64,000 nucleotides of DNA from Alicyclobacillus sp. (GTDB taxonomy: Bacteria > Bacillota > Bacilli > Alicyclobacillales > Alicyclobacillaceae), in the NCBI RefSeq assembly GCF_023511815.1, contig NZ_JAIMAV010000003.1, positions 1-64,000 of the forward strand. The letters run 5' to 3'. Under the pieces are notes generated by a model that did not search any database, was not told where the DNA came from, and was given only the letters and a program-made list of their open reading frames with translations. Both the position numbers and the translations under genes were made by a program. This document shows, one piece after another, positions 1-64,000 of the stretch; positions within the stretch are counted from its first letter, which is position 1; each line of letters starts with the position of its first letter.

Positions 1-119
1 CCTTGCGGCCATCGCCTCGTGGCGGTCGCTTGCTCGCGGCCATCGCGGCCGCCGCAGCGGCGACGTCGAGTAATATACCACGAACCGAGGTCGAGATCAC
101 CAGGGAAATGAATCCATCC

Positions 120-938
120 TCACGCCCGCTTGACGCACAGCACCATCCATTCGTCCACCGACATGGCGAGGACTCGGCCATCGCGGATCTCCACGTCAAA
201 ACAGGCACGAACCTCAGGCGCCGCATGGAGGATGAATGATTCCACCTCCGCCGCGTGCTCGGGCGAACGAGCCATGCGCGCCATCCATGACGGAAATTCA
301 TTCCGCTTCCTTCGCGCCTCGGAGCGGATTTCCCGCAAGCCCGCCGCCTCGAGCCAGCGCCGCCACTCCGTTACGGCGGGACACCGCACATGTCCCGGAT
401 CCCGCAGGCGCTCCACGTCGTTGAGAAACCGGGCGCATGCGGGGTCCTGCGGGGCCACGTTGTCCACCATCAGGAACCGGCCCCCCGGTTTGAGCACGCG
501 CGCGACCTCCTCGACAAACCGATCGGGATTCGGGAAGTGGTGCGGGGCGATTCGGCACGTCACCGCGTCGAAGGTCTCCGGCAAAAACGGCAGGTTCTCC
601 GCGTCCGCGATGACGAAGGTGACATTGCGGCAACCGGATTCCGTCAGATGACGCCGCGCCGCCATCAGCATCTGCGGTGTGAGGTCGCTGGCGATGACCC
701 GGCTGACCCATGGGGACAGTGTCCTGGCGACATGCCCGCCGCCCGTGGCCACATCCAGGCACACCCACTCCGGATCCGGCGCCAGCCAGGTGACCAGCTT
801 CGCCAGGTCCGGTCCGTGGGCGTGACTTGGACTCGCCACGTACCGGTCGGCCGTCCGTGCGAACTGCGCCTGCACCAGCGGTTTGACGTCCTGCGGTCGG
901 GCTGGGTGCGGGCGTTGGGCATCCTCGAAACGGGGCAC
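120..938 (-). CDS. SAM-dependent class I methyltransferase
   Basis: A 272-residue soluble class I methyltransferase (UbiE/YcgJ-like). The Rossmann SAM-binding loop is visible as LDVATGGGHVA, with an acidic strand end (ASDLTPQML), a second-site IADAENLPF and the typical post-core LKPGGRFLMVDN. The substrate cannot be told. The ORF track starts further upstream, but AAGGAG sits 9 bases before a GTG at 938 and homology-like sequence begins just after it, so I chose that GTG. It stands alone, divergent from the DUF4031 gene. The 119 bases between its end and the window edge show no gene. Confidence 0.85.
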   Translation of the reverse strand: MPRFEDAQRPHPARPQDVKPLVQAQFARTADRYVASPSHAHGPDLAKLVTWLAPDPEWVCLDVATGGGHVARTLSPWVSRVIASDLTPQMLMAARRHLTESGCRNVTFVIADAENLPFLPETFDAVTCRIAPHHFPNPDRFVEEVARVLKPGGRFLMVDNVAPQDPACARFLNDVERLRDPGHVRCPAVTEWRRWLEAAGLREIRSEARRKRNEFPSWMARMARSPEHAAEVESFILHAAPEVRACFDVEIRDGRVLAMSVDEWMVLCVKRA

Positions 939-1060
939 GACCCTCAACTCCTTTCCGCGCAGTACGGGCGCACCCTGGTGGCATGGACGCCGGTCTCGCG
1001 GGCATGGCGCCCGAGCCTGTGGTACATTCAGAATACCATCGAACCTCACCGGAGGGTGAC

Positions 1061-1312
1061 ATGATCTACACCGACGGCATTCATCTGATCTCATCCGAGA
1101 GTCTCGAAGAACTGCACGCCTTCGCCGACCGCATCGGACTGCCCCGGCGGTGGTTGCACAACAACCCGCGCCACCCGCATTACGACCTGCTCACCGCCGA
1201 GGCGCGGGAGGCCGCGGTCCGAGCCGGCGCTCATTGGCGAACCTCGCGGGAGTTGGTGGAGATCCTGCGGACCTGTTCGTATCTGCCCCCGCGGCCGAGG
1301 CGCACCCGGTAG
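1061..1312 (+). CDS. DUF4031 family small protein
   Basis: An 83-residue protein beginning MIYTDGIHLIS, with the ELHAFADRIGL and HYDLL patterns of the DUF4031 family; function unknown. The start is fixed by GGAGG five bases before ATG 1061, so the longer ORF-track start at 983 is rejected. Its last 82 bases overlap, tail to tail, the 3' end of the EmrE-like exporter gene on the other strand, which is unusual in this window. Confidence 0.8.
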   Translation: MIYTDGIHLISSESLEELHAFADRIGLPRRWLHNNPRHPHYDLLTAEAREAAVRAGAHWRTSRELVEILRTCSYLPPRPRRTR

Positions 1313-2223
1313 CTGTGCAGCACCATGCCGACGACCACGAGCGCCATGCCGCACATCCCCATGGCCGACATCTGTGCGTCCGGGAGCAGCGCCCATTCTG
1401 CGAGTGCGGTGAACACCACCTCCCCCGCCTGCGTGGCCTCGACTGCCGCCAGCCGGGTTTGGCTGTTCCGGGCAAGGTCCGTGGCCGAGAAGAACAGGAC
1501 GGTCGCGATCACGCCGGACATCAGGGCCACCAGGAACGTCTGACCTGTCTGCATGGGCGGCGGCGGGCCTTGGGTCCACCAGCCGTACGCCGCCAGCCCC
1601 ACCCACAGCGGGAGGCTCGCCAGCGTCATCCCGAACGTCCGCTCGTACGCATGCAGGCGCCCCTGCAGAGCGGCCATCATCTGCCGGTTGCCGAGCGGAT
1701 ACGCGATGGCAGCCAAAAGAACCATCCCGGCCGCCAACAGCGCATCGCCCACCGGTACCGCGCGGGCGTGCTGCAGCTCGACCAGGGCGATCCCGGTGAG
1801 CATCACCGCCGAGACCACGAGCGTGGGCCACAACCGTTCCTCGCCGGCCGCCGCACCGGATGACGAGGCGGGGCGCCCGATCCATCGGCCCATCACCGCA
1901 CCCGCCAAAATCGTCACCTGCCAGGTGGAGGCCAACAACCAGGCGGGGCCGAACGACGCGGCGTAGCACAGCGGAATGTAGAAAAGGCCAAACCCGATCC
2001 AACTCCACAACACCCACGTCCCCGGCCGCTCCCGCATGACCCGCCAGAGGTCGCGGGTTTTCCCGCGGATCGCCACAATCCCCCACAGCATGGGCACCAT
2101 CCACAAAAAGCGCAGCGACGCGCTCCACACCCAGCTGCCTCCGTCCAGACTCATGGTGCGGTTGAAGAGAAAGGTGGCGGCAAAGAACAAGGAGGCGGTG
2201 AGGCCGAGGATCACCGCGCGCAT
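1231..2223 (-). CDS. EmrE-like drug/metabolite exporter family protein
   Basis: A 330-residue integral membrane protein of the drug/metabolite transporter superfamily (multidrug resistance efflux transporter EmrE family). About ten hydrophobic segments are visible, starting with MRAVILGLTASLFFAATF; the N-terminal half carries an FLFNRTMSLDGG stretch typical of this family. The substrate is unknown. ATG 2223 follows a GGGGGGAG site. A perfect 7-bp hairpin (CCCGTTT/AAACGGG, 2240-2257) lies in the short leader just before the ribosome site. The end of the gene overlaps the convergent DUF4031 gene by 82 bases. Confidence 0.82.
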   Translation of the reverse strand: MRAVILGLTASLFFAATFLFNRTMSLDGGSWVWSASLRFLWMVPMLWGIVAIRGKTRDLWRVMRERPGTWVLWSWIGFGLFYIPLCYAASFGPAWLLASTWQVTILAGAVMGRWIGRPASSSGAAAGEERLWPTLVVSAVMLTGIALVELQHARAVPVGDALLAAGMVLLAAIAYPLGNRQMMAALQGRLHAYERTFGMTLASLPLWVGLAAYGWWTQGPPPPMQTGQTFLVALMSGVIATVLFFSATDLARNSQTRLAAVEATQAGEVVFTALAEWALLPDAQMSAMGMCGMALVVVGMVLHSYRVRLGRGGRYEQVRRISTNSREVRQ

Positions 2224-2287
2224 GGCTCTCCCCCCTTCACCCGTTTCGTAAAACGGGCCGACGCCTGAACACCTCCAATATATGGCG

Positions 2288-2318
2288 CGGCGGGCTCCGG
2301 GTGTCTCCGGGCCCGCCG
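2288..2318 (-). terminator. Hairpin downstream of proS
   Basis: A GC-rich inverted repeat (GGCGGGCCCGG against CCGGAGCCCGCC, one bulge) lies 9 bases after the proS stop codon, between proS and the exporter gene. There is no clear T run, so termination is likely but not certain. Confidence 0.5.
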
Positions 2319-2326
2319 GCAGGCGA

Positions 2327-4045
<1,719 letters not shown>

Positions 4046-4102
4046 TCATGCGCGTTCGTCTGCACCGGTGTCCACACCCGTCCGGGGGTGCGTCCGTTCG
4101 GG

Positions 4103-4870
4103 TCAGACGTCCGGGAACAGTTCATAAAAAGCGCTGTAGCGCTCGTCCCGGTCCGACCTCGGGGATGCCGCGCCCCGTCCGGACCTGCGCCCCGTTTTGC
4201 CGGCCGCCGCCTCGTCACGCGCCCGTGTGCGCTCCCGGTGTTGGGCCTGATAGGCCTCGAGGTCCGCCCGGCTGCGGATCTGATGGCGTTGCCAATCGTA
4301 AAGGACGCGATCGATGTATTTGAAGCTGTACTTGTTGGCGAGGACGGCTTCGCGTAACGCCTCCACGATCATCCACTCCGGGTGCCGGTCCTGCTCCAGC
4401 CAGTGCCGGATCTGCTCACACTCCAGGCCGGAGAGCGGACGGCCGAACTCCTCTTCGAACAGGGTGACCACGTCCTTGGCGCGTTCCAAGGCCGTCTGCG
4501 CCGGAGCAGCCTGAACCGGTTGCGGGTCCTTCGGTCGCAGGGCTGTCCACAACGGCCGCAGGTCAAAATAATTCCCGTGTGTGCCGTCCGCCTCCAGCCG
4601 CACGCCGATGGCGAGGAGACCCGCTTCCACCAGACGGCCGATGGTCTCCGCCACGTCGTACGGGCTCATCCCGCAGCGGGAGGAAAGTTCCTGCGGGGTG
4701 AGAAAATCCCGCTGCTGAACCTGTTGGGCCGCGAGGATCTGGAGCAGCACCAACACCGCGTCCGGTGGAAGTTGCAAAGACCCGATCTGATTGAGCAGCG
4801 TGAACGGAATGCTGACAAACGGACCGGCGAGCAGATCCGCCTCCGTCCACTGGCGATCCGGCGGTTTCAT
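4103..4870 (-). CDS. dnaD: DnaD-type primosome protein
   Basis: A 255-residue DnaD, the primosomal protein that helps load the replicative helicase at oriC and at stalled forks in low-GC Gram-positives. The N-terminal winged helix (LTPQELSSRCGMSPYDVAETIGRL, about residues 58-82) and the C-terminal DnaD domain (YSFKYIDRVLYDW, about residues 197-209) are both visible, followed by a basic, low-complexity tail. It directly follows asnS on the same strand with a 39-base gap, the same order as in B. subtilis (asnS-dnaD). Confidence 0.93.
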   Translation of the reverse strand: MKPPDRQWTEADLLAGPFVSIPFTLLNQIGSLQLPPDAVLVLLQILAAQQVQQRDFLTPQELSSRCGMSPYDVAETIGRLVEAGLLAIGVRLEADGTHGNYFDLRPLWTALRPKDPQPVQAAPAQTALERAKDVVTLFEEEFGRPLSGLECEQIRHWLEQDRHPEWMIVEALREAVLANKYSFKYIDRVLYDWQRHQIRSRADLEAYQAQHRERTRARDEAAAGKTGRRSGRGAASPRSDRDERYSAFYELFPDV

Positions 4871-4909
4871 GCCGCCCCACTCCCTCTCGAGGTTGTCCTG
4901 CCCCCCACC

Positions 4910-6205
4910 TCACGGATACAACCGGTACAGCATCCGCGGAAACGGGATGGCCTCCCGGACGTGTTCCAATCCGCAGATCCAGGCCACCGTGCGCTCCAGA
5001 CCGATGCCGAAACCGGCGTGCGGGACGGACCCGTACTTGCGCAGATCGAGGTACCACCCATACGTGTCCATCGGCAGGTTGTGCGTTACGAATCGATCCC
5101 GCAGGAGATCATAATCATGGATGCGCTGGCTGCCGCCGATGATCTCCCCGTATCCCTCCGGAGCCAGCAGGTCCGCGCACAGCACCACCTCCGGCCGCTC
5201 CGGGTCCGGCTGCATGTAGAACGCCTTGAGCGCGGTCGGATACCGCTCGATGAACAGCGGCCGATCGAACTGCGCGGCGAGCTCCGTCTCGTGCGGGGCG
5301 CCGAAATCGTCTCCCCAACGGATATCGTGGCCGTGCGCCTGAAGCCAGCGAATGGCCTCATCGTAGCTCATCCGCGGAAACGGCGCCTGCACCTTGGCCA
5401 GCCTGTCCACATCGCGGCCGATGGTGGCCAGCTCCGCCTCGCAGTGATCCAGGACGTGGCGGACCACGTGTTGGACGAATGCCTCCTGCAGACGGACGTT
5501 GTCCTCGTGCGTGTAGAAGGCCATCTCCGGTTCAATCATCCAGAATTCAATCAGATGCCGACGCGTTTTGGACCGCTCCGCGCGAAACGCGGGGCCCATC
5601 GAATACACCTTGCCCAAGGCCATCGCGGCCGCCTCCAGATACATCTGGCCGCTCTGGGTGAGGTACGCGTCCTCATCGAAATACTGGGTGTAAAACAGCT
5701 CCGTCGTACCCTCGCAGGAGGAGGGGGTGAGAATTGGCGGATCGACCCGAGTGAATCCGTCCGCGTCGAGAAAGTCCGCCATGGCCCGCATCACCTCGGC
5801 GCGCACCTTGAGGATGGCGCGCTGACGCGGGGTGCGGATCCACAGGTGGCGGTGGTCCAACAGGAAGTCCACCCCGTGCTCCTTGAGGGTGATGGGATAA
5901 TCCACTGAGCCGCCGACCGGCTCGACGCGGGTGACGGAGAGTTCGTATCCGCCCTTGGCGCGCGCGTCGCGGCGAACGACCCCTTCCACAATCAGGGAAC
6001 TCTCCTGGGTGAGCGCTTCACACGCGGCGAACACCGCGTCCCCCACCTCGCTCTTGACCGCGACGCACTGGATGACCCCGGTGCCATCGCGCACCTGCAG
6101 GAATTGAATCTTCCCGCTCGACCGTTTGTTGTACAGCCACCCGCGCAGGGTGACCGTCTGTCCCTCATAGTTTCCGATTCTGTCGATGGTGGTGACAGGA
6201 CTCAC
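4910..6205 (-). CDS. asnS: Asparaginyl-tRNA synthetase
   Basis: A 431-residue class IIb synthetase. The N-terminal OB fold ([24 protein letters not shown]) binds the anticodon; class II motif 2 ([22 protein letters not shown]) and motif 3 ([15 protein letters not shown]) form the catalytic core. The EFWMIEPEM signature favours AsnRS over AspRS. I chose GTG 6205, seven bases after a perfect AGGAGG, over the track's upstream ATG. An extended -10 promoter lies only about 25 bases before the start codon, leaving no room for a T-box in that transcript. Confidence 0.95.
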
Positions 6206-6236
6206 GGTTTTGCCTCCTATGGTTGCAATCAAACGG

Positions 6237-6245
6237 ATTATACCA
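6237..6245 (-). promoter_or_regulatory. Extended -10 promoter of asnS
   Basis: The minus strand reads TGGTATAAT, an extended -10 element, 31 bases before the asnS GTG. The -35 position (CGCGTG) is poor. Transcription would start near 6230. Confidence 0.6.
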
Positions 6246-6313
6246 CATCGCTGCGGACGCACGCGGGCCTGTGCCGGGCCGGCCAAAGACGGAGGGCGCA
6301 ACACCGGGCGGCC

Positions 6314-6358
6314 GTCCGCTCATTCTCAGAACGTTACCGCTGTTATGCCTTGGCCCAC
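6314..6358. repeat. Imperfect direct repeat upstream of asnS, copy 1
   Basis: This copy reads GTCCGCTCATTCTCAG, then TTACCGCTGTTATGCCT, then TGGCCCA. It matches copy 2 at 6384-6434 in the same order with small insertions. It lies in the 349-base gap 6206-6554 between asnS and the FtsH-like gene. Role unknown. Confidence 0.6.
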
Positions 6359-6383
6359 ACTCCATCCAGAGGCGTCCTTCACA

Positions 6384-6434
6384 GTCCGCTCATCTCGGGG
6401 CATTACCGCGCTGTCATGCCTGCGGGTTGGCCCA
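6384..6434. repeat. Imperfect direct repeat upstream of asnS, copy 2
   Basis: The second copy reads GTCCGCTCATCTCGG, then ATTACCGCGCTGTCATGCCT, then TTGGCCCA. It is 70 bases from copy 1 and in the same orientation. The two copies differ by short indels, which suggests an old duplication or a pair of protein-binding or RNA elements. Confidence 0.6.
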
Positions 6435-6453
6435 AGGGTCCCGGATAAATCGC

Positions 6454-6481
6454 AAGGCCGTGGATGCATATCCACGGCCTT
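6454..6481 (-). terminator. Hairpin downstream of the FtsH-like gene
   Basis: A perfect 11-bp inverted repeat (AAGGCCGTGGA/TCCACGGCCTT) with a 6-base loop, 73 bases after the FtsH-like stop codon. Both flanks are A/T at the stem base, but the T run is short, so it may act from either side. Confidence 0.6.
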
Positions 6482-6554
6482 CGAACATTCTTTTGGGTTC
6501 GCGCCGGCAAGACTGACCTCCGCTTGGACCCACCGTCCTCGCGTGCGCCAGGGT

Positions 6555-8098
<1,544 letters not shown>

Positions 8099-8102
<4 letters not shown>

Positions 8103-8620
8103 GACGTCCCACCTCCTTGTCGCAGCGTGTACGGGAGGACCTTGTACAGATAGCGATCCCCGTGTTGCAGCTGGATGTAGACGTTGTGCTCATCCATCGT
8201 CACGCGCGCTCCGACCCCCAGATGCTTGGCTTCGTCGGCGACACCGGAGATCATCTCCCGGTACCGGCCGCTTGCCAGCCCCTCCATCAGGATGGGGGTG
8301 ATGGCCTCGTACGCCGAGACCAATTGGGCGTCGCGGCGGTCCTCTATCAACAATCGATCCGTCCCGGCGAAGGTGCCGGAGACCGTTTCCACCAGGTGGT
8401 CGTACGCCGTTTGAAGGTCGTCGACGGGGCCCAGTTGCACGCGGATGACGGTGGGATTTCCGGCCTCCACCTCAACCGCCTCCACCCCCGCGACCTTCTG
8501 AAGGTTCTCCTGCAGCGGCCCGACCACGTTCAGATGTTGATAAGCCCTCCATCCACCGAACAGAATGGCCAGGCTGATGATCACGATAAAGATCACTGGA
8601 ACGAGGCGGATGCGCAACAA
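8099..8620 (-). CDS. Membrane-anchored protein of unknown function
   Basis: A 173-residue protein with one N-terminal membrane segment (LVPVIFIVIISLAILFGGW) and a soluble alpha/beta domain predicted outside or at the membrane face. I do not recognise the family. The gene overlaps the FtsH-like gene by 4 bases, so the two are probably translated together and may act together, for example as substrate adaptor and protease; that is inference. The start is TTG 8620 or the adjacent TTG 8617. Confidence 0.65.
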
Positions 8621-8683
8621 CGAAGACCGCCCCCCACCGTTTCGGAGTCAATTCACGCCTTCAGTATAGCACGGACGTCCATA

Positions 8684-9253
8684 TTATGTTGACAACACTT
8701 CTTTCCACAGGGCGGCGGGATCCTCACCCTGCAGCGGTCCGGATGTCCACAGCAAGCCGCCGGTTCGGGCGTCGTAATAGAGATACAGGCGCTGCCCCTG
8801 TGCGTTGAGCGCCTCCACCTCCCAGACGACCCCCGAATCCGAGTGAAAGGCCGTGTCCGACTGAGGGGATACGTACCCGATGTGACCGGAGATCGCGCGC
8901 AGGTGGGATTTCGCCGCGCGCTGCACAATGTCCTGCTCCCCCAACAGCCCGTCCGCCCGGACGAACTGCGCGGTGAACGCATTCTCACCCGCGTCCGCCG
9001 CCACGGTGACGAACACGTACCACCGGCGCCCGAACGCGTCGGTGCCCGTGAACACCTCCTGGACGCCGTTTGCCGTGAATCGGTCATGTCCATCAATCCG
9101 GTCGATGGGGGTGTGATCCAGTGCGTACTGAGCCGCCGCCGTCTCCTGTTGCCAGACGGTGTCCACGTTGTTCCACAGCGCGATGAGCAGTGCGGCGGCG
9201 CCCAACAGCACCATGAGGCCGCCCGTGATGAGGATGATCTTCCAACTTCGCAT
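8684..9253 (-). CDS. ypmB: YpmB-like membrane-anchored PepSY-type protein
   Basis: A 189-residue protein with an N-terminal membrane anchor (IILITGGLMVLLGAAALLIALW) followed by two repeats of the DUF5590/PepSY kind; the second contains VVWEVEALNAQGQRLYLYYDARTGGLLW, which is typical of YpmB. Function unknown in the family. It lies 4 bases after ypmA on the same strand, the B. subtilis dinG-ypmA-ypmB arrangement, although other genes now separate it from dinG. Confidence 0.8.
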   Translation of the reverse strand: MRSWKIILITGGLMVLLGAAALLIALWNNVDTVWQQETAAAQYALDHTPIDRIDGHDRFTANGVQEVFTGTDAFGRRWYVFVTVAADAGENAFTAQFVRADGLLGEQDIVQRAAKSHLRAISGHIGYVSPQSDTAFHSDSGVVWEVEALNAQGQRLYLYYDARTGGLLWTSGPLQGEDPAALWKEVLST

Positions 9254-9257
9254 ATCA

Positions 9258-9440
9258 TCAGGCCCGGTACAGGGTGAGGATCATCTTGCCGTCCTCTTGC
9301 GCCTTGGCGAGGCCGAACACGACGTTCTTATCCTTCAAGTTCCGGTTGAGAAAGTCCACCAACTGGTACAGGTCCTCCGTCGCGGTCAACACCTGCGTGC
9401 CGATGACCGCCAGCTTGCCGTCCGCATCCGTCTGTGCCAT
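9258..9440 (-). CDS. ypmA: YpmA family small protein (DUF4264)
   Basis: A 60-residue protein with the LYQLVDFLNRNLKDKNVVFGL core and the LYRA-like end of the YpmA/DUF4264 family. No function is known. It sits between surE (3-base gap) and ypmB (4-base gap), so the three are likely one transcript. Confidence 0.85.
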   Translation of the reverse strand: MAQTDADGKLAVIGTQVLTATEDLYQLVDFLNRNLKDKNVVFGLAKAQEDGKMILTLYRA

Positions 9441-9443
9441 GAT

Positions 9444-10220
9444 TCACCCTCCGCGATGTGCAGTCCCGTCCATCCACGATTCCAGCGTACCGAGCCAGGA
9501 CTCGTTTGTAAACCGGTATCGGAGCGGGGTGACGCTGATGCATCCGGATCGCACGGCGATCACGTCGGTCCCCGGCCCCCCCAATTCCTCCACGGCCTCT
9601 CCCGCGTAGCGAAAGCACACGCGCCCGGCCTCGTCGGCCTCCTCCCGAAAGGCGTCCCGATACCCGCGCACGCCGAGCACGGTCGCCTTCCACGGCGCAT
9701 TCGGCAGGGACCGGGCCGGAAGATTGACATTGAGAAAGGTGTCCGCGGGCCAGGGGCCGCGCGATTGCAACCATCGAATGAGATGGAGGGCCGCTTCGGC
9801 CGCCTCCTCGAACGGCCAGGGCGGCCCGCATAACGACAGCGCCACGGCGGGAATGTGTTGCAACGCCGCCTCTCCGGCGGCGGCCACCGTCCCGGAGTAC
9901 AGGACGTCCGCGGCCAGGTTGGCCCCCTCATTGATGCCAGACACCATCCAGTCAAACGGCCGCCGCCGACCGAGCACGGTGACGGCCCACTTGACGCAGT
10001 CGACCGGGGTGCCGCTGACCGCGTAGGCCTCCGCCTCTCCAACGCCCAATGCCACGGGCTCCACATACAGCGGGCGGTGGAACGAGATCCCGTGGCTCGA
10101 CGCGCTGCGCTGGCGATCCGGCGCCACCACGCACACCTCGCCGATCCGGGCCATCGCCGCGGCAATCGCCCGGATCCCGGGTGCACGCACCCCGTCGTCA
10201 TTGCTGATCAGGATTCGCAT
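9444..10220 (-). CDS. surE: 5'/3'-nucleotidase SurE
   Basis: A 258-residue SurE phosphatase, which removes phosphate from nucleoside monophosphates and is linked to survival under stress. The N-terminal metal-binding ISNDDGV motif, the RSASSHGIS segment, SGTPVDCV and SGINEGANLAADVLYSGTVAAAGEA are all present. ATG 10220 follows GGAGAGGAGG; the track's upstream start is rejected. It leads a short operon with ypmA and ypmB. Confidence 0.93.
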   Translation of the reverse strand: MRILISNDDGVRAPGIRAIAAAMARIGEVCVVAPDRQRSASSHGISFHRPLYVEPVALGVGEAEAYAVSGTPVDCVKWAVTVLGRRRPFDWMVSGINEGANLAADVLYSGTVAAAGEAALQHIPAVALSLCGPPWPFEEAAEAALHLIRWLQSRGPWPADTFLNVNLPARSLPNAPWKATVLGVRGYRDAFREEADEAGRVCFRYAGEAVEELGGPGTDVIAVRSGCISVTPLRYRFTNESWLGTLESWMDGTAHRGG

Positions 10221-10305
10221 GAGGCCCTCCTCTCCTGCCATGAAACGCATGTGTACCGGAGACCGCCTCGCCCATACTAGCTGTACGCGAGGAGGTGCAC
10301 GTCAT

Positions 10306-10473
10306 ATGCGGTCCTCATCCCCGCGGGTCCGACGGGTGCGCGCCAACGCCATGCCGCCGGGCGTCCGCCATCCCTCCGAAGTGCGGCTGTGGGCCGAGGC
10401 GATCTCGAATGCGCTTGGATTCGGCCACCCAAGGCTGACGTTTGGTTTCCGGAATTCGCTGTTGCGCGACTAA
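10306..10473 (+). CDS. Possible small protein, unknown
   Basis: A 55-codon ORF between surE and mtaD, on the opposite strand. The only strong support is a good ribosome site (GAGGAGGTG, 8 bases before ATG 10306). The product is basic at its N-terminus and has no recognised domain. It could be spurious in GC-rich DNA. Confidence 0.3.
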   Translation: MRSSSPRVRRVRANAMPPGVRHPSEVRLWAEAISNALGFGHPRLTFGFRNSLLRD

Positions 10474-10517
10474 CCGTCGGGGGCTCGACACGCCCGCCGG
10501 GATGAGCGACGTTGGCA

Positions 10518-11819
10518 TCAGGAACCGGGGCGCAACCGGGCCTCCAGGCGCCGGACCTCGTGCCGGATCCGTTCGACATCCAGGGTCACCGGTTCCCGAT
10601 TGCGCAAAAGCGCGCGTCCGGCGACGAACACGTCCGTCACATCTCCCGCGCCGGCCGCGTACACGATGTTCGACAACAGGTCGTACGTGGGCAAAAAGTG
10701 CGGGCTATCCAGATTCAACAACACGATGTCCGCCGGGGCGCCCGGATGCAGAGTGCCTTGGCCGTTCTCGCCGAACACGCACCGCGCCCCCGAGGCCGTC
10801 GCCATGGTGAACGCCTCGGTTGCGGTCACCGCCGTGGCGTCCTGCAGAACCCCCTTGTGCAGGGTGGCGGCGAGGCGCAGCTCCTCGAACAGGTCCAGAT
10901 TGTTGTTGCTCGCCGCTCCGTCCGTGCCGATGCCGACCGTGATCCCGGCCTCCAGGAGCTTCACCACCGGTGCGACGCCGGAGGCGAGTTTGAGGTTGGA
11001 CTGGGGGTTGTGCGCCACGCGGACGTCCCTCGTGCGCATCAGGGCAACGTCTTCCTCCGTCAGATGCACGCAGTGCGCCGCGAGCACCGGGCGTTGCAAG
11101 AGCCCGCAGCGCTCCGCCAGCTGGATGGGGGTCGTCCCGTGTTGCTCCAGGCACTCCTCGACCTCCCGCCGCGTCTCCGAAAGGTGAATCTGGACGGGGG
11201 CACCGAGGGCGGCGGAGAGATCCGCGACCTGGGCCAGGTAATCCGGCGGACAGGTGTAGGGTGCGTGCGGTCCAAGCGTCACCCGGATGCGTCCGTCGGC
11301 GGCGCCGTTCCAGCGTTCGAAGAAGGCGCGGCTGTTGCCAAGGCCCGAAGCCCGGCTCTGTTCGTCCAAACCGACCATCCCCCACGACAGCACCCCGCGC
11401 AATCCGCTCTCTTCCACCGCACGGGCCGCATCGTGCATGAAAAAGTACATGTCCGTGAAGCAGGTGGTGCCGGATTGGATCATCTCCCAACACGCCAGCA
11501 GCGTGCCCCAGTACACCGCCTCCCCCGTCAGCTTCGCCTCCGCCGGATAGATCCGTTCCGTCAACCAGGCCTGCAGCGGGAGATCGTCCCCAATGCCGCG
11601 CAGCAGCGTCATGGCCGCGTGGCCGTGGGTGTTGACCAATCCCGGGATGGCCACGGCGCGCGGGCGGGACACCACCTCCATCCCGTCCCGCGGTCCGGGA
11701 TACACCCCTCGGCCGGTGGCGAGGATCACCCCGTCCTGCCACAGCACATACCCGGGTTCCGGAATCACCGCGTCCGCGGACAGCACCAGGCTCCCCGCTT
11801 CCAACAACACCTGTGTCAT
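10518..11819 (-). CDS. mtaD: 5'-methylthioadenosine/S-adenosylhomocysteine deaminase
   Basis: A 433-residue amidohydrolase that deaminates MTA and SAH to their inosyl forms. The metal site is visible as NTHGHAAM, the middle His in IHLSE and AAHCVHL, and the catalytic Asp in GIGTDGAASNNNLDLF. ATG 11819 overlaps the mtnA stop by 4 bases. With mtnP and mtnA it forms a methylthioadenosine cassette, giving the cell both phosphorolysis and deamination of MTA. Confidence 0.92.
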   Translation of the reverse strand: MTQVLLEAGSLVLSADAVIPEPGYVLWQDGVILATGRGVYPGPRDGMEVVSRPRAVAIPGLVNTHGHAAMTLLRGIGDDLPLQAWLTERIYPAEAKLTGEAVYWGTLLACWEMIQSGTTCFTDMYFFMHDAARAVEESGLRGVLSWGMVGLDEQSRASGLGNSRAFFERWNGAADGRIRVTLGPHAPYTCPPDYLAQVADLSAALGAPVQIHLSETRREVEECLEQHGTTPIQLAERCGLLQRPVLAAHCVHLTEEDVALMRTRDVRVAHNPQSNLKLASGVAPVVKLLEAGITVGIGTDGAASNNNLDLFEELRLAATLHKGVLQDATAVTATEAFTMATASGARCVFGENGQGTLHPGAPADIVLLNLDSPHFLPTYDLLSNIVYAAGAGDVTDVFVAGRALLRNREPVTLDVERIRHEVRRLEARLRPGS

Positions 11820-12907
11820 GCGCCGTCTCCTCCCTCCTGCCGGCCCCCCGCCGCGAGCGTGGCGCGGATGCGCTCCGCATTGGGCTCCACCACGCCGAAC
11901 TCCGTGACGATCCCCGTGATGAGCTCCGCCGGCGTGACATCGAACGCCGGGTGTGCGGCGCACACCCCCGCGGGCGCCACCGGCAAGCCGAGCACGTGCG
12001 TCACCTCGCCCGATGCCCGTTCCTCGATGGGGATGGACGCCCCCGAGGGGATGGACAGGTCAAACGTGGTGGACGGGGCGGCCACGTAGAACGGGATCCG
12101 ATGGTGATGGCACAGCACCGCCAATCCGTAGGTTCCGATTTTGTTGGCCGTGTCGCCGTTGGCCGCGATGCGGTCCGCCCCCACCACCACCGCGTCGACC
12201 TGCCCGGCGCGCATGAAATGGGCGGCCATGCTGTCGGTGATCAGGGTGAACGGAATGCCGTCCGCCAACAGCTCGTACGCCGTCAGACGCGCCCCCTGCA
12301 GGAACGGGCGCGTCTCGTCGACCCAGACGTGGCGGAGTTTGCCCTGATGATGCAGGGAACGGATCACCCCGAGGGCCGTCCCGTACTCCACGGTCGCCAG
12401 CGATCCGGTGTTGCAGTGGGTGAGCACCCGCACCGGCTGTCGAAAGACGGCCGCCCCGAACGTCCCGATGCGCCGGTTGACGGCCACGTCCTCCGCCGCC
12501 ATGCGGTCCGCCTCGGCCGCCAGGCGGCCGGCGAGCGCCGCCGGTGTCAGATCCCGGCTCATCGCCACGACCATCTCGATGCGGCGTAGGGCCTGAAACA
12601 GATTGACCGCCGTCGGACGGGTCTGCCGCAACCGCCGCACCGCCTCCTCGATGCGCCGGAGAACCCCTGTTTTGGACGCGGCTTTGTCCACCGTCTCCGC
12701 GTCCGCGTTTCGGGATGCCTCCAGCGCCGCCAGCGCCACGCCGTAGGCGGCGGCGATGGCGATGGCCGGTGCCCCGCGCACGCGCATCTCCTCGATGGCC
12801 CTCGCCACGTCCTCCGCCGTCTCGCAGGTGATCCACACCGACTCGTGCGGCAGGCGCGTCTGGTCGAGCAGCCGGAGCGCACTGCCGGTCCACTCAATGG
12901 CCTTCAG
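11816..12907 (-). CDS. mtnA: S-methyl-5-thioribose-1-phosphate isomerase
   Basis: A 363-residue isomerase of the methionine salvage pathway, converting MTR-1-P to MTRu-1-P. The family N-terminus (KAIEWTGSALRLLDQTRLPHE), RGAPAIAIAAAYG, the catalytic Cys region THCNTGSLAT and the Asp region VVVGADRIAANGDTANKIGTYG are present. No ATG, GTG or TTG occurs at the expected start; a CTG at 12907 lies 8 bases after GGAGGGG and overlaps the mtnP stop as CTGA, so I call a CTG start. The ATG at 12967 would add 20 residues lying wholly inside mtnP. Confidence 0.9.
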   Translation of the reverse strand: MKAIEWTGSALRLLDQTRLPHESVWITCETAEDVARAIEEMRVRGAPAIAIAAAYGVALAALEASRNADAETVDKAASKTGVLRRIEEAVRRLRQTRPTAVNLFQALRRIEMVVAMSRDLTPAALAGRLAAEADRMAAEDVAVNRRIGTFGAAVFRQPVRVLTHCNTGSLATVEYGTALGVIRSLHHQGKLRHVWVDETRPFLQGARLTAYELLADGIPFTLITDSMAAHFMRAGQVDAVVVGADRIAANGDTANKIGTYGLAVLCHHHRIPFYVAAPSTTFDLSIPSGASIPIEERASGEVTHVLGLPVAPAGVCAAHPAFDVTPAELITGIVTEFGVVEPNAERIRATLAAGGRQEGGDGA

Positions 12908-13716
12908 GGTGTCTTCCCCTCCTTCATTCCCAGAAGGGGCTTCTGCCCCCCGACCGCGTGCGGGCACCGGCAGTCGCGGGTCCCGTCCAGGTGGGCGATG
13001 GTGTCAAAGAACAGCGTGCGGATCCGATGCACGTTCTTCGCCATCTCCTCCACCACCTCCTCGTGGGTCAGCGGCGTCGGACTGATTCCGGCCCCGTAAT
13101 TCGTGACCATGCAGACGGTGGCGTAGCACAGCTCCGCCTCTTTGGCCAGCACCACCTCCGGGACCGACGTCATCCCCACCACCGCCGCGCCCCACGACTG
13201 ATACAGCCGGATCTCCTGGGGTGTCTCAAAGCGCGGGCCTTCCGCGCACACGTACGTGCCGCCGTCGTGAACGGACAACCCCAACCGCCCGGCCGCCGCG
13301 AGGATTTCTCGCCGAAGCCGGCCGCAGTAGGGGTCCGTCATGTCGACATGCACCACCGGCCCGTCCTCAAAGAACGTGGTCGGCCGCGACTTGGTGAAAT
13401 CCAGAAATCCGTCGATCAACACCAGGGAACCGGGTTCGTACCGGGTCTGGAGCGATCCGACGGCCGCCGTCGCCAACACCTGCGTCACACCCAACTGTTT
13501 GAGGGCCGCGATGTTCGCCCGATAATTGATCCGATGCGGCGGAATGCTGTGCCCGCTGCCATGCCTGGGCATGAAGGCCACAGCCTTTCCCTGGTACCGG
13601 CCGAGGGTCACCTCCGCAGGTCCGTACGGAGTCTCGATCCGCTCCGTCGTCGGTGATTCCAAGAGCGCCGGGTCGTACACCCCGGTGCCGCCGATGATCG
13701 CGTAATCCGCGTGCAC
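12904..13716 (-). CDS. mtnP: S-methyl-5'-thioadenosine phosphorylase
   Basis: A 270-residue purine nucleoside phosphorylase of the MTAP type, splitting MTA (or methylthioinosine) with phosphate. The phosphate-binding start IIGGTGVYD, MPRHGSGHSIPPHRINYRAN, the CAEGPRFET loop and GMTSVPE are visible. GTG 13716 is preceded by GAGGAGGA. Because mtaD lies in the same operon, the true substrate could be methylthioinosine; sequence alone does not decide. Confidence 0.92.
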   Translation of the reverse strand: MHADYAIIGGTGVYDPALLESPTTERIETPYGPAEVTLGRYQGKAVAFMPRHGSGHSIPPHRINYRANIAALKQLGVTQVLATAAVGSLQTRYEPGSLVLIDGFLDFTKSRPTTFFEDGPVVHVDMTDPYCGRLRREILAAAGRLGLSVHDGGTYVCAEGPRFETPQEIRLYQSWGAAVVGMTSVPEVVLAKEAELCYATVCMVTNYGAGISPTPLTHEEVVEEMAKNVHRIRTLFFDTIAHLDGTRDCRCPHAVGGQKPLLGMKEGKTP

Positions 13717-13762
13717 GCCAGATCCTCCTCATCATCGCCTTACCGCGGCAATTCACCCCCCG

Positions 13763-13768
13763 ATTATA
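13763..13768 (-). promoter_or_regulatory. Extended -10 promoter of the mtnP-mtnA-mtaD operon
   Basis: The minus strand reads TTTGGTATAAT, an extended -10, with a weak TGGTGC 17 bases upstream. Transcription would start near 13756, about 40 bases before the mtnP GTG. Confidence 0.6.
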
Positions 13769-13828
13769 CCAAAGCTTGGCCGGGGCACCAGCCCGGATGG
13801 AGGATGGCGCGTGTGGCGAACCTCCCCG

Positions 13829-14752
13829 TCACGTCCATGGGACCGGGTGCCTTTCCAAAAACCTCACCAACGGTTTCAGGTCCACCCCGGGCCCGCACTG
13901 CATGCGGTCGCCCCACCGCCGCACCCGTTCCGGAACATTGAAAAGCGTGAAGTCCTCCGGCCGGCATCCGTCCTCCAACTCCCGAAACGTGATCGGCGTC
14001 GACACCGTCGCCTCCCGCCTGCCCCGCGCGCTGTAGGGGGCAATCAGGGTGCGCGTCGCCCCGTGCTGCAGATAATCGACGTACACCCGGTCCCCGCGAT
14101 CCTTGACGCGCCGTTCCAGCGTCACCAGGTTCGGCAGCTGACGCAGCGCGTATTGCGCGACCGCCCGGGTGAACACCCGGGTTTCGTCGTACCCGTGCCC
14201 CGGCGCGAGGGGAATGAACAGCTGCAGCCCGGTGGCGCCCGAGGTCTTCACCGCGTGCGGCAGCTCCAGCCGTTCGAACAGCCGGTGCAACACCAGGGCG
14301 ACCGTCCGCACCCGGTCGAATCCGGGAACCGAGGGATCCAGATCGAACGCCACCGCGGTCGGCTCGCGGGGGCGGCGCAGGGTCGAAAAGCCGACGTGCA
14401 TCTCCAGACAACCGATGTTGGCCAACCACAAAAGCGTCGCCACGGAGTCCACGACCACGTGGCGGATGACCTCGCCGCGGTCGGATGACCAGACCGCCGC
14501 CGTGCGAACCCAAGCGGGCGTTCCGGCCGGGGCGTCCTTCTGAAAGAACCCGTGGCCGTGAATCCCGTCCGGGAACCGGATCATGGTCAGCGGCCGATCC
14601 CGCAGGTACGGGATCATCACCGGCGCCACGGCGATCAGGTACTGAATGTAATCCAGCTTGGTGATCCCCGCCTCCGGCCACAGGAGTTTGTCCGGATGCG
14701 TCACGGTGACCGGGTGCTCGGCCGGCAGGGTGAGCGGTTGCCGCCCCGTCAC
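13829..14752 (-). CDS. ligD: LigD-type polymerase/primase domain protein (NHEJ)
   Basis: A 307-residue stand-alone LigD polymerase domain (archaeo-eukaryotic primase fold) that fills ends during non-homologous end joining. THPDKLLWPEAGITKLDYIQYL, the metal-site AFDLDPS and KTSGATGLQLFIPL with GHGYDETR are all present. It lacks the ligase and phosphoesterase domains of full-length LigD, so the ligase must be encoded elsewhere. GTG 14752 overlaps the ku stop (GTGA). Confidence 0.9.
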   Translation of the reverse strand: MTGRQPLTLPAEHPVTVTHPDKLLWPEAGITKLDYIQYLIAVAPVMIPYLRDRPLTMIRFPDGIHGHGFFQKDAPAGTPAWVRTAAVWSSDRGEVIRHVVVDSVATLLWLANIGCLEMHVGFSTLRRPREPTAVAFDLDPSVPGFDRVRTVALVLHRLFERLELPHAVKTSGATGLQLFIPLAPGHGYDETRVFTRAVAQYALRQLPNLVTLERRVKDRGDRVYVDYLQHGATRTLIAPYSARGRREATVSTPITFRELEDGCRPEDFTLFNVPERVRRWGDRMQCGPGVDLKPLVRFLERHPVPWT

Positions 14753-15555
14753 GACGTCTTCTTCTTCCTCGTCTGCCGTTTGGGTTTGGTCTGTCGAATG
14801 CTCTCCTGCAACGCCTCCATCAGATCCACGATGTTCTCCGCGCGGCTCGCCGCGGCGGCGGGTTGCGCCACCTCCTCGTTGGCGATCTTGCGTTCAATCA
14901 GCGCCATCACCTCGTTCCGGTGTTCATCCACGTATTTCTCCGGCTCAAAGCGGGTCGACAGCTGATTGACGAGGGTGATGGCCATCTCCACCTCGCGCTC
15001 GCTCGGCGCCGCGTCCACCGTCAGGTTCGGCAGCTCATCCGTCGAGCGGACCTCGTCCGGCCAGAACAGCGTCTCCATCAGGATGACGCCGCCGTGAACC
15101 CGGATGCAGGCGAGCGTCTCGCGGTTGCGCAACACCGTCCGCGCGATGGCGATTTTCCCCGTCTCCCGCATGGCCCGCTCCAGCAACCGGTAGGCCTTGA
15201 CGCCGGCGCGCTCCGGTGCCAGATAGTACGTGCGGTCGTAGTAGACCGGATCGATCTCTCGAAGCTCCACAAAGTCGACGATGTCGATGGTCTGGGACCG
15301 CTCCTGTTTGATGGCCGCAAGGTCCTCCTCATCAAGGACGACAAACCGGTTGGGCTCGTACTCGAAGCCGCGCACAATCTCCTCCCAGGGTACGGGCCGG
15401 TCGCACGTCGGGCAGGTTCTCTTGTATTCAATCGGTGTCCTGCAGGGCTTGTGCAGATAACGGAATTTCACATCCTTGGACTCCGTCGCCGCGAACATGC
15501 GCACGGGGACGTTGACCAAGCCAAAGCTGATGGAGCCTTTCCACATGGTGTGCAT
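14749..15555 (-). CDS. ku: Ku homodimeric DNA end-binding protein
   Basis: A 268-residue bacterial Ku, which rings broken DNA ends and recruits LigD. The core starts MHTMWKGSISFGLVNVPVRMF and contains the family HKPCRTPIEYKRTCPTCDRPV and the NQLSTRFEPEKYVDEHR segment; the C-terminus is lysine-rich (KPKRQTRKKKTS), as expected for a DNA-contacting tail. ATG 15555 follows GGAGGAGGTG. It is the first gene of a two-gene operon with the polymerase. Confidence 0.95.
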   Translation of the reverse strand: MHTMWKGSISFGLVNVPVRMFAATESKDVKFRYLHKPCRTPIEYKRTCPTCDRPVPWEEIVRGFEYEPNRFVVLDEEDLAAIKQERSQTIDIVDFVELREIDPVYYDRTYYLAPERAGVKAYRLLERAMRETGKIAIARTVLRNRETLACIRVHGGVILMETLFWPDEVRSTDELPNLTVDAAPSEREVEMAITLVNQLSTRFEPEKYVDEHRNEVMALIERKIANEEVAQPAAAASRAENIVDLMEALQESIRQTKPKRQTRKKKTS

Positions 15556-15693
15556 GGGGGCACCTCCTCCCGTCCTGGCACCGGATAGTGTTGGGCAGCC
15601 GCCGGGGGAACATGCGGGCGGCCCGATGTCCGGCCGCATCGACCTCGCCTGCCGAACGGCGGTGCGGGTCTGAACGAGAGGGGAAGACAAAAT

Positions 15694-15736
15694 CGCCCGC
15701 GCCGGCGGAGGCAGTTTGCCCACTCCGGCGCGGGCG
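15694..15736 (-). terminator. Intrinsic terminator of the dinG-type gene
   Basis: A 12-bp stem (CGCCCGCGCCGG/CCGGCGCGGGCG) followed on the minus strand by ATTTTGTCTT, 19 bases after the stop codon. Confidence 0.8.
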
Positions 15737-15754
15737 CGCAAAAGCGCGAGGCCC

Positions 15755-18682
15755 TCAGCGGTTCGGGGATTCGAGAAACGCCCGGGCGCGCGCGAGGACG
15801 TCCTGTTCGCGGCCCGTGACGGTGCGCAGGCCGGGCAGGGAGCGGATGAACATTCTGCCGTACGACTGGGTGACGATGCGCTTGTCGAAGACGACCACGA
15901 CGCCCCGGTCGTCCACCGTGCGGATCAACCGGCCGAATCCCTGGCGAAATCGCACGACGGCGTCCGGCAGGCTGTGGTGCGCGAACGGATCGAGCCCCTG
16001 AGCCTTGAGGCGTTCGGCCCGCGCCTGCTGCACCGGGTGCGTCGGCGGCGCGAACGGGAGGCGGACAATGACCAGCGCCACCAACTGGTCGCCGGGCAGA
16101 TCAATCCCTTCCCAGAAGGACTGGGTTCCGAACAAAACCGATCGCGGGTGGCGCCGGAACATCTCCAACAGCTTTGTCCGGCCGCCGTCCTGTCCCTGGG
16201 CGTAGACGGCGATGTCCTGCGCCGCCAGCGCCGGGCGGGCCAAATCCGCGGTCGCGCGCAGCAGGGCGTAGCTGGTGAAAAGGGCGAGCAGGCGGCCGCC
16301 GCTGACCCCGGCCAGCTGCACGATGGACTCGGCCACCCACGGGGCCGCCTCACGCGGTTCCATCCGCGCCAGATCCGGGGCGTCCGTCGGAACGCAGAGG
16401 AGGGCTTGGCGGGACAGATGGAACGGCGAGGCCACCGTCATCGTCTTCAGCCGGCCCTCCTGTTGGGCTTCACGAAGGCCGAGGCGGCGGACGGCGTGAT
16501 CGAACCGGCCGTCCACCGTCAGGGTCGCGGACGTGAGGATGACCGACGGTGTCGCATCGAACAGGGCGTTCTTCAGGATGGACGCCACGTCGACGGGGGC
16601 CCGGTGCAGGCTCACGCGAAGCGGGAGCGGCCCGTCTCCTCCTCCACGCGCAACCCGCGGCCGCTCCTCCGGCTGCAGGGGATGCTGGACACCGCGCGGG
16701 GTCATTGGCGCGCCCTCCTGCCGCGTCGCCGTCTCGTGGCGCCCCCCCTCGCGAATGGACACTTCGACCCAGGTGACCCAGGTGTCGTCGGTGAGGTGCA
16801 CACCGTCCGCCAGCGTCCGCAGCTGCTCGACCAGCTGCACGATGAACCCGCGCGCATCGAGAATCCGGCCCGCTAACTCCGCGTCGTCGGTGTGCGCCGC
16901 CTCCTCCAGACGCCCGGCCAGGTGCTCCAATTCACGGATGTGGTCCTCGATGGACTCGACCTCCGTGCGGTACGCCCGCCACGCGTCCGACGCTTCCACG
17001 GACGGGGTCAGGCGGTGTTCCGCCTGACCGGCCGGTGCCAGTTCCGCCAAGGCGCGAAAGGCATGATCGACGTGTCGGCGCAGATCCGCCAACTGGACCG
17101 AGAGGCCCTCGAGCGGCGCCACCACACGCTCGGCGGGCGGACCGGCACCCTGCAGCCGGCTCAACAGTTCCGGCACGATGCCGCCTCTCCCTCCGTCGCG
17201 GATCAGGCGTTGCATCATCGACAGCAGCGCACCCCAGTGCACCTCTTCGCCCAGGTGGCGCGTAGCCTCCTCCTCCAGGTGGTGCGCCTCGTCCACAATC
17301 AGCTTGTCGTAGTGGGGCAGCACCCGCCGCTGTGCCTTGAGGTCGGCGAACACCAGGGAATGGTTGGCAATCAAAACATCCGCCTGGTGCGCCCGCGCAC
17401 GCGCCCGGAAGTAAAAACAGGGGCGGAAAAAGGGGCAGCGCTTTCCGATGCAGGTCTCCGTTTCGCTCTGCACGCGCCCCCACACCTCGTGCATGCGCCC
17501 CCGTATCGCCAGCTCCTCCCGGTCTCCGGTCTCGGTCTCCGTCAGCCAGGCGAGCATGCGCAGATCCATCTCCAGCTCCTCCGGCTCGGTGGTGAGATTG
17601 GCCGAGAACACCTCCTGTTGAAGCTTGCGCATGCAGACGTAGTGCGTGCGCCCCTTCAGAACGGCCAATTCCAACGGTCGCCGGATGACACGGCGCAACA
17701 GAGGAAAGTCACGGTGCTCAATCTGATCCTGAAGCGCGATGGTGTGGGTGGAGACAATCACGCGCGCGTCCTCGGCCAAGGCGTGGAGCGCGGCCGGAAC
17801 GAGATACGCGAGCGACTTTCCGGTGCCCGTGCCCGCCTCGACCATCAGGTGCAGGTCGTCCGCCAGCGCCTCGCGCACCGCCCGGGCCATCTCCAGCTGG
17901 CCGGGTCGGACCTGAAATCCGGGAAGTCCCTGTGCGAACGGGCCATCGGCCCCGAGCAGGTCCTCCGCCAGGGGCCACTCCGAAGATGGCGCGTCGTTTA
18001 CCTGGGGATCGTCTTCCCCGTCCGTGCGCTCGTCCCCCGCGGACGTCCTCCCGCCCTCCGGCTCTCCGGCCGGCTCTTGGGCCCGTTCCACCGCGTCGGG
18101 GTCGTCGCGGAACACCAGGGATTGAATCTGACGGCAGCCGTCCGGCAGGGCGTCGCCAAACGTCTCCATTCTCGTTTCCGCCGCCCACTGGAACCAGTCC
18201 GCCAGCGGACGCGACAGCATGGCCGCGATGTGCGTCATCTGCCGCAGGGTCTCCACCGGCAGCAACAGCGCGCGCTGGACCAATCCGTCCCAGATCTCGC
18301 GCACGCCCTGCATCCCGTCGTCCGCCCGGCCGGCGGATGGCGGTCGGCGGGCATCGAGAAGCGCGGGAGAGAGGATGCGCGCGAGTTGTCCAATGTCCAG
18401 GACTTCCTGGACCTGCGGCCAGAAAACGCCCACCTCGTCCGCCCATTGCGCCGTCGCCGCCCATCGCTTGGCGTTGGGAACGGCCACGGTGGCCGCGGCC
18501 AGGCGCTCCTCGATGGCCGCCCACCGCAAATCGAGGGTGTCATCGCCCGGGCGGCCCGGGCGAATGGCCAACGGGACGCGCTCGGGTTCGCCCACCCATC
18601 GCCCGTCCCGCCAGAGGGCGAACGCCAACCAGGATGCGGCCGGATCCCGTCCGGCATTCGGCGCAATCACGACGACCTCCAC
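15755..18682 (-). CDS. dinG: DinG-type ATP-dependent DNA helicase with degenerate N-terminal exonuclease domain
   Basis: A 975-residue superfamily 2 (XPD/DinG) helicase. Walker A EAGTGTGKSLAYL, DEAH box VDEAHHL, LTSATLT, FGTQSFWEGIDLPG and the final QGFGRLIRT motif are intact. Four Cys (HYVCMRK, TCIGKRC, CPFFRPC) could hold an Fe-S cluster. The first 150 residues align by pattern with the DEDD exonuclease domain of B. subtilis DinG (the EVLDIGQLARILSPA segment survives), but the DxE motif reads APN and the HN..FD motif is gone, so nuclease activity is not expected. Start: GTG 18682, 8 bases after AGGGGGAG. Confidence 0.88.
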   Translation of the reverse strand: MEVVVIAPNAGRDPAASWLAFALWRDGRWVGEPERVPLAIRPGRPGDDTLDLRWAAIEERLAAATVAVPNAKRWAATAQWADEVGVFWPQVQEVLDIGQLARILSPALLDARRPPSAGRADDGMQGVREIWDGLVQRALLLPVETLRQMTHIAAMLSRPLADWFQWAAETRMETFGDALPDGCRQIQSLVFRDDPDAVERAQEPAGEPEGGRTSAGDERTDGEDDPQVNDAPSSEWPLAEDLLGADGPFAQGLPGFQVRPGQLEMARAVREALADDLHLMVEAGTGTGKSLAYLVPAALHALAEDARVIVSTHTIALQDQIEHRDFPLLRRVIRRPLELAVLKGRTHYVCMRKLQQEVFSANLTTEPEELEMDLRMLAWLTETETGDREELAIRGRMHEVWGRVQSETETCIGKRCPFFRPCFYFRARARAHQADVLIANHSLVFADLKAQRRVLPHYDKLIVDEAHHLEEEATRHLGEEVHWGALLSMMQRLIRDGGRGGIVPELLSRLQGAGPPAERVVAPLEGLSVQLADLRRHVDHAFRALAELAPAGQAEHRLTPSVEASDAWRAYRTEVESIEDHIRELEHLAGRLEEAAHTDDAELAGRILDARGFIVQLVEQLRTLADGVHLTDDTWVTWVEVSIREGGRHETATRQEGAPMTPRGVQHPLQPEERPRVARGGGDGPLPLRVSLHRAPVDVASILKNALFDATPSVILTSATLTVDGRFDHAVRRLGLREAQQEGRLKTMTVASPFHLSRQALLCVPTDAPDLARMEPREAAPWVAESIVQLAGVSGGRLLALFTSYALLRATADLARPALAAQDIAVYAQGQDGGRTKLLEMFRRHPRSVLFGTQSFWEGIDLPGDQLVALVIVRLPFAPPTHPVQQARAERLKAQGLDPFAHHSLPDAVVRFRQGFGRLIRTVDDRGVVVVFDKRIVTQSYGRMFIRSLPGLRTVTGREQDVLARARAFLESPNR

Positions 18683-18760
18683 CCGAATGTCTCCCCCTGC
18701 ACTGCGCTTTATCCCATCCATTGTATCAGAGCGCGCGGGGCGGCGGCGAGCTCCGTCCAT

Positions 18761-20308
18761 TCACGGGGTGGTGGATTCGAGCGTCCGCATCTTGTCCTGC
18801 CATTTCTCCGCTTCCAACGGACGTCCGAGGGCCTGCGCGGCTTCGGCCAACGCCGACAGGATGGCCGCGTTGGGCGCGCCCCAGGCGTGGGCGGCCTTGA
18901 GGTACTTCTCGGCCTCCTTGGGGCATCCCGCGTCGAGCATGGCGCGCCCGTACCAGTACAGCGCCAGCCGGCGGACCGCCGGGCGGGCGTCCTTGGCCGC
19001 ACGCAGAAACCGTGTGTGCGCCTTGCGATGGTCGCCGCAATCCAGACTCACCTTGCCGAGGGCAATCCAGACCAGCGTCTTGTTCGGATGTTTCGCGAGG
19101 CAATGGGTCAACACTTTCTCCGCCCGCTCGGGGTCACCGGCCAACATCAGCACCACGCCGAGCTGCACCATCGCGGAGGCGTCGTCCCGACACAGGGCGA
19201 TCCGCCGTTTTAATATGGCCGCGGCCTCCTCCAACCGGCCCTGCAGGAGGCGGACCCACGCCAGGAGCGACCAGGCCGCGCCCTCCGCCGGATGGGTTCG
19301 AAGGATGTTTCGGCAGGCCTTTGCGCAGGCGTCCCAGTCCCCGCGCACGCGGTGCAGGTGAGCGGCGAGCAACATCAGGTCCGCATGCCGCGGATGACGG
19401 GCCAGCGCCTCCCGGCAGGTTTCCTCCGCCGCGTCGTATCGGCGGCGCACAAACTGAATGGCCGCCAGGACGTACCACGCCTCCGCATCCCGGGGATCCA
19501 TCCGGGCGGCGATGGCGGCGCATCGCTCGGCGGCGTCGAGATCGTCGAGTTGGGCGTAGCAGAGCGAGAGGTTGAACCAGGCGTCCGGGTACTTGGGGAG
19601 AATGGCGGTGACGCGGGAGAGCGCCTGCAGCGCCAATTCCGTGCGTCCGCTCATGAGATGCACCTGCGCCTCAATCTCGAGGACAGCGCAGGCGACCAGG
19701 GGATCCGTCACGTATTTGCGCAGCCCATCCAGCTGCGCCATGGCGTCGTCTCCCCGTCCCTGCGCGGCGTAGGCCGCGGCCAGATACAACCGGGCCATGG
19801 GCTGGTCCTCATCGGCCACCGCCTGCTCCAGCATGTCGGCGGCGTCCTGAAACATCGCAAGGTCGAAGTATCCCAGCCCTTTGCGAAAGGAAACGGACAC
19901 CTGGGGGGATTCGGAGAACCCCAGCTGAGCCCAGACGGGCGCGGTCTGGGGATGGGAAGGATGTCCCTGCCCGGCCGGAATGCGGACCGCCGGCCCCGTG
20001 GACGGCGGCAGGGCGTGTCCGTGCGCAGTCCGACTGGGACCAGGGGCGGTGGTCTGGCCGCCCTGCACGTGCATCGCCGGACTCTCGGCGACCGCGGACT
20101 CTTGTTCGTCGTCGAGATCGTAGGTGTGGATGAGGTCGGCGATCTGCTCCTCGAGGGTCATCCAGTGATCGATGTACTGTTCCCCCAACTGCCGCAGGCA
20201 GGACAGCTCCTCGGCCAGATACCGGCGAAGGTCGGCATCCGCCGTCTCCAGCTGTTTGCGGATCCGGTCCACGGCGCGGAACAGCAAAGCGAATCCTGCG
20301 TCAAACAC
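18761..20308 (-). CDS. Tetratricopeptide repeat protein
   Basis: A 515-residue soluble protein. After an N-terminal helical part and a Pro/Ala/Gly-rich linker (about residues 75-135), roughly ten TPR units follow, such as PDAWFNLSLCYAQLDDLDAAERCA and ADLMLLAAHLHRVRGDWDACAKAC. No enzyme motif is seen; likely a scaffold. GTG 20308 sits 6 bases after AAGGGGGAG, so the first 21 residues of the track ORF are dropped. It lies between birA and dinG, where B. subtilis has panBCD. Confidence 0.8.
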   Translation of the reverse strand: MFDAGFALLFRAVDRIRKQLETADADLRRYLAEELSCLRQLGEQYIDHWMTLEEQIADLIHTYDLDDEQESAVAESPAMHVQGGQTTAPGPSRTAHGHALPPSTGPAVRIPAGQGHPSHPQTAPVWAQLGFSESPQVSVSFRKGLGYFDLAMFQDAADMLEQAVADEDQPMARLYLAAAYAAQGRGDDAMAQLDGLRKYVTDPLVACAVLEIEAQVHLMSGRTELALQALSRVTAILPKYPDAWFNLSLCYAQLDDLDAAERCAAIAARMDPRDAEAWYVLAAIQFVRRRYDAAEETCREALARHPRHADLMLLAAHLHRVRGDWDACAKACRNILRTHPAEGAAWSLLAWVRLLQGRLEEAAAILKRRIALCRDDASAMVQLGVVLMLAGDPERAEKVLTHCLAKHPNKTLVWIALGKVSLDCGDHRKAHTRFLRAAKDARPAVRRLALYWYGRAMLDAGCPKEAEKYLKAAHAWGAPNAAILSALAEAAQALGRPLEAEKWQDKMRTLESTTP

Positions 20309-20389
20309 GCGCCACTCCCCCTTTGTCCGTAGCGTGCACGGCCCGTCGGGGAAGTATGTACGAATTTCCACAACCGGATGTCCGTGTCC

Positions 20390-21415
20390 TCAATCGGAAA
20401 ACAGCTCCTCACCGGTGTGGACGCGAACGCGCTGTCCATCGGCAAGGATCAGCTCCAGCGCGCCCGTTTCGTCCACGGACGACGCCTGACCTTCCAGAAC
20501 GCCGCGCGGGGTGTCGACGCGAACCCACTGGCCGAGGGTGGCGCAGGAGGCGGTCCACTCGTCCATCACGCGGGCGAAGCCCTCTCCGTGCTCAACGAGC
20601 CGGTGATACAGCGGATCGAACGCGTTGCACACCTCGGCGCACAGGGCGGGCAGGGAGATCGTCCGCCCGGTCTCGGCCAAAAGGGACGTCGCCCGGACGA
20701 CAAGGTCCTCCGGGAAGGCCTCCCCTGGGATGTTGACGTTGATGCCGATCCCGATCACGGCCCGCTCCACCATCTCGCCCTCGGCCCGGATCTCCGCCAG
20801 AATCCCGCACAGCTTTCGGCCGTGGAGCAACAGGTCGTTGGGCCACTTGATGTCCGGGGCCACCTGGGCGGATTTGGCGATCGCCCGCCGCACCGCCACA
20901 CTCGCGAGCAGCGTCAGCTCCGGCGCGCGGCGCAGGGGAAGCGGGCGCGTCAACACCAGGGAAAACCACAGTCCCCCCGCCGGTGAGAACCACGCGCGGC
21001 CCCGCCGGCCGCGCCCGCCGGTCTGCCGGCCCGCGGCCACAAAAAAACCGTGCGGAGCGCCTGACTGCGCATACGCATTGGCCAAGCGGTTGGTGGAGTC
21101 GATCTCGTCCACCCACACCCCCGCCCGGCCGAGCACGATCCCCGGCGCCAGGTATCGGCGAACCAGCAGCGGCCGAGCCTCGTCCGGCGCGGATTTCAGG
21201 CGGTGGCCGAGGCGCGGAACGGACTCGATGACGAATCCCTGCGCCTCCAGCGCTTTGACGTGTTTCCAGATGGCCGTCCGGGAGACGCCCGTCCGCCGGC
21301 TCAACGCCTCGCCGGAAACAAAGGCGCCGTCCGCCGCCAAAAGCGCCTCGGCGACCGCCTCGCGCGGATCGGCCGCGGGGTCCTGCGGAAGGTCGCGGTC
21401 TCTCACGTCTCGCAT
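20390..21415 (-). CDS. birA: Biotin operon repressor / biotin--[acetyl-CoA carboxylase] ligase
   Basis: A 341-residue bifunctional BirA. The N-terminal winged helix (VSGEALSRRTGVSRTAIWKHVKAL) is the repressor part; the ligase has the adenylate loop GRQTGGRGRRGRAWFSPAGGLWFS, the KWPNDLLL motif and GIGINVNIP, with a C-terminal SH3-like domain. ATG 21415 follows GGAAGGAG. It overlaps the end of cca by 13 bases, as in the cca-birA pair of B. subtilis. Confidence 0.94.
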   Translation of the reverse strand: MRDVRDRDLPQDPAADPREAVAEALLAADGAFVSGEALSRRTGVSRTAIWKHVKALEAQGFVIESVPRLGHRLKSAPDEARPLLVRRYLAPGIVLGRAGVWVDEIDSTNRLANAYAQSGAPHGFFVAAGRQTGGRGRRGRAWFSPAGGLWFSLVLTRPLPLRRAPELTLLASVAVRRAIAKSAQVAPDIKWPNDLLLHGRKLCGILAEIRAEGEMVERAVIGIGINVNIPGEAFPEDLVVRATSLLAETGRTISLPALCAEVCNAFDPLYHRLVEHGEGFARVMDEWTASCATLGQWVRVDTPRGVLEGQASSVDETGALELILADGQRVRVHTGEELFSD

Positions 21416-22722
21416 CGGCCTTCTCCTTCCGTTCGAATTGGCGGACGCTCGAGAAGCGTCCGCGCCAGCTGCAACAGGGCGGATGGGTCGTTCGGCGCCT
21501 CGCCGGTCAGCACCGCCTCCGCCAACCGGTGCTTCATCCGGCCAATCGCCTCGCCGGCGAGGCCCAGGGCCGCCAGCGCGCGGCCGTCCACCGCCAGATC
21601 CCCGAGGTTCCACAGCGGCATCGTCCGCCGCATCTCCTCAAAGCGACTCCAGCGCAGCGGCGGGCCCAGGGGATCCTCCCGCCAGTCGAGCACCCGGCAG
21701 GCCATGCCGAGCGCCTGCGGACCGTGGCGCCACAGCGCAAGCCGCCACGCCGCCGGCGGCGCCTGGGCCAGGTCCTCGGCCAGTGCCGCCACAATCGCCG
21801 CACCAAGGCGCGCGACGCGGCCCGGCCAGCGGATTCCCTTCGCCAGCGCGCTGGCCATCGCGGGCGTGCCGCCTGCGGCGCGGACCCACACGGCCAGGCT
21901 CGCCGCCTGCCGTTCCTCCCCGGTCCAGGCCGGTGTCCGGCGCACCACCTGGTTCCATCCGGCCAGATGCTCCGGCTGCCCGGCGAGTAAAGCCAAGCCC
22001 GCCCGCAATTGCGCGAACGGCGGCGGCAACATCGTAAGATACGGTCCGGTGGCCAATTCGCGGGCGATGGAACCCCAATCGGCCGCCGCGATGCGCGCCA
22101 TCTCCTGGCCGATGCGCTCGAGCGAGATGTGACGCAACCGCTTGGCCTGGCGCTCCATGGCGGATCGGGTGGCGGGATGGAGGGAGAATCCAAGCTCCGC
22201 CGCCAAGCGCAGCCCGCGCAGAATCCGCAGGGCGTCCTCGCAAAACCGCTCGTCCGGGTCCCCGACTGAGCGCACCGTTCGGCGAGCGAGATCGTCCGCA
22301 CCGCCGAACGGGTCGACCAGACGCATGGCGCGATCCATGGCCATGGCGTTGATGGTGAAATCGCGGCGGGCGAGATCCAGCTCCAGCCGGCCGGTGAACC
22401 GGACGCAATCCGGGCGGCGGCCGTCCGAGTACCGGTCCTCAATCCGAAACGTGGTGACCTCCACGGGCTCATCCGGCGCGGCGTCGGCGAACACCGTCAC
22501 CGTCCCGTGGCGCAGCCCGGTCGGCACGTGCCGGGGGAACAGCGCCATCACCGCATCCGGAGTGGCGTCGGTGGCCACGTCGTGGTCATGGCAGGGCCGG
22601 CCGAGCAGCTGGTCGCGCACGGAGCCCCCCACCACGTACGCCTGAAACCCCGCTTGGGCGAGGGTGTCGAGCACCTGTGCCACATGCGCGGGCCACCCCT
22701 CTCCGCCGGGCACGCTCGTCAT
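21403..22722 (-). CDS. cca: CCA-adding enzyme (tRNA nucleotidyltransferase)
   Basis: A 439-residue class II tRNA nucleotidyltransferase that adds or repairs CCA at tRNA 3' ends. The [22 protein letters not shown] catalytic motif carries the DxD (HDHD); [10 protein letters not shown] and the template region [18 protein letters not shown] follow. ATG 22722 overlaps the bshA stop by 4 bases. Confidence 0.94.
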
Positions 22723-23846
22723 GCGGGTGCCTCCTTCAGGACGGACTCGTACAACCGTTCGTACTCGTCCAGCTTCTCTTCGATGGAGAAGGCCGTCCGC
22801 GCCCAGTCGGCCGCCTGTTCACGCATCCGGCGATGGGCTCGGTCATTCTGCAGGAGACCGAGGGCGTCCGCCGCCATGCCCTCCACATCGCCGACCGGGC
22901 GGAGATATCCGGTCTGTCCATGCACCACCACCTCGGGCAGGCCGCCGGCATCGCTGGCGATCACGGGGACCCCGCACGCCATCGCCTCGAGCGCCACCAG
23001 GCCGAAGCTCTCCTGGCGCGACGGGAGGAGAAACAGGTCCGCCACCTGATACAGCGGAACCACATCCTCCTGCTTGCCGAGAAACACCACGTCTTCTGCC
23101 ACGCCGAGCGCGTGAGCCAGGCGGCGCGCCTCCCACTCGTCGGGCCCTTCCCCCACCATCACCAACCGCGCCGGCATTCCCCGGCGCACCTTCGCGAACA
23201 CGTGCAGGACGTCGGCGACCCGCTTCACCGGACGGAAGTTGGAGACGTGGAGCAGGATCCGCTCTCCGCCCGGGGCCAGCTCATCCCGAAGCGGCGCAAC
23301 TTCTGCCGGGTGGAACACCCGCGGATCGATGAAGTTATGGATGCAGTGAATGGGCCCCTCGAGATGAAACCGCTCCTTCGTGCGCATCGCCAGATCGCGG
23401 CTTACGGCCGTGACGGCGTCGCTGTGCACCAGGCCGAAGCGGATCAGCTCATGCCAGGTGTGATCCTCGGCGAGCACCGTCACATCGGTGCCGTGAAGGG
23501 TCGTCACCACGGGGACTCGCCGCCCCGCCATCGCCCGGGCGAGCCAGGCGCAGACGGCGAACGGAAGCGCATAGTGGACGTGCAGCACATCGAGCGCGTG
23601 TTGATCCGCCACCCTCGCCATCCAGGCGGCCAGCGCCAGGTCGAGCGGGGGCGTGCGCCACACCGGATAGGGCATCGTGTCCACCTCGTGGACCTGGATG
23701 CGGGGATGAAAGGCCCCCAGCCGAAAGGGGATGTCGGTGACGATGAAGTGGACCTCGTGACCGCGGCGGGCCAGCCCCTTCCCCAGTTCGGCGGCCAACG
23801 CGCCGGATCCCCCGAGCGCCGGGTGACAGCTGATGCCGATGCGCAC
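22719..23846 (-). CDS. bshA: N-acetyl-alpha-D-glucosaminyl L-malate synthase BshA
   Basis: A 375-residue GT4 glycosyltransferase that makes GlcNAc-malate, the first step of bacillithiol synthesis. [33 protein letters not shown], the acceptor-site HNFIDPRVF and the E(x7)E motif [20 protein letters not shown] are typical of BshA. In B. subtilis bshB1, the deacetylase for the second step, lies between mgsA and bshA; here it is missing and only 15 bases separate the two genes. Confidence 0.93.
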
Positions 23847-23861
23847 CCTCTCCCCCTCCCG

Positions 23862-24281
23862 TCACCGGCTGTCGGCGTCCGATGGGTCGTGCAGGACTCG
23901 GCGCCAATCGAGATCGCCTCGTTCCAGCCCGCGCAACAACGCCTCGGCGGTGGCCAGGTTGGTGGCGACGGGGACGTTGTGCACGTCGCACAGGCGCAGC
24001 AGCGCCGTGATGTCCGGTTCGTGCGGCTGTGCCGTCAGCGGATCGCGCAGAAAGACGACCATGTCGATGACGTCCTCCGCGATGCGCGCGCCAATCTGCT
24101 GGTCCCCGCCGAGCGGACCCGAGAGCACGCGGTGCACGGTGAGGCCGGTCGCGTCGGCGATCCGCTGGCCGGTGGTCCCGGTGGCGTACAGCGTCGCCTG
24201 CGCAAAGATGTGCCGATAGGCGATCACGAAGTTGACCAGGCTGTCCTTCATGCGGTCGTGGGCAATCAGGGCGATGTTCAT
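23862..24281 (-). CDS. mgsA: Methylglyoxal synthase
   Basis: A 139-residue enzyme converting DHAP to methylglyoxal and phosphate. [17 protein letters not shown], the phosphate-binding [24 protein letters not shown], and the catalytic Asp in [17 protein letters not shown] are present. ATG 24281 follows GGAGG; the track's extra six residues are dropped. It is 11 bases after dapB, as in B. subtilis. Confidence 0.95.
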
Positions 24282-24292
24282 GCCATTCCTCC

Positions 24293-25114
24293 TTACCACA
24301 AGAGGTGTTCGAGGCCATAGACCATGCCCGTCAACTCGCGCACACGGGCGCAGGCGAGCAGCACACCGGGCATGAAGCTTTGGCGCGACAGGGAATCGTG
24401 GCGGATGGTCAACACCTCGCCCTCCCCGCCGAAGATCACCTCCTGGTGTGCCACCAGTCCGGGCAGGCGAACGCTGTGAATGGGGATCTCGTGATAAGCC
24501 AGGCCCCGCGCCAAAGATTCCGCGGACGCCGGGGGCGTCCCCTCATCCAGAGCGGCGGAGGGGCCGGCCGCCGCCTCCCGGCGCTGCTGCGCCATCTGCT
24601 CCGCCGTCCGGCGCGCGGTCCCCGACGGGGCGTCCCGCTTCTGGTCGTGATGGAGTTCGATGATCTCAGCCCGTTTGAAAAACCGCGCGGCTTCCGCGGC
24701 GAAGCGCATCATCAGCAGGGCCCCGATGGCGAAGTTGGGCGCGGCGATCCCGCCGATGCCCTGGCGGCGGCACGCCTCGTCCCAACGCGCCACATCCGCC
24801 TGGGTGTACCCGGTGGCGCCGATGACGGGGCGGACGCCGAAGGAGATGCAGCGGTCGATGTGGCCGACGACGCTGCGGGCGTCGGTGAGATCCAGCCAGA
24901 CGTCGGGGTGAACCTCCATCAGGAGGTGTTCCGGGTCGTCGTACACCGGGCAGGAGAACCGACCAGATGTCCGGGCTTGTCCGGCGTCGCGGACCAATAC
25001 GGCGGCGAGCTCAAACCGCGGATCGCCCGCCAGTGCGCGGACGGCCTCCGTCCCCATCCTGCCGCCGGCGCCGGCGACGGCGACCGTGATGCGATGGTGA
25101 TCCGCCAAGATCAT
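24293..25114 (-). CDS. dapB: 4-hydroxy-tetrahydrodipicolinate reductase
   Basis: A 273-residue reductase of the lysine/diaminopimelate pathway. The NAD(P)-binding [11 protein letters not shown] and the active-site [15 protein letters not shown] motif with catalytic His and Lys are visible. ATG 25114 overlaps the stop of the upstream TPR gene by 4 bases, so the two are co-translated. Confidence 0.94.
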
Positions 25115-25467
25115 TCCTCCTTTTCAATCGCGCCCCCCTCGGGGGTCTGTGCCGTCTGTGGGGTGTTGGGGGAATCGGCGCCGGCGGCCGCCTCGTCCGC
25201 CGTCTGCCGTTGTGCCCACAGCGCCCGGACGCGGCAAAGGTGTTCCTGATACAGTACGTTGTCCGGGGCGAGCCTGGCGGCCGCCTCGGCCCAGGCCAGG
25301 GCGGGTTCCCAGTCCTCGTTGCGCAGCGCGGTCACGGAGCCGTGGAAGTAACAGGCCGGGTTGTCCGGCTCACAGGCGATGGCCCTCCGGAACGCCTCCA
25401 TGGCGCGATCGAAATCCCGGATATACAGATACGAGAACGCCACCTTCAACCAACGTTCCCCGAGCAT
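25111..25467 (-). CDS. Small TPR protein
   Basis: A 118-residue protein with two to three TPR units (YIRDFDRAMEAFRRAIACEPDNPACYFHGS and the next helix pair) and an acidic, Pro/Thr-rich tail. ATG 25467 is preceded by GGGAGGTG. It lies between the MazG-like gene and dapB and overlaps dapB by 4 bases. Role unknown. Confidence 0.78.
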   Translation of the reverse strand: MLGERWLKVAFSYLYIRDFDRAMEAFRRAIACEPDNPACYFHGSVTALRNEDWEPALAWAEAAARLAPDNVLYQEHLCRVRALWAQRQTADEAAAGADSPNTPQTAQTPEGGAIEKEE

Positions 25468-25589
25468 GGCCGCCACCTCCCGCTGCCATCGTATGCGAGG
25501 CAAAGTGGAGGGATTGTACCTTCGCCCGCGTGCTCGCCCCGCCGCCGCGCCATGGCGGCATGGCCAGCGCGGGATCGGCCGCGTCGGAT

Positions 25590-25910
25590 TCAGACGCGCG
25601 TCCAGCGATCCCGATCCCGCGTTTGAAACTTGTCCATCACGGCCGTGAACGCCTGATCGAGATCGATGTTCAGGCGGTTGGCCAGACAGGTGATGACGAA
25701 CATCAGATCCCCCAGTTCCAGGGCGATGCTGCCCTCCGGTTCATCCGGCTTTTTCGGCTTTTCCCCAAACTGGTGGTTGACCTCCCGCGCCAGCTCCCCC
25801 AATTCTTCGGCGAGGCGGACCACGAGCGTCATCGGGGAGAAGTACCCCTCCCGGAATTGCCCGATGTACGCGTCCACCTCCGTCTGCATCTCGCGGAGCG
25901 TGCGTGCCAC
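25590..25910 (-). CDS. ypjD: MazG-like nucleotide pyrophosphohydrolase (YpjD)
   Basis: A 106-residue all-alpha NTP pyrophosphohydrolase of the MazG/YpjD type. EVDAYIGQFREGYFSPMTLVVRLAEELGELAREVNH carries the EExxE metal motif, and LELGDLMFVI the second ExxD. GTG 25910 is 7 bases after GGAGG; an ATG at 25916 is too close to that site. The genomic position next to dapB matches B. subtilis ypjD. Confidence 0.9.
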   Translation of the reverse strand: MARTLREMQTEVDAYIGQFREGYFSPMTLVVRLAEELGELAREVNHQFGEKPKKPDEPEGSIALELGDLMFVITCLANRLNIDLDQAFTAVMDKFQTRDRDRWTRV

Positions 25911-26006
25911 CCGCATCCCTCCCTCGGCCACCAGGCCCCATCCGACTTCACACCGCATGTCCCATCGGGTCCGGCGGAGGTTCGTTCGCAAAACGCACTC
26001 GCCCCT

Positions 26007-26035
26007 ACCTTACTACATCACGCCGCGCCAGACAA
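26007..26035 (-). promoter_or_regulatory. Candidate sigma-A promoter of the ypjD-TPR-dapB-mgsA group
   Basis: On the minus strand TTGTCT (26030-26035) and TAAGGT (26007-26012) are separated by exactly 17 bases, about 100 bases before ypjD. Each hexamer matches consensus at four of six positions. Confidence 0.45.
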
Positions 26036-26129
26036 ACGCCCGGGCGGCCGGCGAACATAAACAAAGAGCCCGGCCAATATGATGTTATGGACCATCCAGG
26101 GGACAACTCCGCTCAAAGGAGATGACACT

Positions 26130-27398
26130 GTGAATCCACCGCGGACTCGACACTTGTCAACCTATCTGTTGGGGCTGGCCGTCGTGATCTTCTGCGTCGC
26201 ACTGGTCGTTTATCCCAAGCCGGGTTTTGAGGCCGGCATCAGTGGCCTGCGCGTGTTCTGGGATGTCGTCTTTCCTTCCCTGCTGCCGTTCTTCATTCTC
26301 TCCGAGCTGATGATGGGACTCGGGGTGGTGCACGGACTCGGGATTCTGCTCGAACCGTTGATGCGGCCCTTGTTCAGCGTCCCCGGCATCGGCGCGTTCG
26401 CGCTGTCCATGGGGCTCGCGGCGGGCTACCCGATGGACGCCGTGATCACCGCCCGGTTCCGGGAATCCGGGATGTGCACGCGCATCGAGGGCGAGCGGCT
26501 GTTGGCGTTCACCAACACGGCGGATCCGCTGTTCATGATCAGCGCGGTCGCCGTCGGCATGTTCAAATCCCCCGAGCTGGGCGTGCTCATCGCCGTCGCG
26601 CACTACATCGCGGCGTTTCTGGTCGGTGTCAGCTTCAAGTTCTGGGGCCGGGGTGACCAGGAGGCGCGGCGGGACGAGGCGAGGGCCAAGGGCAACATCT
26701 TCATCCGCGCGCTGCGCGAGATCCCCCGCGCGCGCGCTGAGGACGGCCGCCCGTTTGGAAAGCTCCTGCGCGAAGCCGTGACGGAGTCGATGATGACGCT
26801 GTTCATGATCGCCGGCTTCATCGTGTTCTTCGCCGTGATGATTGAGATCCTCCGCCTGTCCGGCATCCTGTCCATTCTTGGATTGCCGATCGCCGCCATC
26901 TACCACCTGCTCGGCATCCACGGCGGCCTGGTCAATCCGACCCTGGCGGGGATCCTCGAGATCGACATCGGGAGCGCCCAGGCGGCCTCGGTCGACGGGG
27001 CGCCGCTTCTGCAGCGGGTGGCCGTCGTCAGCGGGATCGTCGCGTGGAGCGGCCTCGCGGTGCACGCGCAGGTCGCCAGTGTCATCACCAACACCGACAT
27101 CCGCATGACCCCGTACTTCCTGGCCCGATTCGCCCACGGCGTGCTGGCCGCGCTGTTGACCGTCCTCCTCTGGTTCACCGGCCTTGGTAAACCGGCCACC
27201 GCGGCCCTGGCGCACGTGGTCCCGGCGATCGCGTCGATGCAGGCGGCTCAGACCGGGGCACCGTGGTGGCAGGTGATGGCCACCGGCCTGACCACCTGGC
27301 TGTGGCTCTTTGGCGGGCTGCTCCTCCTCTCCGTCGCGCTGTACCTGATCCGCCGCACCCGGGTCATTGCGTGGCGGGTCAAGATGAACCGCGTCTGA
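26130..27398 (+). CDS. ylbJ: Sporulation integral membrane protein YlbJ
   Basis: A 422-residue polytopic membrane protein of the YlbJ family, needed for spore cortex formation in B. subtilis. Segments such as VFWDVVFPSLLPFFILSELMMGLG, GLAAGYPMDAVITARF and TNTADPLFMISAVAVGMF are characteristic; it has about eight membrane helices of the Gate (nucleoside recognition) fold. GTG 26130 lies 7-8 bases after AAAGGAG. It is monocistronic, with a terminator directly after. Confidence 0.9.
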   Translation: MNPPRTRHLSTYLLGLAVVIFCVALVVYPKPGFEAGISGLRVFWDVVFPSLLPFFILSELMMGLGVVHGLGILLEPLMRPLFSVPGIGAFALSMGLAAGYPMDAVITARFRESGMCTRIEGERLLAFTNTADPLFMISAVAVGMFKSPELGVLIAVAHYIAAFLVGVSFKFWGRGDQEARRDEARAKGNIFIRALREIPRARAEDGRPFGKLLREAVTESMMTLFMIAGFIVFFAVMIEILRLSGILSILGLPIAAIYHLLGIHGGLVNPTLAGILEIDIGSAQAASVDGAPLLQRVAVVSGIVAWSGLAVHAQVASVITNTDIRMTPYFLARFAHGVLAALLTVLLWFTGLGKPATAALAHVVPAIASMQAAQTGAPWWQVMATGLTTWLWLFGGLLLLSVALYLIRRTRVIAWRVKMNRV

Positions 27399-27438
27399 CG
27401 AACCCTCGATCCCGCCGGATGTGGGAACCGCCACCCAG

Positions 27439-27469
27439 ACGAACCCCGGGCGTACCGCCCGGGGTTCGT
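27439..27469 (+). terminator. Terminator of ylbJ
   Basis: A 12-bp perfect stem (ACGAACCCCGGG/CCCGGGGTTCGT) with a short loop, 41 bases after the stop codon. Confidence 0.7.
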
Positions 27470-27533
27470 CGTCGCGGCATCCCCAATTCCCGCCCCGTTG
27501 CGCCGCCTGTCCCGCCACCCCCCGGTGAAAACA

Positions 27534-27566
27534 CCGAGGGGTCGGTGCGCTGCACAAACCCCTCGG
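27534..27566 (-). terminator. Terminator of uppP
   Basis: A CCGAGGGGT/ACCCCTCGG stem on the minus strand followed by GTGTTTTC, 66 bases after the uppP stop and facing the ylbJ terminator. Confidence 0.7.
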
Positions 27567-27631
27567 CCCTCTCGGAGGATGGATTCCCCCCGACCTGCCG
27601 CTTCACCCCGCACGCCCCGCCGGCCCGCCGC

Positions 27632-28435
27632 CTACCACAGCGGCGGAAACCAGCGGTTGTGAAACAGCTGATCAATCAGGACGAACTCGGCCAGGATCCA
27701 GACGTACCAGGCGAACCATTTCATCTGAGCCCGGCGCAGCAGCCAGAGGGTTGCACGGACCGAGATGTACCCGGCGATCACGGCGGCCGCCGCACCGCTG
27801 AGCATTTGCGCCCAAGGGAGGGTCCCCATCGCCGCCGGATGCTCCCAGATCTCCTCCAGCTCGACCAAGGTGGCACCGAGAATCGCCGGGATGGACAAAA
27901 GGAAGGAGAATCGCCCCGCCGCCTCCCGATCCATCCCTCGCCACAGTCCGGCGGCCATGGTCAGGCCCGACCGCGACAGCGCGGGCAGGATGGCCATCCC
28001 CTGGAGGGTGCCGATCCACAGCGCGTCGGCCGGACGCATGGTCTCCTCCGTCTTCTTTCCGGCCGGCGCGGTGTCCATCCACCACAGGATGATCCCCGTG
28101 ATGATGAACTCGAGGCCCAGGGTGACCCCGCTCTCGAACAGATCCTCGAAGACCTCCTCAAACACCGCGCCCACCATGGCCGTCGGAATGAGGGCCAGGA
28201 GCACCATCCGGGCGGGCCAGGAACCGGGGTGGCGGACGAGCCACCACACCTCCTTGCGCAGCGCCCATACCACGGCGACCAGGGTGCCCAGGTGCAACAG
28301 GGTGATGAACAGCAGCGAATCTCCCGAGATGTGCCACAGCTTTTGGAGCAGCACCAGGTGCCCGGAGCTCGAGATCGGCAAAAACTCGGTCACTCCCTGC
28401 ACCGCGCCGAGCACGATGGCTTGCAGATGCGTCAT
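27632..28435 (-). CDS. uppP: Undecaprenyl-diphosphate phosphatase
   Basis: A 267-residue BacA/UppP membrane phosphatase that recycles the lipid carrier for cell wall synthesis; loss or change alters bacitracin tolerance. The two catalytic loops GAVQGVTEFLPISSSGHLVL and GMAILPALSRSGLTMAAGLWRGM are intact, with about eight membrane helices. It is convergent with ylbJ and divergent from the YkvI gene. Confidence 0.95.
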   Translation of the reverse strand: MTHLQAIVLGAVQGVTEFLPISSSGHLVLLQKLWHISGDSLLFITLLHLGTLVAVVWALRKEVWWLVRHPGSWPARMVLLALIPTAMVGAVFEEVFEDLFESGVTLGLEFIITGIILWWMDTAPAGKKTEETMRPADALWIGTLQGMAILPALSRSGLTMAAGLWRGMDREAAGRFSFLLSIPAILGATLVELEEIWEHPAAMGTLPWAQMLSGAAAAVIAGYISVRATLWLLRRAQMKWFAWYVWILAEFVLIDQLFHNRWFPPLW

Positions 28436-28519
28436 GTGCTCACCTCCTCTCCCACCTTTCTCTCACGGCCCCGTCGTTCGGACGACCGCTGGTTCTATGT
28501 ATATAGGGACGAGCCGTGG

Positions 28520-28545
28520 GACATGCCCGGCGGACGCGGCATGTC
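28520..28545. repeat. Inverted repeat between uppP and the YkvI gene
   Basis: A perfect 8-bp palindrome GACATGCC/GGCATGTC with a 10-base spacer in the 151-base divergent gap. It may be an operator; no known site matches. Confidence 0.4.
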
Positions 28546-28586
28546 GGGACAAACCGGACATATGCTGTGAGGAGGGGGGATCCGCG

Positions 28587-29636
28587 TTGCGCCAGGGTTG
28601 GCTGTCGTTTCAGGTCGGCTGCGCGTACATCGGCACCGTGGTCGGAGCGGGCTTCGCGTCCGGTCAGGAGGTGTTTCAGTTTTTCGCGCGGTACGGCAAC
28701 TGGGCGTACCTCACCGTCGCCCTGACGTTCGTGCTGTTCGCGTGGTTGGGATACCGGTTGATGGAATTGGGTGCGAAGTGGGGGGTGCGGTCGTACCATG
28801 AGCTCAACCAGCGCCTGTTCGGGCCGGGGTGGACGACCCTGCTCGACGCGCTGGTGCTGACGATGCTGTTCGGGGTGACGGTGGCCATGATCGCCGGGTC
28901 CGGCGCCCTGTTTCGCGAGCGGCTCGGCTGGTCCTACCAGGCGGGCGCGCTGTCGACGCTCTCGATCACGTTCGTCACCGTACTCTGGGGCATCCGCGGG
29001 ATCCTGCGGGCCAACACCGTGATCGTCCCCGTCATGTGTGGTTTTGTGCTGTTCGCCGCCTGGCACACCTGGCACCTGTGCGGGTGGCGGACCGCGTGGA
29101 CGAGCGGAGCCGCCCTGGGCGGCTTTGATCTTCGTGCGTGGCTGTCGGCCGTTCTCTACGCCGCGTTCAACATCGGCCTGTCGGCGGGCGTCCTGCTTCC
29201 GCTCGGCGCGGACGTGCGCGACCGGACCACGCTCCGCCAGGGGGCGATCCTCGGCGCCGTCGGGCTCGCCGCGATGCTGATCGCCGTCACCTTCACGCTC
29301 CACACCTACTATCCGCACGCGCTCGGATACGACCTCCCGATGGCCTACGTGGCGGAACACCTGGGGCCCGCCATGCAGTGGGGCTACGTGTTCGTGCTGT
29401 GGGCCGAGGTGTACTCCACCCTCGTCGGAGACCTGTACGCGCTGACCGCGCAACTCGAGACGCAGAGCCGCTGGCGCAACATCGCGTTGACGGCGGTCGT
29501 TCTGCTGCTCGCCTACTCGGTCAGCCAGGTGGGGTTCAGCGCCGTCGTGCGGTACGCCTACACGCTGTTCGGATGGCTCAGCGTGGGATTGATCCTGGCT
29601 CTGTTGTGGCCGCGCCAAAAGTTGCCACGCGGGTGA
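28587..29636 (+). CDS. YkvI-family membrane transporter-like protein
   Basis: A 349-residue membrane protein with about ten helices, opening with FQVGCAYIGTVVGAGFASGQEVFQFFARYG, the signature of the YkvI family (APC superfamily-like, function unknown). The TTG start at 28587 follows GAGGAGGGGGG. The stretch before this TTG in the track ORF runs antisense through uppP and is not coding on this strand. The next gene (YitT type) has its own promoter inside the last bases of this gene. Confidence 0.82.
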   Translation: MRQGWLSFQVGCAYIGTVVGAGFASGQEVFQFFARYGNWAYLTVALTFVLFAWLGYRLMELGAKWGVRSYHELNQRLFGPGWTTLLDALVLTMLFGVTVAMIAGSGALFRERLGWSYQAGALSTLSITFVTVLWGIRGILRANTVIVPVMCGFVLFAAWHTWHLCGWRTAWTSGAALGGFDLRAWLSAVLYAAFNIGLSAGVLLPLGADVRDRTTLRQGAILGAVGLAAMLIAVTFTLHTYYPHALGYDLPMAYVAEHLGPAMQWGYVFVLWAEVYSTLVGDLYALTAQLETQSRWRNIALTAVVLLLAYSVSQVGFSAVVRYAYTLFGWLSVGLILALLWPRQKLPRG

Positions 29637-29651
29637 ACGGTTCCGTATAAT
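29622..29651 (+). promoter_or_regulatory. Sigma-A promoter of the YitT-family gene
   Basis: TTGCCA (29622-29627), 18 bases, TATAAT (29646-29651). The -35 lies within the 3' end of the YkvI gene; the start codon is about 50 bases downstream. Confidence 0.75.
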
Positions 29652-29702
29652 GGGGCAGCACGGACTGGACCAACGCTTCCGTGAGGGGGTGTGGCACCGC
29701 GG

Positions 29703-30545
29703 ATGGCCAGGCTGGCGATGCCCCGATGGGTGTGGACGTGGTTGTCCATCGCCGCGGGTGCGCTCATCTATTCCGTCGGACTGAACGCCTTTTTGGTCAG
29801 CAATCACCTGGCGGAGGGCGGATTTGTCGGCATCTCGCTGTTGCTGCTGTACCTGTTGCATTGGCCGCTGGGCCTGACCTTCTTCCTGCTGAATATCCCG
29901 CTTCTGTGGATCGGTTGGCGCGTCTTCGGCCATCAGTTCATCGTCCTGACGGCCGGCGGGGTGGTGGCCGTGTCGGTATTCAGCTCCCTGACGGCGCGGA
30001 TTCAACTCCCGACGCACGATCCGCTGCTCGGGGCGCTGTACGCCGGGGTGGTCACCGGCTTTGGATTGGGCCTCATCTTTCGATCCGGCGCCACCACCGG
30101 CGGATCGGACATCATCGCGCGGCTGGTCCGGCACCGGTTGGGCGTGAGCATGGGCCGCACCCTGTTCTCCATCGACGTCTTGGTAATCGGCATTGTCGCG
30201 GTGCTCATCGGGCGGGAGACCGCGATGTATTCGCTGGTCGCCCTGTTCGTGGCGAGCCGGGTCATTGACTTTGTCATCGAAGGAACCCGGCGCGGGAAAG
30301 CGTTGACCATCGTATCGGACAAACCGGAGGCCATCGCCTCCGCCATCCACCGTCAGCTGGAGCGCGGCACGACCCTGTTCCAGGCCATCGGGGGGTTCAC
30401 CGGGACCCGGCGACAGGTGGTCTACTGCGTCGTGTCCCGGGAGGAGGTCGTCCGCGTGCAGCAGATCGTCCAGGAGGCGGACCCCCGCGCCTTCGTCGTG
30501 GTCAACGACGTTCACGAGGTGCTCGGCGAGGGATTCACCCGCTGA
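29703..30545 (+). CDS. YitT family membrane protein (DUF161/DUF2179)
   Basis: A 280-residue protein of the YitT family: five or six membrane helices (GLNAFLVSNHLAEGGFVGISLLLLY, GATTGGSDIIARLV) and a C-terminal cytosolic DUF2179 domain (about residues 200-278). Function unknown; family members are sometimes linked to metabolite or ion handling. ATG 29703 is chosen because the GAGGGGGTG site is too close to the GTG at 29691. Confidence 0.87.
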   Translation: MARLAMPRWVWTWLSIAAGALIYSVGLNAFLVSNHLAEGGFVGISLLLLYLLHWPLGLTFFLLNIPLLWIGWRVFGHQFIVLTAGGVVAVSVFSSLTARIQLPTHDPLLGALYAGVVTGFGLGLIFRSGATTGGSDIIARLVRHRLGVSMGRTLFSIDVLVIGIVAVLIGRETAMYSLVALFVASRVIDFVIEGTRRGKALTIVSDKPEAIASAIHRQLERGTTLFQAIGGFTGTRRQVVYCVVSREEVVRVQQIVQEADPRAFVVVNDVHEVLGEGFTR

Positions 30546-30632
30546 ACCGGCCGCTGAATCGGCTGAATCGGCTCGCCCGCGGATGGGGCGGTCTTGCCCT
30601 GGCGGGCCCGACCCCATTTCATCCGGAATGAA

Positions 30633-30667
30633 AACCCCCGGCGCCGTCGCGGACGGTGCCGGGGGTT
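30633..30667 (-). terminator. Terminator of the qcrABC operon
   Basis: A long stem (AACCCCCGGCACCGTC against GACGGCGCCGGGGGTT) followed by TTTCATT on the minus strand, between qcrC and the YitT gene; it may also stop the plus-strand transcript. Confidence 0.8.
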
Positions 30668-30702
30668 CGTGCAGCCGGGTGACCCGGTGTACGGTTGTAC
30701 GG

Positions 30703-31467
30703 TCAACCCTTTTGTTTTGCGAGCCAGTCGGCGACCTTCTTGACGTCGTCGTCACTCGACAGCGTGCCTTTTTTCGGCATGCCGCCAACCGGGTTCTCGA
30801 TGAAATCGTACAATTTTTTCGCGTCCCAGTATTTGCCGATGGCATAGATCGGCGGACCCGCTCCGCCTTCACCGCTGTGTCCATGGCAGTTGGCGCAGGT
30901 GTTCTGGAACAGTTGATAACCGGGATCCGAGGTGTCCACCAGGTGGATCTGGGACGCTTCAATCTTCGGGATCACCGGCAGTCCCGGAGACGCCTGGCCG
31001 CTCGCCGCGGCGACCTCGGCCGCGTGTTGCACCGCCGCCTCGTTGGTCAACCAGATGACGAGGAACGTGGTCAACACCATGCCCGCCGTCGCCAACGGAC
31101 GCTTGTACGGGTGGCGCGTCTTCTTGGTGTCCAACCAGGGCGCGAAGAGCAACAGCAGCGCACCGACCATGGGTACGAGGATGGTCCCGAACAACTCGTT
31201 GTCTCCCGGAAAGTACTTCAGGAGCTGATACAAAAACAGGAAGTACCAGTCGGGCACCGGGATGAACGACGTATCGTCCGGATTGGCCTTCGACCCGAGG
31301 TCGACCGGATTGAACACGACCCAGAGCATGAATGCCAGCAGGAATACCGAACCGGCGATCCATTCTTTCAGCAGGAAGTTCGGAATGAATGGCTCGGTCC
31401 CCGGATTCTTCAGGTGATGATGCCGATACCTCGGGGTACCGGGAATCCGTTCGCCTCCAGCAGCCAA
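30703..31467 (-). CDS. qcrC: Menaquinol:cytochrome c reductase, cytochrome b/c subunit
   Basis: A 254-residue fused subunit: three membrane helices equivalent to the C-terminal part of cytochrome b (PVPDWYFLFLYQLLKYFPG), then a c-type cytochrome domain outside the membrane with the haem motif CANCH and the axial Met in GGMPKKG. It passes electrons from menaquinol toward cytochrome c. The TTG start follows AGGAGGGG. Last gene of qcrABC. Confidence 0.95.
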   Translation of the reverse strand: MAAGGERIPGTPRYRHHHLKNPGTEPFIPNFLLKEWIAGSVFLLAFMLWVVFNPVDLGSKANPDDTSFIPVPDWYFLFLYQLLKYFPGDNELFGTILVPMVGALLLLFAPWLDTKKTRHPYKRPLATAGMVLTTFLVIWLTNEAAVQHAAEVAAASGQASPGLPVIPKIEASQIHLVDTSDPGYQLFQNTCANCHGHSGEGGAGPPIYAIGKYWDAKKLYDFIENPVGGMPKKGTLSSDDDVKKVADWLAKQKG

Positions 31468-31518
31468 GATGTCCCCTCCTCGCTCAGCGTTCTCGGGTCT
31501 TCACCGCGACGGCGCGCC

Positions 31519-32190
31519 TCACAGTGGACCGGCGATGTGTTGCGCGCGGATCATGATGAAGTGCAGCGCCAGCAACACCAGGAGCGCGGCCGGCAGGAAG
31601 AACACGTGAATGGCGAAGAAGCGCGTGAGCGTCAGCGCGCCGACGGTGTGACTGCCGAGCAGCAGGGTCTGAATGTACGGCCCGATCCAAGGAATCGAAC
31701 CTGCCAACTGCGCGCCGACGGCGGTCGCCCAGTAGGCCTTCTGATCCCACGGGAGCAGGTAGCCGGTGAACCCGAAGCCGAGGACGACGAAAAAGATCAG
31801 CACGCCCACAACCCAGTTCATCTCGCGCGGCTTTTTGTAGGCACCGGTGAAGAAGACGCGCAGCATGTGCAAAAACATCATGATGATGACCAGGCTGGCG
31901 CCCCAGAAGTGCATGCCCCGGACGACATTGCCGAGCAGCACCTCGTCGGTGATGTAGCGCACACTGTACCACGCGTTGGTGATGTCCGGCGTGTAGTACA
32001 TCGCCAGAAACATGCCCGACAGGATCTGCGTGGTGATGACCAGAAACGTGAGGCCGCCGAAGCAGTACACAAAGGCGGACATCTTGATGGCGGGGTTCAC
32101 GTGGGCCGGCACCTCGTGATCCGCCACGTCCCGCCACAACGGCGTCACGTTCAGTCGTTCGTCGATCCAGTCGTACGCCTTTTTTAACAT
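31519..32190 (-). CDS. qcrB: Menaquinol:cytochrome c reductase, cytochrome b subunit
   Basis: A 223-residue short cytochrome b of the b6 type. Four membrane helices hold the paired haem-ligand His residues (GMHFWGASLVIIMMFLHMLRVF and FFAIHVFFLPAALLVLLALHFIMIR); the quinol-site PW motif is in GYLLPWDQKAYW. The length matches B. subtilis QcrB. ATG 32190 lies 2 bases after the qcrA stop. Confidence 0.95.
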   Translation of the reverse strand: MLKKAYDWIDERLNVTPLWRDVADHEVPAHVNPAIKMSAFVYCFGGLTFLVITTQILSGMFLAMYYTPDITNAWYSVRYITDEVLLGNVVRGMHFWGASLVIIMMFLHMLRVFFTGAYKKPREMNWVVGVLIFFVVLGFGFTGYLLPWDQKAYWATAVGAQLAGSIPWIGPYIQTLLLGSHTVGALTLTRFFAIHVFFLPAALLVLLALHFIMIRAQHIAGPL

Positions 32191-32192
32191 GT

Positions 32193-32771
32193 CTACGATA
32201 TCACCTGCCCCGAGCTGTTCCGTTGTTGCAGCGGTCCCAAGTACAGGTAGCCGGCCTCGTCCACCTTGACTGTATGCACGTCCAGCGGGCGGGGTGCCGG
32301 GGATCCCGGAGACTGGATCCCGTACACCGTGTATTTGCTTCCGTGGCAGGGGCAGTGAAACCACCACTGTCCATCCTGAGCGGGCGCGGGCTTCCCATCC
32401 GGCCCCAGCGTACCGTTGACCTGGCAACCCAGATGCGTGCAGATGGGCGACATCGCCAACGGGGTGCCGTCGGGTTGAAGGATGACCCATGTGCGCGACG
32501 GGATGTCCGCGGAGTTCCAGCCATCATCCCGGTGTGCCCGAAATTCCACCAGTTGTGGAAGCGTTTTATTAAATTCCGACACCTTGTGGCCGGAATTGAC
32601 GAAACGGTTCGCGCCACCCCGGCGAATCGGATCCAGGGTTTCCACAACGAAGGGGACGGCGACCAGGGATGCCATGAACGCCCCGGTGCCGCCCAGGGCA
32701 TAGGTCAAGAATTGACGCCGGCTCAACCCGGACGGTTCGTCATGCGATGCTCTTTGCTGGAAGTCGGACAA
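32193..32771 (-). CDS. qcrA: Menaquinol:cytochrome c reductase, Rieske iron-sulfur subunit
   Basis: A 192-residue Rieske protein. CTHLGC and CPCHGSKYT bind the 2Fe-2S cluster; the N-terminus has a twin-arginine signal-anchor (SRRQFLTYALGGTGAFMASLVAVPF). I chose TTG 32771, 6 bases after AGGAGGGG, over the GTG at 32813. The operon has a good sigma-A promoter about 110 bases upstream. Confidence 0.95.
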   Translation of the reverse strand: MSDFQQRASHDEPSGLSRRQFLTYALGGTGAFMASLVAVPFVVETLDPIRRGGANRFVNSGHKVSEFNKTLPQLVEFRAHRDDGWNSADIPSRTWVILQPDGTPLAMSPICTHLGCQVNGTLGPDGKPAPAQDGQWWFHCPCHGSKYTVYGIQSPGSPAPRPLDVHTVKVDEAGYLYLGPLQQRNSSGQVIS

Positions 32772-32880
32772 CGACGGCCCCTCCTGACCTCCATCCCGCA
32801 CCCTGTGTGCCACTTTTCAGACTGCCCGCGCGACGATGCGAACGAAAACTATGTAGACCGGGCACCAGCTGCACAATTGA

Positions 32881-32910
32881 ATCTTATGCCCGGCAGCTTT
32901 CTTGTGTCAA
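32881..32910 (-). promoter_or_regulatory. Sigma-A promoter of qcrABC
   Basis: On the minus strand a perfect TTGACA (32905-32910), 18 bases, TAAGAT (32881-32886). The 228-base gap before qcrA otherwise holds no gene. Confidence 0.75.
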
Positions 32911-32999
32911 GCAATGCCAACGCTTCGGTAGACTTCAAAGGATTCAGTTTCGACAATTCGTCATAACCCTGTCACAGGATGCGGGCTGGGACATGGTGT

Positions 33000-33602
33000 T
33001 CACCGATCAGCTTGCCCCGGTTTTCCAGTTGTATTCCACAGCGCCTGAATCCGATCCGCCAGGGCGGACTCCAGGGCGCCAAAGAGGCGATTGCCCTCCC
33101 TGGCCATGGCCGTCAACATCTCTTCGGGAAGGCCGAGGCGCCTGCGTTCCGGCGAGCCTTCGTACGCCGGACAGGCGTGCGAAAGGTATGCCCACGCCTC
33201 CGCCCGGCGGGAGGGATCGACCCGCCGCTGCAACCAGCGATGCCAATCGAAGAGCACCCACGGCACGCCGTCGGCATCCGGGATCGTCAACGCGTCCTTC
33301 ACCAGCAGCCGATCCGTGACGAGGACTCCGAAGCGGCTCGGGTACGGAAACGAACGGCGGACCTCCGCCAACCATATGGGATCGGACGGCCTGCACCACC
33401 AGGTTGGGCCGAGCGGCCACATCGCCACGCGCCCCCGAAACCGCTGTGCCACGCGCTCTGTGAGATGGTCACCAATCCACAGCGCGGCCAGATGGGCGAC
33501 GGCGGGATCGAGCGGATGCGGACTCGCCGCATGGGCCAACACGGTGTCGTATTGGGACTGAATCGACGTGAACTGATTGGGCGTAAGGTGTTCGAATCGC
33601 AC
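33000..33602 (-). CDS. ypiF: YpiF family protein (DUF2487)
   Basis: A 200-residue soluble protein matching YpiF/DUF2487 by position (between ypiB and qcrA, as in B. subtilis) and by the pattern MWPLGPTW and LLVKDALTIPDADGVPWVLFD. Function unknown. The start is taken at GTG 33602, downstream of GGTGGAAGG; the start is less certain than the family. Confidence 0.75.
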   Translation of the reverse strand: MRFEHLTPNQFTSIQSQYDTVLAHAASPHPLDPAVAHLAALWIGDHLTERVAQRFRGRVAMWPLGPTWWCRPSDPIWLAEVRRSFPYPSRFGVLVTDRLLVKDALTIPDADGVPWVLFDWHRWLQRRVDPSRRAEAWAYLSHACPAYEGSPERRRLGLPEEMLTAMAREGNRLFGALESALADRIQALWNTTGKPGQADR

Positions 33603-33765
33603 GCAGATCCCCGCCTTCCACCTGCTCAACGTAGCACACCGGAAGGGATCCGCACAATCGCGGGCCTGCGGCCTGCGGGTGCCCTCGGGTGGGCGTCGGG
33701 GACGCCAGGTTTCAAACGCGCATTTTCCGGCGGATCATGGGGAAAAGAAACGGAGAGAAGACAGA

Positions 33766-33786
33766 CGGGAGCGACAAGCGCTCCCG
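33766..33786 (-). terminator. Terminator of ypiB
   Basis: A perfect 8-bp stem CGGGAGCG/CGCTCCCG with a 5-base loop, followed on the minus strand by pyrimidine-rich TCTGTCTTCTCTCC, 29 bases after ypiB. Confidence 0.55.
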
Positions 33787-33814
33787 CCCCACAGCGGTTC
33801 GGTCGAGGACCGTG

Positions 33815-34384
33815 TCAACCCAAGACCGATGCGGAGGTGTTCGAGTCGAACTCAATCAGCCGCCGGCTGGCTTCCAGGAACGCCTCCCGGTCGCCGCGAT
33901 CCAGGGCGTCGTCCACGGCGCGCATCAGATGTTCACGCTGATAGTTGCGCACCGCCTGTTCAATCACCCACTCCGCCTGCATGGTGATCAGCTCCCTGAC
34001 CGCGGGTTCCAGTTCGGCGGGCGCGATCTCCTCCAGCACGGCGGAATACGCGGCGCTGGTGGCCCGGTCTTTGAAATAGAGGTTGACGTACACGTCTTCA
34101 TCCGGGTGTTGGTACAGGTCGAGGAATGCCTGTTCCACATCCGTCGAGACCGGTTTGTTACGCCGGTAGTAGCGGAAGGGGGCGGCCTGTACGCAGGTCG
34201 TGGACACCACGATGACCCGGGGCAGTTGCCGGAAGCTGTCGACGAAGTGCACCCTGCGCAGGACGCTTTCACGGGTCATCATGTAGCGGATCAACATCTC
34301 CGCTTCCCGACTTTGAAGCTGGTAATTCGACAAAAACCAACGCAGAAAGTGTTTTTTTTCGGCGACCGTTACGGTGTTGCCCAT
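33815..34384 (-). CDS. ypiB: UPF0302 family protein YpiB
   Basis: A 189-residue YpiB/UPF0302 protein. The opening VAEKKHFLRWFLSNYQLQSREAEMLIRYM and the C-terminal LMRAVDDALDRGDREAFLEASRRL are typical. Its molecular role is unclear. ATG 34384 follows GGGAGGAG. The 202-base gap upstream shows no gene. Confidence 0.9.
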   Translation of the reverse strand: MGNTVTVAEKKHFLRWFLSNYQLQSREAEMLIRYMMTRESVLRRVHFVDSFRQLPRVIVVSTTCVQAAPFRYYRRNKPVSTDVEQAFLDLYQHPDEDVYVNLYFKDRATSAAYSAVLEEIAPAELEPAVRELITMQAEWVIEQAVRNYQREHLMRAVDDALDRGDREAFLEASRRLIEFDSNTSASVLG

Positions 34385-34586
34385 TGCCGTCTCCTCCCTG
34401 ATTGGTTGTAGCCGAATATCCGGTGGTCCAGCACGTCCACAACCTCACCCCTGCCACGATGGTGCCGTGTGAATTCTTCGAGTATTTTATTCGACCGGCA
34501 CGCGAATTTTTCCTGCTGCCCGTCCGGGGCTCGGTCTTCCAATTTGTGTCCGACCCTCGTCCGGGCGCGGCGCTGGCCACCGGGGA

Positions 34587-35972
34587 TCAACTGGTCAGAC
34601 TCGTTCCGCCTGCCATCGGTTGATCCTGTGCTCGCCCCCATTCCAGCAGGGTCCGCTCGACGTTCCCCGGAACCGGTGTCTGCGCATGTTGGTTGAGGAA
34701 CGCCAGCCAGGCGGACACCCGCCCTCCGGACGCCAGACCGCGGCGGGCACTCGCTTCGGTCAACCGGTAGATTCGGATGGCCCCCGCCTGCCGCAGGTCG
34801 GTGAACGCCGCCAACTCCGCGGTCACCATCGGTTGATCCCCCGTGACGACGATGTCGAAATTGGGTTGCACGATGAGAATCCGCTGGCGCTCCCGGGTCT
34901 GGTCCGGGGTGGCTGGTAAAGCATCCGGTGTAATTAATTGTTGACCGAGTTTCGTGATTTGAAACCACTCGCTTCCCGCGTCGTCCTGGCCGATGCGGAT
35001 GAGACCCAGATGCATCAGCATTTTGAGGATGCGCACACGCCAGACCTGCGCGCGGTCGTCGTAGTAGTAGGGGGTGACCAGGTCTGCCAGCGCCGCGAGC
35101 GTCTGGTCGCACTGGAGCCAATCCATGGCCGCGTGGCCGATGAGATGGACGACCTGTGGCAGGCGCGCGATGGGCCGACGGTACAGGTTGATGTAAAACC
35201 GCATCAGAGAACGCGCCCGCTCGAGTTCGGTGAGTCCGTACCAGTCCTCCAGGTCCTCGGCGGCATGCAGGTATCCGTCCTCCCCCTCGATGACGAGCTT
35301 CGCGCTGTATGCGTAGTCGTAGAGCAACGCCAACCGGTCCGGGTAATCGTGAAACCGGCGCCCGTATCCGAACCGCCACCCGCCCTGCAGGGGTTCCTCG
35401 CGAATCTCCAACAGCTCGAGCACCTGTGTGAGATTGCGCTTGTACATGCTGCCGCCCGTCGTCAGGGGCACCGTGTGATGGCGCACGTATTCCAGAAAGA
35501 CGTCAAGGTCGCGGACGAGGGCGAATCCCTCGTCCTGGTACAGGAGCGGTCCCTCCCGGTCCGTGGCCAGGTTCTGCAGGAAGCGAGCCACCAGGTGGCG
35601 TCGCATGGCCGCGTGAATCTCCTCGGGGATGTAGTAGAACAACCGTCCGTGGTACCGGGTGCTCGGAAACAGCCACCCTTCTTCCATCGCGGCCTGGATG
35701 ACGGATTCACCGCCGCACGACTGGAAGATGCCGCGCAGTTCCTCCGCGGAGAAGCGGTTGCGCGTCTCCAGACACAGCCGGATCATCGCCTCATCCCGGC
35801 CCGCCTGCCAACGGGCGATGGCGGGATCGAGAAAACTGGCACTTCGAAAGGTGTACAGCAACTCCTGCAGCAGGGACAGTTTGGAGTGTTTGGAGCAGGA
35901 AAGCCCATAGTGGTCCGTGATCTTGCGCAGGGTGCTGATGTCAGCGGTGCTCAGACATTCCGACAGGTTCAT
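34587..35972 (-). CDS. Helicase-associated winged-helix protein (XPB partner)
   Basis: A 461-residue protein of the helicase-associated (Helicase_C_3/XPB-Ssl2-like) family. Helical N-terminal repeats (ISTLRKITDHYGLSCSKHSKLSLLQELL) precede a middle winged-helix region (LGLIRIGQDDAGSEWFQITKLGQQLI) and a C-terminal FDIVVTGD domain. It overlaps the end of the XPB gene by 32 bases, so both are translated from one mRNA. By analogy with archaeal XPB-Bax1 it may regulate or target the helicase; that is inference. ATG 35972 or 35978 could be the start. Confidence 0.8.
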   Translation of the reverse strand: MNLSECLSTADISTLRKITDHYGLSCSKHSKLSLLQELLYTFRSASFLDPAIARWQAGRDEAMIRLCLETRNRFSAEELRGIFQSCGGESVIQAAMEEGWLFPSTRYHGRLFYYIPEEIHAAMRRHLVARFLQNLATDREGPLLYQDEGFALVRDLDVFLEYVRHHTVPLTTGGSMYKRNLTQVLELLEIREEPLQGGWRFGYGRRFHDYPDRLALLYDYAYSAKLVIEGEDGYLHAAEDLEDWYGLTELERARSLMRFYINLYRRPIARLPQVVHLIGHAAMDWLQCDQTLAALADLVTPYYYDDRAQVWRVRILKMLMHLGLIRIGQDDAGSEWFQITKLGQQLITPDALPATPDQTRERQRILIVQPNFDIVVTGDQPMVTAELAAFTDLRQAGAIRIYRLTEASARRGLASGGRVSAWLAFLNQHAQTPVPGNVERTLLEWGRAQDQPMAGGTSLTS

Positions 35973-37617
35973 CGTCATCCATTCCTTTCGGCAAGTACTC
36001 GTCGCTGTCATACACCTCGTACGAGTATCCCTGTTCCACCAGGTACAGCTGGCGGTGTTTCGCGGTCTGCGCCTCGACGGTGCCCCGGCTGACCAGTGTG
36101 TAGAACACCCCCTCCTGCGTCTGCGGGCGCAGCAACCGGCCCAACCGTTGCGCCTCCTCCTGGCGGGACCCAAACAGGCCCGACACCTGAATCGCCACGG
36201 AGGCCGACGGCAGATCCACGGCCATGTTGGCGACCCGCGAGAGCGCCAGGCAGCGGACACGGCCGCAGCGAAAACCTTCGAACCACTGCTCGCGCTCCGC
36301 CTGAGGGGTCGATCCGGTGATGAGCGGGCACCCGACGGCCGCCGCGATCTCGCTGAGGGGATCCAGATAGTGGCCGAGGATGAGCGCCGATTCCCCGCGG
36401 TGCCACTGCAACAGCGCCTCGACGACCCGCCTTTTCTCGGGGTTTGCGGCCGCGATCCGGTGCTTTTCGCGCACCCCCGCCGCCGCGTAACGGGCCGCAA
36501 CCGCGGCGGGCAACGGGACGTGCAGTTCGACGCAGCGGACCGAGGCCAGGTATCCCGCCTGTTCGAGCTGTTTCCACGGGACCTCGTATCGTTTCGGCCC
36601 AATCAGGCTGAACACGTCGGTCTCCGCACCGTCCTCCCGCACCAGGGTCGCGGTCAGGCCGAGCCGGCGCGCACCCTGCAGGTCGGCCGCCAACCGGAAC
36701 AGCGGGGCGGGCAAGACGTGCACTTCGTCATACACCACGATGCCCCACGGGTGGCGCGTCAAGGTCTCCAGATGGCGCCGTCTGCCCTGTTTGTCCCGGG
36801 CGGCCACCCGTTGGTAGGTGGTGATGGTGATGGGGGCAATCCGCCGATCATCGCCGTACAACGCCACCGCATCCCGAGAGAGGGTCGTCCGCGACAGAAG
36901 TTCCCGCTCCCACTGCCGGGCGGCCGTCTCGCTCGGTGTCAGCACCAACGCGTGCAGGCCGAGCGCCTGAAGGATGGCGATGCCCACCAAGGTCTTGCCC
37001 GCCCCGCAGGGCAGCACAATCACCCCGCTGGGGTCGTGATCGTCCTGCAGGAATCGCCGGACGGCCTCCACCTGGTAGTCCCGCAATCGCGTGTCCGGCC
37101 GCAGATCAAAGGACAGCGTGGACGCCGCCCGGTAGCCCACCAGGTCCGCCACCGGCCAGCCCGAGGCGGCGAGGGTTCGCTTGATGCGCGCTCGGTCGCG
37201 GGCGTTGAACACGATGCCATCCACGCGGGCCTCATGCGCCATCGCCATCAGATCGGGCAGCGCCCGGCAGGCGTCGAGCGCGTCCGCGTCGCCGCGCACC
37301 ACGATGCGGCCGCGCGCCCCCTGGTGCATGGTGAGCCGGCCCCACTTCGCCATCTCGTCGGCGATCATCCGCTGCAGCGCATACGGCAACGGGTGCGCGG
37401 CGTGGTCTCGCAGAAAGGTGAGAATTTCGCGCGCCGTCAGCCCGAGGGAGGCCGCCTGCCACAACGAGAGTGGCCGGATGCGGTAGATGTGCATCGGTTC
37501 CATGCGCTGCACCATTTCCGCAAATCCCAGCAGCAGTGGACGCACCGCCTCGTAGCGCGGGTGATCCGATTGCACCAAGAGGGTTCCGTCATTCTGCACA
37601 TACAAAAGCGCGCGCAC
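35941..37617 (-). CDS. XPB/Ssl2-type DNA helicase
   Basis: A 558-residue superfamily 2 helicase of the XPB type, related to the eukaryotic TFIIH repair helicase. An N-terminal damage-recognition-like domain is followed by Walker A LPCGAGKTLVG, DEVH box YDEVHVLP, LTATLVREDG (the RED element of XPB) and motif VI QRLGRLLRPQ. GTG 37617, 6 bases after GGGGGG, is chosen; the track's upstream start reads through the leader and its terminator. It heads a two-gene operon and has its own promoter and leader. Confidence 0.88.
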   Translation of the reverse strand: MRALLYVQNDGTLLVQSDHPRYEAVRPLLLGFAEMVQRMEPMHIYRIRPLSLWQAASLGLTAREILTFLRDHAAHPLPYALQRMIADEMAKWGRLTMHQGARGRIVVRGDADALDACRALPDLMAMAHEARVDGIVFNARDRARIKRTLAASGWPVADLVGYRAASTLSFDLRPDTRLRDYQVEAVRRFLQDDHDPSGVIVLPCGAGKTLVGIAILQALGLHALVLTPSETAARQWERELLSRTTLSRDAVALYGDDRRIAPITITTYQRVAARDKQGRRRHLETLTRHPWGIVVYDEVHVLPAPLFRLAADLQGARRLGLTATLVREDGAETDVFSLIGPKRYEVPWKQLEQAGYLASVRCVELHVPLPAAVAARYAAAGVREKHRIAAANPEKRRVVEALLQWHRGESALILGHYLDPLSEIAAAVGCPLITGSTPQAEREQWFEGFRCGRVRCLALSRVANMAVDLPSASVAIQVSGLFGSRQEEAQRLGRLLRPQTQEGVFYTLVSRGTVEAQTAKHRQLYLVEQGYSYEVYDSDEYLPKGMDDDEPVGMSEHR

Positions 37618-37752
37618 ACGAATCCCCCCGTTCCGCACCGGACCTTCGGTACGGCGCATCCTTGTCATTTCCAGTATGAGTTTGTCCGGGTTGGGGTATA
37701 CCGTTCGAATGGGAATTCCAGGGGCTTTCCGCGCGGCTCGGAATGTGGAGAG

Positions 37753-37786
37753 AAAAAAAGGGGGAATCTGCACCGGGCAGATTCCC
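37753..37786 (-). terminator. Intrinsic terminator inside the XPB leader (possible attenuator)
   Basis: A perfect 10-bp stem GGGAATCTGC/GCAGATTCCC with a 5-base loop, then CC and seven T residues on the minus strand. It lies about 45-80 bases after the predicted transcription start and 136 bases before the helicase start codon. Either it controls read-through into the helicase or it ends a small RNA of about 80 bases. Confidence 0.75.
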
Positions 37787-37838
37787 AAAAGCGTTGCTAG
37801 GAGTGGAGAGAAATCAGACACAACACCCTTCGATTCAC

Positions 37839-37867
37839 AGCATATCGCACAATGGAAGCGCTGTCAA
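37839..37867 (-). promoter_or_regulatory. Sigma-A promoter of the XPB operon
   Basis: On the minus strand a perfect TTGACA (37862-37867), 17 bases, TATGCT (37839-37844). With the start near 37832, the leader is about 215 bases. GTGGAGAGAAA (plus strand) occurs twice in the leader, at 37745 and 37803, on either side of the terminator. Confidence 0.78.
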
Positions 37868-37887
37868 GACGCAATTTTCTGATGTAA

Positions 37888-37930
37888 CGGGGCGTTTGGC
37901 CCCGCCGCCCGGATCCACACCGGACGGCGG
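37888..37930 (-). terminator. Terminator region of the aro-trp supraoperon
   Basis: Two GC-rich hairpins in series after aroA: CCGCCGTCCGG/CCGGGCGGCGG and CGGGGC/GCCCCG, 15 bases after the stop. No T run follows, so efficiency is uncertain. Confidence 0.45.
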
Positions 37931-37944
37931 AAAGCCCCGTGACG

Positions 37945-39288
37945 TCACAACGCGGGCGCAGGTTGCTCTCGCAGCTCCGCCCCGAGCTTGGCGAGGGTCT
38001 GTGCGAACGTCGGGTATGAGATCTGAACGCAGTCCCAATCCCGGATGCGGACCCCCATCGTCGACGCGAGACCCGCGACGGCGAGGCTCATGGCGATGCG
38101 GTGGTCGCCCCGGCTGTCCGCCGTGCCGCCGCGAAGGGCGCCTCGACCATGCACGGTGAACCCGTCCTCCGCCTCGTCCACCTCGCAACCGATGTCCCGC
38201 AGCCCCTGCGCGATGGCCGCAATCCGGTCCGTCTCCTTCACCCGCAACTCCGCCGCGCCATGGACGCGCGTCTTCCCCTCGGCAAAGGCGGCCAGCACCG
38301 CCAGCACCGGCAGTTCGTCGATGAGGGACGGCACCTCGGCCGGTTCAATCTCGACGCCCACCAGCGGCCCGTGCGTCACCGTGATGTCGCCGACCAGCTC
38401 TCCCGACACCCTGCGCAGACGGTCCAGCTGCACCCGTGCGCCCATGCGGTTCAGGACGCGCAGCATCCCGGTGCGGGTGGCGTTCAGGCCCACGTCTGTC
38501 ACCGTGACCTCGGATCCCGGCACCAGGGCCGCCGCCGCGATGAGAAATGCCGCCGACGACAGGTCCCCGGGGACGTGGACGGTCGCGCCGCGGAGCACCT
38601 GGCCGGATTCCACCGCGATGCGCGTGCCGGTCCCAAACGCTTCCCGGTGCACCTGGACGCCGAAGGCCGACAGGAGATTTTCCGTATGATCCCGCGTCGC
38701 CTCCGGCTCCGTGACGACGGTCACCCCGTCCTGGGCCAGAAGGCCCGCGACCAGGATGGCGGATTTCACCTGAGCGCTCGCGACGGGCAGTGTGTATTCG
38801 ATCCCGGTGAGCGGCCCGCCCGTCACCGCCAGCGGCGCGAATCGGCCCGACCGCGCCTGGATGCGGGCGCCCATGCGGGACAGCGGATCGATCACGCGCC
38901 CCATCGGCCGCCGGCGCAAAGACCCGTCTCCCGTCAGCACCGCGAACGGGGACCGCGCGGCGATGGCGCCGAGAAAGACGCGCATCGTCGTGCCGGAGTT
39001 GCCGCAGTCCAAGACGTCCTCCGGCTCCCTGAGCCGGCCGCCGGTGCCGGTGATGACCAGATGCCCGTCCTCTTCTTCGGTCACCGTCGCGCCGAGCAGG
39101 CGCGCGACCCGGATGGACGAGCGGCAGTCGCCGGCGTCCAGCCAGTCGTACACCTGCGTCGTTCCCTCGGCGAGAAGCCCGAACAGGATGGCCCGGTGTG
39201 TGATGGATTTGTCCCCTGGCACGCGGACGGCGCCCCGCAACGCGCTCCCCGGGGGTACGAACATTTCATGGACAGATCCGGTGGTCAT
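37945..39288 (-). CDS. aroA: 3-phosphoshikimate 1-carboxyvinyltransferase (EPSP synthase)
   Basis: A 447-residue EPSP synthase of the shikimate pathway. VPGDKSITHRAILFG, the DCGNSGTTMRVFLG loop, GDGSLRRRPMGRVIDPL and the late RGDHRIAMSLAVAGL motif are intact. ATG 39288 overlaps the tyrA stop (ATGA). The LDCGNSGTT and SLRRRPM forms are of the class I/II border; I make no claim on inhibitor sensitivity. It closes the aromatic supraoperon (called aroE in older B. subtilis naming). Confidence 0.95.
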   Translation of the reverse strand: MTTGSVHEMFVPPGSALRGAVRVPGDKSITHRAILFGLLAEGTTQVYDWLDAGDCRSSIRVARLLGATVTEEEDGHLVITGTGGRLREPEDVLDCGNSGTTMRVFLGAIAARSPFAVLTGDGSLRRRPMGRVIDPLSRMGARIQARSGRFAPLAVTGGPLTGIEYTLPVASAQVKSAILVAGLLAQDGVTVVTEPEATRDHTENLLSAFGVQVHREAFGTGTRIAVESGQVLRGATVHVPGDLSSAAFLIAAAALVPGSEVTVTDVGLNATRTGMLRVLNRMGARVQLDRLRRVSGELVGDITVTHGPLVGVEIEPAEVPSLIDELPVLAVLAAFAEGKTRVHGAAELRVKETDRIAAIAQGLRDIGCEVDEAEDGFTVHGRGALRGGTADSRGDHRIAMSLAVAGLASTMGVRIRDWDCVQISYPTFAQTLAKLGAELREQPAPAL

Positions 39289-40190
39289 CGGTTCACGCTC
39301 TCCTCCCAAGCCAGACGGGCCGACCGCGCCTCGGACAACCGTCTGTGCAAGCCGTCTTCATCCGCCTGCTCCAAGATGTCGGCGAACGCCCCGGCCACCT
39401 GCGCCAGCGTGCGCAGGTACGCCGAGACGTGCCATCGATTGTGCATGAGCGTGGGGACCCAGAAATCCGGGGCCGATGCCGCGAGCCGGGTGACGTCGCG
39501 AAATCCGGGCCCGGCCAACTCCCCCCACGCGTCTGCCCGCGGCCCGGCCGTCTCCCGGTACGCGAGCATGGCGGACAACGACGCCAGATGGATGCCGTGG
39601 CTGACGGAGGCCATCGCCCGGTCGTGCTCCTCCGCGCCGGACAGGCGAACGCACCGGGCGCCCGTCCGCTCCAGCCACGGGATGACCGAGGAGGACGCCG
39701 GCCAGCCGTCGAGCACAATCCAGGTCCGGCCGTCGAACAGATCCGCCCTGGCGTGCGCGGGGCCGGACGCGGCCGTGCCCGCCATCGGGTGCGTCGGGGC
39801 GAACACCTCCCCGAGGCCCGCCCGGCGGGCCGCCTCGACAATCGGCCCCTTGACGCTGCAGACGTCCGTCACCCGTTGGGCCAGAGGCGCCACGGCGGAA
39901 AGCATCGCGCACGCGGCATCCACCGGCACGGCGAGCACGGCGAGGGTGTACCGCCCGGACGGGGGGAGGGCTTCCCCCGACGGGTGCGTCTCCGGGGATG
40001 GGAGATGGGCAAACACCTCGGTGAACGCCCCCGTCTCCCGCGCCTGGCGCCTGTGTTGCGGCGACGCCTCCACCCCGTGCACCACCAGGCCGGGGACAGC
40101 GCGCCGCAGGGCCAGCGCGAAGGACGTGCCGATGAGGCCGCAGCCGACCACAAGGATGGATTCCGGTGATGGATGCGCCACGCCGCTCAC
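39285..40190 (-). CDS. tyrA: Prephenate dehydrogenase
   Basis: A 301-residue TyrA that oxidises prephenate on the way to tyrosine. The NAD-binding [46 protein letters not shown] and [13 protein letters not shown] motifs are present. B. subtilis TyrA has a C-terminal ACT domain (about 370 residues); this protein stops before it, so feedback control by tyrosine through ACT is not expected. GTG 40190 overlaps the aroF stop. Confidence 0.93.
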
Positions 40191-41224
40191 CGGCCCGGAA
40201 CGTACACGGGGGCTTCGACGCCGTGCACCGCCTCCGCGACGCGCGTGACCTCCTGCACCATGTGATCGAAATCGTCGAGCGTCAGCGACTGTTCGCCGTC
40301 CGAGAGCGCCTCGTGCGGCCGCGGATGCACCTCGACGATGAGGCCGTGCGCGCCGGCCGCGATGCCCGCCCGCGCCATCGCCAGCACGTAGCGGGAATGG
40401 CCGACACCGTGGCTGGGATCGACAATCACCGGCAGGTGGGAGTAGTACTGGACGACCGGCACCGCATTGAGATCCAGGGTGTTGCGGGTGTACTTTTCAA
40501 AGGTCCGGATGCCGCGCTCGCACAGGATCACGTTCCGGTTGCCCTCCGACAGGATGTACTCGGCGGACATCAGCCACTCCTCAATGGTCGCCGACAGCCC
40601 GCGCTTGAGCAACACCGGCTTGTCGGTGCGGCCGACCGCCTTCAGGAGGGGGAAGTTCTGCATATTGCGCGCGCCGATCTGCAGGACGTCGACGTACTCG
40701 AGCATCAGGGGCAGGTTCTCGATGTCCATGACCTCGCTGACCACCGGCAGCCCGGTCTCCTCCCGCGCCTCCGCCAGCAGTTTCAGCCCTTCCTCGCCGA
40801 GGCCCTGGAAGGAGTACGGAGAGGACCGCGGTTTGAAGGCGCCGCCGCGCAGCATGTGTGCCCCGGAACGTTTGACCGCATGGGCGATCTCGAGGATTTG
40901 CTCACGCGATTCGACCGAGCACGGGCCCGCGATGATCACCGGGTCCGCCCCGCCGACGACCACGTCTCCGACCTGGACCAGGGTGTCCTGCGGGTGGAAT
41001 GCGCGGCTGGCGAGTTTGAACGGATTGCTCACCTTGACCACCTTCTCCACGCCGGCCATCGACTCAATCGGCATTCCGAGCACGCGCTCCTTCGGACCGA
41101 TGATGCCGATGATGGTCTTCTCGGCGCCCTGCGACAGATGGGTCTCCAGGCCCTTGCCCTGCAACAGTTGGACGACGGCTTGAATCTCCTCCTGGCGCGC
41201 CCCTTCCTTCATCACCACAATCAT
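40187..41224 (-). CDS. aroF: 3-deoxy-7-phosphoheptulonate (DAHP) synthase, type I-beta
   Basis: A 345-residue DAHP synthase, first step of the shikimate pathway. An N-terminal ferredoxin-like regulatory domain ([18 protein letters not shown], about residues 1-70) precedes the barrel with [35 protein letters not shown] and VDPSHGVGH. This architecture binds tyrosine or phenylalanine in Thermotoga-type enzymes. It sits where B. subtilis has hisC, linking pathway entry to trp-tyr genes. ATG 41224 follows GAGGAGAGGG. Confidence 0.94.
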
Positions 41225-41240
41225 TTCTCTCCCTCTCCTC

Positions 41241-42060
41241 TCAGTGTGCGATGTGTGTCGCCGCCGCACCGGCTCTGTGCAGGGCTGCAATCAGTGAACC
41301 GGCAAAGCCGGATACGGAAGCCAACAGGTCGCCTTCGTCTCTCTTTTGTTCAACCCAATCGCCGACGCGCCGGACGAGGGCGCTGCCCACAATCACCCCG
41401 TCGGCGAACCGGGCGATCCGCGCGGCCTGCTCCGGGCTGCTGACGCCAAAACCGACCGCGACGGGGACGTCCGTGAACTGGCGTGCCGTGCGCACCAACT
41501 CCTCCAGCCGCTCGGACATGCGGACGCGCTCACCGGTGACGCCGAGCGACGAGACGCAGTACACGAACCCGCGCGCCTGCCGGCAGATGTCCGCGATGCG
41601 CGCTTCGCCGGAGGTCGGTGCGACCAGCGGCACGAGGGCGATGCCGCACGCATCGGCCACGGCGCGGACCGGTTCGCTCTCCTCAAAGGGCAGGTCCGGG
41701 ATGATCACCCCGTCCGCCCCGGCCGCGCGGGCATCCGAGAAGAACCGCTCAATCCCGTACTGGATCACCGGATTGACATAGGTGAAAAGCACCAATCCCG
41801 CGTCTGTCTCCGGCCGCAGCGCCGCCGCCGCCTCAAACACCTGCGGCAGGCGGAATCCCGCCCGGAGGCTGCGCAGCGCGGACGCCTGAATGACGGGACC
41901 GTCCGCGAGTGGGTCAGAATATGGCGCACCGATTTCGACGATGTCGGCACCCGCCCGCAGCACCGCGCGAAACAGCCGGAGGGATTCGTCGAAGGAAGGG
42001 TCCCCGGCGTTGAGGAACGGAATGAACGCCGCCCGGTCCCCGTGTCGTCGAAATGCCCGT

Positions 42061-42074
<14 letters not shown>
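41241..42074 (-). CDS. trpA: Tryptophan synthase alpha chain
   Basis: A 277-residue TIM barrel releasing indole from indole-3-glycerol phosphate. [10 protein letters not shown], the catalytic Glu in [33 protein letters not shown] with the catalytic Asp, and GFGVSSPEQ are all visible. ATG 42074 lies inside the end of trpB (14-base overlap) after AGGAGGGG. Confidence 0.96.
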
Positions 42075-43313
<1,239 letters not shown>

Positions 43314-43317
<4 letters not shown>

Positions 43318-44042
43318 GGAATCGCCTCCTCGGACGCCTTCAGCCCGGCCGTGATAGCATCGGACCGAATGGCGCGATCGACTTCATCGAGAAATGCCAG
43401 AATTCGGCGGGGGTCCTTCCGTCCGTCCGTCTCCACCCCCGAGGAGACGTCGACGCCCTTCGGGATGAACCACCGAAACAGCTGCGACACGTTGGCGCTG
43501 GTCAGGCCGCCCGCGACCCAGATCGCGGGCAGTGCGGGGGCCAACGACCGGGCCGTCTCGACGGCCTGTGGCAGCACCCGCCAGTCGTAGGTGCGCCCGT
43601 GACCGCCCGTGACGCCCCCCGTCCCTTTCGGCGGCGCGGCATCGAGCAGGAGCGCGTCCGCCTGGCCGGCGAATGCCGCCAGTCGGCGGGCGAGCGCGTC
43701 CATGCGCTCGTCATCCCGGACGGCCAACGACCGCCACACCCGAAGGCCGCTGGCGCGAAGCGCCGCGCACAGGGCCGGGGTCTCCTCGCCGTGCAGCTGC
43801 GCCACCCGAATGCCGCTCTCCTCCGCCACGCGGAGGATCTCCTCCCGGGAGGCGTTGACGAATACGCCGACCGGCTCCGCGCGCCCGGCGAGATCGTCAA
43901 TCATCCGCCGCGCCAGTTTGGGTGCGACATACCGCCGGCTCTCGGCGACAAACACCCATCCGACGTGGGTGACCCGCGGATGGTCGGTGAACGACAGGTC
44001 GTCCCCGGGCTGCAACCCGCAGATCTTCACCTCGACCGTCAT
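43314..44042 (-). CDS. trpF: Phosphoribosylanthranilate isomerase
   Basis: A 242-residue TIM barrel. VEVKICGL carries the catalytic Cys, VGVFVN and VAQLHGEE follow, and [13 protein letters not shown] and [11 protein letters not shown] complete the active site. The LDAAPP form is slightly unusual (LLDS is common). ATG 44042 overlaps trpC by 4 bases. Confidence 0.95.
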
Positions 44043-44848
44043 GGTGCGCCCGCTCCGCTTGGCAGCGGCACGCGAAAGCTGGTCAACCGTTCGGCGACCT
44101 CGTCCTCGCCGCCCGCGCGCATCAGCGACTCCCCGACCAGAATGCCGCGGGCCCCGTACGCGGCCATCCGGGCCGCGTCCTCCGCGGTGTGGACGCCGCT
44201 CTCCCCGATGACCAACGTCCCCGCCGGGACCTGCGACAGGACGATGCGCGTGGTCTCCAACGAGACCTCGAACGTCCGCAGGTCGCGGTTGTTCACGCCC
44301 AGCACCGACGGCTCGGCCGCCAGCGCGGCATCCAGTTCGTGCACGTCGTGGACCTCAATCAGCGTGTCGAGCCCGAGCGACCGCCCGTAGGCCGCCAGTT
44401 CCCGCAGCCGTTCTTTCGAGAGCGCGGCGCAGATGAGCAGGATGGCGTCCGCTCCCGCGGCGCGGGCCTCATCCACCTGCACCTCGTCGAGGATGAAGTC
44501 CTTGCGCAAAACCGGCAGCCGGACCCGGTCGCGAACCGCCATCAGGTCGGCGATGGAGCCCTGGAAATACACCTCATCCGTCAGCACGGAGATGGCGGCC
44601 GCCCCCGCCCGTTCGTACACCGCGGCGGTGGCAGCGGGGTGGAACACCGGCGCGATCAACCCCTTCGACGGGCTCGCCCGCTTCACTTCCGCAATCACGG
44701 CGAGACCGGGGGCCTCGGCGATGGCCCGGGCGAATCCCCGGCAGGGCGGCATGGCCTGCGCGCGTTCCCGCAGCTCCGCCGCCCGCGGGCGCAACCGCCG
44801 CACCTCTTCTCGTTTGGTCTCCAGGATGCGCTCCAGAAATCCGCTCAC
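44039..44848 (-). CDS. trpC: Indole-3-glycerol phosphate synthase
   Basis: A 269-residue TIM barrel. VIAEVKRASPSKGLI contains the catalytic Glu and Lys; LPVLRKDFILDEVQV, GVNNRDLRTFEV and VIGESGVHTAEDA are the remaining active-site strands. GTG 44848 overlaps the trpD stop. Confidence 0.96.
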   Translation of the reverse strand: MSGFLERILETKREEVRRLRPRAAELRERAQAMPPCRGFARAIAEAPGLAVIAEVKRASPSKGLIAPVFHPAATAAVYERAGAAAISVLTDEVYFQGSIADLMAVRDRVRLPVLRKDFILDEVQVDEARAAGADAILLICAALSKERLRELAAYGRSLGLDTLIEVHDVHELDAALAAEPSVLGVNNRDLRTFEVSLETTRIVLSQVPAGTLVIGESGVHTAEDAARMAAYGARGILVGESLMRAGGEDEVAERLTSFRVPLPSGAGAP

Positions 44849-45885
44849 TGCGCCACCTCCTCGCGATGATACCGGTGCGTGGCCTCGACAAACCGCGACA
44901 GCGCAGCCGCAGCGTCGCCCGAGTCCAGCGCCGCCTGCGCAAGGCGCACCCCGTCGGCGATGGAGTCCGCCCGGCCGGCCACGTGCAGGACGGCGCCCGC
45001 GTTCAGGACCACGACGTCGCGAGCGGGTCCCGTCTCTCCCTCGAGCACACGGCGGATGATGGAGGCGTTGTGGGCCGCATCACCGCCGGCCAACGCCGCG
45101 AGCCCCGCGCGACGCAACCCGAAATCTTCTGGAACCACGGTGTACGTGCGCACCCGGCCGTCCCGGACCTCGGCGATGAGCGTCTCGCCCTGCAGGGAGA
45201 TCTCGTCGATCCCGCCGTCCCCATGCACCACCAGGGCGTGCGTGGTGCCGAGCCGGTTGAGCGCCTCCGCCACCTTGTCGACCAGATCCGCCCGATAGAC
45301 GCCGAGCACCTGCCGCCTGGCCCCGGCCGGATTGGTCAGGGGGCCGAGGATGTTGAAGATGGTCCGAAACCCGAGCTGTTTGCGCGGTTCGGCGGCGTGT
45401 TTCATCGCCGGGTGGTATGCCTGAGCGAACAGAAAGCACAGGTTCGTCTCCTCGAGGCACGCCAGCGCCTCCTCGGCCGACAGTTGGATGGCCGCCCCGA
45501 GCTCGTGGAGCACGTCCGCACTGCCGCTTCGGCTGGACACCGCGCGGTTCCCGTGCTTCGCGACCGGCACGCCGCACGCGGCGGCCACGATGGCCGCGGC
45601 GGTCGAGATGTTGAACGTCTGGCCGCCGTCGCCCCCCGTGCCGCAGGTGTCGACCACGTCCAGGCCGGTGTCGAGCCGCACACTGTGCGCGCGCATGGCG
45701 CGGGCAAAGCCGACAATCTCGGAGACCGCCTCTCCGCGCACCGCCATCGCCGCCAGCAGACCGGCGGTCTGAACGGCGGTGACGCGCCCCTCCATCAACT
45801 CGTGCATGAACCGTTCGGCCGCGTCCTCATCCAGCGCGCGTCCCTGGGATACCTGTTGCAGGACGTCTCTCACCAATGTGCTCAT
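44845..45885 (-). CDS. trpD: Anthranilate phosphoribosyltransferase
   Basis: A 346-residue enzyme joining anthranilate to PRPP. VDTCGTGGDGGQTFNISTAAA binds PRPP; KHGNRAVSSRSGSADVLHELG and FNILGPLTNPAG are family hallmarks. It is the first gene after the TRAP leader; trpE, which holds this place in B. subtilis, is missing. ATG 45885 follows GAGAGGAG. Confidence 0.96.
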   Translation of the reverse strand: MSTLVRDVLQQVSQGRALDEDAAERFMHELMEGRVTAVQTAGLLAAMAVRGEAVSEIVGFARAMRAHSVRLDTGLDVVDTCGTGGDGGQTFNISTAAAIVAAACGVPVAKHGNRAVSSRSGSADVLHELGAAIQLSAEEALACLEETNLCFLFAQAYHPAMKHAAEPRKQLGFRTIFNILGPLTNPAGARRQVLGVYRADLVDKVAEALNRLGTTHALVVHGDGGIDEISLQGETLIAEVRDGRVRTYTVVPEDFGLRRAGLAALAGGDAAHNASIIRRVLEGETGPARDVVVLNAGAVLHVAGRADSIADGVRLAQAALDSGDAAAALSRFVEATHRYHREEVAQ

Positions 45886-45960
45886 CTGGCTCTGCTCCTC
45901 TCCACTGAACTCGCGGGCGTGCGTGTGACCGGGCGGCGAATCGTACCGGCGTTTCTGGGT

Positions 45961-46001
45961 AATAAAAAATCCACACGGTAGGAGAGCTTCCTATCCTGCG
46001 G
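45961..46001 (-). terminator. trp attenuator terminator
   Basis: On the minus strand CCGCAGGATAGGA (46001-45989) pairs with TCCTACCGTGTGG (45983-45971) with two mismatches around a 5-base loop; ATTTTTTATT follows. It is 76 bases before trpD. GCTCTC in the loop and 3' arm is complementary to GAGAGC inside the TRAP site, a possible antiterminator. Confidence 0.8.
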
Positions 46002-46056
46002 ATGGTCAAAGCCGATGACGATACACGGACCCCGACAACGCGAGGTCACCGCTTGG

Positions 46057-46115
46057 CTCCACTCAGCTCCGCTCCGCTCAACTCACTCCGCTCTCAACTC
46101 AACCAAACTCTGCTC
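46057..46115 (-). promoter_or_regulatory. TRAP (MtrB) RNA-binding site in the trp leader
   Basis: The leader RNA carries eleven GAG triplets in 59 bases, most exactly 5 bases apart (plus-strand CTC starting at 46057, 46062, 46067, 46072, 46077, 46082, 46086, 46091, 46098, 46108, 46113); one grid position holds UGG. Eleven GAG/UAG triplets with 2-base spacers is the known binding site of the 11-subunit tryptophan-activated TRAP ring. TRAP bound here would favour the downstream terminator when tryptophan is abundant. Confidence 0.9.
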
Positions 46116-46137
46116 TTGTCATTGCGATATATGAGGA

Positions 46138-46166
46138 ATCATACGGGAAGCCCGGTCATTCGTCAA
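46138..46166 (-). promoter_or_regulatory. Sigma-A promoter of the trp operon
   Basis: On the minus strand TTGACG (46161-46166), 17 bases, TATGAT (46138-46143). Transcription would start near 46131, 16 bases before the first GAG triplet. The 467-base gap 45886-46352 is thus a regulatory leader with no gene. Confidence 0.8.
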
Positions 46167-46352
46167 TACACAATCGCCCGCATTGCGCCCCGACGAACCC
46201 CATTTCCAACCCCGTATCGCGGCACCGCCCCCATGGCGCGGTCACCGACAGCGGCACCTCTCCCATGGCGCGGTCACCGACAGCGGCGCCGCGCCAGGAC
46301 ATCCCGCTGGCGCGGCGCACCCGACGGCGGTCCCGCCGGACTCCGGGGGGCA

Positions 46353-46754
46353 TCAGGCTCCGCCCGAAGCGTTTTTCTGCGCGTGTTCCACCATGTCCGG
46401 GCGCAGCGCCACCGCTTCGCCCAGGTACATGTGGACCATCTCCTCCTGGCGGCGCTCCGTGTTCACATGAAGGAGAAGCCGGATGCAGCGCGGCATGGAC
46501 CCCGGCACCGCCAATTCGGTGGCGCACATCAGCGGAACCCATTGCCACCCGTCGATGCTGCGCACCGCCTTGGCCGGGAAGTCGGCGTTCAAATCGGGCG
46601 TCATCGTCAGCATCACGCTGGCGACGTCGTCGGGCGCCAGTTGATTCGCCTCAATCACGGCCAGCATCAGCTCCCGCGTGGCCCGAAAGATCTCCTCCGG
46701 CGTGTTTTCCGCCGCGGTCGTCGCCCCGCGCACCCCGCGCACCACTTTCGTCAT
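46353..46754 (-). CDS. aroH: Chorismate mutase, AroH type
   Basis: A 133-residue monofunctional chorismate mutase of the B. subtilis AroH fold, converting chorismate to prephenate. VRGVRGATTAAENTPEEI contains the active-site Arg; MLTMTPDLNADFPAKAVR and CIRLLLHVNT are typical. ATG 46754 overlaps aroB by 4 bases. It ends about 190 bases before the trp promoter. Confidence 0.95.
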   Translation of the reverse strand: MTKVVRGVRGATTAAENTPEEIFRATRELMLAVIEANQLAPDDVASVMLTMTPDLNADFPAKAVRSIDGWQWVPLMCATELAVPGSMPRCIRLLLHVNTERRQEEMVHMYLGEAVALRPDMVEHAQKNASGGA

Positions 46755-47851
46755 GTCCGCCTCTCCTCCATCTCCTGCCACACGGCGGTGACCAGCGTCT
46801 CCGGAACGCCCCGGGCCACCTCGACCCGGCCAATCCCCCGGGGCAGCGCGAACGTCAGACCGCCGTGCGTGTGCTTTTTGTCCAATCGAAGAGCCGCCCA
46901 GACCGCGTCCGACGGGATGTCCTTGGGTGGCGTCACCGGCAATCCGTGCCGGCGAAAGGCCTCCACCACCCGATCCCGTTCGGCCGTGGCCAGCCATCCC
47001 ATGCGCACCGCCAGGTGGGACTCCAGGCAGATGCCGATGGCCACCGCCTCGCCGTGATTCAGCCGATAGCCGGACGCGTGCTCCACGGCGTGGCCGAAGG
47101 TGTGCCCGAGATTGAGTGTCATCCGCAGCGCCGATTCGTGCTCGTCCGCCTCCACCACCCGAATCTTCACCTGGCAGGCCTGCGCCACCATCCGTTCGGC
47201 CGCCAGCGAGCCCGGATACGTCGCGCACGGTTCGGCCTCCAGCGCCGCGAACAGGTCCGGGTCGCCGATGATGCCGTGCTTGAGCACCTCGGCCATCCCG
47301 CCTCGCCACTCCCGCGGCGGCAGGGATGCGAGCGTCGCCACGTCGTAGATCACGGCCGTCGGGTGGTGGAAGGCGCCGACCAGATTCTTGGCCTCCGCCA
47401 GGTTGACCCCGACCTTTCCCCCGATGCTGCTGTCGTGCGCCAACAGAGTGGTCGGGACCTGGACGAACCGCACCCCGCGCTGGTAGGTGGCCGCGGCGAA
47501 CCCCGCGAGATCCCCCACGACGCCGCCGCCGACCGCGACCACCAGGCCGTCCCGCTGCACACCCGCCCGCAGCAACTCACGGTACAGGTGCTCCGTCATC
47601 GCCAGCGACTTGGTCGCGTCGCCCGGCGGGACACGGGTGATGGAGGACGGGATGCCGGATGCGGCCAGGCTCTCGGCGACGGTGTCCGCGTAGCCCAGGG
47701 ATGCCACGTGATCGTCCGTCACCACCAGCGCGCGCACGCCCGGTTTCACCCCCGACCCGCCAAGCAGGTCCCCCACGCGCGCCAACAGCCCCGTGCCGAT
47801 GTGAACCGGGTAGCGTGCGGTCGGTGTCCGCACGTCGAGCTGGGTCGTCAC
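46751..47851 (-). CDS. aroB: 3-dehydroquinate synthase
   Basis: A 366-residue NAD- and zinc-dependent enzyme. VAVGGGVVGDLAGFAAATYQRG binds NAD; VPTTLLAHDSSIGGKVGVN, the zinc ligands in EADEHESALRMTLNLGHTFGHAVE and NHGEAVAIG are intact. GTG 47851 overlaps the aroC stop (GTGA). Confidence 0.96.
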   Translation of the reverse strand: MTTQLDVRTPTARYPVHIGTGLLARVGDLLGGSGVKPGVRALVVTDDHVASLGYADTVAESLAASGIPSSITRVPPGDATKSLAMTEHLYRELLRAGVQRDGLVVAVGGGVVGDLAGFAAATYQRGVRFVQVPTTLLAHDSSIGGKVGVNLAEAKNLVGAFHHPTAVIYDVATLASLPPREWRGGMAEVLKHGIIGDPDLFAALEAEPCATYPGSLAAERMVAQACQVKIRVVEADEHESALRMTLNLGHTFGHAVEHASGYRLNHGEAVAIGICLESHLAVRMGWLATAERDRVVEAFRRHGLPVTPPKDIPSDAVWAALRLDKKHTHGGLTFALPRGIGRVEVARGVPETLVTAVWQEMEERRT

Positions 47852-49005
47852 CGTTTCGCCACCCGCTCTCGGTACAGGCGCACGTGGTCCTCCATCTGGG
47901 CGATGGAGTCCCCGCCGAATTTTTCCATGAACGCCTCGGCCACGACCCAGGCGGCGACGTTCTCTCCGACCACCGAGGCGGCGGGCACCGCGCAATAGTC
48001 GGAACGCTCGACGGCGGCGGGTTCAGGCGCCTTGGTCCGCATGTCCACGCTCATCAGGGGGGTGTACAGGGTCGAGATGGGTTTCATCGCGACGCGCAGG
48101 ACAATCGGCTCTCCGTTGGTGACGCCGCCCTCCAATCCGCCCGCGCCGTTGGTCGGCCGCAGATAACGCGATCCGTCGTGCAGGATGGCGTCGTGCACCT
48201 GCGATCCGAACCGGTGCGCCGCCTCGAAGCCGAGGCCAATCTCGACACCCTTGATGGCCTGGATGCTCATGAGGGCGCCGGCCAGACGTCCGTCCAACCG
48301 CCGGTCCGGATGCGCGTAGCTGCCCAGGCCCACCGGACATCCCCGCACGATGATCTCAAACACGCCGCCCACGGTGTCCCCTTTGGCCTTGGCCTCGTCG
48401 ATCTTGGCCACCATCCGCTGGCTGGCCTCCGGATCCGCGCAGCGGACCGGTGAGCTCTCGGCCGCCCGGATGAGATCCTCCCACGTGTCCGGGACGTCCT
48501 GGGCCCGCTCACCGCCGATCTCGACGACGTGCGCGGTCAGGGTGATGCCGAAGTATTCCAACAGCTGGCGCGCCAGTGCGCCGGCCGCCACCAGCGTCGC
48601 CGTGTTGCGGGCGCTCGCGCGTTCCAGAACGTTGCGGATGTCCTCGTGATCGTACTTGATGGCCCCGGCGAGGTCCGCGTGGCCGGGCCGCGGCCGCGTG
48701 ACCTGCTTCAGCTGCTCCGGCGGGGCGTCCCAAACCGCCATCTTCTCCGTCCAGTGCGAGAAGTCGCGGTTCTGAATGTGCATCGTGATGGGCGTGCCGA
48801 GGGTCCTGCCAAAGCGGATGCCGCTGGTGACCTCCACCCGGTCGCTCTCAATCTGCTGCCGCCGGCCGCGCCCGTACCCCTGTTGGCGCCGCCGCAACTG
48901 CTCGTCAATCTTGTCCCGCGACACCGGCAGGTTGCTCGGGAACCCCTCCACAATCACCGTCAGCCCGGGGCCGTGGGACTCCCCCGCGGTCAGGTAACGT
49001 ATCAT
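47848..49005 (-). CDS. aroC: Chorismate synthase
   Basis: A 385-residue FMN-dependent enzyme, last step to chorismate. MIRYLTAGESHGPGL, the RGRRQQIESDRVEV segment, RPRPGHADLAGAIKY, ERASARNTA and the C-terminal SDYCAVPAASVVGE are present. The third ATG (49005), 9 bases after GAGG, is favoured. First gene of the aromatic supraoperon (aroF in older B. subtilis naming). Confidence 0.96.
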   Translation of the reverse strand: MIRYLTAGESHGPGLTVIVEGFPSNLPVSRDKIDEQLRRRQQGYGRGRRQQIESDRVEVTSGIRFGRTLGTPITMHIQNRDFSHWTEKMAVWDAPPEQLKQVTRPRPGHADLAGAIKYDHEDIRNVLERASARNTATLVAAGALARQLLEYFGITLTAHVVEIGGERAQDVPDTWEDLIRAAESSPVRCADPEASQRMVAKIDEAKAKGDTVGGVFEIIVRGCPVGLGSYAHPDRRLDGRLAGALMSIQAIKGVEIGLGFEAAHRFGSQVHDAILHDGSRYLRPTNGAGGLEGGVTNGEPIVLRVAMKPISTLYTPLMSVDMRTKAPEPAAVERSDYCAVPAASVVGENVAAWVVAEAFMEKFGGDSIAQMEDHVRLYRERVAKR

Positions 49006-49105
49006 GGCCATCCGCCTCTCTCGGTTGCTCAGGTTGAAATGGTGGAAATGAACGGCCGCAGGGCGTGCGCGTGCGAGACGCCCGTCCAAGCCGCAAAGAA
49101 TTTGG

Positions 49106-49120
49106 GTGCTATTATAGCAC
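49106..49120 (-). promoter_or_regulatory. Putative aroC promoter -10 within a palindrome
   Basis: The minus strand reads GTGCTATAATAGCAC: a TATAAT hexamer (49116-49111) inside a 7-bp palindrome with one central base, 101 bases before aroC. The -35 is poor. A protein binding the palindrome could block the promoter. Confidence 0.45.
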
Positions 49121-49215
49121 GGATCCCGCCCCGGCCGGAGGCCGGATTCGTCGCCTGCGCACCCGCGCCGGGGCGGGGGCGGATGGGTGCATCGCCCCGC
49201 CGCCCCGTCCCGGTT

Positions 49216-50214
49216 TCACCACGACGCGGCCGCCGCCACGACCCAGCGCACGGCCGCATCGAGATCGCGAAGGTCGATGACCTGCATCATTCCGCTCCGG
49301 CGCGCCGGGTACGACACGCCGCCGACCTTGACCCCGGCCTGCGACAGCTGCACCGCGCCGGCATCCGACTGACCGCGCGGCCAGACCTCGTACTGGATCT
49401 CAACGCCCGCCCGGCGGGCGCTCTCCTCCAGGTGATGCTTGACGTCGAGCGGCACCACCGCCGTGCCGTCCATCACCTTGAGGGCCGGGCCCTGTCCGAG
49501 CCGAAGCGCCATCCGCGGCGCCTCCGGCATGTCTCCGGCCGGAGCGGCGTCCACGACGATCGCCAGGTCGGGCTCCAACTGATACGCCGCCGTCCCCGCG
49601 CCGCGGGAGCCGACCGCCTGCTGTGCGGTGAACACCACCGACACCTTCCTTCCCATGGCCGCCAGCCGCAAAAACGCCTCCGCCGCGACGGCGCACCCCG
49701 CCCGGTTGTCGAGCGCCCGGCCGGCCAGGCGGTGCGGGCCCATCTCCACCACGGGTGATTGCACCACACCGGCCGTGCCGAGCGGAACCAGGCGCTGTGC
49801 CTCCGCCTGTGACGCCGCTCCGACGTCGACAAACAGGTGCTCGAACCCGACGTCCTGTGGTTTCACCCGGCTCTCGACTCCGACGACACCCGTGACCCCG
49901 TTGGTGAACTGCACCATCCGGCCGACCAGCGCCTCGGCCGGGACATCGCCGATGGCGATGAGCCGCAGGAATCCCTGTTCGTCCGCGTGGATGGCCATCA
50001 CCCCCGGTTCGTCCGCGTGGGCCACCAGCACCACGTGCTTCCCTTCCCCCGCCTTCGTCGCGATCGCGTTGCCGAGCGCATCCACCCGCACCGTGTCCGC
50101 CGCGGCGCGGATGGCGCCAAGGAGCGCCTCCCGCACCTGTCCCTCGCTTCCCGACGGGGCGACCACCTCCGCCCAGTGGAGAATCCGCGCCTTCAGGCCA
50201 CCGATGTCCGTCAC
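49216..50214 (-). CDS. M42 peptidase-like protein, probably inactive
   Basis: A 332-residue M42 (glutamyl aminopeptidase/TET) family member. The fold and some metal ligands remain (VAHADEPGVM; ALDNRAGCAV; VVDAAPAGD), but the catalytic QEE motif reads QQA (FTAQQAVGSRG) and the C-terminal His ligand (RYIH in its neighbours) is replaced in SYPARRSGMMQV. It probably cannot hydrolyse peptides and may be a structural or regulatory partner of the two active paralogues upstream. GTG 50214 overlaps the preceding gene by 4 bases. Confidence 0.85.
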   Translation of the reverse strand: MTDIGGLKARILHWAEVVAPSGSEGQVREALLGAIRAAADTVRVDALGNAIATKAGEGKHVVLVAHADEPGVMAIHADEQGFLRLIAIGDVPAEALVGRMVQFTNGVTGVVGVESRVKPQDVGFEHLFVDVGAASQAEAQRLVPLGTAGVVQSPVVEMGPHRLAGRALDNRAGCAVAAEAFLRLAAMGRKVSVVFTAQQAVGSRGAGTAAYQLEPDLAIVVDAAPAGDMPEAPRMALRLGQGPALKVMDGTAVVPLDVKHHLEESARRAGVEIQYEVWPRGQSDAGAVQLSQAGVKVGGVSYPARRSGMMQVIDLRDLDAAVRWVVAAAASW

Positions 50215-51236
50215 GCCTGGAAACCCCCTTTCGCGAGCTCCGCCAGCACCGCCCGCACGAGGCGAACGGTGTTCTCGTAATCCTCCAACGACATCACCTG
50301 CGCCGGGGCGTGGATGTAGCGCACCGGGATGGAGATGGACCCGCCGACAACGCCCGCGCGGGTGCGGTGGATGGCGCCGAAGTCGTTCGACCCCCCCTTG
50401 ACCCGCCGGAACTGATAGGGGATATCGTGGCGTTCGGCGACGTGGACCAGAAACTCCAGGAACCGCCGGTCGGCCAGCGTCCGCCCGTCCTGCAGGGTGA
50501 ACGCCGGCCCCCGCCCGAGCACCGTTCCCTGGCCGTGTCCCGGGGCGCGCGCGACGTCGAAGCAAACCGTCCCCTCCAGGGCGATCGCGATGTCGGGTTG
50601 GATCCGGTACGCGGCCGCCATCGCTCCGCGAAGTCCTATCTCCTCCTGCACCGTGAACACGCCGTACACGGGAATCGGGTGAGTTTCGCGCAGCGCCTCG
50701 ACGAGCACAGCGCAGCCGGCGCGATCGTCAAACGACTTGGCCTTCGCGCACCGGACGCCTATCTCCTCATAGCGCGTCGCGAAGACCGCGACGTCGCCGA
50801 GCCGCACGTGCGCCAACGCGTCGTCCCGGTCGCGCGCCCCGATGTCGATGTACAGACTCTCCAACGGCAGCGGCTTGCGCCGCTCCTCCGCCTTCTGCAG
50901 ATGGATCGGCTTGGCGCCGATCACGCCGAAGCGCTTGTCCTCCCCGATGCGCACCGGCTTGGAGACGAGCACCCTGGGGTCCACCCCGCCCAGGGGCCGG
51001 AAGCGGAGCAGCCCGTTTTCCTCCGCGTGCGTGATCATCAGCCCGACCTCGTCCATGTGCGCGTCGAGCATCACCCGCGGACCGGGCTGGTGAACGCCCT
51101 TCTCGCAGATCAGGTTGCCGAGCACGTCGGTGTACACCCGGTCCACACACCCCTCGACCTCTTCCCGCAGCACGCCGCGGATCTCGTCCTCGAAGCCGGA
51201 GGGGCCCATGGCCTCCGTCAATCGTTTCAATAGCAT
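50211..51236 (-). CDS. M42 family metallopeptidase (TET aminopeptidase type)
   Basis: A 341-residue M42 aminopeptidase with the full active site: LDAHMDEVGLMI, SFDDRAGCAV, TVQEEIGLRG, IALEGT and PVRYIHAP. Family members form 12-subunit tetrahedra that trim peptides in the cytosol. ATG 51236 follows GGAGGTG at a long spacing and overlaps the upstream M42 gene by 10 bases. Middle gene of a three-gene M42 operon. Confidence 0.9.
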   Translation of the reverse strand: MLLKRLTEAMGPSGFEDEIRGVLREEVEGCVDRVYTDVLGNLICEKGVHQPGPRVMLDAHMDEVGLMITHAEENGLLRFRPLGGVDPRVLVSKPVRIGEDKRFGVIGAKPIHLQKAEERRKPLPLESLYIDIGARDRDDALAHVRLGDVAVFATRYEEIGVRCAKAKSFDDRAGCAVLVEALRETHPIPVYGVFTVQEEIGLRGAMAAAYRIQPDIAIALEGTVCFDVARAPGHGQGTVLGRGPAFTLQDGRTLADRRFLEFLVHVAERHDIPYQFRRVKGGSNDFGAIHRTRAGVVGGSISIPVRYIHAPAQVMSLEDYENTVRLVRAVLAELAKGGFQA

Positions 51237-52282
51237 GACAGACCGGCCACCTCCTTTTCGGTCACCCCGGCGATGTAGTGGGCCAAAAGCCGTCCGCACT
51301 CGGCGATGTCGTCGTACGCCGCGGTCTCGACCGAGCAGTGCATGTACCGGATGGCCACGCCGACCAATCCGCAGGCAATCCCTTCCCGCGCGATTTGAAA
51401 CGCCCGCGCGTCGGTGCCCGTCGGCCCCTGCGTCAGCTCCACCTGGTACGGGACGCGGTGTCTGTCCGCCGCGTCCCGCAACCCGCGGAACACCTTCGGA
51501 TGGATGTTCGGCCCGAACGCGATGGCCGGGCCCTTGCCCATCTTGAAGCTCTCATCCGGCGCCTGGCCGGGCATGTCGGCGAAGGTCACGTCAATCGCAA
51601 TGGCGATGTCCGGATTCAACGCGTGGCCCGCCGTGGCCGCCCCGCGCACGCCGACTTCCTCCTGGACACTGGCGACCGCCAGCACGTCCGAGCGGTGCCG
51701 CAGGCCGCGCAGGGTCTCAAGACACTCCAGGATCACCGCGATGCTCGCGCGGTCGTCCAGGGCTTTGCCGGCGATGCGCCCGTTGAGCAAATCCATCGTC
51801 TCCCGGCGCAGGGTGACGCGGTCGCCGACGGTGACCCGCTCGCGCACACATGCCTCTGGCATCGCCAGGTCGATGAACAGATCCTCCAGGGGCGCCGCCT
51901 GCCGGCGCTCCTCCGGAGTCGTCAGATGCGGGGGCTTCGATCCGATGATGCCCGTCAATCGCTCCCGCCCGTGCACCACGACCTCCTGGCCGACGAGGGT
52001 GCGCGGATCGAATCCGCCCGCCTGCCAGACGCGAAGAAAACCGCCCTCCGAAATCTCGGTGACGACCAGCGCGATCTCGTCCATGTGCGCGCTGAGCAGA
52101 ATCCTCGGGCGGGGGCTCGCACCCTCGCCCCGGATGTGGGCAATCACATTGCCCATCCGGTCCACGCGGATGTCGTCCGTGTACCGGGCGAAGGCCGCCT
52201 TCACCCGGTGGGCGACCTCCTCTTCAAAACCGGGGCCGCCGTGCAGTTCCATCAGTTCCCGCAGCGTCTCGCGATGCGACAA
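51227..52282 (-). CDS. M42 family metallopeptidase (TET aminopeptidase type)
   Basis: A 351-residue M42 aminopeptidase. LSAHMDEIALVV, ALDDRASIAV, SVQEEVGVRG, IAIDVTFADMPG and AIRYMHCS give a complete dinuclear metal site. TTG 52282 follows GGGAGGAGG. First gene of the M42 trio; it lies 116 bases after the RluD-type gene. Confidence 0.9.
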   Translation of the reverse strand: MSHRETLRELMELHGGPGFEEEVAHRVKAAFARYTDDIRVDRMGNVIAHIRGEGASPRPRILLSAHMDEIALVVTEISEGGFLRVWQAGGFDPRTLVGQEVVVHGRERLTGIIGSKPPHLTTPEERRQAAPLEDLFIDLAMPEACVRERVTVGDRVTLRRETMDLLNGRIAGKALDDRASIAVILECLETLRGLRHRSDVLAVASVQEEVGVRGAATAGHALNPDIAIAIDVTFADMPGQAPDESFKMGKGPAIAFGPNIHPKVFRGLRDAADRHRVPYQVELTQGPTGTDARAFQIAREGIACGLVGVAIRYMHCSVETAAYDDIAECGRLLAHYIAGVTEKEVAGLSCY

Positions 52283-52398
52283 GGTCCCGCCTCCTCCCCG
52301 TATCCAACTGACGCCAATCCAGCTGACCCAAATCCCGCAAAGCCCGTTTCACTCCGCCCGATCGAAGCGCACCGGTCCCCGACCGCCGAGGCCATCCG

Positions 52399-53415
52399 TC
52401 AGAGGCGCCAGCCGGGCGGCGCCGCAAAGGGATCGGCCAACAGCCGGTCCCAAACCCGCGGATCCCCGCCCGCCTCGCGCCACAGCGTCCGCATGTCCTC
52501 GGGCGGCTCCGCCATCACCCGCCGGACCTCGCCGGTCACCGGGTGCTTCCAGGTCAGCTGCAGGGCGTGCAGCGCCTGCCGGGGGAACGCCAAAAAGGCT
52601 GCGGCGGCGGGATGAGCGGCCGCACGGCGCCACACCGGGCCGCCATAGGCGCGGTCTCCGACCAGCGGCATGTCCACGGCCGCGAAGTGCACGCGGATCT
52701 GGTGCGTCCGCCCGGTCTCGAGCACCACCTGGACCACGGCGACCTGATCCGTGGCGTCCATCATCTGGTAATGCGTGACCGCCCGCTGGCCGCTGGCGGC
52801 GACCACCCGCTTGGTCGGGTTGTTCGGATCCTGGGCGATGGGCAGGTCGATGGTCCGCCATTCTCCGAGGCGCGGCGGGGTGAACGCCTCGCGGTGGTAC
52901 ACCACCGCGCAGTAGGTACGATGCATCCAACCGGATCGCAGCGCCTGGTCGAACAGGTGGTGTGCGTGCGAATGCTTTGCGTACAGGATGAGTCCGGAAG
53001 TGTCCCGGTCCAATCGGTGGACGGCGTGCGGCACCTGTCCGGCCGGCCGCAGATACGCGGTCAGGCCGCCGAGCAGCGTGCCGGTGCGTTCCTTGGACGA
53101 GGGGTGCGACAGCATGCCGGGCGGCTTGTTGACCACCACCACCTCGTCGTCCTCGTACCGGATGTCCAGGGCCATCGGTTCCGCGTCGATGTGCGTGTCC
53201 TCTTGAGGTAACGTAATATGTATTCTGTCACCCAGGTGGACGACCGATTTCAACCGAGCCGGTTGTCCGTTGACCAGCACCCCGTCGCGCAACTTCAGAT
53301 TGCGCACCAGGCGCCGTGAGAACTTCAGCTCGTTCTGCAGGACGCTTCTCACGGTGTGTCCGTCGTGCGCCGCACCGACCGTTATTTCGTACACACGGTG
53401 TTCCCGGTCCGACAC
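52399..53415 (-). CDS. RluD-family pseudouridine synthase
   Basis: A 338-residue RNA pseudouridine synthase. An S4-type N-terminal domain (LKFSRRLVRNLKLRDGVLVNG) precedes the catalytic domain with the Asp motif VHRLDRDTSGLIL, GRTHQIRVHFAAVDMPLVGD and ALHALQLTWKHP. The exact rRNA target cannot be told. GTG 53415 is 5-6 bases after GGAGGG; the track ORF extends antisense through the tRNA gene and is not used. Confidence 0.9.
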   Translation of the reverse strand: MSDREHRVYEITVGAAHDGHTVRSVLQNELKFSRRLVRNLKLRDGVLVNGQPARLKSVVHLGDRIHITLPQEDTHIDAEPMALDIRYEDDEVVVVNKPPGMLSHPSSKERTGTLLGGLTAYLRPAGQVPHAVHRLDRDTSGLILYAKHSHAHHLFDQALRSGWMHRTYCAVVYHREAFTPPRLGEWRTIDLPIAQDPNNPTKRVVAASGQRAVTHYQMMDATDQVAVVQVVLETGRTHQIRVHFAAVDMPLVGDRAYGGPVWRRAAAHPAAAAFLAFPRQALHALQLTWKHPVTGEVRRVMAEPPEDMRTLWREAGGDPRVWDRLLADPFAAPPGWRL

Positions 53416-53452
53416 CCCATCCCTCCTCGCGCGATTCGTCCCGGCCGGGGGC

Positions 53453-53481
53453 TTGCGCAATCCGTCCGGCCTGCGTATAAT
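53453..53481 (+). promoter_or_regulatory. Promoter of the tRNA-Gly gene
   Basis: TTGCGC (53453-53458), 17 bases, perfect TATAAT (53476-53481), 30 bases before the tRNA. Confidence 0.75.
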
Positions 53482-53482
53482 A

Positions 53483-53518
53483 CTACTACAGAAAGACCAA
53501 TCGCCCAACGCGCGGATG
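53483..53518 (+). repeat. Direct repeat over the tRNA-Gly 5' region, copy A
   Basis: CTACTACAGAAAGAC, 9 divergent bases, then AACGCGCGGATG, covering the region after the -10 and the first 7 bases of the tRNA. The same blocks with the same spacing recur exactly 901 bases downstream. Confidence 0.8.
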
Positions 53519-53587
53519 TAGTTCAATTGGCAGAGCGTCAGCTTCCCAAGCTGAATGTTGCGGGTTCGAGTCCCGTCATCCGCTCCA
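53512..53587 (+). tRNA. tRNA-Gly (CCC)
   Basis: A full cloverleaf: acceptor GCGGATG/CATCCGC, D arm with AATTGGCAGA, anticodon stem TCAGC/GCTGA around TTCCCAA (anticodon CCC, reads GGG), T arm GCGGG-TTCGAGT-CCCGT, discriminator T and encoded CCA. Confidence 0.95.
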
Positions 53588-53591
53588 GAGT

Positions 53592-53650
53592 GAGGGGTAT
53601 CCCGGGTATCCTGTGGTGGCAATGCCGCACGGTGTTACGGGATGCCCCTC
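53592..53650 (+). terminator. Terminator of the tRNA-Gly gene
   Basis: GAGGGGTATCCCG pairs with CGGGATGCCCCTC (one G-T wobble) around a long, partly paired loop, followed by TTTCG. It starts 5 bases after the encoded CCA. Confidence 0.65.
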
Positions 53651-53727
53651 TTTCGTATACACGATATGACACGAGGATTGCGCGTCCCCCACGCGGCCCG
53701 TGTGGGGGACGAGATGCCAACGTTCCC

Positions 53728-54318
53728 TCAGTCCTCCAAACTCCATGCAACGCCCCGCCTCGCTTCTTCCGCCTGTCGCTCGTCGCCGATGTCGATGGCG
53801 TACTCGAGGATGAGCACGGACGCCAACTGGGATGCCCGCCGTGCGACGTCCAGGCGGCCGATGGCGTCCGAATCCGCGATGCCCCAGCGGATCGCATCCG
53901 AAACCGGAACCTGGTGGAGCGCACGGAGAAAGCGCGCCCACCGACCGGCACTGGCCGCGCGCTGCTCCTCCGTCGGACGAGCCTCATGGGGAGGCCGTCC
54001 GGGAAGCTTATCGTATCCAAAAAACGGAAATGGAAATCCATCGCAGGGCGTGCCTGAAAAGCGCGGATTCGGGATCGCGACCGGCAATCGATCCGCCAGA
54101 TGTGGCAGGATGCCCACCTCCCGCCGGAGGAGGTCCACCGCGACCGCACGCCTGGGAAACCGAAACACGTATCTTTCATTGACCTCAAATAATGCGTTGT
54201 CCCATCCCTCGTTCCACCAGCGAACGTCCGCCGGGGTCAGTTCCGGGAACTGCCGTTCGATGACAGCGCAAGCCCCCTCCCGCGTGATGGGGATGTCCGC
54301 CGCCCAGATCCGATTCAT
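53728..54318 (-). pseudogene. Truncated phosphotransferase (APH family), N-terminal part only
   Basis: A 196-residue ORF matching the N-lobe of aminoglycoside phosphotransferase-like kinases (ADVRWWNEGWDNALFEVNERYVFRFPRR, then IPNPRFSGTP). The family is about 300 residues long and needs an HGDxxxxN catalytic loop and a DxD; both are absent because the frame stops just before the tRNA-Gly terminator. ATG 54318 has a fair ribosome site. It lies between the two copies of the tRNA repeat, which suggests it arrived or was cut during that rearrangement. Activity is not expected. Confidence 0.7.
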
Positions 54319-54383
54319 TCATGAACCACCCTTTCCAGGGCCTTGGCAGGGACCTGAGAAGCCCGGTCACCTTGCGCATCATT

Positions 54384-54419
54384 CTACTACAGAAAGACGA
54401 TCCACTGAACGCGCGGATG
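54384..54419 (+). repeat. Direct repeat of the tRNA-Gly 5' region, copy B (tRNA remnant)
   Basis: CTACTACAGAAAGAC, 9 bases, AACGCGCGGATG, matching copy A at constant spacing; CTTGCGC, matching the sequence around the tRNA -35, also occurs just upstream. The tRNA body is missing after GCGGATG. This is a partial duplicate or scar. Confidence 0.8.
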
Positions 54420-54523
54420 CAACCGTTTCGTCCCGTTTCCTCGTCATACTCTCGCCCCGCACCCTGTACATATGAGACATCAGGTTCCCCTGTGCAATCC
54501 GACTGACAAGGGAGTGTCCACCA

Positions 54524-55180
54524 CTGGCGGCACCGATCATCCCCCCATCGCAAGACATCCATCCAGGCCGCACGCCGATCCGGTCCACCCCGGCGCCTCC
54601 CCCGGACCGCCGCGAACGCGCGGTCTGGGGGTGGGACATCGCCGATACGCTCATGGCCATGCCGGTCGATCCCCACACCCTGCACGTCTACTGGTCGTTT
54701 CATCCGCTGAAAGCCAGGATGCTGGCCCGATATTACGACACCCCGTCCGCCTCCATGCCGCTGGTGCTGCGCCTCGAACCGGCGGAGGAGGGTGGGGCGC
54801 AGCCGATGGAAATCGAGGTGGAGCTGGCGTCGTCACAGCAGCGCGTTTACGTCCGAGACCTCCCGGCGGGCCATGGGTGGCAGGTGCAGCTCGGCGTGCG
54901 GACGCCCGAGGGCGGCACCGTGGTTGTCCTCGAAGGCGGCCCGGTTCGAACCCCGCGAGCCTCCGCACAGGACACCCCGCCCGGGTGGCACAACCGGGCG
55001 GCCGGCAACGCCCACGCCGCTGACGCCATCCCACCGGCCGACGACCCGCCGGTCGCGCGCGAGGCCGGATGCGACGACCCGTCTCACGCCGCCGATTGGA
55101 CCAAATGGTTCGACGGTTACTCCCTTCGCACGCCGCTATATCCTTTTCAACAGCACCTTCGGGAGGAGGATGGGCCATGA
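54524..55180 (+). CDS. DUF4912 domain protein
   Basis: A DUF4912 protein of up to 218 residues. The core (MPVDPHTLHVYWSFHPLKARML, then a beta-rich region with VYVRDLPAGHGWQVQLGV) is followed by a Pro/Ala-rich tail. The ORF-track start (54653) would cut off WGWDIADTL, which looks like part of the domain; no ATG, GTG or TTG lies upstream in frame, but a CTG at 54524 follows GGGAG at a good distance, so I propose a CTG start. It overlaps the GH57-GT4 gene (ATGA) and is the first gene of the glycan operon. Confidence 0.75.
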   Translation: MAAPIIPPSQDIHPGRTPIRSTPAPPPDRRERAVWGWDIADTLMAMPVDPHTLHVYWSFHPLKARMLARYYDTPSASMPLVLRLEPAEEGGAQPMEIEVELASSQQRVYVRDLPAGHGWQVQLGVRTPEGGTVVVLEGGPVRTPRASAQDTPPGWHNRAAGNAHAADAIPPADDPPVAREAGCDDPSHAADWTKWFDGYSLRTPLYPFQQHLREEDGP

Positions 55181-58050
55181 CCCCTCGGCGGACGGACCCG
55201 TCCCAGCTCGGCCAGGGCGCCATGGCAGCGGGTCACCTGTGCGTCGTGCTGCACGCGCACCTCCCGTTCGTGCGCCACCCGCGTCAGGCTTCTGCCCTCG
55301 AGGAGCGGTGGCTCTTCGAAGCGCTGCTGGAATCGTACCTGCCCCTGACCGACCGCATGCTTGGCTGGACCCGCGACGGGCTTCCCTGGCATCTCACGCT
55401 CTCCGTCTCCCCGGCGCTCGCCGCCATGTTGGCCGACCCACTCCTGCAAAGCCGTTTCCGCGCCCATTTGGACCGGCTGATCCGGCTGGCGGCGGACGAA
55501 CGGTCGCGGCTCATGGGCGATCCCAACTTTGGCCATCTCCCCGGCTATTACCTGCAACAGTTCCTCCACTGGCGCGAAGCGTACGACACCTGGGGGTGGC
55601 GGCTGCTCGACGTGTGGCGAGCGTTGGCCGATCAGGGACATCTCGAACTCATCCCGACGGCGGCCACCCACGCGTTTTTGCCCCTTCTTTGCACGGAGAC
55701 GTCGGTCCGCGCGCAGGTGGTCACCGCCACGGAGCACCACACGCGGGTGTTCGGCCGCCCGCCCGAAGGTTTCTGGCTCCCCGAGTGCGGATTTCGCCCC
55801 GGCCTCGACGAGGTGCTCCGCGGAGCCGGCATCCGCTACACCTTTGTCGAGACCCACGGCCTCACCACCGCTCGCCCGCTGCCGGTCCACGGGCCGTACG
55901 CGCCCGTGCGGACGCCGGCCGGACTCGCGGTGTTCGCCCGGGATCCGGAATGCGGACGCCAGGTGTGGAGCGCCACGGAGGGCTATCCGGGCGACCCGGT
56001 GTACCGGGAGTTCTACCGGGACATCGGGTACGAACGCCCGTGGGAGATGGTCGCACCCGCCTTGCCCGAGGGGGTGCGGGTGGACACCGGGTTGAAGTAC
56101 TGGCGCGTCACGGGCCCGGGACCGGACAAGGCCCCATATCACCCAGAGCGGGCGAGGTCCCGCGCGGCGGAGCACGCCCGCCACTTTCTCGACGCGCGAG
56201 TGGAACACGCCCGGCGGCTTTGGGACCTGGGCCACCCCTCCCCCGTGTTCACGGCGGTGTACGACGCGGAGCTGTTCGGCCACTGGTGGTACGAGGGCCC
56301 CGCCTTCCTCGACGCGCTGATAAGGCTAGCCTCAGGCGGATTGAAAGGGCTCAACCTCACGACTCCGGGCCGCCTGCTGGCGGACGCTCGCGGTCTCGAG
56401 GTGTGCACGCTCGAGGCGACCAGCTGGGGGCGGGGGGGATACGCGGACGTCTGGTTGAATCCGTCCAACGATTGGATGTATCCGCATCTGCATCGGATGG
56501 AGCGGGCCATGGAGCGTCTGGCCCAACGTCATTCGGACGATGCGCCGCCCCTGATCCGGCGGGCCGTGCGCCAGGCCGCGCGAGAGCTGATGCTGGCGCA
56601 GGGCAGCGACTGGGCCTTCATCCTCGATCACGGCACTGCAACGGACTACGCCCTGCGCCGCGTGCGCCAGCACATCGACCGTTTCTGGTGCCTCGCCCGC
56701 ATGGTTGAGGAGGACCGCCCCGATCCCCGCGAGCTGGAACGCGTCGAGGTGGAGGACAACCTGTTCCAGGACCTTCGCCCCGCCGTCTATCGCCCCGCCG
56801 TTGCGCCCCGCCCGCCGGTTTCCAGCCGGGAGACGCACGGATCTCAGGGAACGGTCTCCGGCGGGCGAGCCGTGTTGATGCTGGCGTGGGAGTACCCGCC
56901 GCTGGTCGTGGGCGGTCTGGCGCGCCACGTGGCCCATCTGGCGGAGGCTCTGGTGGAAACCGGATGGCGCGTGCACGTGGTCGTGCGCGGAGAGGGAGAC
57001 GGCCAAACGCACGAGCGGGTCCGCGGGGTGTCGGTGCACCGGGTCCACGTGCGGCCACAGCCGGAAACCGGATTTCTCGACTGGGTCGCACAGCTCAACG
57101 TCGCCCTGTTCGATCTCGCCCGAGAGGTGCTGGCCGCCGAACCTTCGGTGGCGCTGGTGCACGCGCACGACTGGTTGGTACATCCGGCCGCAGCCGCCCT
57201 CTCCGACGCCTTCGCGCTGCCCTTGGTGTGCACCGTCCACGCCACCGAGCATGGCCGCAACGGGGGCATCCACACCCGCATCCAGGCTCGCATTCACGAG
57301 GAGGAGCGCCGTCTCGTCCGGCGGGCGAGCCATGTGATTGTCTGCAGCCGGGCCATGCGTGAGGAGGTGGCGCGTCTGTTTGACCGCTCCCGGGACGAGA
57401 TCACCGTGATCCCCAACGGGGTGCTCCGCCCCGCCGACCGGTCCTGGGCGCCTCCGGCCCCCGCGGGCCCCCCCACGGTGGTCTTCGTCGGGCGGCTGGT
57501 GTACGAGAAGGGCGTTCACGTCCTGCTGGACGCCATGGTCCGCGTCCTTGAGGCGTGCCCCGCGGCCCGATTGGTCGTCATCGGCCGCGGGCCGCTGGAG
57601 GACACGCTTCAAGATCACGCCCGCGGCCTCGGCCTCGCGGACGCGGTCCGGTTTCTCGGCTTTATCCCGGACGCGAGGCGGGACGCGTGGTTGCGCCGGG
57701 CGAGCGTGTGCGTCGTCCCCAGCCTGTACGAACCGTTTGGCATCGCCGCCCTGGAGGCGATGGCGCAGGGGACGCCGGTGGTGGTGTCGAATGCCGGCGG
57801 CCTGCGCGAGGTGGTGGACGACGGCGTCGACGGTCTCGTCGCCCCGGTGGGCGATGCGGACGCCCTCGCCCAGCGGATCCTCCGTGTGCTGGAAGATCCC
57901 GTCCGGGCGCGGTCGTTGGCCGAACGGGCGCGCCGCCGTGTGCAGCGGGAGTTTTCTTGGGGGGTCATCGCCGAGCGGACCGCAAAAGTTTACGAACACG
58001 TGCTCGATCCAACGGTTCAGACGCATCCAGAGGAGGCATGGACAGAATGA
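55177..58050 (+). CDS. GH57 glucan-branching-type enzyme fused to GT4 glycosyltransferase
   Basis: A 957-residue two-domain protein. Residues about 20-560 form a GH57/DUF1957 module (VVLHAHLPFVRH; nucleophile in GFWLPECGFRPG; acid in VYDAELFGHWWYEGP; WLNPSNDW), as in 1,4-alpha-glucan branching enzymes. After a linker, residues about 600-945 form a GT4/GT5-like synthase (LMLAWEYPPLVVGGLARHV; GRLVYEKGVHVLLDAM; E(x7)E in EPFGIAALEAMAQGTPV). It could extend and branch one glucan. ATG 55177 follows GGGAGGAGG. Confidence 0.9.
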   Translation: MTPRRTDPSQLGQGAMAAGHLCVVLHAHLPFVRHPRQASALEERWLFEALLESYLPLTDRMLGWTRDGLPWHLTLSVSPALAAMLADPLLQSRFRAHLDRLIRLAADERSRLMGDPNFGHLPGYYLQQFLHWREAYDTWGWRLLDVWRALADQGHLELIPTAATHAFLPLLCTETSVRAQVVTATEHHTRVFGRPPEGFWLPECGFRPGLDEVLRGAGIRYTFVETHGLTTARPLPVHGPYAPVRTPAGLAVFARDPECGRQVWSATEGYPGDPVYREFYRDIGYERPWEMVAPALPEGVRVDTGLKYWRVTGPGPDKAPYHPERARSRAAEHARHFLDARVEHARRLWDLGHPSPVFTAVYDAELFGHWWYEGPAFLDALIRLASGGLKGLNLTTPGRLLADARGLEVCTLEATSWGRGGYADVWLNPSNDWMYPHLHRMERAMERLAQRHSDDAPPLIRRAVRQAARELMLAQGSDWAFILDHGTATDYALRRVRQHIDRFWCLARMVEEDRPDPRELERVEVEDNLFQDLRPAVYRPAVAPRPPVSSRETHGSQGTVSGGRAVLMLAWEYPPLVVGGLARHVAHLAEALVETGWRVHVVVRGEGDGQTHERVRGVSVHRVHVRPQPETGFLDWVAQLNVALFDLAREVLAAEPSVALVHAHDWLVHPAAAALSDAFALPLVCTVHATEHGRNGGIHTRIQARIHEEERRLVRRASHVIVCSRAMREEVARLFDRSRDEITVIPNGVLRPADRSWAPPAPAGPPTVVFVGRLVYEKGVHVLLDAMVRVLEACPAARLVVIGRGPLEDTLQDHARGLGLADAVRFLGFIPDARRDAWLRRASVCVVPSLYEPFGIAALEAMAQGTPVVVSNAGGLREVVDDGVDGLVAPVGDADALAQRILRVLEDPVRARSLAERARRRVQREFSWGVIAERTAKVYEHVLDPTVQTHPEEAWTE

Positions 58051-58826
58051 GAGCTGTCATCATGGCGGGCGGGCGTGGTTCTCGTTTGATGCCCCTGACG
58101 CGCACGGTTCCAAAGCCGATGGTGCCGCTTTTGGACCGGCCGGTCATGGAGTACATCGTGGAGCTGTTGGCGCGGCACGGATTTCACGAGATCGATGTGA
58201 CGCTGGGCTATTTGCCGGATGCCATTCGGCGCCATTTCGGCGATGGCCGCCAGTTTGGCGTGCGGATGACGTATCACGTCGAGTCCATCCCGCTCGGAAC
58301 GGCGGGTGGTGTGAAGCGCGCCGCGTCCGGGTTCGCCGACGCCTTTCTCGTCATGAGCGCAGACGCTTTGACCGACATGGACCTCGGGCAGGCCATGGCG
58401 GCCCACCGCGCGTCCGGCGCCTGGGCCACCCTGGTGCTCGCGACGGTCCCCTGCCCGCTCGGCTACGGGGTGGTCGATCTCTCCGTCGACGGGTTCGTCG
58501 AGGCCTTTGTGGAAAAACCCTCCACCTGGACGGAGGGACGTCTGTACACGGTCAACACCGGCGTGTACATCCTCGAGCCGAGCATTCTGGCCTTCATCCC
58601 GGACGGTGAACCGTACGACTTCGGGCGGCAGCTGTTTCCCCGGTTGCTCGAGGCGGGCATCCCCCTGTACGGGCATGTCGCCGGCGGGTACTGGTCCGAT
58701 ATCGGCACCCTGCAACAGTATTATCAGAGCCAGCTCGACATGCTCCACGGGCGTGTCCAGGTCCGCTTGCCAAAGGAGGTGCGCTCCCTGTTGACCCCAA
58801 ACGGCGAGCGCCAAACCGCGGGGTGA
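58047..58826 (+). CDS. Sugar-phosphate nucleotidyltransferase
   Basis: A 259-residue NTP_transferase protein making an NDP-sugar. VIMAGGRGSRLMPLTRTVPKPMVPLLDRP is the nucleotide-binding signature; VMSADALTDMD carries the metal site and FVEKPS the sugar site. The sugar (glucose or mannose) cannot be fixed. The C-terminal left-handed helix of GlmU or GMPP is missing. ATG 58047 overlaps the GH57-GT4 stop by 4 bases, so it probably supplies that enzyme. Confidence 0.88.
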   Translation: MRAVIMAGGRGSRLMPLTRTVPKPMVPLLDRPVMEYIVELLARHGFHEIDVTLGYLPDAIRRHFGDGRQFGVRMTYHVESIPLGTAGGVKRAASGFADAFLVMSADALTDMDLGQAMAAHRASGAWATLVLATVPCPLGYGVVDLSVDGFVEAFVEKPSTWTEGRLYTVNTGVYILEPSILAFIPDGEPYDFGRQLFPRLLEAGIPLYGHVAGGYWSDIGTLQQYYQSQLDMLHGRVQVRLPKEVRSLLTPNGERQTAG

Positions 58827-58911
58827 CCTGTGGTCGCCCTGGGCGACTGCCCGCGAACAGACACACCCCTCCCGCCCCGTCAGTACACTGTGGGCAAAGG
58901 GAGGGGTTTCT

Positions 58912-59961
58912 ATGTGCCGAGCAGCCCACCGAGTGCTCGACTCGATGCGGTTGCCAAACGGACTGTACATCGCCAGCCCTGCGGAGGAGTACCGCTACGT
59001 GTGGATCCGGGATGTGTGCTACACCGCGCTGGCGTATCTGGACGACGATGGACACCGGTTCGACGAAACCTGCCACCGGCTGCTCGACATCTTTCACCGC
59101 CACCGTTGGAAATTGGACCACCACGCGGTGCACCGCCCCAACGCGGTGTTCGAATACCTTCATCCGCGGTATGACGCGACGACGCTCGACGAAATCCACG
59201 AACCCTGGGGCAACGCCCAGAACGACGCCATCGGCGCCCTGCTGTATCTCCTCGGGCTGGGTCTGTCCCGGGGGCGTCCCGTGCTGCGGAACGACGAGGA
59301 CCGGGCCGTTGTGCGACAGCTCGTCCGCTACCTGGGCACGCTGACGTATTGGCAGGACGCCGACAACGGGATGTGGGAGGAGAACCGCGAGATTCACGCC
59401 AGCAGCATCGGCGCGTGCGCGGCCGGTCTGCTCGCCCTGCGCAAGCATGTGGACGTGCCGTGGGAGATCATCCAGGCCGGACTGGCGGAACTGCATCGGC
59501 TGCTGCCACGCGAAAGTCCGTCCAAACCGTGTGATCTCGCCCAGCTGAGCTTGGTGTACCCGTATCGGCTGCTCCCGCGCGATCTCGCGCGCCATGTCGT
59601 CGAGGAGGTGGAGCGGACGCTGCTCCGGGAACGGGGCGTCATTCGGTACCTCGGGGATCGGTATTACCGTCATCGGGATCGGGAGGCGGAGTGGTGTCTC
59701 GGGCTGCCCTGGCTCGGCCTGTGCTGGGACACCCTCGGTGAGCGGGATCGGGCGCTGTCGTACCTGCGGTGGACCGAGTGGGTGATGGTCGCACCCGGTG
59801 TGCTCCCGGAGCTGTACTACGGCGGCACCGACCGGCCGAATCCCCACACGCCCCTGGCCTGGGCGGTGTCCCTGTACGTCCAATTGGCCCGCGCCATGAC
59901 CCGGTCGCCATCCTCGTCCGCCGGTGATGACCCCGTATGGGACACCGCGAAGACCGGATGA
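58912..59961 (+). CDS. GH15-like glycoside hydrolase
   Basis: A 349-residue (alpha/alpha)6-barrel protein of the GH15/glucoamylase-like group: YRYVWIRDVCYTALAYLD, EPWGNAQNDAIGALLYLLG, NGMWEENREIHASSIGACAAGL and the end ELYYGGTDRPNPHTPLAWAVSLY. It is shorter than glucoamylases and lacks the N-terminal beta domain and a signal peptide, so it likely acts in the cytosol on the product of the neighbouring genes. ATG 58912 follows AAAGGGAGGGG. Confidence 0.85.
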   Translation: MCRAAHRVLDSMRLPNGLYIASPAEEYRYVWIRDVCYTALAYLDDDGHRFDETCHRLLDIFHRHRWKLDHHAVHRPNAVFEYLHPRYDATTLDEIHEPWGNAQNDAIGALLYLLGLGLSRGRPVLRNDEDRAVVRQLVRYLGTLTYWQDADNGMWEENREIHASSIGACAAGLLALRKHVDVPWEIIQAGLAELHRLLPRESPSKPCDLAQLSLVYPYRLLPRDLARHVVEEVERTLLRERGVIRYLGDRYYRHRDREAEWCLGLPWLGLCWDTLGERDRALSYLRWTEWVMVAPGVLPELYYGGTDRPNPHTPLAWAVSLYVQLARAMTRSPSSSAGDDPVWDTAKTG

Positions 59962-59988
59962 CATCGGGTGTGCGTCCGATGACACAGG

Positions 59989-60010
59989 CGGGACGCCGTG
60001 AGGCGTCCCG
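59989..60010 (+). terminator. Terminator of the glycan operon
   Basis: A perfect 9-bp stem CGGGACGCC/GGCGTCCCG with a GTGA loop, followed by TGTTC, 27 bases after the GH15-like gene. Confidence 0.65.
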
Positions 60011-60013
60011 TGT

Positions 60014-60253
60014 TCATCCGCCGCTTCGGTGCAATGGATAGGAGAACGGCCCCAGCACCTCCGCCGTGCGCCGGCTGATGGGGACGATCTCGTGAATGGT
60101 GTCCCGGCTGTAGCCTGGCCGAAACCGGCCGCGGCCGCGGGTGATCTCCAGCGTGATCATGTACGGCCCGCTCTTGACGACCTTGCCTGCGGCGAAGCGA
60201 TCCCCCAGATGCAGCAGGACATACCGCCCGACGTGCGATTGGTACCGTACCAC
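60014..60253 (-). CDS. Small protein of unknown function
   Basis: A 79-residue ORF, convergent with the glycan operon. The product (VGRYVLLHLGDRFAAGKVVKSGPYMITLEI) looks like a small beta-barrel of the kind found in DUF2642/YuzF-like proteins, but I cannot assign it. The GTG start has a GGGGTG site upstream. Confidence 0.5.
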   Translation of the reverse strand: MVRYQSHVGRYVLLHLGDRFAAGKVVKSGPYMITLEITRGRGRFRPGYSRDTIHEIVPISRRTAEVLGPFSYPLHRSGG

Positions 60254-60443
60254 TCACCTGCACCCCTTACGAATTTCTTGGAGAGTTCTTCATCCGCTTG
60301 GAGTGTATGTGGGCGGACAGCGCCCCGTGCCGGGCGAATGCACTCTTGCCCAATATTCGGCAAATCAAACACGCCTTCGGATGTCCGCGGGATCCGCACC
60401 CCCAGCGGGCTTCCTCTCGCCCTCGCGAATCGAGCGGCCCCCC

Positions 60444-61268
60444 TCACAGCTGCACCGTTCGGTAGCTTCCGAGCACACGAACCTCGTGGCCGAGCGTCTC
60501 CATCACCGAGATCGCCTTCTCGACCGGCGGCTCGTGCCATCCCCCGTCGACGTCCATCAAAAACTGATAGGTGCCGAGCCGACGCCGGGTCGGCCGCGAT
60601 TCAATCCAGGTGAGGTTCAGCCGAAAGGCCGCCAACACGTTGAGCAGGCTCGCCAGAACGCCGTAGTGTTCCTCCGCCGGGGTGATGAGCAGCATCGTCT
60701 TGTCGGCATCCTGCGGCGAGACCTGGCCGCGTCTCAGCACGCCGAACCGCGTGTGGTTCGGTTGATGATCCTGAATCCCCCGGTCCAGAATCTCGAGGCC
60801 AAACGTGCGGGCGGACAGGGCCGGTGCAATCACCCCGACGCCCTTGGTCCCTTGTTTCGCCAGAGCGGCCGCCGCCGCCGCCGTGCTGTCGAACGTCTTG
60901 ACCTCCACGCCGAGGCCGCGCAGATAGCGGCGGCACTGCGCGATGGCCTGCGGATGCGACCACACCTCCTGCAGGTGCTCCTTCGAAGTGCCCGGCAGGG
61001 CCATGAGATTCTGTTCCACCGGCAACACCATCCCGCCCTCGATGAACAGGTCCGGGTTTTCCAGCAGCCCGTCGAGTGTGAGGACGACCGACCCCTCGAT
61101 GGAGTTCTCAATCGGCACCACGCCTCGGTCGACGCGGCCCTCCTGCACCGCGTCCATCACCGCGAGGATGGACGGAAACGGCTCCAGCTGCACCGGGCGG
61201 TCGTGAAAATACCGCGTCGCCGCCTCCTCCGTGAAGGTCCCGCGCGGACCCAGATACCCAACTTTCAT
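60444..61268 (-). CDS. pheA: Prephenate dehydratase
   Basis: A 274-residue monofunctional PheA for phenylalanine synthesis. KVGYLGPRGTFTEEAA, VPIENSIEGSV, the SHPQAIAQCRRYL segment and the TRF motif (NHTRFGVL) form the catalytic domain; the C-terminal ACT domain with the LNLTWIESRPTRRRLGTYQFLMDVDG effector site indicates feedback by phenylalanine. ATG 61268 follows GGGAGGT. Confidence 0.95.
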   Translation of the reverse strand: MKVGYLGPRGTFTEEAATRYFHDRPVQLEPFPSILAVMDAVQEGRVDRGVVPIENSIEGSVVLTLDGLLENPDLFIEGGMVLPVEQNLMALPGTSKEHLQEVWSHPQAIAQCRRYLRGLGVEVKTFDSTAAAAAALAKQGTKGVGVIAPALSARTFGLEILDRGIQDHQPNHTRFGVLRRGQVSPQDADKTMLLITPAEEHYGVLASLLNVLAAFRLNLTWIESRPTRRRLGTYQFLMDVDGGWHEPPVEKAISVMETLGHEVRVLGSYRTVQL

Positions 61269-61395
61269 CCGTTCCAACCTCCCAGCCCAAGACAGCCCAT
61301 TTTCCCTGAGGATCGGCACTCGCCCGGCCGATTTCCCCACACCGCGCATGTGATGATCCCGTAGTCACCCAATGTATGCAAGGAGGGACCCCGAT

Positions 61396-61521
61396 ATGGT
61401 CGATGGCGTGTTCGGCGGATACACCCGGTGGGCCGTCGTGTTCCTGATCATCTTCGTGCTGTTCATCCTGCTCGTCCCGTATGGCGTGGCCGCCGCGGGG
61501 GCGCCGGCGGCGGTGTATTGA
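61396..61521 (+). CDS. YjcZ-like small sporulation-type membrane peptide
   Basis: A 41-residue peptide not in the ORF track: a Gly-containing start (MVDGVFGGYTRW), one hydrophobic segment (VVFLIIFVLFILLVPYG) and a short Ala/Pro tail. This pattern matches the YjcZ family of tiny spore-associated membrane proteins. AGGAGGG lies 8 bases before ATG 61396. Function unknown; expression during sporulation is inference. Confidence 0.7.
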   Translation: MVDGVFGGYTRWAVVFLIIFVLFILLVPYGVAAAGAPAAVY

Positions 61522-61558
61522 AGCCGGAGTGAACACCGGGCGGAGGCGCGCCTCCGCC

Positions 61559-61921
61559 CTATTTCTTGGTCGCCAGCCAAGACGCGAGCAGCTGAATCTG
61601 AGCCGGGGTGAGGATGCCCTGACCGTCGGGCCCGTAGGCGGGCATCGGGCCGCCCCCGTCGGCAATTCGGCGGACCAACTCGGCCTCGGTCAACCGGTCT
61701 CCCACCTTTGCCAAGCTGGGTCCGACGCCCCCCTCGAGGTTGTCTCCGTGGCAGCTGTTGCACCCGTTCAGGTAGAGTTGGACCGCTTCCCGGTAGGGGC
61801 CGGTCCGATCCGCTTCGGTGATGCCGGATGGACGGTTGAATCCACACCCGACGGCTCCGACCGACACCCCGAGGACCGCCAAACTGGCCGCCACGCATCG
61901 CCTGTACCGCACCTGGTTCAC
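61559..61921 (-). CDS. Lipoprotein c-type cytochrome
   Basis: A 120-residue small cytochrome c. The N-terminus is a lipoprotein signal (LAVLGVSVGAVGCG), so it is likely anchored outside the membrane; CNSCH binds haem and GGPMPAYG gives the axial Met. It resembles cytochrome c-551 (CccB) and could accept electrons from the qcrABC reductase encoded elsewhere in the window. GTG start. Confidence 0.85.
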   Translation of the reverse strand: MNQVRYRRCVAASLAVLGVSVGAVGCGFNRPSGITEADRTGPYREAVQLYLNGCNSCHGDNLEGGVGPSLAKVGDRLTEAELVRRIADGGGPMPAYGPDGQGILTPAQIQLLASWLATKK

Positions 61922-61936
61922 CTCGCCCCCGTTCCA

Positions 61937-62698
61937 TCACCGCGCCTTTCGATAGAGAAAAGGACCCGCGTTGCCAAGGCCGTACTGGGACGCACCCATG
62001 AACTGCTCCGTGCTGCCCACAAACAGAACGCCCCCCGGGGAAAGGGATTCGGAGAATCCCCGAATCACCCGCCGTTTGGCCTCTTCGGTGAAATAGATGA
62101 GCACGTTGCGGCATATGATCAGATCCATCGACGGCGGGTACGGATCGGCCAACAGGTTGTGCGCCTCGAACCGGATGTGCCGTCGCAGCCGCGGTGTGAC
62201 CACGAACGCGTCACCGTCCCGCACAAAATACCGTTCCAACCATTCCTGTGTCAACCCGCGGACCTGGTGTTCCGAGTACCGCCCCCGTTGCGCGTGGGAG
62301 AGGATGGTCCGATCGATGTCCGTCGCCCAGATCTCGTACCGCACATCTCCCCGTTCCTCCAGCAGCAGGGCGAGTGTGTACGGTTCCTCACCGCTGGCGC
62401 AGGCCGCGCTCCAGGCCCTCAACGGCCGGCCGGCCGGCACGGGCAGCACCCGCATCAGGTCCTGCCAACGCTCGGGGTTGCGCAAAAACTCGGAGACATT
62501 GATGGTCATTCTGTCGAGCAGTTCCCGGAGCAAATCCGAATCCCGCGTGAGCGCGGCCATGTAGGCGTCAAAGGTTTGATAGCCGCGCTTCTCGCGCAGC
62601 GCCGTCAGGCGCCGCTCCATCTGCGGGCGTTTGTACAGGGTCAGATCGATGCCCGTCAGCCGCTCCAACTGTCGGGCGAACTGCAGGAACTCGTCCAT
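61937..62698 (-). CDS. cheR: Chemotaxis protein methyltransferase CheR
   Basis: A 253-residue CheR that methylates chemoreceptor glutamates with SAM. An N-terminal helical domain (TGIDLTLYKRPQMERRL) is followed by TINVSEFLRNPERW, the SAM site AWSAACASGEEPYTLAL, TDIDRTILSHAQRGRYSE and DLIICRNVLIYF. It lies near ndk, as in B. subtilis (ndk-cheR-aroF), although other genes now separate it from aroC. Confidence 0.93.
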   Translation of the reverse strand: MDEFLQFARQLERLTGIDLTLYKRPQMERRLTALREKRGYQTFDAYMAALTRDSDLLRELLDRMTINVSEFLRNPERWQDLMRVLPVPAGRPLRAWSAACASGEEPYTLALLLEERGDVRYEIWATDIDRTILSHAQRGRYSEHQVRGLTQEWLERYFVRDGDAFVVTPRLRRHIRFEAHNLLADPYPPSMDLIICRNVLIYFTEEAKRRVIRGFSESLSPGGVLFVGSTEQFMGASQYGLGNAGPFLYRKAR

Positions 62699-62761
62699 GG
62701 TGCCTCCTGTTGTGTCCGCCGGAATGTCTCATCGTGACCCGTTCGCGGCGAGGTGATGCCG

Positions 62762-63646
62762 ATGTCGGACGTCACCGCGGTTGGGCCGTTGGGCCTGGCC
62801 CTGAGCGGCGGTACGCTCAAAGCCGCCGCCCACGTGGGGATCCTGCAGGGCCTGCACCTCCTCGGCATTCGTCCCGACCGCGTGGCGGGGACGAGCGCCG
62901 GATCGCTGGTGGCCGTCCTGTACGCCCACGGCCGGGGCCCGGATGAGATGATCCAGGTGATTCGACGGTTCCCGGGCCCATTCCTGTTGGACTACGGATT
63001 TCCCCTGGCGACGACCCTCGCGGCTCTGTGGTCGCGGTGGTGTCACCCGTCCCGGCCGCTGCGTCTGCCGGGCGGGCTGCTGCGAGGCCGCCGCCTGGAG
63101 CGGTACGTGCGGGGGTTGATCGGATCGAGACGGCCGGTGATGCCGTATTACATCCTGGCCACCGACCTTTTCAGCGGCCGGCCGGTGGCGCTCACCAACG
63201 ACCCGCGGGCGAAAGCGCTCGGATTTTGCCCTGTGGACGATCCCGCGCTCGCCGTCCGCAGCAGCTGCGCGCTGCCCGGCATCTTCACACCGGTGCCGCT
63301 CGGCGACACCCTTTTGACGGATGGAGGCATTCGCGACTACGTGCCCGTACAGGTGCTCCGGCGGGCCGGTTGCCGGCGCGTGATCGCCGTCAATCTGCAC
63401 CGGCTCGATGCGCATTGGCGCCCGGACACCCCGGCCCACGTGATCGCCCGCGCGCTCGAGATCCTCCTGCACGAATCGGTGACGGCCGACACGGCCGGGG
63501 ACGATGTGATCACCCTGACGCCGCGCCTGCCGCCGATGACCTGGTGGTCGTTCGACCAGCTGATGCAGTGTGTCCGCGCCGGCCGGCTGTGCGTGGCGGA
63601 AAACCGGGATCGGCTCATCGCCTGGTTGAACCGGGCGCAACCGTGA
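62762..63646 (+). CDS. Patatin-like phospholipase family protein
   Basis: A 294-residue patatin/RssA-like acyl hydrolase. The oxyanion hole GLALSGGTLKAAAHVGIL, the nucleophile GTSAGSL and the catalytic Asp in LTDGGIRDYVP are complete. No signal peptide is seen. ATG 62762 is 6 bases after GAGGTG; the GTG at 62753 overlaps that site. Inserted on the plus strand between ndk and cheR. Confidence 0.88.
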   Translation: MSDVTAVGPLGLALSGGTLKAAAHVGILQGLHLLGIRPDRVAGTSAGSLVAVLYAHGRGPDEMIQVIRRFPGPFLLDYGFPLATTLAALWSRWCHPSRPLRLPGGLLRGRRLERYVRGLIGSRRPVMPYYILATDLFSGRPVALTNDPRAKALGFCPVDDPALAVRSSCALPGIFTPVPLGDTLLTDGGIRDYVPVQVLRRAGCRRVIAVNLHRLDAHWRPDTPAHVIARALEILLHESVTADTAGDDVITLTPRLPPMTWWSFDQLMQCVRAGRLCVAENRDRLIAWLNRAQP

Positions 63647-63718
63647 CCGGCCGCCAGGGATCTCCCCTGCGATCCGCCGGCCCATAACCGGGTCTCGTCA
63701 CCCACCCTCAGGTCGGCA

Positions 63719-63746
63719 ACAAAAAACCCCCGGGACACCCCGGGGG
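63719..63746 (-). terminator. Intrinsic terminator of ndk
   Basis: On the minus strand a CCCCCGGG/CCCGGGGG stem followed by TTTTTT, 8 bases after the ndk stop codon. Confidence 0.85.
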
Positions 63747-63753
63747 AATCGGT

Positions 63754-64000
63754 TCAGGCCAACCAAACATCGACCGCGCGTTCGTAGGACACCAGGTCGT
63801 CCCCGAACCACAGATTGATCTCGCGCTCGGCGCTCGCGGGAGAGTCGGACCCGTGGATGATGTTCATCCCGATGCTCAGTCCGTAGTCGCCCCGGATGGT
63901 GCCGGGCGCCGCCTCCGCCGGATTGGTCTTGCCCATCATGCTCCGGGCGATGGCGATCGCGTTCTCCCCTTCCCACACCATCGCGAACACCGGCGACGAG
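63754..64000 (-). CDS. ndk: Nucleoside diphosphate kinase (3' part, cut by window edge)
   Basis: The C-terminal about 82 residues of NDK, which transfers phosphate between NTPs and NDPs. The frame is open to the window edge. [35 protein letters not shown] and the active-site His in NIIHGSDS are visible. The start lies outside the window. Confidence 0.95.

Follow-up and report, generated by a model that had tools for sequence, protein, structure and literature searches.

When a window of 64,000 nt from an Alicyclobacillus sp. genome (G000, 3.0 Mb; contig C90) was analyzed, an array of GAG triplets and an intrinsic terminator were observed on the minus strand directly in front of trpD. This leader very probably attenuates transcription of trpDCFBA and the downstream aro genes under the control of TRAP, and it has a further GAG array at the trpD Shine-Dalgarno (SD) sequence. 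One TRAP would act on both this operon and a separate trpG-trpE operon. Most of the detailed knowledge on TRAP, a textbook regulator, comes from B. subtilis. What is new is the arrangement, together with an apparent series from attenuator to SD site among related genomes, while the regulator itself is known.

The trpD leader and the genes behind it

The leader lies between aroH (46754-46353; chorismate mutase, TIGR01796, 150 bits) and trpD (45885-44845; TIGR01245, 429 bits). A promoter pattern search found a sigma-70-type promoter, TTGACG-17-TATGAT, at 46166-46138. It is the sole sigma-70-like match within 37900-46400 (8.5 kb), and related trpD leaders have the same -35/-10 pattern. Downstream of it is the distal GAG array (46052-46115), the proposed TRAP binding site, which consists of 11 non-overlapping GAG triplets (starting at 46115, 46110, 46100, 46095, 46088, 46084, 46079, 46074, 46069, 46064 and 46059) and one AAG at 46054. 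The start-to-start spacings are 5, 10, 5, 7, 4, 5, 5, 5, 5, 5 and 5 nt. Most spacers are therefore 2 nt long; one slot is empty (the spacing of 10), one spacer has 1 nt and one has 4 nt. With these irregular slots included, the array has the approximately 11 (G/U)AG triplets with 2-3 nt spacers of a TRAP leader. The eleven GAG triplets described in an earlier, sequence-only reading of this DNA were thus recovered, but the 5-base grid on which it had placed them is followed mostly and not strictly.

A chain score rewarding (G/T)AG every 5 nt was calculated over the whole 64-kb window on both strands, with 40 dinucleotide shuffles as the control. The distal array scored 8.3, compared with 4.9 or less as the best of the 40 shuffled windows. 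When the 3.0-Mb genome was scanned with fixed patterns, five strict KAG triplets in a row were found in this leader only. Two further 4-triplet matches (one at the SD of an rsgA-like gene, the other upstream of an HlyD-like gene) were dismissed because reversed-pattern controls yielded at least as many.

Between the array and trpD there is a terminator (45961-46003), which was recognized by folding and by covariation across 16 leaders. Its stem (46003-45969; -16.4 kcal/mol) is followed by UUUUUAUU, with the U run at 45968-45961, and it was overlooked by a pattern scanner because the stem has internal mismatches. The good promoter and the intrinsic terminator of the sequence-only reading are therefore both present. 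The Rfam search of the trpD leader gave no matching family, and the T-box model (RF00230) gave no match at the trpD and trpG leaders searched. As the leaders searched match no Rfam family, such sites likely stay unannotated.

Behind the leader, trpD is followed on the same strand by trpC (44039-44848), trpF (43314-44042), trpB (42061-43317) and trpA (41241-42101), all named from ORF reading. Next are aroF (40187-41224; DAHP synthase of the B. subtilis type, TIGR01361 and PRK08673), tyrA (39285-40190; prephenate dehydrogenase, below the curated cut-offs of individual models) and aroA (37945-39309; EPSP synthase, ORF reading). The start codons of trpA and aroA possibly lie further in. From trpD to aroA the gaps are -4, -4, -4, -41, +16, -4 and -25 nt. 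Since the genes overlap or nearly abut, trpDCFBA-aroF-tyrA-aroA can be a single transcript. The short gaps and the lone promoter also make it plausible that control by the leader reaches aroF, tyrA and aroA by read-through, as had been proposed from the sequence.

The locations of mtrB and trpE

The TRAP gene, mtrB, was found at G000:C90:66856-67053 (minus strand), on the contig of the window and 2.9 kb beyond the window end, between an HU gene and menaquinone genes (ORF reading). Its product scored 130 bits, above the NCBIfam equivalog cut-off of 117, and gave a gap-free alignment of 65 residues with solved TRAPs such as 1c9s. MtrB keeps the TRG..TRFHH.EKLDK and AQFTEHTSA.K.RGK segments, which we take to hold the tryptophan pocket and the RNA-binding residues. 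The sequence-only reading had left mtrB to a genome search; together with the array and the terminator, the gene supports the TRAP attenuator that it placed directly before trpD.

Among the 61 genomes searched, mtrB was detected in 55. Genomes G016 and G044 (97 % and 91 % complete) have clear TRAP-type arrays (L121 and L088, respectively) and mtrB was not found in them, probably as a result of assembly gaps and possibly through loss of TRAP. An anti-TRAP-like protein of approximately 70 aa (MTIALDDLEQ.CWEC...CPKCGGKGVVLTALGQTLLDFIRRHL), with a longer loop between the CxxC pairs, is encoded in both same-genus relatives (L151, G001:C1 near 3515600; L152, G002:C46 near 233200). None was found in G000 with a B. 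subtilis query sequence, and an Rfam search gave no T-box upstream of L151 and L152.

The sequence-only reading had also stated that trpE is missing. It is indeed absent between the leader and trpD, but the genome does contain it, apparently relocated and not lost. The N-terminal TrpE domain (PF04715) was not found in the G000 assembly, with all 14 of 14 controls detected, and the chorismate-binding domain (PF00425) gave two matches. One is a MenF-like protein (G000:C148:9364-10122) upstream of menD. The other is a trpE fragment encoding the last 175 aa (C39:3773-4240), located where the 4.2-kb contig C39 breaks off; its best fit is trpE_most, and at the DNA level the fragment shares 84 % identity with trpE from G001, a genome of the same genus. 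Thus trpE is interrupted by an assembly gap, with its N-terminus and trpG within the gap. True loss of trpE, considered from the PF04715 result, was rejected since PF00425 located the C-terminus at a contig end.

On C39, trpE is followed by a thiolase gene, and G001 (L090) has the order [GAG array]-[terminator]-trpG-trpE-thiolase. In both same-genus relatives and in many other genomes, trpG-trpE forms a distinct operon, preceded by a GAG array of its own and mostly by a terminator. The close relatives with operon, array and terminator include Alicyclobacillus macrosporangiidus, which is the nearest named genome (TrpD 85 % identical). It shares an identical leader with G002, and hence both are the same or nearly the same. 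Where trpE lies and whether it has a TRAP site, the question left by the sequence-only reading, is thus answered through the relatives. By this analogy the trpG-trpE leader of G000, in the assembly gap, would also carry a TRAP site, and one TRAP would set both pathway halves, the trpG-trpE operon and trpDCFBA-aro. A separate pabB was not found in G000 by the chorismate-binding domain search. As only the MenF-like protein and the trpE fragment were detected, TrpG-TrpE may also serve folate (PABA) synthesis.

Leaders across the Alicyclobacillales

Most Alicyclobacillaceae, and the sister family as well, have an array and a terminator before trpD. Arrays were significant (p ≤ 0.01 against shuffles) in 35 of 37 trpD leaders and 12 of 14 trpG leaders, which are not independent sets because many leaders are related and three duplicate named loci. 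When 16 trpD terminators were aligned, the helix was paired in 90.9 % of cells, a value that fell to 42.8 % or less on sliding. Five pairs were altered on both sides. This conservation with compensatory changes indicates that the hairpin itself is under selection. The trpG leaders have another hairpin, typically CCACAGC-loop-GCTGTGG-TTTTTT. In many relatives (L065, L072, L080, L081 and L086) the trpG leader lies directly 3' of tRNA genes.

Outside the order, arrays were also found at the trpE loci L060, L063 and L064, and in G055-G058 trpE is located on the same strand at most about 2 kb upstream of trpD. The layout of two operons and two attenuators looks like a trait of the order. Being common to the whole order, it is no peculiarity of this genome.

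No terminator was detected in the trpD leaders of genera g4 and g5 and of genome G012. In genus g5 (L126-L133), GAG half-arrays lie on either side of a short hairpin and continue over the SD, and in G012 nine GAG repeats extend onto the start codon. These arrangements suggest that control in genus g5 and G012 has shifted to translation. A wider reading, for which we see about even chances, is that the Alicyclobacillales combine one TRAP and two attenuators with a series of trpD leaders. The series would run from attenuator plus SD array, through leaders with no detected terminator (g4), to purely translational control (g5 and G012), with the g5 hairpin looped out between the half-arrays.

Predicted switching at the trpD leader

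TRAP binding, a response to tryptophan, antiterminator action and a translational block are what we infer from the leader sequence. With ample tryptophan, TRAP rings (MtrB) loaded with it would bind around the GAG array as the leader RNA emerges. The array would then be barred from the terminator 5' arm, the terminator would form and transcription would end before trpD. Under tryptophan shortage, transcription would continue into the operon. The sequence-only reading had proposed a GAGAGC:GCTCTC antiterminator, which was rejected: the letters are present, but leader folding predicts another pairing. In an RNA ending inside the terminator 5' arm, the 3' half of the distal array (46082-46057) pairs with 46020-45993, which overlaps the terminator 5' arm and covers UCCGC of the terminator stem. 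This predicted antiterminator is weakly supported in the window leader, where shuffled arrays paired equally well (p = 0.37). For 19 leaders pooled, which are not independent, the value was 8e-4 against shuffled arrays. The full-length leader RNA favours the terminator at 0.86 with the array free and at 0.93 with the array blocked, so that any switch would require a kinetic mechanism. Leaders L010 and L028 of the sister family form long two-part helices between the array and the terminator arm, and folding there supports the antiterminator idea better than the window leader does.

The weak pairing in the window leader, and a terminator that dominates whether the array is blocked or free, could also be explained if TRAP on the array removes RNA polymerase directly, with the hairpin minor and no antiterminator switch. 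In B. subtilis, TRAP can terminate transcription in vivo without an intact attenuator (PMC3913778). We consider this explanation unlikely here, as the conserved terminator helix shows compensatory changes and the sister family pairs its arrays with the terminator arm in long helices. It is hardly credible that the repeats are chance purine-rich sequence between aroH and trpD and that the terminator is unrelated and ends an upstream aro transcript. The sequence is GC-rich and locally purine-rich, but the array score was never matched by shuffles, a promoter lies upstream of the array, mtrB is present in the genome, and arrays recur at both loci across two families despite differing spacers. A TRAP-controlled attenuator thus remains our preferred reading of the distal array and terminator.

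A second GAG array in the window lies on the trpD SD and start codon (45881-45912, minus strand). It is the second-best chain of the window (score 4.9) and is proposed as a second TRAP site. It has 5 GAG and 2 CAG, fewer triplets than the 9-11 of known TRAP sites. In other leaders the repeats number 9 (L124) and 6 (L125), and the array is conserved across genera. When 532 SD-preceded ORF starts from the window and related loci were ranked, trpD and trpG starts were on top, with some top entries being spurious starts within distal arrays. In an alignment of 25 genomes, which leaves out the window itself as the core finder took a wrong anchor, triplets at or beside the SD core mostly hold 1.2-2.0 bits and the 2-nt spacers mostly 0.1-0.7. 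A TRAP translational block at trpD is likely from these patterns, and the short array would probably add it to control of messages that escape attenuation.

Even with a real distal array, the repeats at the trpD SD might be merely a strong purine-rich ribosome-binding site on which TRAP does not act. This is possible, and somewhat doubtful in our view. Two GAGs occur in any AGAGGAG ribosome site, the window site itself is short, and an SD array is nearly lacking in L114 and L115. Against this, triplets outside the SD core are conserved while the spacers vary, and among SD-preceded starts in these genomes the SD array is confined to trp genes. The higher repeat numbers of 6 and 9 are found in genomes without a detected terminator. 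We therefore continue to read the array as a probable second TRAP site.

In B. subtilis, the trp leader follows aroH in the aro/trp supraoperon and has its terminator 3' of the array (PMC3913778, PMC1173090), and the antiterminator is drawn from the array and the terminator 5' arm (PMC3913778). The trpD leader resembles that of B. subtilis trpEDCFBA in its position after aroH, its approximately 11 GAG/UAG triplets, its terminator 3' of the array and the plan of its predicted antiterminator. Its first gene is trpD, whereas that of the B. subtilis operon is trpE. TRAP sites also occur at trpG, trpP and ycbK, so a leading trpE is not general to them, and at these genes TRAP blocks translation by binding GAG sites (PMC11255114). 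The GAG repeats over the ribosome-binding site at trpD, in genus g5 and in G012 are similar. However, the B. subtilis sites lie in the translation initiation region alone, while the SD array here follows an upstream attenuator and the g5 array is interrupted by a hairpin. The trpG genes of the order, unlike B. subtilis trpG, have an array and a terminator upstream. In B. subtilis, a hairpin induced by TRAP conceals the SD of trpE (PMC11255114), whereas the trpD SD here has its own GAG repeats. Trp T-box leaders of other Firmicutes also attenuate in the trp leader, with the pathway sometimes in several operons; unlike in those, no T-box was found here, despite 12 T-box matches elsewhere in the genome (4 above the curated cut-off). 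No literature on Alicyclobacillus trp control was found, and since TRAP phylogeny papers were covered incompletely, precedence is possible.

In this organism, the first step of the pathway belongs to a different operon, and one regulator seems to keep the pathway together. Related genomes show apparent intermediates between transcriptional and translational control, and these natural leaders make a change of control level by an RNA-binding regulator testable.

Follow-up and report, generated by a model that had tools for sequence, protein, structure and literature searches.

Aminopeptidases of the M42 family, the TET particles among them, have been described either as homo-oligomers or as mixtures in which the subunits are active, and in them the metal sites link catalysis with assembly. 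The ligands of metal M1 are a bridging Asp, the second Glu of an EE pair, and a C-terminal His; those of metal M2 are a first His, the same bridging Asp, and a further Asp (in some members a Glu); the general base is the first Glu of the EE pair (PMC4745047, PMC8993905). In PfTET3, Gln206 and Arg212 flank the EE pair and hydrogen-bond across the oligomer interface, Arg311, close to the His, forms a pair with Asp137 at the dimer interface, and the particle partly dissociates when the M1 metal is taken out (PMC4745047). M42 dimers have next to no activity, far below that of the active dodecamers (CelM, PMC3511314). Since dimers are so much poorer in activity than dodecamers, and since M1 affects assembly, a subunit devoid of M1 could set the amount of particle. 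Mixed particles have been described as well: PhTET2 and PhTET3 form ordered heterododecamers in vitro (PMC4220976), and YtoP and YsdC of B. subtilis were cross-linked in cells (PMC10090944; PDB 9a5r).

Three tandem M42 genes

The window analyzed here, a 64,000-nucleotide stretch from an Alicyclobacillus sp., carries three tandem minus-strand ORFs between positions 49216 and 52282, designated A, B, and C. Gene A (51227..52282; 351 aa) has a TTG start with GGAGG upstream. Gene B (50211..51236; 341 aa) starts with ATG at 51236, so that its start and the A stop overlap by 10 nt, and for gene C (49216..50214; 332 aa) the GTG start at 50214 shares 4 nt (GTGA) with the B stop. Scores for Pfam Peptidase_M42 (PF05343) are 282.7, 297.7, and 206.3 bits for A, B, and C, respectively, all far over the cut-off of 23.2 bits; with homology over its whole chain, and with its fold, C is thus a member of M42 by descent. 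Among named relatives the nearest to C, at 77% identity, is encoded in Alicyclobacillus macrosporangiidus (contig NZ_FPBV01000019.1), a member of the group to which the genome belongs. A pseudouridine synthase gene lies upstream of the three genes, and chorismate synthase followed by dehydroquinate synthase lies downstream; promoter and terminator scans of 49000-52700 found no consensus element. Elsewhere in the window, a 993-aa ORF on the plus strand (55069-58050) consists of a GH57 branching-enzyme-like half (Glyco_hydro_57 plus BE_C) fused to a GT4-type glycosyltransferase half, with a DUF4912 protein (54653-55180) encoded just upstream.

At the active-site motifs, A reads AHMDE, ALDDR, VQEEVG, IDVT, and RYMH, with all metal ligands, the general base, and the substrate-loop His present; B reads AHMDE, SFDDR, VQEEIG, LEGT, and RYIH, with all ligands and the base present. 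Both are predicted to be catalytically intact M42 aminopeptidases, and the first-pass annotation was right that both keep the QEE motif and the C-terminal His. C reads AHADE, ALDNR, AQQAVG, VVDAAP, and ARRSGMM. Its residues 198-200 (49615..49623, minus strand) are QQA in place of Gln, the Glu base, and the M1-ligand Glu (E -> Q199, E -> A200), and Ser-Gly at residues 307-308 (49291..49296, minus strand) stands in place of the M1-ligand His. With Q199, A200, and Ser-Gly for the base, the M1 Glu, and the His, the M42 reaction should be impossible for C. We regard C as a putative M42 pseudoenzyme, and its loss of catalysis is a well-supported prediction. The same annotation had described C as a QQA form without the C-terminal His that retains an open frame, the start overlap, and the M42 fold, as we also find, and had called its active site lost. 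That description holds for catalysis and for metal site M1 but not for all the metal ligands: measured against active M42 enzymes, C departs at the general base and the M1 ligands and agrees at the M2 ligands, where His66 (50017..50019, minus strand), D169, and D222 remain, as does D68. C genes that have lost catalysis are called dead below, and the others intact.

Distribution, descent, and pattern of loss

The order A-B-C was found in every operon read, in approximately 140 Bacillota genomes, and C holds the third position in every complete case. In a first survey, all 54 C genes within the window's order were dead and all 74 outside it were intact. A class-wide search and 20 further loci were then added, which revealed dead C in five additional family-level groups of the class, and intact C in one other (G469, G486); confinement of the dead form to the window's order is ruled out by this wider sample. 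Overall, C is dead in 69 of 69 genomes of one clade, comprising the window's order and five more Bacilli families (this bacterium plus 68 relatives, in 7 family-level groups), and intact in 77 of 77 genes outside that clade. The 77 include one solitary C-like gene, L186 (G649:C78), whose active site is intact and which has no A or B alongside. Ligands and base are intact in every complete A compared, and all 143 B sequences compared are catalytically intact.

All C genes form one clade (support 0.83), and the window's C groups there, with the C of other A-B-C operons, rather than with A or B. Nested within it, dead C is monophyletic (support 0.995, FastTree), although in this approximate tree, with its long branches, the exact sister of dead C is uncertain. 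Within the window's order a genome has either all three genes or none of them, and the C of the dead clade is never found away from A-B. The set is carried by 54 of the 59 genomes of the order; three of the other five are 82-98% complete and have M42 matches that are only short and weak, the remaining two are incomplete assemblies with only distant M42 matches, and no partial A-B-C operon was seen among these five. Disrupted operon members were encountered at two loci: the C match of L153 (G178) has an in-frame TGA, and the B of L127 (G394) reads as two overlapping frames, with assembly error possible in either case.

Among the 69 dead C, the His is lost in every one (it is present in all 77 intact C), the general base in 67, and the second Glu in 52, and the M1 set is complete in none. 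With the His gone throughout and the base nearly so, the M1 site has disappeared from every dead C. The M2 set is complete in 50 and incomplete in 19, the Asp next to the first His is kept in all 69, and all six ligands are lost in 4. Individual genes stand at different stages of active-site loss: in L184 and L185 (G513, G488) all six ligands are gone and DDR has become PWR, yet Q...GxR is kept, and in L172 (G497) the EE pair survives but both His and the last Asp are gone. Intact C has 52 invariant positions; in dead C, 26 of these are still conserved at 95% or more and 12 drop to 80% or less, the latter mostly catalytic or substrate positions (E199, E200, D222, T224, G281-G282-T283, H308, and E311). 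Loss of the substrate-loop His was considered as a part of the inactivation and ruled out, since catalytically intact C is also without it; any effect exerted via that loop is therefore not new to the dead form. Judged from the sequences, the loss of the M1 site and the base in C is selective and old, and not recent decay.

The frequent survival of the M2 ligands bears on two other readings of C. In PfTET3 the M2 site is the one that is catalytic and binds metal with high affinity (PMC4745047), so C might be a weak aminopeptidase working on the M2 metal alone. However, this would be catalysis with the base lost in 67 of 69 cases, with Gly282, Thr283, and Thr224 of the substrate region lost as well, and in some lineages with no ligand at all, and we hold it to be very improbable. 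The other reading is that C has taken on an independent new role, for example in peptide or amino acid binding via the M2 site or in some other chemistry, in keeping with the 50 complete M2 sets, the invariant Asp beside the first His, and the strong purifying selection on C. Against this, no uniform residue has appeared at the lost positions: the base is replaced by Q, S, N, H, K, G, D, A, or R, a variety that suggests no single new function of that position, and the sole conserved gain in dead C is Gly165. As the M2 set is incomplete in 19 cases and C is never apart from A-B in the clade, an independent role seems quite unlikely to us.

In pairs of related species, dN/dS (Nei-Gojobori) lies near 0.07-0.23 in dead C and near 0.03-0.22 in A and B, the value for C often being, in many pairs, 1.5-2 times that for A and B. 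The ratio of the catalytic to the PDZ-like domain is 0.87 in dead C and 0.855 in intact C, and the catalytic domain is thus not relaxed; the same equality leaves the idea of a specially conserved PDZ-like dimer domain in dead C unsupported. A sequencing error or a decaying pseudogene would account for a broken active site, and for nothing else seen here. With an open frame and the same losses in 69 independent genomes, and with dN/dS well below 1, we give that explanation practically no credence. Indeed, the dead form in every close relative, together with purifying selection, excludes sequencing error and recent decay, and there is strong support for the earlier picture of a pseudoenzyme kept alongside active partners. 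Conservation of the QQA form among relatives had been proposed as a check; the same three losses, in varied forms, occur in 69 of 69 members of one clade and in 0 of 77 intact-type C outside it, a distribution that chance does not explain. A normal QEE and His at the same locus, which the first-pass annotation had taken as the sign of error or decay, is confined to distant relatives, namely Clostridia-like lineages and a single Bacilli family.

Interfaces, assembly, and the role of C

The PfTET3 residues that make contacts between subunits (PMC4745047) have equivalents that are largely kept in dead C. At the oligomer interface, Q198 (Gln206) is retained in 68 of 69 and R204 (Arg212; 49603..49605, minus strand) in all 69; at the dimer interface, D130 (Asp137) is retained in 67 and R305 (Arg311) in 60. 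All four of these TET-particle interface residues are present in the window's C, and the residues lost in dead C lie between and beside them. Interface residues kept and catalytic residues lost would mean that assembly has been separated from catalysis, although the fold, or homo-oligomers, might also depend on these residues. A 4-nt or 1-nt overlap of the C start with the B stop is present in 61 of 69 dead cases versus 40 of 72 intact cases with a readable B stop, so the coupling was not loosened by the loss of catalysis. Several changes in the partners are fixed alongside dead C and are confounded with phylogeny (S190, Q295, and Y333 in A; P23, S179, and A321 in B, in a numbering that counts residues upstream of the start codons). 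Relative to intact-C genomes, the B of dead-C genomes (e.g., 50211-51236) has fixed changes close to its active site, a Ser before FDDR and an Ala right after the catalytic His, which may reflect phylogeny only.

A structure model of C, built from 61 C sequences, has a mean pLDDT of 96.5 and a pTM of 0.94. The best matches in a PDB fold search with this model are all M42 particles, with TmPep1050 and the archaeal TETs closest. Against TmPep1050 (4p6y) the TM score is 0.92 and the rmsd 1.6, values that speak to the fold and not to the oligomeric state; against the dimeric and H307A forms of TmPep1050 they are 0.81-0.82 and 3.5-3.6. In the H307A mutant, the His loss that occurs naturally in C was made in the laboratory.

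The best explanation is that C is probably a conserved non-catalytic subunit of one heteromeric M42 (TET-type) aminopeptidase formed with A and B. A and B would carry the active sites of the particle, and the M1 site and general base of C would have been dismantled in the ancestor of the dead-C Bacilli clade, with the fold, most of the M2 ligands, and the inter-subunit contact residues kept. C would then replace a catalytic dimer in the tetrahedral particle, leaving fewer active sites per chamber, and may determine in what stoichiometry or assembly state the A/B enzyme exists, or how stable it is, possibly with an effect on its activity. We infer physical association of the three proteins from translational coupling, co-occurrence, interface conservation, and the published M42 heteromers. 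Mixed TET dodecamers with a regulatory effect, as the first-pass annotation had proposed, are plausible from the interface residues, the coupled starts, the co-presence of the genes, and those same heteromers; that C may also alter gating in such dodecamers is conjecture.

Several points count against the subunit reading. As removal of M1 partly dissociates the PfTET3 particle, an M1-less C might assemble poorly; all six ligands are lost in 4 of 69 dead C; the interface residues could serve homo-oligomers of C; and in many pairs the evolutionary rate of C is some 1.5-2 times that of A and B. An alternative is that C modulates assembly and is not itself a structural part of the particle, its M1-less dimer capping or titrating A/B dimers and so limiting the active dodecamer. 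Such an arrangement would fit the near inactivity of M42 dimers beside active dodecamers (CelM, PMC3511314), the dissociation favored by M1 removal (PMC4745047), and the existence of structures of dimeric TmPep1050 and of the H307A mutant, in which the same His is lost as in C. However, nearly all dead C retain Q198 and R204 of the oligomer interface in addition to the dimer contacts, and the model is nearer to 4p6y than to the dimer or H307A forms, a comparison to be read knowing that predicted models lean to common conformations. We consider this modulator unlikely and retain the subunit reading. It is possible, and we suggest it tentatively, that A, B, and C form a self-compartmentalizing bacterial M42 aminopeptidase, an obligate three-paralogue heteromer in which C is permanently non-catalytic and, with its oligomerization-controlling metal site removed, is a built-in assembly regulator.

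A natural, old, and widespread subunit that is without the assembly-linked M1 site and retains its contact surfaces would separate the two functions and provide a test of the role of M1. The results suggest that the A-B-C clusters annotated across Bacillota as separate M42 peptidases are one heteromeric enzyme. For the third gene in the dead-C Bacilli clade, annotation as an active peptidase is unwarranted.

Comparison with known systems

The best-scoring sequence relative of C in the PDB is TmPep1050 of Thermotoga maritima (TM1050; PDB 3isx, 4p6y), whose fold is among the closest to that of C (TM 0.92) and which is likewise without the substrate-loop His. The difference is that TmPep1050 has all ligands and is active, as a leucyl aminopeptidase stimulated by cobalt (PMC3511314), whereas the window's C is predicted to be without catalysis. 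For B, the best-scoring T. maritima structure is that of TM1049 (2fvg). From the gene numbers, TM1048-1050 presumably constitutes the same A-B-C cluster.

PhTET2-PhTET3 of Pyrococcus horikoshii offers the likeness of mixed M42 particles made of paralogous subunits (PMC4220976), but there both subunits are active, the particles were formed in vitro, and there is no operon with a dead member. YtoP-YsdC of B. subtilis is a case of M42 paralogues of Bacilli cross-linked in cells; it involves two proteins, other than those of the A-B-C operon, and the accessible part of the report describes no dead subunit (PMC10090944; PDB 9a5r). MEROPS lists M42 non-peptidase homologues around CelM, which is itself an active aminopeptidase (PMC3511314). 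M42 goes unmentioned in a review of inactive metallopeptidase homologues, and no published M42 pseudoenzyme or pseudo-subunit was found in a literature search that covers subscription journals thinly and may have missed a report. The principle of a non-catalytic paralogue in a peptidase complex is familiar from unrelated folds, to which C compares by analogy of principle only: ClpR in the ClpP/R cores of a compartment-type peptidase (PMC6508832), and the alpha subunit of the heteromeric M16 peptidase MPP (PMC11266112). Thus, inactive subunits (ClpP/R, MPP) and M42 heteromers are each known; what would be new here, as far as we could find, is an M42 heteromer in which one member is dead and yet conserved.
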